Positions 1 to 40,586 of a DNA stretch of 40,586 nucleotides are shown here, one piece after another. A program made the translations under genes and the position numbers. The stretch lies in the NCBI RefSeq assembly GCF_013816785.1, contig NZ_JACDDV010000014.1:1-40586 (forward strand), in the 5' to 3' direction. The notes under the pieces were generated by a model. It saw nothing but the letters and a program-made list of their open reading frames with translations, made no database searches and was not told the DNA's origin. How positions within the stretch are numbered: the first letter of the stretch is position 1; every line of letters begins with the position of its first letter. Source of the stretch: Sphingomonas sp. Lineage in GTDB: Bacteria > Pseudomonadota > Alphaproteobacteria > Sphingomonadales > Sphingomonadaceae.

Positions 1-728
1 TCGAGCGCCTCACCCGGTTCGAGCGGCGGCAGGATCGAAGGCAGGCAGGCGGCCAGCAGCGACTTGCCGGCTCCCGGCGGCCCGCTCATCAACAGATTAT
101 GCCCGCCCGCCGCGGCGATCTCGAGCGCGCGCTTGGCGACTTCCTGGCCCTTGACCTGGCGCAAGTTCGGCCCGCCGACTGGGGCCTCCGCCTCGCCCGG
201 CAAGGGCGGGCGAAGCAATTGCGTCCCCTTGAAATGGGCCATCAGCGCCAAGAGGTCGGGCGCGGCCAGCACTTCGACCTTGCCCGCCCACGCCGCTTCG
301 GGCCCTTGCACCGCGGGGCAGATCAGCCCCATCCCCTGCCCGCTGGCATGGAGCGCGGCGAGCAACACGCCCGGCGACGCCGCGATCCGCCCGTCCAGGC
401 CCAATTCCCCGACCGCGACGTAATGCGACAGGCTTTCGGCATCGACCGCGCCAATCGCCGCCAGCAGGCCAAGCGCAATCGGCAGGTCGAAATGCGACCC
501 CTCCTTGGGCAGGTCGGCGGGCGATAGATTGACGGTGATCCGTTTGGGCGGCAGCGCCAGGCCGATCGCCGAGAGCGCCGCGCGCACCCTTTCGCGGCTT
601 TCGCCCACCGCCTTGTCGGGCAGGCCGACGATGACGAAATGCGGCAGCCCGCTCGACAACTGGACCTGCACCTCGACGGCGCGCGCCTCCAGCCCCAAAT
701 AAGCCACGGTGGCAACGGTCGCGACCAT
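1..728 (-). CDS. comM: ComM/YifB-family Mg-chelatase-like AAA+ ATPase (5' part, runs off window)
   Basis: The minus-strand frame starts at ATG 728-726 and is still open at base 1, so only the first 242 or so of roughly 500 residues are present. The N-terminus (MVATVATVAYLGLEARAVEV) and the following GLPHFVIVGLPDKAVGESRERV segment are characteristic of the ChlI-like N-terminal domain of YifB/ComM. The start of the Mg-chelatase ATPase domain follows, with a complete Walker A motif GPPGAGKS at residues 216-223. Family members are hexameric helicases that promote branch migration during natural transformation (known for ComM). Whether this organism is competent cannot be judged here. The gene diverges from the small membrane protein gene beginning near 850, leaving about 120 bp for two promoters. 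Family assignment is firm; the role in transformation is inference. Confidence 0.93.
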   Translation of the reverse strand, partial: MVATVATVAYLGLEARAVEVQVQLSSGLPHFVIVGLPDKAVGESRERVRAALSAIGLALPPKRITVNLSPADLPKEGSHFDLPIALGLLAAIGAVDAESLSHYVAVGELGLDGRIAASPGVLLAALHASGQGMGLICPAVQGPEAAWAGKVEVLAAPDLLALMAHFKGTQLLRPPLPGEAEAPVGGPNLRQVKGQEVAKRALEIAAAGGHNLLMSGPPGAGKSLLAACLPSILPPLEPGEAL

Positions 729-849
729 TCAGCGCGCCCCGCGACGCATCGCGCAATAATCTACACGCAAAATTCCCCCTGGCTCGGCGCGGTCAGCCTA
801 GCGCGAAGGACGGCGCAATCAAGCGTCGACGTTCGCCCTTGCCTATCCG

Positions 850-1218
850 GTGCCTTCCACCCACATCGCGGCGATGTGGACTCGGGAAAAGTGGCGGACG
901 TTCATCGACCATCCGGTGGTCGAATGGACCCTTTTCGTCACCGGGATCCTGTTGATGATCGCTGCGATTCCGGTCGGCGCGTTGCCGGGACCCGGCGGTA
1001 TCTTCGTGTTCGCGGCTGGGTTGGCGCTGGTTCTCAAGACTAGCATGTGGGCCAAGCGCCGTTATGTCCATTTCAAGCGCTGGCAACCCAAGGCCGGCCG
1101 CTGGGCCGACTGGGGGCTTCGCCGCCAAAGCTTCCAGCGCCGCGAAGCGCTACGCAAGGAACAGCCGGCCGAACCGGAGCCCTCTTTGACTGCCGATGAA
1201 GTCGGCGACCGGCGTTGA
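850..1218 (+). CDS. Small membrane protein, PGPGW-type
   Basis: This is a 122-residue protein with one long hydrophobic stretch (about residues 26-64: TLFVTGILLMIAAIPVGAL, then a PGPGG turn, then IFVFAAGLALVLK). The pattern is two membrane helices joined by a Pro-Gly-Pro-Gly turn, as in the putative transmembrane PGPGW family. The C-terminal third is basic and rich in Arg, Lys and Trp and is probably cytoplasmic. The first codon is GTG at 850; an in-frame ATG at 874 (MWTREKW) is an equally reasonable start and would give 114 residues. It diverges from comM and is followed by a terminator-like hairpin before rpmH. The function of the family is unknown. Confidence 0.75.
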   Translation: MPSTHIAAMWTREKWRTFIDHPVVEWTLFVTGILLMIAAIPVGALPGPGGIFVFAAGLALVLKTSMWAKRRYVHFKRWQPKAGRWADWGLRRQSFQRREALRKEQPAEPEPSLTADEVGDRR

Positions 1219-1237
1219 CTTTGGCGACCTCTGCACG

Positions 1238-1251
1238 TATCGGCGCCGATA
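1238..1251. repeat. 14-bp perfect palindrome upstream of rpmH/rnpA
   Basis: TATCGGCGCCGATA is its own reverse complement. It sits 6 bp before the terminator-like hairpin and about 45 bp before the rpmH start. It could be an operator or part of leader RNA structure; nothing else identifies it. Confidence 0.4.
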
Positions 1252-1256
1252 ACAGC

Positions 1257-1277
1257 GGCCGCTTCGGCGGCCCTTTT
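1257..1277 (+). terminator. Rho-independent-like hairpin with TTCG loop
   Basis: GGCCGC-TTCG-GCGGCC forms a perfect 6-bp GC stem closed by a TTCG tetraloop, followed by CTTTT. It would terminate the preceding membrane-protein gene. It ends only 18-25 nt before the rnpA and rpmH start codons, so it could instead act as a leader hairpin or attenuator if the rpmH promoter lies upstream of it. Confidence 0.6.
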
Positions 1278-1295
1278 CATTAGACTTTCGAAGGC

Positions 1296-1760
1296 ATGAG
1301 CGATGAAGCGCACTTTTCAGCCGAGCAACCTGGTCCGCGCGCGCCGGCACGGCTTCCGTCACCGCAGCTCGACGGTCGGCGGCCGCAAGATTCTGAACGC
1401 CCGCCGCGCTCGCGGCCGCAAGAAGCTCAGCGCCTAATCACCCTTACGCGCCGCGCCGACTTTCTCGCTGCCAACCGCGGCAAACGCGCGCCCATGCCCG
1501 GGTTTGTTCTTCTCGTTCGCCCGCGCGATGACTCGGACGCAACCATCCGCGTTGGCTTCACCGTGACCAAGAAGATCGGCAACGCGGTCGTCCGCAACCG
1601 GATGAAGCGCCGATTCCGCGCGCTGGTGCGCGAGACCTTCCCCGACCATGGCATCGCCGGCGCCGACCATGTGCTGATCGGTCGCGCCGGGGGGATCGAA
1701 CGTGACTATGCCAGCCTCGCCGCGGACCTGAAGCGCGCGCTGGCTAAGCTGACCGCATGA
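1296..1760 (+). CDS. rnpA: Ribonuclease P protein component, probably N-terminally extended over rpmH
   Basis: This is the protein subunit of RNase P, which helps the catalytic RNA mature the 5' ends of tRNAs. The canonical RnpA domain covers about residues 48-154: [16 protein letters not shown], then [17 protein letters not shown] and the RNR-motif helix [14 protein letters not shown]. Between the rpmH stop and the conserved domain there is no ATG, GTG or TTG in this frame; the codons there read CGC CTA ATC ACC. The next ATG (residue 67) would remove conserved residues. The only standard start is ATG 1296, which adds about 47 Pro/Arg-rich residues encoded out of frame over the whole of rpmH. 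A GAAGG motif at 1290-1294 is close to this start and 8 nt from the rpmH start. An unusual start such as CTA or ATC near 1435 cannot be excluded. The stop overlaps the yidD ATG. Confidence 0.9.
1303..1437 (+). CDS. rpmH: 50S ribosomal protein L34
   Basis: This 44-residue basic protein of the large ribosomal subunit begins [19 protein letters not shown] and ends [10 protein letters not shown], the near-invariant L34 pattern and full family length. Its start has a GAAGG motif at 1290-1294 with 8-nt spacing. It heads the conserved rpmH-rnpA-yidD-yidC cluster. The whole gene lies inside the rnpA open frame in the +1 phase; the two ATG codons are separated by four bases (AGCG), so both could share one ribosome binding site. 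Confidence 0.98.
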
Positions 1761-1969
1761 TCGCCCGCGCCCTCATCCTGCTGACCCGCGGCTGGCAAAT
1801 AGGTCCGAGCAAGCTGCTTGCGCCCTCATGCCGCTTCCAGCCGAGCTGTTCGGCCTATGCGATCACCGCGCTTCGGCGCTATGGCGCGTTCAAGGGCGGC
1901 TGGCTCGCGCTGAAGCGAATCTTTCGTTGCCATCCCTGGGGCGGCCAGGGCCCAGACCCAGTTCCGTAA
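1757..1969 (+). CDS. yidD: Membrane protein insertion efficiency factor YidD
   Basis: This 70-residue protein has the YidD signature: a short amphipathic N-terminus, then [22 protein letters not shown], then a [15 protein letters not shown] segment. The family helps YidC insert inner-membrane proteins; the cysteines and CHPW motif are conserved. The ATG overlaps the rnpA stop (ATGA), implying translational coupling, and the gene lies between rnpA and yidC as in most bacteria. The length is typical for alphaproteobacterial YidD. Confidence 0.97.
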
Positions 1970-2005
1970 TCAATCCCCGGTCCCCCGACGCACAAGGACA
2001 CGTTC

Positions 2006-3733
2006 GTGAACGAGAATAACCGCAACATGATGCTGGCGATCGTCCTGAGCGCGCTGGTGCTGCTCGGCTGGAGCCTGCTGTCCGACCGCTTCCTGCCGAC
2101 CGCGGGCCCGCAGACGCAGACCGTCGACAAGGGCAAGGTCAAGCCGCTGCCGCAGCCGAGCGCCAGTCCCGCGGCCAACACGCCGCAGGCCATTCGCGAT
2201 CGCGCGCTGGTCCTCGCCGATAGCGCGCGCGTGCGTATCGCCACGCCGAGCCTGGCGGGCTCGATCAATTTGAAGGGCGCACGCTTCGACGACCTCGTCC
2301 TGGTTCGGCAGCGCGAGGGCCTGGCCAAGGACTCGCCGCCGGTCCGCTTGCTGTCGCCGGCGGGGGCCAAGGAGGCTTATTTCGCCCAATTCGGCTGGAC
2401 CGGCGATGGCGTCCCCGCGCCCGACGCCAACAGTGTCTGGACCGCCAGCGCGCCGACGCTGATGCCCGGCAAGCCGGTGACGCTAGCCTGGACCAACCCG
2501 ACCGGCCAGCGGTTCGAGCAAATCGTTTCGGTCGACGACGGCTATCTGTTCTCGATCAAGCAACGTGTCGTCAACACGGGAAACGGGCCGGTCGCCCTGC
2601 GCGGCTACGGCCTCGTCAGCCGCGCCGACAAGAGCAAAGATCCCTCGACCTGGACCAACCATGTCGGCCCGATCGGTTTTCTCGCAGGCAAGGCCGATTA
2701 TGGCGTCGACTACAAGACGCTCGACGAGGACAAGGCCGGCGTCACCCGCGACAGCCACGGCGGATGGCTCGGCTTCACCGACAAATATTGGCTGACCGCG
2801 ATGGTACCGGCCGATGGCGCCCCGGTCGAGGCGAGCTTCCGCAAGGGTGGCAGCGGCGCCTTTCAGGCTGATTATTCGGGTGCACCGTTCACCGTAGCAC
2901 CCGGTCAGGCAGTCAGCAGTGACGCCCGCCTGTTCGCTGGAGCCAAGGAAAAAGCGCTGCTCGACCGCTATGAGGACCAGGGCATCACCAAGCTGTCGAA
3001 GTCGATCGACTGGGGCTGGTTCGAATGGTTCATGCGCCCGATCTTCGACTTGTTGAACTGGTTGTTCCATGCCACCGGCAACTTCGGCGTGGCGATCATC
3101 TGCCTGACGCTGATTGTCCGCACGCTGATGTTCCCGATCGCCGACAAGCAGTTCCGCTCCATGGCCGGGATGCGCCGCGTTCAGCCCAAGATGAAGGCGA
3201 TCCAGGAACGCCATAAGGATGACAAACCGCGCCAGCAGCAGGAAATCCTCAAGCTCTATCAGGCCGAGAAGATCAACCCCGCCGCGGGCTGCCTGCCGAT
3301 CCTGCTCCAGATCCCGGTGTTCTACGCGCTCTACAAGGTGCTGACGGTCAGCGTGGAAATGCGGCATCAGCCGTTCGCGCTGTGGATCCACGACCTGTCC
3401 GCGGCCGACCCTCTAACCCCGGTCAACCTGTTCGGAATGCTCGACTTCACCCCGCCGGGCTTCCTCGCCATCGGCGTGCTGCCGATATTGCTCGGCATTA
3501 CCATGTGGATGCAGTTCAAACTGAACCCGCAGCAGATGGACCCGGTCCAGCAGCAGGTCTTCTCGATCATGCCGTGGGTGATGATGTTCATCATGGCTCC
3601 GTTCGCGGCGGGCCTGCAGCTTTACTGGGTCGTCTCCAACCTGCTGACGATCGCCCAGCAAAAGTGGCTCTATCACCGCTACGACCTCAAAAAGGACAGC
3701 GACGCCCAGGGCGCGGTGCCGGCGCATCCGTGA
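2006..3733 (+). CDS. yidC: Membrane protein insertase YidC/Oxa1
   Basis: This 575-residue insertase puts inner-membrane proteins into the bilayer alone or with SecYEG. The start is GTG 2006 with AAGGA at 1994-1998, 7 nt upstream. TM1 (about residues 8-25) is followed by a Gln/Pro-rich linker and a large periplasmic beta-sandwich region up to about residue 330. The conserved Oxa1 core follows, with helices around 340-375, 425-445 (CLPILLQIPVFYALYK), 480-495, 515-535 and 540-560. The length fits Gram-negative YidC. The stop overlaps the engB start (GTGA), so the two are probably coupled. Confidence 0.98.
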   Translation: MNENNRNMMLAIVLSALVLLGWSLLSDRFLPTAGPQTQTVDKGKVKPLPQPSASPAANTPQAIRDRALVLADSARVRIATPSLAGSINLKGARFDDLVLVRQREGLAKDSPPVRLLSPAGAKEAYFAQFGWTGDGVPAPDANSVWTASAPTLMPGKPVTLAWTNPTGQRFEQIVSVDDGYLFSIKQRVVNTGNGPVALRGYGLVSRADKSKDPSTWTNHVGPIGFLAGKADYGVDYKTLDEDKAGVTRDSHGGWLGFTDKYWLTAMVPADGAPVEASFRKGGSGAFQADYSGAPFTVAPGQAVSSDARLFAGAKEKALLDRYEDQGITKLSKSIDWGWFEWFMRPIFDLLNWLFHATGNFGVAIICLTLIVRTLMFPIADKQFRSMAGMRRVQPKMKAIQERHKDDKPRQQQEILKLYQAEKINPAAGCLPILLQIPVFYALYKVLTVSVEMRHQPFALWIHDLSAADPLTPVNLFGMLDFTPPGFLAIGVLPILLGITMWMQFKLNPQQMDPVQQQVFSIMPWVMMFIMAPFAAGLQLYWVVSNLLTIAQQKWLYHRYDLKKDSDAQGAVPAHP

Positions 3734-4368
3734 CCGAGGCCGACGACCAAACCGAAGCCGCCCGCAAATTGTTTTCGGGGCCGATCGACTTTTTGAAGTC
3801 GGCCCCCAGGCTGGAGCATCTTCCCGCGCCCGACGCTCCCGAAATCGCGTTCGCGGGGCGCTCCAACGTCGGCAAATCGTCGCTGATCAACGCGCTGACC
3901 AACCGTAGCAAGCTCGCCCGCGCCTCAAACACCCCGGGGCGGACGCAGGAACTCAACTATTTCGACGTCGGCCGCCCGCTCGTTTTCCGGCTGGTCGACA
4001 TGCCCGGTTATGGATTTGCCGAGGCGCCCAAGGACATGGTCAAGCGCTGGCGCTTCCTGATCAACGATTATCTGCGCGGGCGGCAGGTGCTGAAACGGGC
4101 GCTGGTGCTGGTCGACGCGCGCCACGGATTGAAGGATGTCGATCGCGACGTGATGGCGATGCTCGACAAGGCCGCGGTCAGTTATAACATCGTCCTCACC
4201 AAAGCCGACAAGATCAAGCCGACCGAGCTCGCCGGGACGCTCGATGCGGTGCGCAACGAAGCGGCCAGGCATCCCGCCTCGCACCCGGCGATCTTCCCGA
4301 CCTCAGCCGAAACCGGAGCCGGCATCGCCGACCTGCGGACCGCGATCGTGGAGGCGGTCATCACATGA
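3730..4368 (+). CDS. engB: Ribosome biogenesis GTPase EngB (YihA/YsxC)
   Basis: This 212-residue small GTPase is needed for late 50S subunit assembly. The GTPase motifs are all visible: G1 GRSNVGKSS near residues 43-51, the switch I region with TPGRTQELNYF, G3 DMPGYGF near 90-96, and G4 TKAD near 157-160. The start is the GTG at 3730 that overlaps the yidC stop codon; the N-terminus (VTEADDQTEAARKLFSGPID) matches the usual short extension before the G domain. The frame is open further upstream inside yidC but that is not coding. The last codons overlap the next gene by ATGA. Confidence 0.97.
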   Translation: MTEADDQTEAARKLFSGPIDFLKSAPRLEHLPAPDAPEIAFAGRSNVGKSSLINALTNRSKLARASNTPGRTQELNYFDVGRPLVFRLVDMPGYGFAEAPKDMVKRWRFLINDYLRGRQVLKRALVLVDARHGLKDVDRDVMAMLDKAAVSYNIVLTKADKIKPTELAGTLDAVRNEAARHPASHPAIFPTSAETGAGIADLRTAIVEAVIT

Positions 4369-5036
4369 AACTGATCATCGGGAACCGCGCTTATTCGAGC
4401 TGGTCGATGCGCGGCTGGTTGGCCTTGAAGCAGTCGGGCATCGATTTCGAAGAACTGGTCGTGCCGATGTTCGACGAGCAGTGGGAAAAGCGGCGAGAGG
4501 GCGACGAATTCGCCCCGTCGCTCGGCAAGGCGCCGATCCTGTGGGACGGCGAATGCGTGGTATGGGATTCCTTGGCGATCATCGAATTTCTCGCCGATCG
4601 CGTCGGGCGCGAGCGCTTTTGGCCAGAAGACGAGTCCGCGCGCGGCATGGCGCGGTCTATGGCGGCCGAAATGCATTCGGGCTTCTCGAACCTGCGTCGT
4701 GAATTGCCGGTCAACGTGCGCAAGAGTTTCGGCTCGGTTCCCTTGTCCGACGGGGTCGAAGCTGAGGTCAACCGCATTCTCAACCTGTGGGCGCAGGCGC
4801 GCGCCCGCTTCGGCGGCCAGGGCGAATATTTGTTCGGCGATTGGACCGCGGCCGACATCATGTTCGCGCCGGTGGTCACCCGTTTCGTTACCTATGGCGT
4901 CAAGATCCCGCCGTTCGTCGCAACCTACATGGAGGCCGTTCTCCACCGCGCCGACGTGGTCGAATGGATCGAACTCGCCCAGGACGAGCCGTGGGTGATC
5001 GAGGAAATCGAGAAATTTGAGGGCAAGAAGCCCTAG
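4365..5036 (+). CDS. Glutathione S-transferase family protein
   Basis: This 223-residue protein has a thioredoxin-like N-terminal domain (MKLIIGNRAYSSWSMRGWLA, with a Ser-rich active-site start and a SLGKAPIL cis-Pro segment near residues 48-55). An all-helical C-terminal GST domain follows, including the FGDWTAADIMFAPVV motif. This subtype conjugates or reduces substrates using glutathione, but the substrate cannot be told from sequence. It is the last gene of the rpmH-rnpA-yidD-yidC-engB chain and overlaps the engB stop by ATGA, so it is probably co-transcribed. A GST in this position is probably a passenger rather than part of membrane insertion. Confidence 0.92.
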   Translation: MKLIIGNRAYSSWSMRGWLALKQSGIDFEELVVPMFDEQWEKRREGDEFAPSLGKAPILWDGECVVWDSLAIIEFLADRVGRERFWPEDESARGMARSMAAEMHSGFSNLRRELPVNVRKSFGSVPLSDGVEAEVNRILNLWAQARARFGGQGEYLFGDWTAADIMFAPVVTRFVTYGVKIPPFVATYMEAVLHRADVVEWIELAQDEPWVIEEIEKFEGKKP

Positions 5037-5038
5037 GC

Positions 5039-5057
5039 ATCGCGGGACGGCGATCTT
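5039..5057 (+). terminator. Weak hairpin between convergent gst and cupin genes
   Basis: ATCGC (5039-5043) pairs with GCGAT (5050-5054), with a 6-nt loop and CTTTGG after it. It lies in the 24-bp gap between two convergent stop codons. The stem is short and the T-tract poor, so the terminator call is tentative. Confidence 0.35.
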
Positions 5058-5060
5058 TGG

Positions 5061-5510
5061 TCAGTACGGCGTGCGGTCCTTGTGCAGATATTGCCCGCTC
5101 CGGCCATCCGCGAGCAGGTCGATGTCTGGATAGTGGCAGTCCTGGCCGCTGCGCCCCCCGACCACCAGGAAGCGGCAAGGCGCGGCGCTTTCATTGATCA
5201 AGTGGTGGCCGTTGGGGACATCCTTGGGCCATGCAACAATGTCGCCCGGACGAAGCAACGTTCGCCCATGGTCCTCGGCCAGCACCGCCTCTCCCTCGAT
5301 CATCAATAGCAGTTCGTCCTCCCCCTCGTGCCAGTGGCGCTGGCTCGACCACGCCCCCGGCTCAAGGCGAACAAGGCTCGCGCCGAAATCCTCAATCCCG
5401 CTGGCGAGGGCGATCCGCCGGTACCAGCGCCCGTCAACGTCGCGATCGAATGGCGTTGGATAGCCGGTCCGGTTGGTTTCCTTGACGGTGGAAAGATCGA
5501 CTTTCGGCAT
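5061..5510 (-). CDS. Cupin-domain protein
   Basis: This 149-residue single cupin has the metal-binding motif 1 His59-x-His61-x3-Glu65 (QRHWHEGEDELL), the central LLRPGDIVAWPKD segment and motif 2 around NGHHLINES (His102/103). The fold therefore looks able to bind a metal, either as a small enzyme or a sensor. Nothing in the sequence identifies the substrate. The start codon lies only 26 bp from the divergent dapE start. The gene converges on the GST gene. Confidence 0.88.
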   Translation of the reverse strand: MPKVDLSTVKETNRTGYPTPFDRDVDGRWYRRIALASGIEDFGASLVRLEPGAWSSQRHWHEGEDELLLMIEGEAVLAEDHGRTLLRPGDIVAWPKDVPNGHHLINESAAPCRFLVVGGRSGQDCHYPDIDLLADGRSGQYLHKDRTPY

Positions 5511-5536
5511 GATGCCTAGCTTGCTACCCCCGCGCG

Positions 5537-6667
5537 ATGAATTCGTCCATCGATCCCATCGATCTCGCGACGCGGCTGATCGCCGTGCCCAGCATCACGC
5601 CTGCCAGCGGGCAAGTGTTCGATGTGCTCGAAACCGCGCTGCGACCACTCGGGTTCGAGGTGCACCGCTTCATCGGCGGAGAGAATGCCGACGGGCCCGT
5701 CGAAAATCTGGTGGCCTTGCGCGGTAGCGGTTTTCCGCATTTCGGCTTCGCCGGGCATCTCGACGTTGTTCCTCCGGGCGAGGGATGGGACGGCGATCCG
5801 TTCACGCCGACCATCGAGGACGGTTTACTCACCGGGCGCGGCGCCAATGACATGAAGAGCGCAATCGCCGCCTTCGTCGCGGCGGTCGCCGATCTTCCGC
5901 ACGACCGGGGGACGATTTCGCTCCTCATTACCGGCGACGAGGAAGGCCCGGCGCTGCACGGAACGGTAGCGATCATCGACTGGCTCAATCGACGCGGCAT
6001 CCGCCCCGACATGATCCTGATCGGCGAACCGACCAGCGACGCGACCCTTGGCGACACGGTCAAGATCGGGCGGCGTGGTTCGGTCAACATGTGGATCGAG
6101 GTGCCGGGCACCCAGGGTCATGTCGCCTACCCTCACCGCGCCGACAACCCGGTCGGGCCGCTCGCTCGCATCGTCGCCGAGCTCGATGCATGGCAACTCG
6201 ACGAGGGCAACGATTCCTTCCCTCCTTCCAACCTCGAATTCACCGAGGTTGGAACCCCGCCCGGCGCGACCAACCTCATCCCCGGCCGGGCGGGTGCGCG
6301 GCTCAATATCCGCTTCAACAATCTGCAACGCGGCGCCGAGCTGGTCGAGCGGGTGCGGGCGGTGGTCCAGCGTCACGCCCCCGGAGGAACCGTCGAAGCG
6401 CTGATTTCGGGCGAGGCGTTCCTCACTCCGCCGGGCGCGCTTTACGACGTGCTGGTGTCGGCGATTCGCGAGGAAACGGGAATCGAGCCGGACCTGTCGA
6501 CTGGCGGCGGTACTTCGGATGGGCGCTTTCTCATCCAGCTCTGCCCGGTGGTCGATTTCGGCCTGCCCAATGTGACCATGCACAAGGTCGGCGAGCAGGC
6601 CCGGGTCGAAGATATTCGCGCCCTCACCCGCATTTACCGCCGCGTGCTGGAAAAAGTCTTTGGCTAG
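5537..6667 (+). CDS. dapE: Succinyl-diaminopimelate desuccinylase
   Basis: This 376-residue M20-family dinuclear zinc amidohydrolase cleaves N-succinyl-LL-diaminopimelate to LL-diaminopimelate and succinate in lysine and peptidoglycan precursor synthesis. Visible motifs are GHLDVVPPG (His74, Asp76), GANDMKS near residue 103, TGDEEGPA with the catalytic Glu pair near 135-136, the dimerisation segment HVAYPHRADNPV, TGGGTSDGRF, and the C-terminal metal ligand in MHKVGEQ. The length is typical for DapE. There is no recognisable Shine-Dalgarno before ATG 5537 and the divergent cupin start is 26 bp away. The stop codon overlaps that of the convergent GGDEF/EAL gene. Confidence 0.96.
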   Translation: MNSSIDPIDLATRLIAVPSITPASGQVFDVLETALRPLGFEVHRFIGGENADGPVENLVALRGSGFPHFGFAGHLDVVPPGEGWDGDPFTPTIEDGLLTGRGANDMKSAIAAFVAAVADLPHDRGTISLLITGDEEGPALHGTVAIIDWLNRRGIRPDMILIGEPTSDATLGDTVKIGRRGSVNMWIEVPGTQGHVAYPHRADNPVGPLARIVAELDAWQLDEGNDSFPPSNLEFTEVGTPPGATNLIPGRAGARLNIRFNNLQRGAELVERVRAVVQRHAPGGTVEALISGEAFLTPPGALYDVLVSAIREETGIEPDLSTGGGTSDGRFLIQLCPVVDFGLPNVTMHKVGEQARVEDIRALTRIYRRVLEKVFG

Positions 6668-8358
6668 GCGACGTCGCGGGATCGGCCGCGCTCGGCGTTC
6701 CTCGTCCAGTTGAGGAATTCCTCCTCGAACATCGGATGGGCGAAGATGAATCCTTGGATCGTGTCGCAGCCCATCGCACGCAAGATGTCGGCCTGGGCGA
6801 CATTCTCGACCGCTTCGGCGACAATCTCGGCGCCGACCCCCTTGATCAACTGCACCACCGCCTGGACCACGACGCGGGCTTTTTCGCAGGTCTCGATCTC
6901 GGCGATCAACGACGGATCAAGCTTGACCCGATCGAGCGGCATGGCGCGCAATCGCGCGATATTCGAATAGCCGGTGCCGAAATCGTCGATCGCGATCGTC
7001 GCGCCATCACGCCGCAGGGCCGCGATTTCTTCCAGGACCGTCTCCGAAACTTCCATCGCAGCGGACTCGGTAAATTCCAGCTCGATCAGCGACAGCGGCA
7101 CGTCGACCTGGACGAAGGCGGCGCGCAGCCGTTGGAAAAAATCGGCACGGTCTAGCTGGCGCGGGCTGACGTTGAACGAAACCCGCCGGGCGATGCCCTG
7201 GGCTTGCCATTCCGACAGCATCGAACCGACCTCGGCGATCACCCAGTCGCCGACCTCGCCGATGATTCCGGTTTGTTCGGCGATCGGAATGAAGGTCGCC
7301 GGTGCTCGCATCCCTTCGCGAGGGTGATTCCAGCGCAGCAGCGCCTCGGCGCCGACGATCTCGCCGGTGATAAGGCTGAGTTGCGGTTGCAGGGCGAGCA
7401 GGAATTCGCCGCGCTGGACGGCCTCGCCCAGCGCCGCCTCGGTATCGACCTTGCGCTGATGTTCGGCGGCCAGTTCCTCGCTGAACAGGCAGTAGCGGCC
7501 TCCACCGTTGTTCTTGGCCTGATACATCGCGATGTCGGCGGCGCGCATGAGTGTTTCAATCGTGGTGCCATGGTCGGGGCCGATGGCCACGCCCACCGAC
7601 GCACCGATATCGATGCTGTGCCCCGACAGCTCGAACGGCTCGGAAATTGCCAGCGCGATCCGGCGAGCGACCCGCTCGGCATCGGCGACGGTTTCGATTT
7701 CGGGGAAGAAGATGGTGAACTCGTCGCCCGCCAGTCGGGCCAGGATGGGGCGCTGCCCCGGCCTCTCGCCCACTTCGGCGGTGACCACCACGCGAAGCCG
7801 GTTGGCGACCATAATCAACAGATGGTCACCGCGCGCATGTCCCAGGCTGTCATTGACGTTCTTGAACCGATCGAGATCGACGAACAGCATGGCCGCGAGC
7901 GTCGCCGCCGCGCGGGCCGCGAGCATCTTGTCGGCTTCGGAACGGAAATGAAGGCGGTTGGGCAACGAAGTTACCGGGTCGTACATGCCAAGCGCGTGGG
8001 CATTCTCGATCGACGAACGGACTTCGGCGAACAGGCTGTCGACCGCCGTCGCGAGCTTGGGCATGGTGTCGCGAACGATCCGCGGCGTGGGACTGGTCAA
8101 ATCGCCCTGTTCGACGGCCAAAAGACGATCGCCCAGCGCCGTCAACGCCCGAGCGCTTTCGCTGTTGGGCCGCTCCGACGCGATGTAGCAAATAAGCAGG
8201 CAGAACGCTCCGGCGACGATCGAGGCGATCAGCTGCTCATTGAAGCTGGTAATGTAGAGGAAGGCGACCAGCGAAAACAGGAACGAGGCGACCCCCGCCG
8301 CTCCGGACAGAAGCGCGTTGCTCAGTTTTTGTGCCTTGCCTTCTGTCGCCCTGGAAAT
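6664..8358 (-). CDS. Membrane-anchored GGDEF/EAL cyclic-di-GMP protein; start codon uncertain
   Basis: A diguanylate cyclase-like domain (FVDLDRFKNVNDSLGH, then RLAGDEF as the active-site loop) is followed by an EAL phosphodiesterase domain. The EAL catalytic set is intact: EALLRW, FNVSPRQL, ELEFTES, DDFGTGYSN, VKLDPS and EAVEN, so cyclic-di-GMP hydrolysis is likely. The GGDEF loop is AGDEF and no RxxD inhibitory site is visible. The first standard start codon is TTG 8145, giving 493 residues. In-frame coding continues upstream with two clear membrane helices (about LLSGAAGVASFLFSLVAFLY and LIASIVAGAFCLLICYI) and no stop until 8443. No ATG, GTG or TTG occurs there; ATT 8358 has GAGGG 7 nt upstream and is used here as a provisional start (564 residues). 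Confidence 0.88.
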   Translation of the reverse strand: MSRATEGKAQKLSNALLSGAAGVASFLFSLVAFLYITSFNEQLIASIVAGAFCLLICYIASERPNSESARALTALGDRLLAVEQGDLTSPTPRIVRDTMPKLATAVDSLFAEVRSSIENAHALGMYDPVTSLPNRLHFRSEADKMLAARAAATLAAMLFVDLDRFKNVNDSLGHARGDHLLIMVANRLRVVVTAEVGERPGQRPILARLAGDEFTIFFPEIETVADAERVARRIALAISEPFELSGHSIDIGASVGVAIGPDHGTTIETLMRAADIAMYQAKNNGGGRYCLFSEELAAEHQRKVDTEAALGEAVQRGEFLLALQPQLSLITGEIVGAEALLRWNHPREGMRAPATFIPIAEQTGIIGEVGDWVIAEVGSMLSEWQAQGIARRVSFNVSPRQLDRADFFQRLRAAFVQVDVPLSLIELEFTESAAMEVSETVLEEIAALRRDGATIAIDDFGTGYSNIARLRAMPLDRVKLDPSLIAEIETCEKARVVVQAVVQLIKGVGAEIVAEAVENVAQADILRAMGCDTIQGFIFAHPMFEEEFLNWTRNAERGRSRDVA

Positions 8359-8442
8359 CGCCCTGCCCTCTTCACTTCGTATCGCGGCGGCCTCGTGAAG
8401 AGTTGGAACTAAACAAGCTAGGTTAAGAAAGCGTGCAAAACG

Positions 8443-8970
8443 TCAGCGGCGGCGAAGGATAATATAGAGGCTCCCTCCGCCTCCGTGACGGCGATGCGCG
8501 CCGCGAACCGCGGCGATGTGGCGGGCATGGCGCGACGCGGCGAGCCAATGGTGAACCGCGGCGCGAATCCGGCCTCGTTCGAGCGGCGGCTCGCCGCGGC
8601 GCTCATGCCCGGTGACCAGCAACAGCACTCGCTGTTCCGCGGCAATCGCCTGCTCAAGCCCCAGGTCGATTGCGGCCCAGGCGCGATCGAGGTTGTGGCC
8701 GTGGAGGTCGAGCACCCGATCAGGCTCGATCCGGCCCGACTTCACACGCCGGTCCCAGCCTCCGTCGAGGGTCGCATCCTGCAGCCGGCGCGACGGCGGC
8801 AGAGCGGCGGCCGTAGGCCTGACCGGCGGAATTCGCCCGCGAACTGCAGGAGCAGGTGCAGGGCGAACCTCCTCTACCGGTGTGGGATCGATCGGTTCGC
8901 GCGAGAGGGGGCGGATGGTCGCAGCGACCCTTGCCCACAGTGCCGCTTCCTCAGGGGAGAGGCTGCGCAC
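8443..8970 (-). CDS. Smr-domain protein
   Basis: This 175-residue protein has a Pro/Arg-rich N-terminal half (residues 1-80) and a C-terminal Smr (MutS-related) domain. The domain shows the LDLHGHNLDRAW motif near residues 87-98, LLLVTGHERRGEP, and a Gly-rich C-terminal end (HGGGGSLYIILRR). Smr domains bind nucleic acids and many have nuclease activity; that role here is inferred from the family. It overlaps the 3' end of mltA by 20 bp on the same strand, so it is likely the last gene of a Tim44-like/mltA/smr operon, a grouping common next to secB in alphaproteobacteria. Confidence 0.9.
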   Translation of the reverse strand: MRSLSPEEAALWARVAATIRPLSREPIDPTPVEEVRPAPAPAVRGRIPPVRPTAAALPPSRRLQDATLDGGWDRRVKSGRIEPDRVLDLHGHNLDRAWAAIDLGLEQAIAAEQRVLLLVTGHERRGEPPLERGRIRAAVHHWLAASRHARHIAAVRGAHRRHGGGGSLYIILRRR

Positions 8971-10132
8971 GGGCTGCCGTCCCCTTCGGCAGCAGAATCA
9001 GCGCCTGGCCGCTGGCCGACATGCCGCCCGCGGTGGCTTCGGCGCCCGCGCCCGCGCCCCAGAAGGTATCGAAGCGATTGGCGCCCTTGATGGCTCCGCC
9101 CGTATCCTGCGCGACCCACAGGCCTGACGCCTCGGGCCGGTCGAGGCGTAGGAACACCGGCGCGCCGAGCGGCACGAATTTCGGATCGGCGGCGACGCTG
9201 CCGCGCGGCGTGACCGCGACCCCCAGCGCACCGAGCGGGCCGGGACCGGTCAACTCCCTGAAGAAGACGTAGCTCGGATTCTCCCGCATCAGCGCGCGGC
9301 CTTCATCCGGATGGGTGCGGATCCACTCGACGATGCCTTTCATGGTAGCCCCGCCCGGCGGCAGCACGCCCCGCTCGCGCAACAGCCGGCCTACAGCGAC
9401 ATAATCGCGGCCGTTCTGACCGGCATAGCCGATGCGCATTACCGCCCCGTCGAGTAATCTTAGCCGGCCAGACCCTTGAATCTGCAGAAAAAACAGCTCG
9501 ACCGGGTCGGCCGCCCAGCCAATTTCCAGCCCGCGACCGGCAAGCGCGCCATCTTCGATCTCGGTGCGGTTGAAATAGAGGACGCAGGCGCCGGCCTCGT
9601 CGAGCCTCCCCTTCCCCTCGATGCCGCCCAGCGGTGTGCACCGCACCAAATCAGCCGGAACGCCGTAAATCGGCACCTCATAGCCTGGCAGGCGGGTGCG
9701 CGACCCGCGAATTTCTGGCTCGTAATAGCCGGTGGCAAAGGCTTCGCCCTTGCCGACCCGGATCCAGTCGAATCGATCGCGGAAAAAAGCACCCGCGGCG
9801 GCCGGAGCGAGGGCCGCGGCCTCGTCGCAAAGCGGCTGCCAATCGGTCGCCAGAGTCAAGCCGCTGGTATCCTGGCGCTTGACCAGCACCGAGCAGCTGG
9901 CGCGGAACGCGGCGAGCGCACGCTCGGCTTCGAGCTGGTTGAGCTCGGCCGGCACCGCCAGCGCAACGCCGGCCGTCCTGGCGTTCTCGGGCACCGGAGC
10001 GGGCGGTGGAACGGGAACCGGAAGCGGAACTGCCGGCGGGAGCGGAGGCGCCGCCGGCGGGAGCGTGCGTGTGGCGCATGCGGTGAGCGCCAGGCTGGCG
10101 GCCAGCGCAGCGGCGCGAAGAACGCCCCTCAC
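8951..10132 (-). CDS. mltA: Membrane-bound lytic murein transglycosylase A
   Basis: This 393-residue outer-membrane lipoprotein cleaves the glycan strands of peptidoglycan. It has a lipoprotein signal (SLALTAC, Cys19), a Pro-rich linker at about residues 25-50, then the MltA barrel with YYEPEIRGSRTR, VELFFLQIQGSGR and the 3D domain. The 3D domain carries the catalytic aspartates in WVAQDTGGAIKG and NRFDTFWG. Length and motif order fit MltA. It overlaps the upstream Tim44-like gene by ATGA and the downstream smr gene by 20 bp. Confidence 0.95.
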   Translation of the reverse strand: MRGVLRAAALAASLALTACATRTLPPAAPPLPPAVPLPVPVPPPAPVPENARTAGVALAVPAELNQLEAERALAAFRASCSVLVKRQDTSGLTLATDWQPLCDEAAALAPAAAGAFFRDRFDWIRVGKGEAFATGYYEPEIRGSRTRLPGYEVPIYGVPADLVRCTPLGGIEGKGRLDEAGACVLYFNRTEIEDGALAGRGLEIGWAADPVELFFLQIQGSGRLRLLDGAVMRIGYAGQNGRDYVAVGRLLRERGVLPPGGATMKGIVEWIRTHPDEGRALMRENPSYVFFRELTGPGPLGALGVAVTPRGSVAADPKFVPLGAPVFLRLDRPEASGLWVAQDTGGAIKGANRFDTFWGAGAGAEATAGGMSASGQALILLPKGTAARAQPLP

Positions 10133-10881
10133 TCTTCCTCGTCGGTTTCGACCAGCAGCCAGTTGGGATCGTGGCGCGCGATGTCGCGCCGGAAGGTCCA
10201 GCGGTCGCGGGTCTGGACCGCGTCGGACAAGGACCCGGCAACTACCTCGCCAGCGCCGTTGCGGGTGATCGCGGCCATATCGGCCTCGAACCGCACGGTC
10301 ACCAGGGCGACGCTGCGCTCGACCTCCGCGCTAGCGATCACCGCTTCGTCGACCGTGACCAGGCGATTGTCGAGCACCAACCCGTCCTTGGACCGCTGCT
10401 CGACCGCGCTGGCGAAGGTTTCGAACACGTGCGCGTCGACGAACGGCCGCATCGCTTCCAAGTCGCCCTTCCAGAAAGCCTCGAGGATCAGCCGGTATGC
10501 GACCTTGGCGCCGTCCAGAAAACGCGCGACATCAAACGACGGATCGGCGGCAAGCAGCGCGCGCACCCCGGGACCCGCGGTTGGCAGATAGGCAAGATTG
10601 TCCCCTTCGACTGGCGTTACGGTCGTCGCGCCCCGCAGCGGCGTCTTTGTTTCGACTCGCGGATCTGCATGATCTGGATCGGCGGGCTTGAGGATCGGCT
10701 GCTCGTGCCCTGTGCGCTCACCCAGCACGCTGTAGAGGCGAAGGCCGATGAACAGGGCGACTAGCGCGAGGATGACAATGGCGGTCAACAGATGTTCCGT
10801 TCGCTTGAGGTCGATGTCACGGGCAACATAATGCGGATAACGCATGGATTCAAAGTGCGGTCCACCGCTGCCGTGCAGCAT
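10129..10881 (-). CDS. Tim44-like (TimA) domain protein
   Basis: This is a 250-residue reading from ATG 10881; a start at ATG 10845 (238 residues) or a TTG at 10788 just before the membrane helix is also possible, since homologues usually begin close to the helix. One N-terminal transmembrane segment (LLTAIVILALVALFIGLRLY) is followed by SVLGERTGHEQ, a typical signature, a variable linker and a C-terminal Tim44-like domain (about residues 105-250, with ILEAFWKGDLEAMRPFVD). The bacterial family is membrane-anchored and related to mitochondrial Tim44; its exact role is unsettled. The gene diverges from secB and heads an operon with mltA and smr. Confidence 0.88.
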   Translation of the reverse strand: MLHGSGGPHFESMRYPHYVARDIDLKRTEHLLTAIVILALVALFIGLRLYSVLGERTGHEQPILKPADPDHADPRVETKTPLRGATTVTPVEGDNLAYLPTAGPGVRALLAADPSFDVARFLDGAKVAYRLILEAFWKGDLEAMRPFVDAHVFETFASAVEQRSKDGLVLDNRLVTVDEAVIASAEVERSVALVTVRFEADMAAITRNGAGEVVAGSLSDAVQTRDRWTFRRDIARHDPNWLLVETDEEE

Positions 10882-10982
10882 TGCACCTCGAACAGGCTAC
10901 TGCTAGTCGCTCGCCCCGACCGCGGACGCCCCGTTCGGGCCTCCCTTGCACCACAACCTTATTGCGACATCAAGGAATCTCC

Positions 10983-11534
10983 ATGGCCGACCAGGATCCG
11001 ATCAACCCCGAAGCCGCCTCTGGCCCGACTCCAGCCGTGGCCGGCCCTGACGAGGATAACGGCGAGAGCGCGCAGGCTGCGACGATCGCTCAATATGTCA
11101 AGGATTTGTCGGCCGAAAGCCCGTCATCGCCGCAAGTTTTCCAGTGGCAGACTCAGCCCGCGCTCGACGTCCAGTTCGGAATCCATGGCGGCAAGGTCGC
11201 CGACGACGTGCATGAAGTGATCCTCAAGATCGAGGTCAACGCCAAATCCGACAGCGGCACCCATTTCATCGTCGATTTGACCTACGGCGGCTTGTTTGGA
11301 TTCCGCAATATTCCGGAAGATGCCCTGGCGCCCTTCCTGTTGGTCGAAGGGCCGCGCTTGCTGTTCCCGTTCGCCCGGCAGATCGTCGCCGAGGCGGTGC
11401 AAAACCTGGGCTTCCCGCCGGTTCTGCTCGACCCGATCGACTTTGGCGCCGCCTATGTGGCGCAAGTCGAGGCGCAGCAGCAAGTCGAGGGACAACCCGG
11501 CGGCGATGGCGAGCCGCCCGTCGGCCATGCCTGA
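10983..11534 (+). CDS. secB: Protein-export chaperone SecB
   Basis: This 183-residue cytosolic tetrameric chaperone keeps preproteins unfolded for SecA. The start is ATG 10983, with AAGGA at 10972-10976 6 nt before it; a longer open frame upstream lacks such a site. After an acidic N-terminal extension of about 35 residues the core shows QYVKDLSAESPSSPQVF, a VILKIEVNAK strand, GLFGF and the ILFPFARQIVAEAVQNLGFPP-like helix, ending in a Gln/Gly tail. It diverges from the Tim44-like gene and is followed without a gap by murJ. Confidence 0.96.
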   Translation: MADQDPINPEAASGPTPAVAGPDEDNGESAQAATIAQYVKDLSAESPSSPQVFQWQTQPALDVQFGIHGGKVADDVHEVILKIEVNAKSDSGTHFIVDLTYGGLFGFRNIPEDALAPFLLVEGPRLLFPFARQIVAEAVQNLGFPPVLLDPIDFGAAYVAQVEAQQQVEGQPGGDGEPPVGHA

Positions 11535-11553
11535 CGCCCCGCGCGGCAAGCCG

Positions 11554-13119
11554 ATGAACCTCGTCAAGGCGACCGGTACGATCGGTGGGCTTACGCTGGT
11601 CAGCCGGATCGCGGGCTTCGCTCGCGAGATGTTGATGAGCCGGATCATGGGCGCCAGCGCGGCGGCCGACGCCTTCCTGGTCGCCTTCCGCCTGCCCAAC
11701 ACCTTTCGCCGCCTGTTCGGCGAAGGCGCCTTTTCGGCCGGGTTCGTTCCGCTGTTCAGCCAGCGCCTTCATGGCAAGGGCGGGATGGAGGACGGCAAAC
11801 GCTTCTCCGAGGAGGTGCTGGCGGTCCTTTTGCCGACCCTGTTCCTGTTCACCCTGGTGTTCGAACTGGCGATGCCGCTGTTCGTCGCGGCGATCGCGTC
11901 GGGCTATGAGGGCGACAAATATTGGCTGACGGTGGCGCTGACGCGCATCACCTTTCCCTATCTGCTGCTGATCAGCCTGGTCTCGCTGTTCTCGGGCATC
12001 CTGAACTCGCTGACCCGCTTTACCGCCGCCGCATTTGCTCCAGCGCTGCTCAACCTGGCCATGCTCAGCGCGCTGATCTTCGTACCGGTCGGCGGGACCA
12101 AGACCGCCTATGCGCTGGCGATCGGTGTGACCGTCGGCGGAGTTCTGCAGATCGGTCTGCTATGGCTTGCGGCCAAGCGTGCCGGGGTCTCACTGAAGCT
12201 GCGCCGCCCGCGAATGACCCCTGGGGTGCGCCAGTTCGTGCGTGTCGTGCTCCCGGCCACCTTTGGCGCCGGCGTCTATCAGGTTAGCCAGTTCATCGAT
12301 ACTTTCTTCCTCACCCGCCTGCCGACCGGGTCGGTGAGTTATATGAACTACGCCGATCGCCTCAATCAGCTTCCGCTCGGCGTGATCGGCGCTGCGCTCG
12401 GCACCGCCATCCTGCCGCAGGTGAGCCGCTTCGTCGGCGCCAGTGATCCGAAGGGAGCGGCGAAGGTGCAAGGCCAGGCGGCCGAGCTGGCGATGCTGCT
12501 GTGCCTGCCCGCCGCGCTCGCCCTGGCGGTTGCCGCCGGGCCGTTGATCGCGGCCATGTTCCAGGGCGGCCGGTTCACTGCCGAGGACGCGCGGGTGACC
12601 GGCAATGTGCTGGCGATCATCGTCTCGGGCCTGCCCGCCTACGTGCTGGTCAAGGTCATCACGCCGGGCTTCTATGCGCGGCAGGATACCGCCACGCCGG
12701 TCAAGATCGCGCTGCTGGTTCTGGCGGTGAATATCGCGCTGAATTTTGCGCTGATCCCGCCCTTTAAACTTTACGGCCTGGCCGCCGCGATCGCCATCTG
12801 CAGTTGGCTCAACTGCGTCATTCTCTACGTCATCCTTCATCGCCGCGGCCATTTCCGGATCGAAGGCTGGCTGGCGAGCCGCATCGTCAAACAGCTTCTC
12901 GCCGGTGGCGCGATGGTCGCCATGCTCTATTTCGTCAAAGGCGCGCTCAATCCCTTTTTCGCCGGATCGGTCGGCCATCGGCTGATCGGCGTTGGCGCGC
13001 TGATCGGCAGCGGCCTGGCGGTCTATTTCCCACTCGTCTGGGTGATCGGCGGGATGGGTAAGGACGACATTCGTGCGTTGCTTCGCCGGCGCGGCAAGCG
13101 CGGGAGCGACGCGGCATGA
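11554..13119 (+). CDS. murJ: Lipid II flippase MurJ (MviN)
   Basis: This 521-residue integral membrane protein has about 14 hydrophobic helices and flips undecaprenyl-linked peptidoglycan precursor across the inner membrane. The N-terminus [18 protein letters not shown] and the next segment ([41 protein letters not shown]) are strongly conserved in MurJ. A second in-frame ATG at 11527, overlapping the secB stop, would add nine residues; the family-like start at 11554 is preferred. The 3' end overlaps trpS by ATGA, so secB-murJ-trpS probably form one transcript. Confidence 0.96.
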
Positions 13120-14126
13120 CGAAACCGGCAATGCGTGTCGTCTCGGGCATTCAACCGACCGGCGATCTCCACCTCGGCAATTTGCTCGGCGCGATCCTGC
13201 GCTGGGTCAAGATGCAGGATGAGGCTGAATGCCTGTTCTTCCTCGCCGACCTTCACGCGCTGACCGTCGACATTAGTCCGGCACAGCTCAGGTCCAGCGT
13301 CCGTGAGATGGCGGCGGCGCTGATCGCCAGCGGCATCGACCCCGAAAAGTCGATCCTGTTCGCGCACAGTGCGGTGCCGGCCCATCCCGAGCTTGCCTGG
13401 ATCCTGAACTGCACGGCGCGGATGGGATGGTTGAGCCGCATGACCCAGTTCAAGGAAAAGTCGGGCAAGAATCGCGAGGGCGTTTCGGTTGGCCTGTTCG
13501 ACTATCCGGTGCTCCAGGCCGCCGATGTGCTTCTCTATCACGGCACCCATGTTCCGGTCGGCGAGGACCAGAAGCAGCACATCGAGCTGATGCGCGACAT
13601 CGCGTTGAAGTTTAACAATGATTTCGATGTTGATCTGTTCGTCGCGCCAGAACCCTTCGTTGGCGGCGGCACCGCGGCGCGCGTCATGAGCTTGCGCGAC
13701 GGCTCGGTAAAAATGTCCAAATCCGATCCGTCCGAGGCGAGCCGCGTCAACCTGACCGACAGCGACGAGGCGATCGCCCAGAAAATCCGCAAGGCGAAGA
13801 CCGATCCCGAGCCCCTACCCGACGACCCGGCCCTGCTCGGCACGCGCCCCGAGGCCAGAAACCTCGTCGGCATCATGGCCGCGCTCACCGACCGGACGCC
13901 AGCCGTTGTCTTGCAACAATATGCCGGACAAGGCTTCGGCGCGTTCAAGCCGGAGCTGACCGAGGCGGCGATTGCGACCATCGCGCCGCTGCGCCGGCGG
14001 CTGGTGGAACTCCGGCGCGACGAGGCGGCGCTCGACGCGATCCTGGCCGCAGGCGCCGCCAAGGCAGCTGCGCTCGCCGCGCCGACCTTGCTTGCCGCTT
14101 ACCGGGCGGTCGGCCTCAAGAACTAA
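13116..14126 (+). CDS. trpS: Tryptophanyl-tRNA synthetase
   Basis: This 336-residue class I aminoacyl-tRNA synthetase charges tRNA(Trp). The HIGH-type motif appears as GDLHLGN at residues 16-22 and KMSKS at 199-203. [26 protein letters not shown] and [15 protein letters not shown] are diagnostic for TrpRS. The start ATG overlaps the murJ stop (ATGA). Length is normal and nothing is missing. Confidence 0.98.
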
Positions 14127-14131
14127 TATCC

Positions 14132-14217
14132 GAGTCACACGCCCGACTCGCTCGCTTCATCGCCTATTCAGCACGATTCATGCTATGCCCCCGCCTCACA
14201 ACGGAAATTTCCGAGTC
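14132..14217. promoter_or_regulatory. Cluster of four GANTC sites upstream of the lipoprotein gene
   Basis: GAGTC (14132), GACTC (14145), GATTC (14175) and GAGTC (14213) lie in the 102-bp gap before the gene starting at 14229. GANTC is the CcrM methylation target in alphaproteobacteria, and GcrA, encoded in this window, acts at promoters carrying it. The clustering is seen; regulation is inferred. Confidence 0.5.
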
Positions 14218-14228
14218 GAGGTAAAATC

Positions 14229-14996
14229 ATGCGTATCAACAAAATTGTCGCAGCGGTGTTGCTCGGCGCGTCCGCGCTCGGCCTGTCGGCCTGCGCCACC
14301 GGCTTCCCGGCCAAAGTCTCGCGGTTCCAGGCGATGCCCGCTCCGCAGGGGCAGAGCTTCGTCGTGATGCCGCTTGACGGGAGTAACATGGGCGGCCTTG
14401 AATTTTCGCGCTATGCCGAGCAAATAGCCCAGGCGATGCAGGCCCAGGGCTATGCCCGGGCGCCGTCGGTCGCGGCCGCATCGATGATCGTGCGCGTCGG
14501 CTACGGGGTCGACGAGGGCCATACCGAAGTGGTTAGCGATCCCTTCTCACACGGCCGCTATGGCCGCTACGGTTACGGCGGCGGTTACGGCGGCGGTTAC
14601 GGTGGTTATGGCGGCTACGGCGGCTACGGCGGCTACGGCGGCTATGGCGGCTATGGCGGCTATGGCGGTTACCAGCCCTATTACTCGCGCTACGGCTATT
14701 ACGGCCCGCGCTCGGCCTTCTTCTACGGTTGGGAAGATCCGTTCTGGTATTCGCCGTTCGGGTACGGCGGCGACGTCCGCAGCTACACCTATTACCGCAG
14801 TGAGCTGCAGCTCGATATTCGCCGCAAGGCCGACAATGCCTCGCTGTTCGAAGGCAAGGCGCAGGCGCGCTCGACGACCGACAACCTCGGCACGCTGGTT
14901 CCGAACCTGATCGAGGCGATGTTCATCGGCTTTCCAGGCCGCAATGGCGAAGTGGTCAAGATCACCGTTCCGCCCGAGCGCCGGGTCCGGGGCTAA
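14229..14996 (+). CDS. DUF4136-type lipoprotein with Gly-Gly-Tyr repeats
   Basis: This 255-residue predicted outer-membrane or periplasmic lipoprotein has a signal peptide ending LGLSAC (Cys22), which is the lipidation site. Residues 24-100 and 190-255 resemble the DUF4136 fold (FVVMPLDGSNMGGLEFSRYA, and later LQLDIRRKADNASLFEGKA). A low-complexity insert rich in Gly, Tyr and Arg (about residues 108-175) splits them and includes eight consecutive Gly-Gly-Tyr units. The function of the family is unknown. It has its own intergenic region with four GANTC sites and ends at a clear terminator, so it is probably monocistronic. Confidence 0.85.
   Translation: MRINKIVAAVLLGASALGLSACATGFPAKVSRFQAMPAPQGQSFVVMPLDGSNMGGLEFSRYAEQIAQAMQAQGYARAPSVAAASMIVRVGYGVDEGHTEVVSDPFSHGRYGRYGYGGGYGGGYGGYGGYGGYGGYGGYGGYGGYGGYQPYYSRYGYYGPRSAFFYGWEDPFWYSPFGYGGDVRSYTYYRSELQLDIRRKADNASLFEGKAQARSTTDNLGTLVPNLIEAMFIGFPGRNGEVVKITVPPERRVRG
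14601..14672 (+). repeat. 8 x 9-bp tandem repeat encoding Gly-Gly-Tyr
   Basis: Eight consecutive 9-bp units of the type GGCGGCTAC/GGCGGCTAT encode GGY. Three adjacent units are identical at the DNA level, twice over, so slippage can change the copy number without breaking the frame. Confidence 0.85.
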
Positions 14997-15018
14997 CCTA
15001 TAACTGAGCGGGTTAATG

Positions 15019-15060
15019 GGCCCGTCCGGACATCAGCGTCGGGGCGGGCCTTTCTCTTTA
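15019..15060 (+). terminator. Rho-independent terminator after the DUF4136 lipoprotein
   Basis: GGCCCGTCC (15019-15027) pairs with GGGCGGGCC (15042-15050), a 9-bp stem with one G-T wobble, followed by TTTCTCTTT. It lies between the lipoprotein stop and the convergent argF stop at 15058. Confidence 0.8.
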
Positions 15061-15987
15061 GTCCAGCTTCCCCAGCGCCCAAAGCAACAGCGCCTTTTGC
15101 GCGTGAAGGCGGTTCTCGGCCTCGTCCCACACCGCCGACTGCGGTCCATCGATGACCGCATCGGTCACCTCCTCGCCGCGGTGCGCGGGCAGGCAATGGA
15201 GGAAGGTCGCGCCGGGCGCGGCGAAGGCCATCAGAGCCTCGTTGACCTGGAACGGCGCAAACGCTTCGTTGCGATATTCGCCGTCCTCCTGGCCCATCGA
15301 GATCCAGGTGTCGGTAAGGACCACTTCAGCTCCCTCGATCGCCTCCCTCGGGTTATCGGTGAAGTAGATATCGTCGCGGGTGCTGGCCATGGCGCACATT
15401 GCCACATCGGGCTCGAAGCCATTGGGGCAGGCGACGGCGAGGCCAAAATGCATCAGCGAGGCGGCTTCGATCACCGAGTTGCAGACATTGTTGCCGTCAC
15501 CGAGCCATGCCCAGCGGCTGCCCGCCAGCTTGGCACGACGTTCGATCACGGTCTGCATGTCGGCGAGCAACTGGCACGGATGAGAGAGGTCGGTAAGACC
15601 GTTGATCACCGGCACGTCCGAATGTTCGGCCAGCAGCTCTGCTTTGTCGTGGTGGTCGGTGCGGACCATGATCGCATCGACATAGCGCGACACGACACGG
15701 GCCGTGTCGGCGATGGTCTCGCCGCGGCCGAGCTGTGACGATCCACCGTCGATGACGATCGTCGTCCCGCCCAATTGGCGCATCGCCATGTCGAAACTCA
15801 GCCGCGTGCGGGTCGAATTCCGCTCGAAAATCATCGCTAACACATGGCCCTCGAGCGGCTTGTCGGCGTCGGGCTTCCCCCTGGGCCAACCGGCGCGGCG
15901 CTCCTTGCGCTCCATCGCTTCGTTAAGGATGTGCGCTATTCCCTCCCCGCCGACATCGGACAGGTGAAGGAAATGGCGCAGGCTCAT
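15058..15987 (-). CDS. argF: Ornithine carbamoyltransferase
   Basis: This 309-residue enzyme condenses ornithine and carbamoyl phosphate to citrulline in arginine synthesis. The carbamoyl-phosphate site STRTR is at residues 58-62, HPCQ at 136-139, the ornithine loop SMGQE at 230-234 and the [11 protein letters not shown] motif from 264. Length is standard. The start overlaps the argD stop by four bases, and the argD-argF order is common in alphaproteobacteria. In relatives an Hsp33-like gene often follows; here the operon ends at this gene. Confidence 0.98.
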
Positions 15988-17171
15988 GCGGCCTCGGGCA
16001 CGTCGTAATCGGCCGCCGCGGCCGACAGGCCTTCGACGAACTCGGCTATATGCGCTTCCTCCAGCGTCAGCGGCGGCAGCACGCGCACGACATTGTCGCC
16101 CGCCGCAACGGTCAAGATGCCCTTGGTGCGCAGATATCCGACGAAGGCGCGACTGTCTGTCTTCATCTTGATGCCGAGCATCAGGCCCATTCCGCGTACG
16201 CTGTCGAACAGTGCGTCATGATTGGGAATCATTTGCTCGAGCGCAGCGCGCAGGCGATCGCCCATCGAGCGAACCCGGGCGAGAAATTCGTCGTTGGCGA
16301 CGATGTCGAACACCGCTTGCCCCGCCGCCATCGCGAACGGGTTGCCGCCATAGGTTGAGCCATGGGTGCCGACGACCATCCCGGCCGCGGCTTTTTCGGT
16401 GGCCAGACAGGCGCCCATCGGAAAGCCGCCGCCGATACCCTTCGCCGACGCCATGATGTCTGGAACAATACCATATTGCTCATGTGCATACAGTGTGCCG
16501 CTGCGGGCAACGCCGCATTGCACTTCATCGAGCACCAGCATCAGATCACGCTCGTCGCACGCCATACGCAGCCCCACCATGAATTCCTTCGACGCCGGAC
16601 GAACACCGCCCTCGCCTTGAACGGGTTCGACCAGGAATCCGGCAGTGTTCTGGTCAATCGCCGCCAGCGCTGCCGCCAGGTCGTCGAACGGAACGACGAC
16701 AAAGCCGGGCAGCAGCGGCTCGAACCCGTCGCGCATCTTGGCTTGGTCGGTGGCGCTGATCGTGCCCAGCGTTCGCCCGTGGAAGGCGTTCGAAAAGGTG
16801 ATCAGCGTGTGTTTGTGCGGTTGGCCCTTAACGTGGTGGTAGCGGCGCGCGGTCTTGATCGCGCATTCGACCGCCTCCGCGCCTGAATTGGTGAAGAACA
16901 CCGTATCGGCGAAGGTCAGGTCGACCAGCCGCTGGGCGAACTTCTCGCCCTGCGGCGAGCCGTAGAGGTTCCCTACATGCAGCAAAGTCGCCGCCTGTTC
17001 CTGTAACGCCTTTGTCAGGTGTGGATGGCCGTGGCCCAGCAAATTGACCGCGATGCCGCTGGCGAAATCGAGATATTTTTCGCCCCCCTCGCCATAGAGA
17101 TAGACCCCCTCGCCCCTCACCGGCCGCACTTCGGAGCGCGGATAGACAGGCATGAGCGGCGTGATGGCCAT
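15984..17171 (-). CDS. argD: Acetylornithine aminotransferase (class III, PLP)
   Basis: This 395-residue PLP-dependent transaminase converts N-acetylglutamate semialdehyde to N-acetylornithine and often also acts in DAP synthesis. Motifs are [15 protein letters not shown] near residues 95-109, the cofactor-ring Asp in LDEVQCG (Asp214), and the Schiff-base lysine in [11 protein letters not shown] (Lys244). The gene is first in a two-gene operon with argF. The same window carries dapE, but there is no physical link between the two pathways. Confidence 0.97.
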
Positions 17172-17269
17172 GGGGAACCTCGTTGAGCGACGTGAAAAGA
17201 CAGAAGGGCGATCCCCCGCGGACCGCCCGTTGCCGCCTATACCGCCGCCCCCGAACAGAGGTCAAACGA

Positions 17270-17299
17270 AAGGGGCGACTCCTTGCGGAGCCGCCCCTT
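17270..17299 (-). terminator. Rho-independent terminator after the coiled-coil secreted protein
   Basis: On the minus strand AAGGGGCG and CGCCCCTT form an 8-bp stem, extended by CTCC/GGAG around a GCAA loop, and followed by TCGTTT. It lies 20 bp past the stop of the gene at 17320-17829 and upstream of argD. Confidence 0.75.
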
Positions 17300-17319
17300 C
17301 CTTAGCGCATTACGCGCGC

Positions 17320-17829
17320 TTAATCGTCGTCATCGTCACGATCGCCCTCATGGTTTTCATGCCAGCGCTCATGCTCGTTGCGGTCGTCGCGGCCGTCGCG
17401 GTCGTTGTCGACATAACCGTTGTTGCCGCCATAACCGTTATTATAGCCGTTGTAGCCGGCACGGCGGTTGCCGTCGCTCGCCTCATAGCGAATGCGCTGT
17501 TCGAGACGCGCAATCTGGCGCTCGATCTCGTAACTTTCGCGACGGTTGAGGCCGTTATAGCCGAGCTGGCGAATGCGATACTGGAGGTTGCGCGCTTCGG
17601 TATCCAGGCGATTGGCCTCACGATCGCTGAGCACGTTGCGGCGGTCGAGCTGGCGGATTTGCTGACGAAGCTGGGCGACCCGGACCTCGAGACGACGGGT
17701 CTGACCATAATTATTGCTATAGCCATAGGCATAGCCCTGCGGAGCAGGCGGGGCCCATTGCGCGGCGGCCGGGGCGGCGACGGCGACGGTCGAGGCCAGG
17801 ATGGCCGCGGAGATTAGAAACTTACGCAT
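17320..17829 (-). CDS. Secreted coiled-coil protein with acidic C-terminus, function unknown
   Basis: This 169-residue protein has a clear signal peptide (MRKFLISAAILASTVAVAAP, cleavage near AAAQ-W). Residues 45-125 are highly charged and predicted coiled coil, rich in Arg, Gln, Glu and Leu with repeated RxLExR-type patterns. An Asn/Gly/Tyr stretch (YNGYNNGYGGNNGYVDND) follows and the protein ends in an Asp/His/Glu-rich tail finishing with five Asp residues. A strong AAGGAG site precedes the ATG. Similar small secreted proteins occur in sphingomonads, but I cannot give a function; the acidic tail could bind cations. It is monocistronic with its own terminator. Confidence 0.82.
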   Translation of the reverse strand: MRKFLISAAILASTVAVAAPAAAQWAPPAPQGYAYGYSNNYGQTRRLEVRVAQLRQQIRQLDRRNVLSDREANRLDTEARNLQYRIRQLGYNGLNRRESYEIERQIARLEQRIRYEASDGNRRAGYNGYNNGYGGNNGYVDNDRDGRDDRNEHERWHENHEGDRDDDDD

Positions 17830-17947
17830 GTAGGCTCTCCTTTCGAGCTGTAATGCGCTGTTTCTGGACCGTCGCGGTTGAGGGGGTGCTGAACGCGCTC
17901 TTTATCGAGCGTTCACCAGCCTTATTGCGTGATGCCCTTGGAAAGGT

Positions 17948-18775
17948 TCAATTCTTGATCCTCCATCCACTGCGCAAGAGAGCGTAGCAGGCGACGAACA
18001 AGATTGTGTTCAGCGCCAGGAGCCCAATCGCGCCGAACAGAAGCGGCGAATCGGACGTCCCGAGGAAACCGTGGCGAAACCCGGAGATGATGTAGAAGAA
18101 GGGGTTGGCATGGCTGACAGCGCGGAACGCCGGCGCCATTTGCTCCACCGAATAGAAGGTGCCCGACAGCAGCGACAACGGGGTCACGACAAAATTGGTG
18201 ACCATCGCCGCCTGGTCGAACTTGTCCGCCCAGACCGACGTAATCACGCCGAGGAAGGCCAGCATCAGCGACCCCATCAGTCCGAACCAGAGCGCCCACA
18301 GCGGCTGCGCGACGCCAACATGGACGCCGGGCCAGATCGTCATCACCAGCCACACCGCCGCGCCGACCAGGAACGCGCGGGTTACCGCCGCCCCAACCAG
18401 TGCGGCGATCAATTCGCCGACCGACAGCGGCGGCATCAGATAATCGACGATCGTTCCCTGGATCTTGCCGATCATCAGCGAGAAGGAGGCGTTGGCGAAG
18501 CTGTTCTGCAGCATCCCCATCATGATCAGGCCGGGCGCGATAAAATCGGCGAACGGCACACCCATCACGGTCTTGCTGCTGCGGCCCAGCGCGACGGTGA
18601 AGATGATCAGGTAAAGCAGGGTGGTGATCGCCGGTGCCCAGACGGTTTGCGTCTGCACCTTGAAGAACCGCCTGACCTCCTTGATATAGAGAGTCCAAAG
18701 GCCGCCCCAATTAACCCCTTCGAGCGTTGGTTTGCCGGGTTCGGCTCGAACCCACGGTGGAGGCTGGTCGTTCAC
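17948..18775 (-). CDS. ABC-2 type transporter permease
   Basis: This 275-residue inner-membrane permease has six hydrophobic segments and the ABC2_membrane pattern (LYIKEVRRFFKVQTQTVWAP, ITTLLYLIIFTVALG, PGLIMMGMLQNSFANASFS, MPPLSVGE, and a late PLSLLSGTFYSVEQMAP motif). The late PLSLLSGTFYSV-type motif and overall order resemble the YadH/NodJ-like drug or polysaccharide export permeases. GTG 18775 (MNDQPPPW) is preferred; a GTG at 18808 would add eleven residues. No ATPase partner is adjacent. The transported substrate is unknown. Confidence 0.88.
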   Translation of the reverse strand: MNDQPPPWVRAEPGKPTLEGVNWGGLWTLYIKEVRRFFKVQTQTVWAPAITTLLYLIIFTVALGRSSKTVMGVPFADFIAPGLIMMGMLQNSFANASFSLMIGKIQGTIVDYLMPPLSVGELIAALVGAAVTRAFLVGAAVWLVMTIWPGVHVGVAQPLWALWFGLMGSLMLAFLGVITSVWADKFDQAAMVTNFVVTPLSLLSGTFYSVEQMAPAFRAVSHANPFFYIISGFRHGFLGTSDSPLLFGAIGLLALNTILFVACYALLRSGWRIKN

Positions 18776-18837
18776 GGGACAATCGCCTATCGGCAGCGGC
18801 GGCGGCACGCAACACGCCTTACGGAGTTTAAAGTTAG

Positions 18838-19536
18838 ATGAGTTGGACCGACGAGCGCATCGAGCGCCTCAAATCGATGTGGACCAAAGGCGCCACCGCT
18901 AGCCAAATCGCCGAGGAGCTGGGCGGGGTCAGCCGTAATGCGGTAATCGGCAAGGCGCATCGACTCGGCCTCGAGGCCCGCCCATCGCCGGTCAAGCCGG
19001 GCGAAGAAAAGGACAGGAAAGCACCCGCTCGAGCGGGAGCCGCAGCCAAGGCGGGGGCTGTCGCCAAGGCGGCGCGCCCGGCTCCCGCGCCCGCGCCAAT
19101 GCCGGCTGCGCCCGCGTCCGGCGATTCCAAAGCGATCACCCCCGAGGCCGCGCCTGCGGATGGCGCCCCGCCTTCGCCAGCGCCAAAGGGTGAGACCACC
19201 ATTCAGTATCGTTCGGTCGGACCTGGCGGTTTCATCCGCCAAGGACCGGGCGACACCCAGGCGCCAATTCCACCTGCGCCGCCGCGCCGCCTGGTCCCGG
19301 CCAAACCGTCGGCGGACGTCGCCGACAAAACCTCGCTTCTCGAGCTGAACGATCGCGTCTGCCGCTGGCCGATGGGCCATCCGGGCGAACCCGACTTCCA
19401 CTTCTGCGGCCAATCCTCCAATCCCGGTTACCCCTATTGCGTCGATCATTGCGGGGTTGCCTATCAGGCCCAGCTGCCCCGGCGCGACCGTCGACCACCT
19501 CCGCCGCTGCCATTCGGTGGACCAAGGGTTCGTTAA
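18838..19536 (+). CDS. gcrA: GcrA cell-cycle regulator
   Basis: This 232-residue protein is the alphaproteobacterial GcrA, a sigma70-associated factor that activates promoters containing methylated GANTC sites. The N-terminal helix-turn-helix is nearly invariant (MSWTDERIERLKSMWTKGAT, then ASQIAEELGGVSRNAVIGKAH, RLGLEARPSP). A long Ala/Pro/Lys linker (about residues 55-160) leads to the conserved C-terminal domain (NDRVCRWPMGHPGEPDFHFC, then YPYCVDHCGVAYQ) with its paired cysteines. This domain binds sigma70 region 2 in Caulobacter. The linker is longer than the Caulobacter protein's, as in other sphingomonads. The matching methylase CcrM is not in the window. Confidence 0.97.
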   Translation: MSWTDERIERLKSMWTKGATASQIAEELGGVSRNAVIGKAHRLGLEARPSPVKPGEEKDRKAPARAGAAAKAGAVAKAARPAPAPAPMPAAPASGDSKAITPEAAPADGAPPSPAPKGETTIQYRSVGPGGFIRQGPGDTQAPIPPAPPRRLVPAKPSADVADKTSLLELNDRVCRWPMGHPGEPDFHFCGQSSNPGYPYCVDHCGVAYQAQLPRRDRRPPPPLPFGGPRVR

Positions 19537-19549
19537 GGGCGTCGAACTT

Positions 19550-20581
19550 ATGAAAAGCCGGTTACCCGGCTGGTGGAAGGCACCCTGGTGGATCCTTCAG
19601 CTCGCCACCGGCGCGAAAAGCTTCGTCGACAATCCCTTCCTTGGGTCGCCCGCGCTCAACCGGCGCGGGCTTCACCTGGCGCGGATGAAGCTGGCGCATC
19701 GCCTGGCTTGGTGGCGGCGGTCAAGGCTAGCCGGTGCGGTCGACCCGAGGGACCGAGCGGCCTTCGACCAGAACGGCTTCGTCGCTATTCCGGATTTTTT
19801 GCCGGCCGCTGAATTCAACGCTCTGAAGGCCGCGCTTTTCTCGTCTAAATTCGAGGCACGGGAGCAACAGCAAGGTAGCACTGTCACGAGGCGGGTGGCG
19901 ATCAATCCTCGCCTCGTGCGCGACGTTCCCCAACTCGGCGGCCTATTGCGAAGTCGGCGTTGGAAAGGCCTGATGCGTTATGTCGCCAGCACTGGCGGCG
20001 AGCCGCTCTACTATCTCCAAACGATCATCACCTCGCCCGATGGGCCCCCCGATCCGCAATTCAATCTCCATTCCGACTCGTTTCAACCGGCGCTGAAGGC
20101 CTGGCTGTTCCTGACCGAAGTCGATGATCGAGCAAGCCCCCTCCTCTATGTCGCCGGATCGCACCGCCTGACACCGGCCCGGACCGCCTGGGAGAAACGC
20201 AAGAGCATGGTCGTCCAAACGATCGACGACCGGCTGTCGCAGCGGGGATCGTTCCGCATTTCGCGCGACGAGCTTTCCGGCTTGGGACTCCCAGAGCCAA
20301 CCCGATTCGCCGTCGCGGCCAATACGCTAGTCGTTGCCGATACGTTCGGGTTCCACGCCCGCGGCCAGTCAAACATCCCCGCTGTCCGGGTTGAGATTTG
20401 GGCATATCGCCGCCGCACCCCGTTCCTGCCCTGGAGCGGTGGCGACCCCTTGTCCCTCCCGGGATTGGCGCTGCGCCGCATCGATTGGCTTTACGCAATC
20501 ACCGACTGGCTGGACCGGGGAGGCTGGCGCCAACAGCATTGGCGAGCGGTCGGGCGCATTCCGCTGGGCCGCCCGCGCTAA
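19550..20581 (+). CDS. PhyH-like Fe(II)/2-oxoglutarate dioxygenase
   Basis: This 343-residue protein starts at ATG 19550 with AAGGG overlapping the gcrA stop region. The double-stranded beta-helix core begins near residue 70 (FDQNGFVAIPDFLPAAEFNA). The iron-binding facial triad is visible: H174-x-D176 in NLHSDSFQPALKAWLF and His269 in FGFHARGQSN, with Arg280 in a position suited to 2-oxoglutarate binding. The first 60 residues are Trp/Arg-rich and may dock to a membrane. The substrate is unknown. The gene follows gcrA closely (13 bp), so co-transcription is possible. Confidence 0.82.
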   Translation: MKSRLPGWWKAPWWILQLATGAKSFVDNPFLGSPALNRRGLHLARMKLAHRLAWWRRSRLAGAVDPRDRAAFDQNGFVAIPDFLPAAEFNALKAALFSSKFEAREQQQGSTVTRRVAINPRLVRDVPQLGGLLRSRRWKGLMRYVASTGGEPLYYLQTIITSPDGPPDPQFNLHSDSFQPALKAWLFLTEVDDRASPLLYVAGSHRLTPARTAWEKRKSMVVQTIDDRLSQRGSFRISRDELSGLGLPEPTRFAVAANTLVVADTFGFHARGQSNIPAVRVEIWAYRRRTPFLPWSGGDPLSLPGLALRRIDWLYAITDWLDRGGWRQQHWRAVGRIPLGRPR

Positions 20582-20666
20582 GCGAGGAAAGCGCGGATTC
20601 GCGCCGCGCGCGGGCCGGGGCGGATTCCTCGCCAACGACGAGGGTGTCATGTCGAATTTTATGGAA

Positions 20667-20682
20667 TGAAATGATCATTTCA
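20667..20682. promoter_or_regulatory. 16-bp perfect palindrome upstream of parE
   Basis: TGAAATGATCATTTCA is its own reverse complement. It lies 45 bp before the parE ATG, in the most AT-rich part of the 146-bp gap that also holds two GATTC sites (20596, 20623). It has the form of an operator or an inverted-repeat hairpin. Confidence 0.5.
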
Positions 20683-20727
20683 AGATGCTTGGCTTAGCGC
20701 TTGAGCGGCCCCTATAGCGGGGCCAGC

Positions 20728-22710
20728 ATGTCCGATCTTTTCGCTTCCGGTTCCGCCCCCACACCCGACAGTTACGATGCGTCCTCGATCGAGGTTCTCG
20801 AGGGGCTCGAGCCGGTTCGCCGCCGCCCCGGCATGTACATCGGCGGCACCGACGCCCGCGCGCTCCATCACCTTGCCGCCGAAGTGATCGACAATTCGAT
20901 GGACGAGGCTGTCGCCGGGCACGCCAGCCGGATCGAGGTAACGCTGGAGCCCGGCAATCGCCTGACCGTGACCGACAACGGCCGCGGCATTCCGGTCGAC
21001 CCGCACCCCAAATATCCGCAGCAGTCGGCGCTCGAAGTGATCCTCACCACGCTTCACTCGGGCGGCAAGTTCGAGGGCAAGGCCTATTCGACCAGCGGCG
21101 GCCTTCACGGCGTCGGGGTCAGCGTCGTCAATGCACTGTCGATCGAGACGATCGTCGAGGTCGCGCGCGACAAGAAGCTTTACCGTCAGCTGTTCTCGAA
21201 GGGCATCGCCACCTCGCCGCTCGAGGAGATCGGCGCCGCCCCCAACCGCCGCGGCACGACCGTCAGCTTCGTTCCCGATCCCGATATCTTCGGAGCGGAC
21301 GCCCGTTTTTCGCCCGAGAGGCTTTACAAGCTCGCCCGATCGAAAGCCTATCTGTTCGCCGGCGTCGAAATTCGCTGGCGCTGCGATCCGTCGCTGGCGA
21401 GCGATGCGGTTCCCGAGAACGCGGTTTTCCAATTCCCCGGCGGTCTCGCCGGCCATCTTGCCGAACAGCTTCAGGACCGCGAGTGCGTCACCTCCGCGTC
21501 ATTCGCCGGAAAGCAGGACTTTCCCGACGAGCAGGGCGCGGCCGAATGGGCAGTCGCCTGGCCGCTGTGGAGCGAGGGTGCCAACGAATCCTATTATTGC
21601 AACACCATTCCAACCCCCGATGGCGGCACGCACGAAGCCGGCCTGCGCGCCGCGCTGACCAAGGGCATCCGCGCGTTCGGCGACCTCGTCGGGCAAAAAA
21701 AGTCGAAGGACATCACCGCCGACGACGTTTTCAACGGGGTCGAGCTGATGCTCAGCGTGTTCATTCGCAATCCGCATTTTCAAAGCCAGACCAAGGACCG
21801 CCTGACCAGCCTGGAGGCAGCGCGCTTCGTGGAGGCGGCGGTGCGCGACCATTTCGACCATTATCTGGCCGACAATATGGACCGCGGTCGCGCCCTGCTC
21901 GGCGCGATCCTCGAGCGGATGGACGAGCGCTTGAAGCGCCGCGCCGAGCGCGAGGTCAAGCGCAAGACCGCGACCAGCGCGCGCAAGCTGCGCCTTCCCG
22001 GCAAGCTGACCGATTGCGCCAATGACGACGCCGCCGGGACCGAGCTGTTCATCGTCGAGGGCGACAGTGCCGGCGGGTCAGCCAAACAGGCGCGCAATCG
22101 CAAGACCCAGGCGATCCTGCCGATACGCGGCAAGATTTTGAACGTCGCCTCGGCCACCGCCGACAAGATCCGCGCCAACGCCGAGATCGCCGACCTGCAG
22201 CAGGCGCTGGGCTGCGGCATCCGCGACAAATGGATCGAGGATGCGCTGCGTTACGAACGGATCATCATCATGACCGATGCCGACGTCGACGGCGCCCACA
22301 TCGCCACGTTGCTGATGACCTTTTTCTTCCAGGAAATGCCCGAGCTGGTGCGGCGCGGTCATCTGTTCCTGGCGCAGCCCCCGCTTTATCGCCTGACCAG
22401 CGGCTCCAGGTCGGCCTACGCCCGCGACGACGCCCACCGCGCGGAGCTCGAACGGACCGAGTTCAAGGGCAAGAAAGTCGAGGTCGCCCGCTTCAAGGGC
22501 CTCGGCGAAATGAACCCCGACCAACTCAAGGAAACGACGATGGACCCGGCGAGCCGTTCGCTGATCCGCATCACCCTGCCCGGCGAATGGCAGGATCGTC
22601 AGCCGGTCAAGGACCTCGTCGAGCGCCTGATGGGCAAAAACCCGGAGCACCGCTTCAACTTCATCCAGGCAAGCGCGGCCGCAGTCGACGAGGACACGAT
22701 CGATGCCTGA
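20728..22710 (+). CDS. parE: DNA topoisomerase IV subunit B
   Basis: This 660-residue ATPase and TOPRIM subunit pairs with ParC to decatenate replicated chromosomes. The GHKL ATPase motifs are EVIDNSMDE near residues 52-60, DNGRGIPVD near 83-91 and SGGLHGVGVSVVNAL from 123. The TOPRIM domain has EGDSAGGSA near 444 and DADVDGAHI near 516, and the C-terminal GEMNPDQLKETTMDP motif is present. Length fits ParE rather than GyrB (about 800). The start is ATG 20728 (MSDLFAS); an upstream TTG gives only nine extra residues. Confidence 0.97.
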   Translation: MSDLFASGSAPTPDSYDASSIEVLEGLEPVRRRPGMYIGGTDARALHHLAAEVIDNSMDEAVAGHASRIEVTLEPGNRLTVTDNGRGIPVDPHPKYPQQSALEVILTTLHSGGKFEGKAYSTSGGLHGVGVSVVNALSIETIVEVARDKKLYRQLFSKGIATSPLEEIGAAPNRRGTTVSFVPDPDIFGADARFSPERLYKLARSKAYLFAGVEIRWRCDPSLASDAVPENAVFQFPGGLAGHLAEQLQDRECVTSASFAGKQDFPDEQGAAEWAVAWPLWSEGANESYYCNTIPTPDGGTHEAGLRAALTKGIRAFGDLVGQKKSKDITADDVFNGVELMLSVFIRNPHFQSQTKDRLTSLEAARFVEAAVRDHFDHYLADNMDRGRALLGAILERMDERLKRRAEREVKRKTATSARKLRLPGKLTDCANDDAAGTELFIVEGDSAGGSAKQARNRKTQAILPIRGKILNVASATADKIRANAEIADLQQALGCGIRDKWIEDALRYERIIIMTDADVDGAHIATLLMTFFFQEMPELVRRGHLFLAQPPLYRLTSGSRSAYARDDAHRAELERTEFKGKKVEVARFKGLGEMNPDQLKETTMDPASRSLIRITLPGEWQDRQPVKDLVERLMGKNPEHRFNFIQASAAAVDEDTIDA

Positions 22711-22768
22711 TCAACGGCCAACGGTTCGCGGCGCTGGCCTGGCTGCGGTTATACCAAGGGGAAAGTGA

Positions 22769-23277
22769 GTGAAGACCGGACGCTTATTGGTCTTGAGTTG
22801 CATCATGTTCGCGGCTTCCGGGTCATTCGCCGCTTTCGCAGCCCGAAACCAGCGCAGCGGCTCGAAACCTCACAATTTCACTTCCGTGAACGGTTCCTGT
22901 TCGCGCCTTATCATCGGCGGAAAGGATTCAAGCGGCCAATGCGAAGGCAGGCTTTTAAGCTCGTCCAGTGCAACCGCCGGCACCGAATTCTACTTCTGGT
23001 CCGCGATTTCGGCATGGTGACGTTCGCCGGGTTTGAAGCGCCAGCCAAGGGGCGCGAGAGAATGGTCCAAGTGGACGAAGTGATCGTCAATCAAGTCGGC
23101 CCCGGAGTCCGCCCGCCTGCTGACCATTCCAACGAAATGACGGCGAGAGGTACGTGCACCTACACCAACCTCTATGCCGGTCCGAGCCACATCGACTGCA
23201 CCGCATCGACCGGGAAGGGCCCGTTCAGCGCAGCATTCCTGTCCGACGGAAAGCCGCCGACTCAAGCCCATCGGTGA
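22769..23277 (+). pseudogene. Small secreted protein gene, frameshifted near 23000
   Basis: A GTG at 22769, with AAGGGGA 6 nt before it, opens a signal peptide (KTGRLLVLSCIMFAASGSFA) and a Cys-containing segment up to TEFYFWS, then the frame stops at 23020. The neighbouring frame continues from about base 23000 with RDFGMVTFAGFEAPAKG to DGKPPTQAHR and stops at 23277. Joined, the two give one coherent secreted protein of about 169 residues, so one base appears lost near 23000. No function is recognised. Whether the loss is real or a sequencing error cannot be told. The stop overlaps the start of the next gene. Confidence 0.72.
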
Positions 23278-23993
23278 GCGGGCGACCGATCATCGCCCCC
23301 TTTAAAAGCTCGCCTGATCGCGGCGACGTCAAAGGCCTGCGCCAGTTCCTGAGTCCCGAACAACAGCACAGCTGGATGGAAGGCGAAACGGCCCTGCCTG
23401 ACGAGCGCCGGGAGTCCCTCGAACAGCAATCTCTCGAACAGCGCTTCAAATACGCCGCCCGCTTCGAGAAACTTTTGCGCAAGCCTCAGGCTGGGGACGT
23501 CCTCGACATTCTCCGCCGCTACGCCGAAAACTGCCTGCCGATCCCGCGCCAGACCGAGCGCTGGTTCTGGTCGGTGTCCTGCCTGCCGTCGACCTCCGAC
23601 AAGCCGCTCGCCCGGGTCAATGCGAGCTGGATGGAGCTGTTCACCTTACTGCCGGACGGCCTTGCGACGCCGCTCGGGACAGGCGAGCATCTCCGCGCGC
23701 GGATCATCGTCCATCTGTCGGATTTCACCACCGACGGCTCGCCTGAACCCGACCGTCTCGACCAGGCCTTTCTCGAACGATCCGTCTCGCGGCCCGAGGA
23801 CGTCAGCCATTTCAACTGGAAAGCCGACACCTTCGGCATCAAAATCCGCGGCTCCGCCTCGATCCATAAATTCCTCATGGAGCCCCGCGCGCTGCGGGCC
23901 ATTCGGAGGTTCAATCTGACCCACTTGAACCGGGGCCGGAATGCCTATCAAGCAAGCCACTGCTTTAGTCTGGCGGATGCCATATTGGATTGA
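23274..23993 (+). CDS. Uncharacterised protein
   Basis: A GTG at 23274 overlaps the stop of the preceding broken gene (GTGA), giving a 239-residue cytosolic-looking protein with no signal peptide or membrane segment. It is rich in Arg, Glu, Phe and Trp, with a central charged region (EQQSLEQRFKYAARFEKLL) and a C-terminal half of mixed strands (WFWSVSCLP, ASWMELFTLLPDG, FNWKADTFGIKI). Base composition matches neighbouring coding DNA and codon use looks normal, so it is probably expressed. I do not recognise the family. Confidence 0.65.
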   Translation: MSGRPIIAPFKSSPDRGDVKGLRQFLSPEQQHSWMEGETALPDERRESLEQQSLEQRFKYAARFEKLLRKPQAGDVLDILRRYAENCLPIPRQTERWFWSVSCLPSTSDKPLARVNASWMELFTLLPDGLATPLGTGEHLRARIIVHLSDFTTDGSPEPDRLDQAFLERSVSRPEDVSHFNWKADTFGIKIRGSASIHKFLMEPRALRAIRRFNLTHLNRGRNAYQASHCFSLADAILD

Positions 23994-24203
23994 GTGGCTC
24001 TGGGATGCGCTACCCCGATGACAATGCGCCGATTCGATCGCTGGCGTTTATCTCGCTTTTCCGGGGTTTCCGGCACAAAACGTCTGCTGGGTCCGTGACT
24101 CTTGTGACTTTAAGCCGCTTTCGCCTCTACGGTCGCTCAGGCCGGGCGCCGAATTAGAGTCCAAACGGGCGTATCCGGGCGCGAGAACGCGCAATTTAGC
24201 GCC

Positions 24204-25487
24204 CTATCGCGCTCCGAACCCGCTTAGCATCGTCTTCATCGTTCGGAACAGGATCAAGATGTCGAGCCAGGCCGAGAAATATTTGATGTAGTAAAAATCA
24301 TACTGCAGCTTTGCGTGGACCTCGTCGACGCTCGCCACATGACCCTGATTGACCTGCGCCCAGCCGCTGATCCCTGGCCTCACCACGTGTCGGTAGCGGT
24401 AGAATGGGATTTCGCCGGTGTACCAGGCCGACAGCACCTCCGCTTCGGGCCGCGGGCCGATCCAACTCATCTGCCCTGCGATGATGTTGAAAATCTGGGG
24501 TAGTTCATCGAGCCGGCTACGGCGGAGAAAGGCTCCGACCCGTGTCACGCGATGATCGGCATGAGTGGTGATCGCGCTGTCCCTGTCGTCGTCCAAGGGA
24601 GAGCGCATCGCCATCGTCCGAAACTTGACCACTTCGAAACAGGTGCCGGCCTGCCCCATGCGGCGCTGTCGGAACAGCGCGGGACCCTCGCTGTCGAGCC
24701 GGATCGCGATGGCGATCACTAGCAGCAACGGCAGAACGAAGGGCAGGATCGCCAGCGCGAAAAGCAGGTCGGCGATCGACTTCAGATGGAAATAGCCGCG
24801 CGCCGGAACCAGGCTGCCGAAGCTGTTTTCGGACAAATGGTCCATCGCCACCCGCCCGGTCAGCGATTCGGACAATTGCTTGACCTGATAGACCATCCGC
24901 CCCTGGATCGCCGCGTCGGCCAGTAGGCCCTCCCACTCGTCCGGGACGGCGGCGGAGAAGTCGGCCACCAGCGCGTCGCAGGTCGCCGCTTCGGCAAGGT
25001 CGGGACGCTCCAGCATCTGCCAGTCGACCTGGTCGATCGTCGCCAGCCGGTCGACCGCGCCGTAGGGGACGATCGCGATACGGTAACGGATGTGGCGTTG
25101 CACCGCGACGTAGAGCCCATAGCTCCACACGAGATGCCCGATAGCGCCAGCAACCAACGCGAGGCGGTCGTAAGGCAGGCGAGCCATCAATAATATGGTT
25201 ACGATCAGCCCGTGAGCGACGATGACCGACGGCAGGATGACATGGGTCGACCGGTTGCCCGGATAGGTCTCGATCGACAACCGCGTCCAAAATGCCACCG
25301 CGACCGCGATGACGTTGAACATCAGCGAATTGATCGAACTTGCAAGGAAGGTGTCCTGCGGGACGATCAGCGACCGCAGGAAAAATGGCAGGCCGGCGGT
25401 CACCACCAAGGCGCCCATCAGGTTGAACCGCTGCCGCGCGAAGAAGCTGCGGCGGGTCTTCAACATGGTGGGTGGGGCGTGAATCAT
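24204..25487 (-). CDS. Polyprenyl-phosphate hexose-1-phosphate transferase (exopolysaccharide sugar transferase)
   Basis: This 427-residue inner-membrane enzyme starts polysaccharide repeat-unit assembly by transferring a sugar-1-phosphate from a nucleotide sugar to undecaprenyl phosphate. Four hydrophobic segments lie in the first 130 residues, then a soluble region. The bacterial sugar transferase domain follows (about residues 235-427) with its membrane hairpin (ADLLFALAILPFVLPLLLV), GPALFRQRRMG, VVKFRTM, DELPQIFNIIAGQMSWIGPR and RPGISGWAQVNQG. Its order WcaJ/PssY-like is typical. It is the third gene of a minus-strand operon after two nucleotide-sugar dehydrogenases. Confidence 0.93.
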   Translation of the reverse strand: MIHAPPTMLKTRRSFFARQRFNLMGALVVTAGLPFFLRSLIVPQDTFLASSINSLMFNVIAVAVAFWTRLSIETYPGNRSTHVILPSVIVAHGLIVTILLMARLPYDRLALVAGAIGHLVWSYGLYVAVQRHIRYRIAIVPYGAVDRLATIDQVDWQMLERPDLAEAATCDALVADFSAAVPDEWEGLLADAAIQGRMVYQVKQLSESLTGRVAMDHLSENSFGSLVPARGYFHLKSIADLLFALAILPFVLPLLLVIAIAIRLDSEGPALFRQRRMGQAGTCFEVVKFRTMAMRSPLDDDRDSAITTHADHRVTRVGAFLRRSRLDELPQIFNIIAGQMSWIGPRPEAEVLSAWYTGEIPFYRYRHVVRPGISGWAQVNQGHVASVDEVHAKLQYDFYYIKYFSAWLDILILFRTMKTMLSGFGAR

Positions 25488-25523
25488 CAGTCCTTTAACC
25501 GGCGGCCGTCCCGGTAGTTGCCA

Positions 25524-26816
25524 TTAAAGCGACCAGCGCCGGATATGCGCCGGTAGCGTTAGCCTCCGCCAGATGCCCTTCAGATCGGCGACCAACGCCC
25601 CCTCCTTCGTCAAGCCCGCAATTTCGTCGGCGCCCATCGCGCGATAAGCGGCGTGACCGACCGCCGCGAACAGGCAATCATAATCCCCGCCGGGCTCGGC
25701 CACCAGCGTCACACCATATTCGCGCGCGACTTCGGTCGGATCGGCGAGCGGGTCGGCCACGGTCACGTGATGGCCTAACTCCTCGAGCCGACGAACGACA
25801 TCGATCGCGCGGCTGTTGCGCACGTCGGGCACGTCTTCCTTGAAGGTGATCCCCAAGAAGAGGATTCGTTTAGGCTGGAGGCCCAGTTGCGCGTGCAGCC
25901 GTTCAGCGATCCAGCGGCCCATGCCGTCGTTGATGCCGCGGCCGGACAGGATGACGCGGGGGTGGTGACCAAGGGTTTCGGCGTGAAAGCTGAGGTAATA
26001 GGGGTCCACGCCGATACAATGCCCGCCGACTAAACCCGGTTCGAACGGCAGGAAATTCCACTTGGTTCGCGCCGCGTCGAGCACGTCCCATACCGAAGTG
26101 CCCGTCATCGCCAATATTTGCGCGACCTCATTCATGAAGGCAATATTGATGTCGCGCTGGGCGTTTTCGATCGCCTTGGCCGCTTCGGCGGCGCGGATCG
26201 ACGCGGCGCGGAACACACCCGCTTCGGTGACCGCACCGTAAAGCTCGGCCAGCTCGTCGAGTGTTTCGTCATCCTCGCCCGCGACGACCTTGACGATTTT
26301 CTCGACGCGGTGGACCTTGTCGCCGGGATTGATCCGCTCGGGGCTGTAGCCCAGCCGGAAATCCCTGCCCCGCTTGAACTTCGACGCCGCCTCGATCGCC
26401 GGCCCGCATTCTTCTTCAGTCGCGCCGGGATAGACGGTGCTCTCGAACACCACGATGGTCCGCTTCGCCGGATTAATCCAGCCGGCGAGCCGCCGCGAGG
26501 CCGCGAGCAGAGGGCCGAGATCGGGGCGGTTGGCAGCGTCGACCGGAGTCGGAACGGTGACGATGACGATGTCGGCCCCGGCGCAGTCCGCATCGCTGGT
26601 GGTGAAGGTAAGCCGGGTCGACTGGAGAGTTCCCGTCTCGACCTCTCGGGTGCGGTCATGGCCGGCAACCAGCTGGTCGATCCGGCCGCGATCGATGTCG
26701 AATCCGATCACCTCGTCTCCAGGGTGCGCCTTGGCCAGCGCCACGGCCAACGGCAGCCCGACATAGCCAAGGCCGACGATCACGATCCGGCGAGACTGTC
26801 CCTCCACGCCGCTCAA
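25524..26816 (-). CDS. Nucleotide-sugar dehydrogenase (WbpA/TviB-like UDP-HexNAc 6-dehydrogenase)
   Basis: This 430-residue NAD-dependent dehydrogenase has a Rossmann motif GLGYVGLP near residue 15, a VTVPTPVD segment, ESTVYPGATEE, YSPERINPGD, and the catalytic cysteine in GGHCIGVDPYYL. The GGHCIGVDPYYL form and ESTVYPGATEE are typical of UDP-N-acetyl-hexosamine 6-dehydrogenases (WbpA, TviB) rather than UDP-glucose dehydrogenase, so it likely makes a UDP-N-acetylhexosaminuronic acid for surface polysaccharide. Substrate specificity is inference from the family pattern. It lies 6 bp after the UDP-glucose dehydrogenase gene and 36 bp before the sugar transferase. Confidence 0.9.
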   Translation of the reverse strand: MSGVEGQSRRIVIVGLGYVGLPLAVALAKAHPGDEVIGFDIDRGRIDQLVAGHDRTREVETGTLQSTRLTFTTSDADCAGADIVIVTVPTPVDAANRPDLGPLLAASRRLAGWINPAKRTIVVFESTVYPGATEEECGPAIEAASKFKRGRDFRLGYSPERINPGDKVHRVEKIVKVVAGEDDETLDELAELYGAVTEAGVFRAASIRAAEAAKAIENAQRDINIAFMNEVAQILAMTGTSVWDVLDAARTKWNFLPFEPGLVGGHCIGVDPYYLSFHAETLGHHPRVILSGRGINDGMGRWIAERLHAQLGLQPKRILFLGITFKEDVPDVRNSRAIDVVRRLEELGHHVTVADPLADPTEVAREYGVTLVAEPGGDYDCLFAAVGHAAYRAMGADEIAGLTKEGALVADLKGIWRRLTLPAHIRRWSL

Positions 26817-26822
26817 GCCCGG

Positions 26823-28139
26823 TCAGGCATTGGGCCGTCCGCGGCCTATGCCGCGATAGGCGAGGCCGGCCCGTTCGGCGTCCGACCGGTCGTAGATATT
26901 GCGGAGGTCGACCAGCACATTGCCGCGCATCCGGCGGGCCAAGTCCGCCAGGTCGAGCGCGCGGAATTCGTCCCACTCGGTGACGATCACCAGCGCATCG
27001 GCGCCGTCGGCGACATCCTCGGCTCGCGCCGCATAATCGATTTCGCCCAGCAGCGACTCAGCTTGTACCCGCCCGACCGGATCGAACGCGACGACGCTGG
27101 CGCCGCCGGTAAGCAGTCCCTCGACCAAGGGGATCGACGGCGCGTCGCGCATGTCGTCGGTGTTGGGCTTGAAGGTCAGGCCGAGCAGGCCAATCCGCTT
27201 CCCCTCGAGGTTGCCGCCGAGCGCCGCCCGAACGCGCTCGGCCATCGCCGCCTTGCGGTCGTCGTTGACCGCGACCACCGTCGACACGATCCGCTGCTCG
27301 ACCCCAGCGTCATCCGCCGTCTTGAGCAGCGCCAGCGTGTCCTTGGGAAAGCAGCTGCCACCATATCCCGGCCCGGCGTGCAGGAATTTGCCGCCGATCC
27401 GATTGTCGAGGCCAATGCCGCGGGCGAGTTCCTGGACGTCGGCATCGACCGCTTCGCACAGGTCGGCCATCTCGTTGATGAAGCTGATCTTCATCGCCAG
27501 GAAGGCGTTGGCGGCATATTTGGTCAGCTCGGCGGTGCGGCGGCTGGTAAACAGCAGCGGCGCCTTGTTGAGGAACAGCGGCCGGTAGATCTCGGCTAGC
27601 ACGGCACGCGCGCCATCGTCCTCGGCGCCAACCAGGATGCGGTCGGGGTGCTTGAAATCGGCAATCGCCGCGCCTTCGCGCAAAAACTCGGGGTTGGACG
27701 CGACCGAGCAGCCCTTGGGCGCGCCTTCCTCCGCCAGGATTTCCGCGATCCGATCGCCGGTTCCGACCGGCACGGTCGACTTGGTGACCACGACGAGCGG
27801 CTGGTCGAGCAACCCGGCCAGCTCCTTCACCGCCGCATAGACATAGGTCAGGTCGGCATGGCCGTCGCCGCGTTGCGAGGGCGTGCCGACGGCGATGAAC
27901 ACCGCCTGGGCCCCCTTGAGCGCTTCGGTCAGGTCGGTGGTGAACGCCAATCGCCCGCGCTCGACATTGGACTTGACCAGCGATTCAAGCCCCGGCTCCC
28001 AGATCGGCATGCGTCCCGCAAGCAGCGCGTCGATCTTGGTCACGTCCTTGTCGACGCAGGTTACATGATGCCCGAAATCGGCAAAGCAGGTCCCTGAAAC
28101 GAGCCCGACATAACCGGTGCCGATCATCGCAATACGCAT
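26823..28139 (-). CDS. ugd: UDP-glucose 6-dehydrogenase
   Basis: This 438-residue enzyme oxidises UDP-glucose to UDP-glucuronate. The Rossmann motif GTGYVG is at residues 7-12, followed by PTPSQRGDGHADL-type nucleotide contacts (seen as GTPSQRGDGHADL), STVPVGTGD, NPEFLREGAAI, and the catalytic cysteine in GYGGSCFPKDT near residue 260. The family is the RkpK/Ugd type of alphaproteobacteria. It is the first gene of the operon ugd, second dehydrogenase, sugar transferase, which together supply two acidic sugars and the priming step for a surface polysaccharide. No glycosyltransferase, flippase or polymerase gene lies in the window. Confidence 0.96.
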   Translation of the reverse strand: MRIAMIGTGYVGLVSGTCFADFGHHVTCVDKDVTKIDALLAGRMPIWEPGLESLVKSNVERGRLAFTTDLTEALKGAQAVFIAVGTPSQRGDGHADLTYVYAAVKELAGLLDQPLVVVTKSTVPVGTGDRIAEILAEEGAPKGCSVASNPEFLREGAAIADFKHPDRILVGAEDDGARAVLAEIYRPLFLNKAPLLFTSRRTAELTKYAANAFLAMKISFINEMADLCEAVDADVQELARGIGLDNRIGGKFLHAGPGYGGSCFPKDTLALLKTADDAGVEQRIVSTVVAVNDDRKAAMAERVRAALGGNLEGKRIGLLGLTFKPNTDDMRDAPSIPLVEGLLTGGASVVAFDPVGRVQAESLLGEIDYAARAEDVADGADALVIVTEWDEFRALDLADLARRMRGNVLVDLRNIYDRSDAERAGLAYRGIGRGRPNA

Positions 28140-28223
28140 TTAAAAATGTCCGTTTCGGCCGAATGATCGAGCGCGTGCCTTAGCCAGCCCTCGGGTCGTT
28201 GGCCAGTCCGCCGGCGGGGTTTC

Positions 28224-28646
28224 CTAGCCGAGATGCTTATCGAGCACGACCGATGTCGCCACCGTCGCGATACCCGGCACCGCGGCAATCGCCGATCGGC
28301 AGCGCTCGATGTCGGCGATACTCTGACCATCCACCCGAATGATGACGTCGGTCTCGCCGGTTACCGAATGGATCAGGGCGACCCCGGGGATATCCTTTAG
28401 CTTGGGCACGATCTGCGCGCAGCGATAGCTAGGGTGGAAGCCGAGGGTCAGATAGGCCGACTGGGAGTCGCCGCCCTCGGACCTCTCGACGATGGTGAAG
28501 CCACGGATCGCGCCGGTCGTCTGAAGTCGCGCCAGCCGTTCCTGGGTCGCGCTTCGCGACAGATTGATAGCGCGCGCAAGATCCACGATCGAGCGCCGCG
28601 CATCGCGCCGCAACAACATCAGCAACAATCGGTCACGCTCGTCCAC
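28224..28646 (-). CDS. Lrp/AsnC-family transcriptional regulator
   Basis: This 140-residue regulator has an N-terminal helix-turn-helix (LARAINLSRSATQERLARLQ near residues 23-42) and a C-terminal RAM domain (AYLTLGFHPSYR, then the VTGETDVIIRV hairpin). Such proteins form octamers and often bind an amino acid or related small ligand; the ligand here is unknown. It diverges from a cysteine hydrolase gene across a 106-bp gap that carries two matching palindromes, consistent with autoregulation and control of the hydrolase. Stop is at 28224, after an 84-bp gap from ugd. Confidence 0.92.
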   Translation of the reverse strand: MDERDRLLLMLLRRDARRSIVDLARAINLSRSATQERLARLQTTGAIRGFTIVERSEGGDSQSAYLTLGFHPSYRCAQIVPKLKDIPGVALIHSVTGETDVIIRVDGQSIADIERCRSAIAAVPGIATVATSVVLDKHLG

Positions 28647-28665
28647 AGCATTCCCCCGCCAAATA

Positions 28666-28700
28666 CCGGCATAGTGCCGGCGGTTCCGGCATCATGCCGA
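28666..28700. promoter_or_regulatory. Tandem operator: two 15-bp palindromes 20 bp apart
   Basis: CCGGCATAGTGCCGG (28666-28680) and CCGGCATCATGCCGA (28686-28700) share the form CCGGCATnnTGCCGG and have centres at 28673 and 28693. The 20-bp spacing puts them on roughly the same face of the helix. They sit in the Lrp/AsnC-hydrolase intergenic region, the expected place for a regulator's own operator. Confidence 0.6.
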
Positions 28701-28752
28701 AGGAAACCGGCCGAAGGAACCGCGATAACGATCCTTTCCAATGGAGACCCTC

Positions 28753-29328
28753 ATGACCATGGACCTTGACCTCGACCATACCGTGCTTCTGCCAATCGAC
28801 ATGCAGCGCGCTTTCGACGGGCCGCAGTGGCCGCGACGCTGGAACGATTCGGTCGACGCGAACGGAATTGCCTTGATCGAGGAATGGCGCAGCGCGGGGC
28901 GAACGATCATTCATGTCCGCCATGATTCGCTAACGCCCGGTTCCAACCTCTTTCCCGGCAGCCCCGGCAATGGCTTCCGCCCCGGCTTCGGCCCGGTCGG
29001 CGATGAGGCACTGGTAACGAAAAGCGTCAACTCGGCCTTCATCGGCACCGATCTCGATTTGCGGCTCAAGCGTCTTGGCGCCCGCCATGTCATCGTCTTC
29101 GGGATCGCCACCGACATTTGCGTTTCCACCACCATTCGCACCGGGGCGAACATGGGCTGGGACATGATCCTGGTCCCCGACGCCTGCGACTGCTTCGATC
29201 TTCCCGACGGCCAGGGAGGCGTGATTCCCGCCGAGCAAATTCAGGCCGCCCATGTCGCGACACTGGCGTTCGAATTCTGCCGCACGATCCCCGCGGCGCA
29301 GTTACTGGCATTGAAAGAGGCTGCCTGA
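28753..29328 (+). CDS. Isochorismatase-family cysteine hydrolase
   Basis: This 191-residue alpha/beta hydrolase has the family catalytic triad: Asp16 (PIDMQRAF), Lys90 (VTKSVNSAF) and Cys123 (GIATDICVSTTIRTGANMG). Substrates of the family include isochorismate, nicotinamide, ureidoacrylate and other amides; the sequence does not decide which. ATG 28753 is preferred because GGAG (28743-28746) lies 6 nt upstream, while an ATG at 28741 would use that same GGAG as coding sequence. It is probably controlled by the divergent Lrp/AsnC regulator. Confidence 0.9.
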   Translation: MTMDLDLDHTVLLPIDMQRAFDGPQWPRRWNDSVDANGIALIEEWRSAGRTIIHVRHDSLTPGSNLFPGSPGNGFRPGFGPVGDEALVTKSVNSAFIGTDLDLRLKRLGARHVIVFGIATDICVSTTIRTGANMGWDMILVPDACDCFDLPDGQGGVIPAEQIQAAHVATLAFEFCRTIPAAQLLALKEAA

Positions 29329-29390
29329 CCGACGGCGCCAACGCCCGCCTCGATTTTGCCGGAAAAAGCGTTTAGGGGCGGCAGCTTCCC

Positions 29391-30782
29391 ATGGCTACCA
29401 TCCTCCCCTCCCCGCCGCGCGTCGGCATGGTCTCGCTCGGCTGTCCCAAGGCGCTGGTCGACAGCGAGCGCATCCTGACCAAGTTGCGCGCCGACGGTTA
29501 TCAGATGTCGCCTGACTATGCCGGCGCCGACGTCGTGCTGGTCAACACCTGCGGTTTCCTCGACAGCGCCAAAGAGGAAAGCCTCGAGGCGATCGGAGAA
29601 GCGATTGCCGAGAACGGCCGCGTTGTCGTCACCGGCTGCATGGGCAATCAAGCCGACGTCATCCGCGCGCGCTTTCCCAGCGTGCTCGCGGTCACCGGCC
29701 CCCAGCAATATGACGCCGTCGTCGCGGCGGTGCACGAGGCCGCTCCGCCGGTCCCCAACGCCTACCTCGATCTCGTCCCCTCGGCCAACGTCGGGCCGGG
29801 GATCAAGCTCACCCCGCGCCATTACAGCTATCTGAAGATTTCCGAGGGCTGCAACCACCGTTGCGCTTTCTGCATTATCCCCTCGATCCGCGGCGACCTC
29901 GTCAGCCGCCGGCCCGACGCCATCTTGCGCGAAGCGGAGAAGCTTGTCGCGGCGGGGACCAAAGAACTGCTGGTCATCAGCCAGGACACCTCGGCCTATG
30001 GCGTCGACCTGAAATTCGCCGCCTGGCCGTGGAAGCCGCGCAATGCCGAGCCGATCCCAAATGAGCCAACAAGCGTGCGCGCGCACATGACCGACCTCGC
30101 TCGCGAGCTTGGCCGGTTGCGCACGCCGGAAGGCGAAACCCCCTGGGTGCGCCTTCATTATGTCTATCCCTACCCGCACGTCGACAGCGTCATCCCGCTG
30201 ATGGCCGAAGGGCTGGTGCTGCCCTATCTCGACATTCCGTTCCAACACGCCTCTCCCAAGATCCTCAAGGCCATGCGACGCCCGGCCAACGAGGCGAAAG
30301 TGCTTGAGCGCATCGCCGCCTGGCGGCGCGAATGTCCGGACATCGCCATCCGCTCGAGCTTTGTCGTCGGCTTCCCCGGTGAAACCGAAGCGGATTTCGA
30401 CTATCTCCTGCAATGGCTCGAGGAAGCGCAGCTCGACCGCGTCGGCGCGTTTCGCTTCGAACCGGTCCAAGGCGCGGCGGCCAATGCCCTTCCCGACCCG
30501 GTGCCCGAAGAGGTCAAGGAAGAGCGCTACGCCCAAGTGATGGAGCTGACCGCACGCATCTCGGCGGACAAACTCACCGCCAAGGTCGGCCGGACGATTG
30601 ACGTATTGATCGACGCGGTCGATGCCGAAGAAGGCGGCGCCACCGGCCGCTCCAAGGCCGACGCGCCGGAAATCGACGGCGAAGTCCATCTGCGCGATGC
30701 GGGCCACCTTTCGCCGGGAGATATCGCCCGCGTGGTCATCGAAGAAAGTGACGAGCACGACCTGTTCGGGGCGCTCGCTTAA
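29391..30782 (+). CDS. rimO: Ribosomal protein S12 methylthiotransferase RimO
   Basis: This 463-residue radical-SAM enzyme adds a methylthio group to an aspartate of ribosomal protein S12. The N-terminal auxiliary cluster cysteines are Cys18 ([13 protein letters not shown]), Cys54 (NTCGFLDSA) and Cys83 (GCMGNQ). The radical-SAM cluster CNHRCAFC gives Cys154, Cys158 and Cys161, followed by [11 protein letters not shown], and a TRAM domain occupies the last 70 residues. [12 protein letters not shown] and [11 protein letters not shown] distinguish RimO from MiaB. Full length. Confidence 0.97.
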
Positions 30783-30789
30783 CGTTAGC

Positions 30790-31053
30790 AAGCTTGACGC
30801 AACGCTCACCGGCACCGCCGAAGTGCCGGGGCCCGGCGATAGCGACGCCACCGGATCGGCCTTGGTCACTGTCAATAGCGGCCAGGCCCAGCTCTGCTAC
30901 AAGCTCAGCGTCCAACATCGCCACCGCGACCATGGCCCACATCCATGCTGGCGCCGCCGGAGTTGCCGGGCCTGTCGTGGTCACCTTGAGGGCCCCGGCG
31001 AGCAGCCAAAGTTCTGGCTGCGTCAAAGTCGCGCAGGGCAGCTGGCCAAGTAG
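30790..31053 (+). pseudogene. Relic of a CHRD-domain secreted protein
   Basis: Directly after the rimO stop one frame reads KLDATLTGTAEVPGPGDSDA, then TGSALVTVNSGQAQLCYKLSV, the start of a CHRD domain. At about 30912 the coherent reading jumps to another frame: SNIATATMAHIHAGAAGVAG, then PVVVTLRAP and SSGCVKV, with the conserved AHIH motif. The expected last 20 or so residues are missing, but GQLAK followed by a stop at 31053, the usual CHRD end, survives in the first frame. There is also no signal peptide or start codon. The gene has thus lost its 5' end, taken at least one frameshift and suffered an internal deletion. Intact CHRD proteins are small secreted proteins of unclear function. Confidence 0.75.
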
Positions 31054-31093
31054 CACCCTGTCGCCCATCGCCCGCCTCGGCTAAAGGCGGGCG

Positions 31094-32488
31094 ATGACCG
31101 ACTTCGCAGCCCTCTTGATACCCGACCGCGACGAACCGGCGCGGGCCATTCACCTCGTCGACAAGGCCAGTTTCGAGGGCTGGGCCAAGCTTCAGCCCGC
31201 GGAGCGCCGCGCGCTGCTGAAGGCTACTCACTTCGACGGCACCAATGCTTATCAATTCGCTCTGCTGCCTGCAGCAAAGGGGGAATTTGAGGTTGTGACG
31301 ACGGTGGCCGACGCTGCGGCGCTCTCGCCCTGGTGCCTTGCCAAGCTCGGCGCGGACCTGCCCGAAGGCCGCTACCGGCTTGCCCAAGGTAATCCCGGCC
31401 CGGCAGTGCTCGGCTGGCTGCTCGCCCAGCACCGCTTCGACCGGTACAAATCCTCGCCCCGGCCCGACCGCGGCCAACGTGTCCTGCTCACCAAGGAGGC
31501 TGCGGAGATTAACGCCTCCGTCCGCCTGGCCGAAGCCACCGCGATGGTCCGCGACCTGGTCGACACCCCGGCCGCCGACATGGGTCCGGCCGAATTGGAG
31601 GAAGTTTCTCGCGCCCTCGCCAGCGAATTTGGCGCCAAGGTCGAGGTCACCGGCGGTGATACGCTGGCGCAAGGCTATCCGATGATCGCCGCCGTCGGCC
31701 AGGGCGCCGCCCGGGACCGCGCTCCACGGCTGATCGAGCTTCGCTGGGGCAAGGAAGGCGATCCGCGCCTCGCCATCGTCGGCAAGGGCGTGTGCTTCGA
31801 CACCGGCGGGCTCGACATCAAGCCGGCCAGCGGAATGCGGCTGATGAAAAAGGATATGGGCGGCGCGGCCCATGCTCTGGCGCTGGGGCGGCTGGTCATG
31901 GCCGCCAAACTTCCGGTCCGCCTCCACATGCTCATCCCCGCGGTCGAGAACAGCGTCTCCGCGAACGCGTTCCGGCCCGGCGACATTATCGACAGCCGCA
32001 AGGGTCTCAAGGTCGAGATCGACAACACCGACGCCGAAGGACGGCTGGTGCTCGGCGATGCCCTCACGCGAGCGGGCGAAGAGCAGCCGGCGTTGATCGT
32101 CGACTTCGCCACACTGACGGGGGCGGCGCGGGTCGCGCTCGGTCCCGACCTGCCCGCGATGTTCGTCAATGACGACGAGCTGGCGGACGAGCTTGAACGG
32201 TCAGCTAAGGAGGTGGCGGATCCGGTGTGGCGGATGCCGCTATGGGACGGCTATGACGAAATGCTCAAATCCGACCTGGCGGACCTCGCCAATGCCGCGG
32301 ACTCGCCGATGGGCGGCGCGATCACGGCCGCGTTGTTCCTGCGGCGCTTCGTCCCCGAGGGGGTGCCCTGGGCCCATTTCGATACATTTGCCTGGCGACC
32401 TGCCGCGCGGCCAGGCCGGCCCAAGGGCGGTGAGGCGATAGGCCTGCGCGTCGTTTTCGCGGCGGTTTCGGCCAGATTCGGGGCGTAA
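31094..32488 (+). CDS. pepA: M17-family leucyl aminopeptidase
   Basis: This 464-residue dinuclear zinc aminopeptidase releases N-terminal residues from peptides. The M17 catalytic set is visible: GKGVCFDTGGLDIKP (Lys231, Asp236), MKKDMGGAAH with its Asp, and the signature NTDAEGRL at 311-318 (Asp313, Glu315, Arg317). The N-terminal domain (residues 1-150) is divergent, as usual. Length is typical for the alphaproteobacterial form. Confidence 0.95.
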   Translation: MTDFAALLIPDRDEPARAIHLVDKASFEGWAKLQPAERRALLKATHFDGTNAYQFALLPAAKGEFEVVTTVADAAALSPWCLAKLGADLPEGRYRLAQGNPGPAVLGWLLAQHRFDRYKSSPRPDRGQRVLLTKEAAEINASVRLAEATAMVRDLVDTPAADMGPAELEEVSRALASEFGAKVEVTGGDTLAQGYPMIAAVGQGAARDRAPRLIELRWGKEGDPRLAIVGKGVCFDTGGLDIKPASGMRLMKKDMGGAAHALALGRLVMAAKLPVRLHMLIPAVENSVSANAFRPGDIIDSRKGLKVEIDNTDAEGRLVLGDALTRAGEEQPALIVDFATLTGAARVALGPDLPAMFVNDDELADELERSAKEVADPVWRMPLWDGYDEMLKSDLADLANAADSPMGGAITAALFLRRFVPEGVPWAHFDTFAWRPAARPGRPKGGEAIGLRVVFAAVSARFGA

Positions 32489-32609
32489 CGCTCCCGCATC
32501 GATCGGCCTAAGCGGCGGATTTTTCGCCGGTTTCGAAGTAGCCGACGCAACCATTCCCTCTCTGTTCGGTTGTCTTTGTCGACTGAATGATGATGGAGAT
32601 TCCCTCCCC

Positions 32610-32993
32610 ATGAGCGAGGTTTCGCTAACCGGCTGGATGCGCGCCCTGATCGGTTATGTCCGCTCCGGCGAGCCCGACCTGACCAACCGGCAGATGGCTC
32701 TGCTGATGCTGGTCTACCTGACGCCCGGCCCCCATACGGTACGTGGCTTGGCCCGGCTGCTCAGCGTGTCGAAGCCGGTCGTGACGCGCGCCTTGAACAC
32801 CTTGGGTTCGCTGGGCTATCTGCGCCGCGAACGTGATCAGGACGACCGTCGCAACGTGTTCGTCGTGCGCACCAATGATGGGGCCAATTTCCTTGAAGGG
32901 TTCAAGCGTTACCTTAGGGCCGGGGACCAAGGGGCCGACACACGTCCCGCCATTGGCCAGCGCAACAAGGAACCCGCCTACGCGGCCCGTTGA
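32610..32993 (+). CDS. MarR-family transcriptional regulator
   Basis: This 127-residue protein has a winged helix-turn-helix: TNRQMALLMLVYLTPGPHTV, GLARLLSVSKPVVTRALNTL and the basic wing RERDQDDRRNVFVVR, the typical MarR DQDDRR pattern. A GGAG lies about 11 nt before the ATG. MarR proteins usually sense small phenolic or lipophilic ligands; nothing here identifies a ligand or target. It is followed by an SH3-type protein whose coding frame overlaps its 3' end. Confidence 0.88.
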   Translation: MSEVSLTGWMRALIGYVRSGEPDLTNRQMALLMLVYLTPGPHTVRGLARLLSVSKPVVTRALNTLGSLGYLRRERDQDDRRNVFVVRTNDGANFLEGFKRYLRAGDQGADTRPAIGQRNKEPAYAAR

Positions 32994-33294
32994 GGGTTTC
33001 GCGCTGTCCGGCGTGTCGGAGCTGCCCGATCCGGCAACCCACGCCTATCGCCAGGATCTGGCCGACGCCGCGCTCGCCGGACGCGTGATCGCCTCGCATT
33101 ATGCCGAGCCGCTGGCGCGCCGCATCGCCGTCGCCGCGCGCTTGATGAAAGCGCCCGCCGATGACGCGGAGCTGGTTTCCGAACTCGACGCCGGCGAAGA
33201 ACTGCTCATGCTCGACAACAGTCTTGGCTGGGCATGGGGCTATGGCCCCGACGGCCGCGTCGGTTATGTCCGCAGCGAAGCGGTCCGAGTTTAG
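32953..33294 (+). CDS. SH3-like domain protein; start uncertain
   Basis: The coherent sequence runs from FALSGVSELPDPATHAYRQD to the stop at 33294. Its C-terminal half (LVSELDAGEELLMLDNSLGW, AWGYGPDGRVGYVRSEAV) looks like the bacterial SH3-type domain seen at the N-terminus of NlpC/P60 cell-wall hydrolases. No catalytic Cys-His domain follows; the frame stops and mltG ends two bases later on the other strand. There is no ATG. TTG 32953 (113 residues, used here) retains the conserved FALSG segment; GTG 33013 would remove it. The reading overlaps the MarR gene, so coupling is likely. Confidence 0.65.
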   Translation: MASATRNPPTRPVEGFALSGVSELPDPATHAYRQDLADAALAGRVIASHYAEPLARRIAVAARLMKAPADDAELVSELDAGEELLMLDNSLGWAWGYGPDGRVGYVRSEAVRV

Positions 33295-33295
33295 C

Positions 33296-34258
33296 TTACA
33301 TTTCCCCGCGCGCGCGGCGGATGGCATACCATTTGGCGACGTTGGCGTTGTGCTCGGCCAGCGTGTCGGCGAAGACATGGCCGCCGGTGCCGTCGGCAAC
33401 GAAGTAAAGCGCCTTGGTCGGCGCCGGATCGAGGACGGCGGCGATGCTTTCGCGGCCCGGGTTGGCGATCGGTCCGGCCGGCAGACCCGCTTCGCGATAG
33501 GTATTGTAGCCGGTGATGGCGTCGAGCTCCGACCGCTTGATCCGGCGGCCGAGCGGTTTGCCCTTGGTGATTGGATAAATCACGGTCGGATCGGCGTCGA
33601 GCTTCATGCCGATCGTCAGCCGGTTGCAATAGACCCCGGCGACCAACTTCCGCTCGCTCGCCTTGCCGGTTTCCTTTTCGACGATGGACGCGAGCGTGAC
33701 CGCTTCATGCGGGGTCGAGACCGGGCATCCCGGCTTGCGCTTGCTCCACAGCGCGGCGAGCGCCTTATCCATCGCCGACGTCATCCGCGCCAGCACAACC
33801 TTTCGCTCCTCCCCCTTTTGCCAGTCGTAACTACTGGGAAGGACCGACCCTTCCGGCGGCAGCGGTGCCGCCCCCCTCAGGCCGGCCAGCGCGGCGAGCT
33901 TTTCCTGGACGATGACCGACGGCATACCCTCGGCGATCGTGATCAGCCGGACGACTGGCCGCCCATGCTGGAGGATGTCGAGCAGGCGGGCGGCGCTGGT
34001 GCCCGCGGGGATGTCGAACTCTCCAGCCTGGACCGGGTCCGACGAACCGAGAACCCTCGCCATCGCGCGAAAGGTGGCGGCGCTGCCGGGGAGGAGCCGC
34101 TGGCGTTCAAGCTGCTGCGCGACCGAAGAAAGGGTCGAGCCCTCTGCCACAGTTACGCGATGCGGGCCGGAAGCCGAGCCGGCGCTCCACCACAGCAGGG
34201 CAATCGCCGCCGACGCGCCCAGGACGAGCAGCGCGGCCAGTCCCAACAGCTTCCTCAC
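33296..34258 (-). CDS. mltG: Endolytic murein transglycosylase MltG
   Basis: This 320-residue inner-membrane enzyme cuts nascent glycan strands and terminates their elongation. One N-terminal transmembrane helix (LLGLAALLVLGASAAIALLW) is followed by a LysM-like region and the YceG domain. The catalytic Glu lies in ASIVEKETG (Glu194 or Glu196), and LDADPTVIYPITKG and SPGRESI-like NPGRESIAAVLDP are conserved. The 3' end lies one base from the SH3 gene stop on the other strand. The start overlaps the fabF stop by four bases, making it the third gene of acpP-fabF-mltG. Confidence 0.95.
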   Translation of the reverse strand: MRKLLGLAALLVLGASAAIALLWWSAGSASGPHRVTVAEGSTLSSVAQQLERQRLLPGSAATFRAMARVLGSSDPVQAGEFDIPAGTSAARLLDILQHGRPVVRLITIAEGMPSVIVQEKLAALAGLRGAAPLPPEGSVLPSSYDWQKGEERKVVLARMTSAMDKALAALWSKRKPGCPVSTPHEAVTLASIVEKETGKASERKLVAGVYCNRLTIGMKLDADPTVIYPITKGKPLGRRIKRSELDAITGYNTYREAGLPAGPIANPGRESIAAVLDPAPTKALYFVADGTGGHVFADTLAEHNANVAKWYAIRRARGEM

Positions 34259-35511
34259 ACCGCCTTCAGGACCAGGCTGGCATTGGTCCCGCCAAAACCG
34301 AAGCTGTTGTTGAGCACGGCGCGCACCGAGCGCTTCTTGGCCTTGTGCGGCACCAGGTCGACACCAAGCACCCCATCGCTTGGATTATCGAGGTTGAGCG
34401 TCGGCGGGACGATCTGGTCGCGGATCGCCAGGATGCAGAAGATGCTCTCAACCGCGCCGGCCCCGCCCAGCAGATGGCCGATCGCTGACTTGGTGCTGCT
34501 CATCGAGGCGCCGCACAGATCGTCGCCGAACACGCGCTTGGCGGCCGCGAGCTCGATCGTGTCGGCCATCGTCGAGGTGCCATGGGCATTGATATAGTCG
34601 ATGTCGCACGGCTCCATACCCGCCTTCTTTAGCGCCATCCGCATCGCCAGCTCGGCACCCTTGCCCTCAGGGTGCGGGGCGGTCACGTGATAGGCATCGC
34701 CCGACAGGCCATAGCCGACGACTTCGGCGTAGATTTTCGCGCCCCGCGCCTTGGCATGCTCATATTCCTCGAGCACGACCACCCCCGCGCCCTCGCCCAT
34801 GACGAAGCCGTCGCGGTCCTTGTCGTAGGGGCGCGACGCTTTTTCGGGCTGATCGTTGAAGGCGGTCGACAAAGCCCGCGCCTGGGCGAAACCGGCGACG
34901 CCAATCGGGCAGATGGTCGCCTCGGCGCCGCCCGCCAGCATGATGTCGGCGTCGTCGTCCTTGATCATCCGCGCCGCGTCGCCGATCGAATGGGCGCCGG
35001 TCGAGCAGGCGGTGACCACCGCGTGGTTGGGACCCATCAGGCCGTATTTGATGCTGACCTGGCCCGAAATGAGGTTGATCAGGCGGCCGTGGACGAAGTG
35101 CGGCGAAACCCGGCTCGGCCCCTTTTCATGGAGCACCAGGCTCTCGCTTTCGATGCCGGGCAATCCGCCGATGCCCGATCCGATCGAACAGCCGGCGCGA
35201 AAACGCGTCGCCTCATCCATTTCTAGGAGGCCGGCGTCCTCGATCGCCTGGCCGGCGGCGTCGATGCCGAAGATGATGAACGGATCGACCTGGCGTTGGA
35301 CCTTATGGTCGACGCGCTTGCCGGGGTCGAACCCATAGGGATGGTCGGCGGGCTTGACCTCGCAGGCGATGCGGCACTTCTGGTCCGACGCATCGAAGCG
35401 GGTAATCGGCCCCGCGCCCGATTTGCCGGCCAGGATGTTCGCCCAGGTCGTCTCGACGTCGCCACCCAGCGGCGTCACCAGACCCATCCCCGTTACCACC
35501 ACACGGCGCAT
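34255..35511 (-). CDS. fabF: 3-oxoacyl-[acyl-carrier-protein] synthase II
   Basis: This 418-residue condensing enzyme extends acyl-ACP with malonyl-ACP in fatty acid synthesis. The catalytic triad is Cys169 (VVTACSTGAHSIG), His310 (YINAHGTST) and His346 (KSAIGHLLGGAGAV). The start MRRVVVTGMGLVTPLG at 35511 is the usual FabF N-terminus and has AAGGGG about 7 nt upstream; an 11-residue upstream extension is not typical. It lies between acpP and mltG, a conserved order, and a hairpin lies in the acpP-fabF gap. Confidence 0.97.
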   Translation of the reverse strand: MRRVVVTGMGLVTPLGGDVETTWANILAGKSGAGPITRFDASDQKCRIACEVKPADHPYGFDPGKRVDHKVQRQVDPFIIFGIDAAGQAIEDAGLLEMDEATRFRAGCSIGSGIGGLPGIESESLVLHEKGPSRVSPHFVHGRLINLISGQVSIKYGLMGPNHAVVTACSTGAHSIGDAARMIKDDDADIMLAGGAEATICPIGVAGFAQARALSTAFNDQPEKASRPYDKDRDGFVMGEGAGVVVLEEYEHAKARGAKIYAEVVGYGLSGDAYHVTAPHPEGKGAELAMRMALKKAGMEPCDIDYINAHGTSTMADTIELAAAKRVFGDDLCGASMSSTKSAIGHLLGGAGAVESIFCILAIRDQIVPPTLNLDNPSDGVLGVDLVPHKAKKRSVRAVLNNSFGFGGTNASLVLKAV

Positions 35512-35542
35512 GCGCTCACCCCTTGTCGCTTCGTCCAAATGC

Positions 35543-35575
35543 AAACGGCCTCCCGTTTCGAGCGGGAAGCCGTTT
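35543..35575 (-). terminator. Hairpin between acpP and fabF
   Basis: AAACGGC (35543-35549) pairs with GCCGTTT (35569-35575), with an inner TCCCG/CGGGA stem and one mismatch. On the minus strand it is followed by GCATTTGG. It probably acts as a partial terminator that makes acpP mRNA more abundant than fabF mRNA. Confidence 0.6.
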
Positions 35576-35616
35576 GTGCCGCCGTCATTGGGCGGGCGGC
35601 AGCCGATCGGTCCCGA

Positions 35617-35853
35617 TCAGCTCTTGTTACTGTCGATAAAGTCGATCGCGTCCTTGACGGTCGAAATCTTCTCGGCCGCATCGTCCGGGATTTCGACCCC
35701 AAACTCTTCCTCGAACGCCATGACCAGCTCAACGATGTCGAGGCTGTCCGCGCCGAGGTCGTCGATGAAGCTCGCTTCCTCGGTGACCTTCTCGGCTTCG
35801 ACGCCGAGATGTTCGACGACGATCTTTTTCACCCGATCGGCGGTCTCGCTCAT
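35617..35853 (-). CDS. acpP: Acyl carrier protein
   Basis: This 78-residue acidic protein carries growing acyl chains on 4'-phosphopantetheine. The attachment serine is Ser37 in the DSL motif ([19 protein letters not shown]). The sequence is nearly canonical for alphaproteobacteria. The start has a strong GGAGG site. The upstream fabG that often precedes acpP is not here; instead a repeat tract lies upstream. Confidence 0.99.
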
Positions 35854-35916
35854 GTGGACTATCCTCCGTTAGATTTGGCGCTGCCCTAGCGGGAGCCGAG
35901 GCACTGGGCAAGGGGC

Positions 35917-36033
35917 GCGCGCAGCCTGTCCGGGGGACAGGAGAGCACGGCCCTCGCGCGCAGCCTGTCCGGGGGACAGGAGAGCACGGCCCTCGCGCGC
36001 AGCCTGTCCGGGGGACAGGAGAGCACGGCCCTC
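35917..36033. repeat. Three exact 39-bp tandem repeats with internal palindrome
   Basis: Copies at 35917-35955, 35956-35994 and 35995-36033 are identical. Each carries CCTGTCCGGGGGACAGG, a 7-bp perfect stem with a GGG loop. The tract fills the acpP-HExxH protein intergenic region. It has no spacers and no CRISPR features. It resembles a tandemly duplicated REP-type element. Confidence 0.9.
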
Positions 36034-36067
36034 GACCTCGCGTCCGTCAGCCCATAGTTTCCGCGAC

Positions 36068-36535
36068 ATGAAATCCGCCCGCCCCCTCACCCTCGGCGAG
36101 ATCGCCCTCGCCCGATCGATCTTCGGCGAGGCCATCGACTATGATCGCGTGCGTATGGTTCGCCGCAAATGGTGGCCGTTTCAGCCCCGCGGCATCGTCA
36201 TGGCCCCGACGGGCAACATCCACTTCCATCCCGACAGCCCCTTATGGTCGGAGGATTTTTCCGCGGAACGGTTGTCGTTGCAGGGCCTGTTCATTCACGA
36301 AATGACGCATGTGATGCAGAGCCATGAGCGAGGGCGCTTCTACCTGCCTCTGATGCGCCACCCGTTCTGTCGGTATAGCTATGAGGTAAGAGACGGCAAA
36401 GCATTCGACAGCTACGGATTGGAGCAGCAAGCGGAGATTATGCGACACATTTTTCTGAGTCGGCAGGGAACAACATTGCCGGGTCAAGAGGCCTTAGCAA
36501 TGTTGGCGAGGAAGCTGCCGTTTGGAATTGGGTAA
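36068..36535 (+). CDS. HExxH zinc-metalloprotease-like protein ('vgr-related' of sphingomonads)
   Basis: This 155-residue protein has a short conserved N-terminus (RPLTLGEIALARSIFGEAID, VRRKWWPFQPRG, MAPTGNIHFHP) and a HExxH motif, His77-Glu78-Met-Thr-His81 (FIHEMTHVMQ). A downstream Glu119 or Glu123 (GLEQQAEI) could be a third zinc ligand. Similar proteins occur across Sphingomonadales under the misleading name 'vgr-related protein'; there is no VgrG domain. Its role is unknown. No secretion signal is visible. It follows the 39-bp repeats and converges on the Crp/Fnr gene. Confidence 0.8.
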   Translation: MKSARPLTLGEIALARSIFGEAIDYDRVRMVRRKWWPFQPRGIVMAPTGNIHFHPDSPLWSEDFSAERLSLQGLFIHEMTHVMQSHERGRFYLPLMRHPFCRYSYEVRDGKAFDSYGLEQQAEIMRHIFLSRQGTTLPGQEALAMLARKLPFGIG

Positions 36536-36561
36536 CGTCCGCTATGGGTGGAGCGGACATT
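36534..36561. repeat. REP-like hairpin between convergent stop codons (copy A)
   Basis: AACGTCCGCT and AGCGGACATT form a 10-bp stem with one mismatch (a wobble on the other strand), loop ATGGGTGG. It overlaps the TAA of the HExxH gene and the first base of the Crp/Fnr gene's stop codon. The loop-to-right-arm sequence recurs at 37905-37924. There is no T-run, so it is not a classical terminator. Confidence 0.6.
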
Positions 36562-37340
36562 CAATCTGGATTTGCCGCGATCCCTCGCTCATGGATTTGA
36601 GCGGTGAAATGAGTAGGCTGAGGCTTAAGTAGCAAATAGGCCGGATCAAACTCTGCTAATTTCGCAAGCCTTGGCCAGTCCGGGATATCGATCACTCGCC
36701 CCACGCATTCGACCAAGCCGTCCTTCCTTAGGGCCTGTAGCGTTCTATTCATGTGCACCTTCGTTAGCCCCAACGTGTCCGCCAGATGCTCCTGCGTTGC
36801 CTCGAATGTAAAATGGGTTTTGGCCCCCAGTCCGACAGTTTCCATTCTAATGCCCATTTCGCATAGCAGATGCGCGAGGCCAGCCTTCGCAGTCTTATGA
36901 GCAAATATGGCAAGCCATTTAGCTAGGATCGATGCGTCAACGACCGTGTCGAGCCAGAGCGCCAGCGCAACGGCATTGTATCGCGAAACCAGGGCGCGGA
37001 GTTCTGCGTGAGGAATTCTGAGGATAGTCATTGGAACTAAGGCGGATATCCCCCACCCGGTGTGCGGTGAAGGCACGGAGTGTAAATCGCACATGTCGCC
37101 CGGCAGATAGAAAGCCGTAAACTGACGGCAGCCCTCCCCATCTAAATCGAACCTGCCGGCAAGGCCGGTCACGACCAAACAAGCGTGATCAACGGTTTGC
37201 CCAGGCGTAACGATGTCTTGGCCTGAGGCCATTGCATACCGTTGACCCGATAAGTGCAGGACGGCGTGCTGCTCCTCGGCCGACAGCGGCGAGCGCAGCA
37301 TAAGACGCCGAAGAAACTCCGCGACGCCGTCAGATGCCAT
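36561..37340 (-). CDS. Crp/Fnr-family transcriptional regulator
   Basis: This 259-residue regulator has an N-terminal cyclic-nucleotide-binding-like beta-barrel (GQDIVTPGQTVDHACLVVTG, FYLPGDMCDLHSV) and a C-terminal Crp-type winged helix (TQEHLADTLGLTKVHMNRTL, QALRKDGLVE). It lacks an obvious Fe-S cysteine cluster of Fnr type. The start is ATG 37340 with AGGAG 5-6 nt upstream. Codon use is less GC-rich than that of the surrounding housekeeping genes, suggesting possible transfer. Target genes are unknown. Confidence 0.9.
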   Translation of the reverse strand: MASDGVAEFLRRLMLRSPLSAEEQHAVLHLSGQRYAMASGQDIVTPGQTVDHACLVVTGLAGRFDLDGEGCRQFTAFYLPGDMCDLHSVPSPHTGWGISALVPMTILRIPHAELRALVSRYNAVALALWLDTVVDASILAKWLAIFAHKTAKAGLAHLLCEMGIRMETVGLGAKTHFTFEATQEHLADTLGLTKVHMNRTLQALRKDGLVECVGRVIDIPDWPRLAKLAEFDPAYLLLKPQPTHFTAQIHERGIAANPD

Positions 37341-37517
37341 GCGCGCTCCTCTCACCCCTGCCGTAGCAAGTTTTAGGAGTTATTGGCGAAAAGGTTTTGC
37401 GACTGCCCTGACCGTCACAAAGTGATGCCCCGATTTATTTCGGAACCCGACTTCAGATGCCAGTGTTCGCAATGGATCGAAAGCGGCCGTTCAGTAAGTA
37501 AGGCGCACTGGTCCTCA

Positions 37518-37874
37518 ATGAGAATGTTGATCACTTCTGCACTGCTGTCTTTGCTGGCCGCAGCACCCGCTCATGCAACTGGCCGCCTTGTCTGTCGCAC
37601 GGCTGGCAGTCACCCGACCGAAATTGATCTGGTGATCAGCCACACGGTCGTTCCGTCGATTGTCTCGGCGCGTCTGCGCGACGGCGGTCGCGAAGTGCCC
37701 GTTCGCGTCGCGCAATCCTGGCTGGAGCCGAATGGGCTGCGGCTCGACCTCGTTGATTCGAACGCCGTTCGACACGAGCTCCGTATGAGCGTGAAACGAA
37801 ATGGTCGAGCGTACGACGGGACTCTACAACGGGCTGCTGAGCGACGGTGGGTTCGCTGCCGGGACGGTGGCTGA
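37518..37874 (+). CDS. Small secreted protein, function unknown
   Basis: This 118-residue protein has a clear signal peptide (MRMLITSALLSLLAAAPAHA-T) and a mature part of about 98 residues rich in Arg, Val and Ser with two cysteines (CRT near the start and CRDGG at the end) that may form a disulphide. No family is recognised. An upstream in-frame start exists at 37383, but the signal peptide begins at 37518, so the longer form is unlikely; ATG 37524 is also possible. No good ribosome binding site precedes it. Confidence 0.6.
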   Translation: MRMLITSALLSLLAAAPAHATGRLVCRTAGSHPTEIDLVISHTVVPSIVSARLRDGGREVPVRVAQSWLEPNGLRLDLVDSNAVRHELRMSVKRNGRAYDGTLQRAAERRWVRCRDGG

Positions 37875-37895
37875 AGCGTTGCCGCGGTGAGCCTC

Positions 37896-37924
37896 AAGTC
37901 GGCAATGGGTCGAAGGCGGACGTT
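37896..37924. repeat. REP-like element (copy B)
   Basis: The sequence ATGGGTCGAAGGCGGACGTT (37905-37924) matches copy A's ATGGGTGG-AGCGGACATT, preceded by a weaker left arm (AAGTCGGC). It starts 22 bp after the small secreted-protein stop. A repeat of this general form is common in alphaproteobacterial genomes (from memory). Confidence 0.5.
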
Positions 37925-38089
37925 AACAGGAAGCCACTGAACCGCGCGCTTACGGATGGCGGCTGCCTGCCGTTCACGAAAACTGTTACCCTTTCGCAAC
38001 ATGTGACATCGAATCGCCGACCCCTCTTTTTCACACGCGCGAAGCGTCCTATTCAGCCGTGATCGTTACGTTCCAAGGGGGGAATTTTC

Positions 38090-40586
38090 ATGTCTATCCG
38101 TCGCCACGCCGCGCGTAGTTTACTCGCTGGGGCTGCCGCCCTAGCCATCGCCGCCCCTGCGTGGGCGCAAACCGCCGAGGAAGCGCAGGCGCAGGCCGCC
38201 AACCAGCCCGACGATAGTCAGGGCGATGTCATCATCGTCACCGCCACCAAGCGCGCTTCGACGGTGCAGGACGTCCCTTTCTCGATCAACGCGCAGACTC
38301 AGGAAGACATCCAGCGCGCCAATGCTTCGACCATCGAGGAAATTAGCCGCAACGTCGCCGGCCTTGCCGTGCAGAACCTCGGGCCGGGCCAGAGCCAGGT
38401 GTCGGTGCGCGGCGTATCGGCCGGTCAGATCGTCCGCGATCAGCCCGGCGTCAAGGAACAGGTCGGCGTCTATCTCGACGAGTCTGTCGTATCCCTGTCA
38501 CTATTCACTCCGGATTTCGACCTGTTCGACTTGAACCGGGTCGAAACGCTGCGCGGTCCGCAAGGCACGTTGTTCGGTTCGGGAAGCGTCGGCGGCACGC
38601 TGCGCTACATCACCAATCAGCCCAAGCTGGGCCGGACCGAGGGCCTCGTCGAGGCCAATATCAACACGGTCGAAGAAAGCGACATCGGCGGCCATCTCAA
38701 GGGCGCGATCAACGTGCCGCTAGGCAACACCGCGGCGGTCCGCATTGTCGGCTATTATCAGAAATACGCCGGCTTCGTCGATGCCGTCGGCCCGGCGGCC
38801 GGCAAGAACATCAACGACGGGACCCGCGCGGGCGTCCGCGCCTCGATCCTGTGGCAGCCGACCGACGAACTCAAGATCACTCCGCGTGTCGTCTATCAAA
38901 AGGTCAAAGCCAACGGGTTCAATCGTGAAGAGTTCTTCAACCTCTACGGCAACCTGCTCAGCACGACGCGTCCGAAAGTCGACTTGGACGAGCGTGAGCA
39001 ATATCTGCTGCTCCGCGAAAAATTCAAGGACGACACCTTGCTCGCGGATTTGACGGCTTCCTATGATTTGGGGCCGGTCGAGCTGACGTCGGTGACCAGC
39101 TACATCAATCGCGACATTCTCGTGTCGCGCGACGCCTCGGCGCTGACAGGGTCCATTTCCGATGATGCAGTCGGACTGCCTGATTCTGCAGTACTCTTGC
39201 CATCGAACCTGTTCGACACGACCGACCTCAAAAGCTGGACTCAGGAGGTTCGCGCGTCGTCGACGGGTTCTGGCCCCTTCCAGTGGCTCCTCGGCGGCTT
39301 TTATTCGAGCGTCGACCGCGACTATTCCCAAACTCTCCCCACCCCCGGTTACGCAGCAGCAGTCGGCATTCCCACTGGAGGCACCGCCGACCCGGATTCA
39401 CCCTACAACAGCTTCCTTACCTATAAGATTAAGCAAAAGGCGGTGTTCGGCGAGGCGAGCTACGACTTTGGCCAGGTCAAGCTGACCGCCGGCGGTCGTT
39501 ACTATGATTTCAAAGAAGATCGCACCTTCGACAATCGGGGCATTTTCTCATCGAGCAACACCCTTAGCCAGACGACGAAGTCGGACGGCTTCAGCCCGCG
39601 CGTCATTCTCACATACGAGCCGAGCCGGAACCTCAGTCTCAACCTCCAGGCGGCGAAAGGCTTCCGCCTTGGCGGTGCGAACGATCCTCTGAATATTCCT
39701 ATCTGTAGGCCCGAAGACGTCGCTATTTTCGGGCCATTTTCGGGATCTTACAAAGACGAAACGCTGTGGAATTATGAGGCGGGCGTCAAATATCAGCGTC
39801 GCGGCGTCACCTTCAACGCCGCCGCCTTCTACACGGCCATCAAGGACCTTCAGGTCACGTTGGACGCGGGCAGCTGCTCGTCGCGCCTGGTCTTCAACGT
39901 GAAGAAAGCGCACACCAAAGGCATCGAGGCGGAGTTCGCGGTCCAGCCTGTCGAAGGTCTCGACTTGTCCCTGTCCGGAAGCTTGATCCAAGCCGAATTC
40001 GACACCACCCTGCCTGGAGCTCTAGCGGTCAGCACCGGTATCCGCGACGGGAACCGCCTGCCGTCCGTACCCAAGTTCCAAATGGCTGCCGCCGCGACCT
40101 ACTCGTCCAGGTTCAGCGACAGCGCGGAATGGCACGCCACGGCGAGTCTCCAACACGTTGGGAACCGCTATACTCAACCATCCGACCAGGAAAATAATCC
40201 GCGCACATTCGTCTACCGCTCGCCGTTGACGCGACCTCGCCAAATCGACGCCAATTTTGGGAATATACCGGTGGGCTTGGGCACGACGGTTGACCTCAAG
40301 TTGCCGAGCTACAATTTGGTCAACCTGTCTATCGGGGTCGACTTCGACAGCGGGCTCGGATTGGCGCTGTACGCAAATAATGTCTTCGACGAAAATCCAA
40401 GGCTGTCGTTCGACCGCGAGCGGGACGGACGAGCGCGCCTCGGCTATAACATCGGCCAGCCGCGGACGATCGGCCTGACCGTTCGCCAGGCATTTGGATC
40501 GTCGCCGCCGCCGCCACCTCCGCCCCCGCCGCCGCCGCCGCCGCCGCCTCCTCCGGCAACGCAGACTTGCTCGGACGGCTCGGTGA
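38090..40586 (+). CDS. TonB-dependent receptor with polyproline C-terminal tail (3' end missing)
   Basis: An outer-membrane receptor with AAGGGGGG upstream of ATG 38090 and a signal peptide ending in AWAQ near residue 26. A TonB box-like DVIIVTATKR stretch leads into the plug domain (STIEEISRNVAGLAVQN, RVETLRGPQGTLFGSGSVGG) and the long beta barrel. The barrel reaches a terminal strand motif around RQAFG at about residue 803. The frame continues through about 15 prolines and TQTCSDGSV and is open at the window end (832 codons so far). A tail after the last barrel strand is unusual. The ligand is unknown; it is likely a siderophore, vitamin B12 or carbohydrate. Confidence 0.93.
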   Translation, partial: MSIRRHAARSLLAGAAALAIAAPAWAQTAEEAQAQAANQPDDSQGDVIIVTATKRASTVQDVPFSINAQTQEDIQRANASTIEEISRNVAGLAVQNLGPGQSQVSVRGVSAGQIVRDQPGVKEQVGVYLDESVVSLSLFTPDFDLFDLNRVETLRGPQGTLFGSGSVGGTLRYITNQPKLGRTEGLVEANINTVEESDIGGHLKGAINVPLGNTAAVRIVGYYQKYAGFVDAVGPAAGKNINDGTRAGVRASILWQPTDELKITPRVVYQKVKANGFNREEFFNLYGNLLSTTRPKVDLDEREQYLLLREKFKDDTLLADLTASYDLGPVELTSVTSYINRDILVSRDASALTGSISDDAVGLPDSAVLLPSNLFDTTDLKSWTQEVRASSTGSGPFQWLLGGFYSSVDRDYSQTLPTPGYAAAVGIPTGGTADPDSPYNSFLTYKIKQKAVFGEASYDFGQVKLTAGGRYYDFKEDRTFDNRGIFSSSNTLSQTTKSDGFSPRVILTYEPSRNLSLNLQAAKGFRLGGANDPLNIPICRPEDVAIFGPFSGSYKDETLWNYEAGVKYQRRGVTFNAAAFYTAIKDLQVTLDAGSCSSRLVFNVKKAHTKGIEAEFAVQPVEGLDLSLSGSLIQAEFDTTLPGALAVSTGIRDGNRLPSVPKFQMAAAATYSSRFSDSAEWHATASLQHVGNRYTQPSDQENNPRTFVYRSPLTRPRQIDANFGNIPVGLGTTVDLKLPSYNLVNLSIGVDFDSGLGLALYANNVFDENPRLSFDRERDGRARLGYNIGQPRTIGLTVRQAFGSSPPPPPPPPPPPPPPPPPATQTCSDGSV

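What the first reader, a model, noticed from the sequence alone, without database searches (positions are those of the whole stretch)
1296..1437. rpmH appears nested out of frame inside an N-terminally extended rnpA
Seen: after the rpmH stop the rnpA frame has no ATG, GTG or TTG before its conserved domain (the codons read CGC CTA ATC ACC). The only standard start is ATG 1296, four bases upstream of the rpmH ATG, and that frame is open through all of rpmH. This would add about 47 Pro/Arg-rich residues to RnpA. Known: the same layout, with start codons four bases apart and a shared ribosome binding site, was described for Thermus. In many sphingomonads rnpA starts near the rpmH stop with GTG or TTG, so a lost start codon is a plausible origin. 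Inference: L34 and RnpA translation may be linked here.
Basis: partly seen in the sequence, partly recalled or inferred. Interest (0 to 1): 0.75.

Follow-up and report, generated by a model that had tools for sequence, protein, structure and literature searches.

The report
Ribosomal protein gene nested in rnpA

Summary
The layout is not peculiar to this genome. All 66 mapped genus loci have a start codon at -7 of rpmH (65 ATG, 1 TTG); in 65 the rnpA frame is open across rpmH and has no ATG/GTG/TTG between the rpmH stop and the RnpA core. Among 281 unique alphaproteobacterial loci, 155 of 156 with ATG at -7 keep rnpA in register with it, against 49 of 113 without a start there. On a YidC tree, 111 ATG-7 tips need 34 spacer-length changes and no frame change; 34 tips without it need 25 and 12. 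The one exception, G029, has a 265-bp insertion carrying its own SD-like site and in-frame ATG. This is strong comparative evidence that RnpA is translated from the -7 start. It resembles the nest described for Thermus, but with a 7-nt offset and an SD-like site only 1 nt from the upstream AUG. An open frame alone would prove little (49 of 90 non-nested loci). Translation itself is not shown.

The parts
1296..1760 (+). rnpA read from the -7 ATG: 154 aa, RNase P protein with a 47-residue N-terminal extension
   Evidence: ORF; Pfam PF00825 at residues 49-152; phase and start conservation
1303..1437 (+). rpmH, ribosomal protein L34, wholly inside rnpA in another frame
   Evidence: Pfam PF00468, 3.6e-21
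1296..1298 (+). ATG proposed as rnpA start (position -7 of rpmH)
   Evidence: start codon at -7 in 66 of 66 mapped genus loci; bases -7 to -4 carry 1.74-1.94 bits in 139 unique genus and named loci
1296..1436 (+). N-terminal extension of RnpA, mostly overprinted on rpmH, predicted disordered
   Evidence: AlphaFold2 block means of pLDDT 43-49 for residues 1-40, 66 for 41-50, 85-93 from 51 on
1290..1294 (+). SD-like GAAGG, 8 nt before the rpmH ATG and 1 nt before the rnpA ATG
   Evidence: spacing in relatives
1437..1439 (+). junction codon ATC; not a conserved start
   Evidence: the same column, counted back from the core, holds 17 different codons in 64 genus loci
1440..1751 (+). RnpA core domain
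   Evidence: PF00825 match
1215..1243 (+). promoter-like TTGACT - 17 nt - TATCGG upstream of the pair (inferred)
   Evidence: letters checked; TTGAC within -110 to -60 in 136 of 144 loci; the sigma-70 consensus scan listed no promoter here
1257..1279 (+). leader hairpin followed by a T-rich stretch, between the promoter-like site and the two starts
   Evidence: stem kept in 121-130 of 130 leaders per pair; a stricter hairpin-plus-T test was met in 57 of 144 loci, against 27 of 717 control stretches

Best explanation
rpmH lies wholly inside rnpA in another frame. RnpA translation starts at AUG 1296, runs through all of rpmH out of frame, passes the rpmH stop and continues into the RnpA core, giving a 154-residue protein with a disordered, Pro/Arg-rich, 47-residue extension. 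The rpmH AUG 7 nt downstream makes L34 from the same mRNA region. The SD-like site is spaced for rpmH and almost touches the rnpA AUG, so most initiation should go to L34 and a minority to RnpA; this start-codon competition would set a low RnpA:L34 ratio. Shown here: the layout, its conservation and the kept register. Inferred: use of AUG 1296, the ratio, and any benefit from the linkage.
For: (1) Start at -7: 66 of 66 mapped genus loci, 65 ATG and 1 TTG. (2) No ATG/GTG/TTG from the junction to the core: 65 of 66. 19 of the 64 loci examined also lack ATC/ATT/ATA/CTG there, and 9 of 64 have no standard start in the first 30 core codons. (3) Register: 155 of 156 unique loci with ATG-7 have rnpA in that frame; without a -7 start the frames are 49/39/25 of 113, and in the family alone 23/20/10 of 53. 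(4) On a YidC tree, 111 ATG-7 tips need 34 spacer-length changes and 0 frame changes, against 25 and 12 in 34 tips without a -7 start; Fisher p 4.6e-6 with the exception L027 left out, 3.6e-5 with it. (5) Of 135 unique loci with the frame open and no start between -7 and the core, 132 have ATG, TTG or GTG at -7 (127/4/1); the other 3 have another in-frame start upstream. (6) rpmH wobble T that would make a stop in this frame: 0 of 851 sites in the 156 ATG-7 loci, 64 of 631 in the 113 loci without; in the first 22 codons 0 of 410 against 25 of 306. (7) All 5 named loci lacking a -7 start have GTG at +20.
Against: No proteomic or ribosome data were found. The SD-like site is only 1 nt from AUG 1296, poor for SD-driven initiation. 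29 of 156 ATG-7 loci have a further start (28 at or after the junction, 1 inside rpmH), so the -7 start need not be the only one everywhere. The -7 state is stable on the tree (7 changes), so the independent-pairs test had too few pairs for significance. The tree's control tips are mostly more distant (20 class, 10 family, 4 named). T is scarce at stop-making sites in other loci too: in the family without a -7 start 13 of 294, against 372 of 1604 at other sites. 8 of 113 loci without a -7 start have no standard start between that point and the core, so missing junction starts are not confined to ATG-7 loci. The loci are related, so Fisher values over loci overstate independence.
Confidence: 0.88

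Rival explanations
1. RnpA starts at a non-canonical codon at the junction (AUC 1437 here), by termination-reinitiation after rpmH.
For: ATC 1437 overlaps the rpmH stop, and AUU/AUC starts exist in bacteria (recalled). A few family or class loci have no standard start before the core although nothing upstream could serve: L176, L212, L215, L256, L263 (frame closed; the L263 match begins only at residue 17, so its anchor is unsure) and L316 (stop at -7).
Against: The junction column holds 17 different codons in 64 genus loci, and 19 of 64 have no ATC/ATT/ATA/CTG between the rpmH stop and the core. Reinitiation does not explain the kept register or the -7 start.
Confidence: 0.06
2. RnpA is made by a -1 ribosomal frameshift near the end of rpmH, as an L34-RnpA fusion.
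For: rnpA lies in the -1 frame relative to rpmH, and a frameshift would also fix the register.
Against: It does not explain the -7 start (132 of 135), the TTG in its place in 4 loci, the junction GTG where -7 is lost, or the lack of stop-making T in the first 22 codons of rpmH (0 of 410).
Confidence: 0.02
3. RnpA starts at the internal ATG 1494 (Met67).
For: It is the next standard start in frame.
Against: It would remove the first strand, first helix and most of the next strand of the modelled fold (47-49, 53-59, 63-67). The codon at that position is ATG in only 34 of 64 genus loci.
Confidence: 0.01
4. The -7 ATG is only part of the rpmH ribosome-binding region (for instance its TGA at -6, in frame with rpmH), and the open frame is chance.
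For: Frame 2 of rpmH is often open anyway: 49 of 90 non-nested loci. ATGA is conserved as a block, and -2 is also well conserved (1.68 bits).
Against: It gives no reason for 34 spacer-length changes without a frame change, nor for the missing downstream start.
Confidence: 0.03

Closest known systems
Nested rpmH/rnpA of Thermus (Feltens et al. 2003 PNAS; not held, known here from passages of PMC9841429 read)
   Same: rpmH fully inside rnpA, two AUGs side by side at the rpmH start. Offsets of 4 and 7 nt give the same relative frame (arithmetic). It is the only one of the two other frames that L34 leaves open: the other is closed in all 293 mapped loci here.
   Different: Offset 7 nt, not 4 (AUGGAUG). 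SD-like site 1 nt from the upstream AUG. Alphaproteobacteria, kept through large spacer changes. Not tested experimentally here.
Ambiguous AUGUG/GUGUG starts in E. coli (pqiA, tamA, narQ; PMC9841429, passages read)
   Same: Two start codons in one initiation region leading to different frames.
   Different: Those start codons overlap. In the passages read, the alternative ORF of pqiA is short and its expression in E. coli unclear. Here both frames belong to known conserved proteins.
Ordinary rpmH-rnpA operon of other alphaproteobacteria
   Same: Gene order and both protein families.
   Different: In 59 of 60 mapped class loci the rnpA frame has a standard start at or after the rpmH stop or inside rpmH, and the three frames are mixed 23/19/18.

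Membership tests
Thermus-type nested rpmH/rnpA | rpmH wholly inside the rnpA ORF, out of frame | tested here: met
   65 of 66 mapped genus loci
Thermus-type nested rpmH/rnpA | start codons 4 nt apart (AUGGAUG) | tested here: not met
   7 nt apart here and in relatives
Thermus-type nested rpmH/rnpA | one SD serving both starts | tested here: inconclusive
   One SD-like site, spaced for rpmH only. Of 133 nested loci 39 have no 4-nt SD match; the rows printed (130 of 133, those 39 included) put the others 6-9 nt before the rpmH AUG.
Thermus-type nested rpmH/rnpA | both proteins shown to be made, RnpA with its extension | not testable with these tools
   needs proteomics or ribosome profiling
Bacterial RNase P protein (RnpA) | PF00825 domain over its cut-off | tested here: met
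   73.6 bits against a cut-off of 22.3
Ribosomal protein L34 | PF00468 over its cut-off, full length | tested here: met
   75.3 bits against 25, 1-44 of 44

The most novel reading that the evidence does not exclude
Sphingomonads use a start-codon competition device. One 30S docking site in a short leader splits initiation between L34 (AUG at the right SD distance) and RnpA (AUG 7 nt upstream, reached without proper SD spacing), so that ribosome assembly and tRNA 5' maturation share one fixed, possibly regulated, ratio. It would have arisen independently of Thermus because L34 leaves only this one other frame open.
Probability: 0.4. Interest if true: 0.82.

Novelty: new variant of a known kind. 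Interest (0 to 1): 0.72.

Why it matters
PMC9841429 (2022; [quoted passage not shown] If a common and culturable group carries the same kind of nest, two conserved housekeeping proteins are made from overlapping frames in many free-living bacteria, and a gene finder that starts RnpA elsewhere gives a wrong N-terminus. The natural variants (TTG at -7, the -7 start lost where a junction GTG is present, an insertion that supplies a new start) make start-site competition testable. They also suggest why it could recur: frame 1 of rpmH is closed in all 293 mapped loci while frame 2 is often open.

Tried and rejected
Open frame as evidence: rejected as weak on its own (49 of 90 non-nested loci are open too). 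Independent-pairs test of -7 start against junction start: 3 pairs on supported branches, no power. A second nested lineage outside the family (G284, GTG at -7, L276): not upheld. Of 5 loci from 6 genomes of its genus, L313 (G284 itself) and L314 have GTG at -7 with an open frame, but L315 has that GTG and a stop at +20, L316 has a stop at -7, and L317 has a GTG at -10 instead. Starts further upstream: L253's genus held no other genome; in L260's genus (5 loci) L321 shares the -25 ATG, while L320, L322 and L323 do not. G476, the only hit outside the family in a phylum-wide pattern search: rnpA is not in the -7 frame there, so I take it as chance. Rfam: nothing over a family's threshold. Structure: the extension is predicted disordered; no fold search was run.

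Papers: the Thermus paper is not held. Searches listed no paper that by title or start of abstract deals with such a nest in sphingomonads. Apart from passages of PMC9841429 and of PMC4072686 (not relevant) only listings were seen.

Rows handled by hand: L147 (G013) was first scored in the wrong frame because its RnpA match is split by a downstream frameshift; its first match segment is in register, and I reset it to frame 2, open, gap 17, no junction start, before the counts and later (searches were made before). Not mapped: 11 of 304 loci in which my rpmH motif was not found, and G060, whose match is partial and which I did not fetch. The tree leaves out the loci fetched, and its ATG-7 and no-start sets leave out 5 tips with GTG or TTG at -7.

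Full report
What is there. In the window, rpmH (1303-1437, L34, 44 aa) lies inside an rnpA reading frame that opens at ATG 1296 and ends at 1760. The next gene, yidD, begins at 1757 and yidC at 2006, the usual neighbourhood (recalled). In the rnpA frame the nearest upstream stop is TAG 1281. From 1296 to 1520 there are only two standard starts, ATG 1296 and ATG 1494, and up to 1500 one codon of ATC, ATT, ATA and CTG, ATC 1437. The two ATGs are 7 nt apart start to start (ATGAGCGATG). The RnpA domain begins at residue 49 of the 154-residue product, so a start at 1494 (Met67) would cut into it.

Relatives examined. RnpA was sought in 71 genomes of the genus (68 with a match), in one scan of named genomes (best 80 of 405 confirmed loci kept), in 119 genomes of the family (116 with a match) and in 193 genomes of the class (186 with a match). 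DNA was read for 67 genus genomes, all 80 named loci, 91 of the 114 matched family genomes outside the genus, and 66 of the 182 matched class genomes outside the family. The class sample was taken from the better matches, not at random. rpmH and RnpA could both be mapped in 293 of 304 loci: 66 genus, 80 named, 87 family, 60 class. The named loci are mostly labelled Sphingomonas (60 of 80), with Stakelama, Allosphingosinicella, Hephaestia, Rhizorhabdus, Alterirhizorhabdus, Sphingobium and Novosphingobium. 281 loci are unique around rpmH.

Start and junction. All 66 mapped genus loci have a start codon at -7: 65 ATG, 1 TTG. 65 of 66 are open in the rnpA frame across rpmH and have no ATG, GTG or TTG from the junction to the RnpA core; one of these (L139) has a TTG inside rpmH in that frame. 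In the named set 80 of 80 are open and in frame; 75 have ATG at -7, of which 54 have no further start and 21 do; the 5 without it all have GTG 20 nt after the first base of the rpmH stop. The junction column varies (17 codons in 64 genus loci), and 19 of 64 have not even ATC, ATT, ATA or CTG there. Over the 281 unique loci, 127 of 156 with ATG-7 lack another start between -7 and the core, against 8 of 113 without a -7 start. Of those 8, three (L230, L253, L260) have another in-frame start upstream of rpmH; L176, L212, L215, L256 and L263 have none.

Register. This is the strongest evidence. Among unique loci with ATG-7, rnpA is in that frame in 155 of 156; without a -7 start the frames are 49, 39 and 25 of 113, and in the family alone 23, 20 and 10 of 53. 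On a tree of the neighbouring YidC protein (151 tips, quick method), 111 ATG-7 tips (the exception L027 left out) need 34 changes of distance between the rpmH stop and the core, and no change of frame. The 34 tips without a -7 start need 25 and 12. Fisher p is 4.6e-6 without the exception and 3.6e-5 with it. The 26 tips with both a -7 ATG and a further start show 18 length changes and no frame change, so the -7 start is, or was until recently, probably used there too. Some of these indels lie inside the RnpA N-terminus and would be in frame under any model; the tips without a -7 start are the control for that, though most of them are more distant (20 class, 10 family, 4 named).

Stops. None of the 156 ATG-7 loci has a stop in this frame inside rpmH. 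At rpmH wobble positions where T would make such a stop, T is 0 of 851 in ATG-7 loci and 64 of 631 in loci without a -7 start; at other positions it is 670 of 4798 and 881 of 3333. In the family without a -7 start it is 13 of 294 against 372 of 1604, so part of the depression is not due to the nest. The avoidance holds in the first 22 codons (0 of 410 against 25 of 306), which a frameshift at the end of rpmH would not require. The other frame of rpmH is closed in all 293 loci, so any nest must use this one. The Thermus offset of 4 nt gives the same relative frame.

The exception. L027 (G029) keeps ATG-7 but has a 265-bp insertion with 23-nt perfect terminal inverted repeats directly after the rpmH stop. 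Its -7 frame ends before the RnpA core. The insertion carries GAGGAGGG a few bases before an ATG whose frame runs into the RnpA core. It looks like a case in which the nest was broken and replaced by a new start. I could not learn whether the element is repeated in that genome.

Mechanism. The SD-like GAAGG at 1290-1294 is 8 nt from the rpmH AUG and 1 nt from AUG 1296. In 133 nested loci, 39 have no 4-nt SD match and the rows printed place the others 6-9 nt before the rpmH AUG. Bases -7 to -4 (ATGA) carry 1.74-1.94 bits in 139 unique genus and named loci, more than the SD positions -11 to -9 (1.00, 1.58, 1.01); -2 carries 1.68. I infer that the ribosome mostly initiates L34 and less often RnpA, which would suit a ribosomal protein needed in larger numbers than an RNase P subunit (general knowledge). 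The extension is predicted disordered (residues 1-40 with block means of 43-49, core 85-93 from residue 51; 39 sequences) and looks like a by-product of reading L34 in another frame.

Comparison with what is known. The closest system is the Thermus nest. I could not read the original paper; [quoted passage not shown] The present case works like it in layout but fails its exact spacing and comes from another phylum. A phylum-wide search with one pattern (ATG-start rpmH only) found ATG at -7 in 7 of 299 genomes: 6 of the 13 of the family and 1 of the 286 others, in which rnpA is in another frame. My paper searches listed nothing on such a nest in sphingomonads, within the open-licence library only. 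I therefore call it a new variant of a known kind, with use of the start inferred, not shown.

Noticed in passing
window 1215-1279; 130 unique leaders of genus and named loci: Conserved rpmH leader: TTGAC box (136 of 144 loci), then a 7-bp GC hairpin with a T-run about 30 nt before rpmH. Stem pairs are kept in 121-130 of 130 with a few compensatory changes, a stricter hairpin-plus-T test is met in 57 of 144 (control 27 of 717), and no Rfam family passes. It could be a terminator of the upstream gene, a leader attenuator, or both.
   Followed up: partly
L027:1819-2083 (G029): 265-bp element with 23-nt perfect terminal inverted repeats inserted between rpmH and rnpA, supplying an SD-like site and an ATG in frame with rnpA.
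   Followed up: partly
L176, L212, L215, L256, L263; L316, L322: rnpA loci with no ATG/GTG/TTG before the conserved core: the frame is closed inside or after rpmH in the first five, stopped at -7 in L316 and open without a start in L322. Possible non-canonical starts or sequence errors; the L263 match starts only at residue 17.
   Followed up: no
L253 (ATG -22), L260 and L321 (ATG -25), L230 (GTG -46, TTG -19): Family loci with the rnpA frame open across rpmH, no junction start and another in-frame start further upstream: possibly other forms of the same nest.
   Followed up: partly
L147 (G013): rnpA match split into two frames downstream of the junction, probably a sequence error; the junction itself is of the nested type.
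   Followed up: partly
window 1757-1760: rnpA stop and yidD start overlap as ATGA.
   Followed up: no
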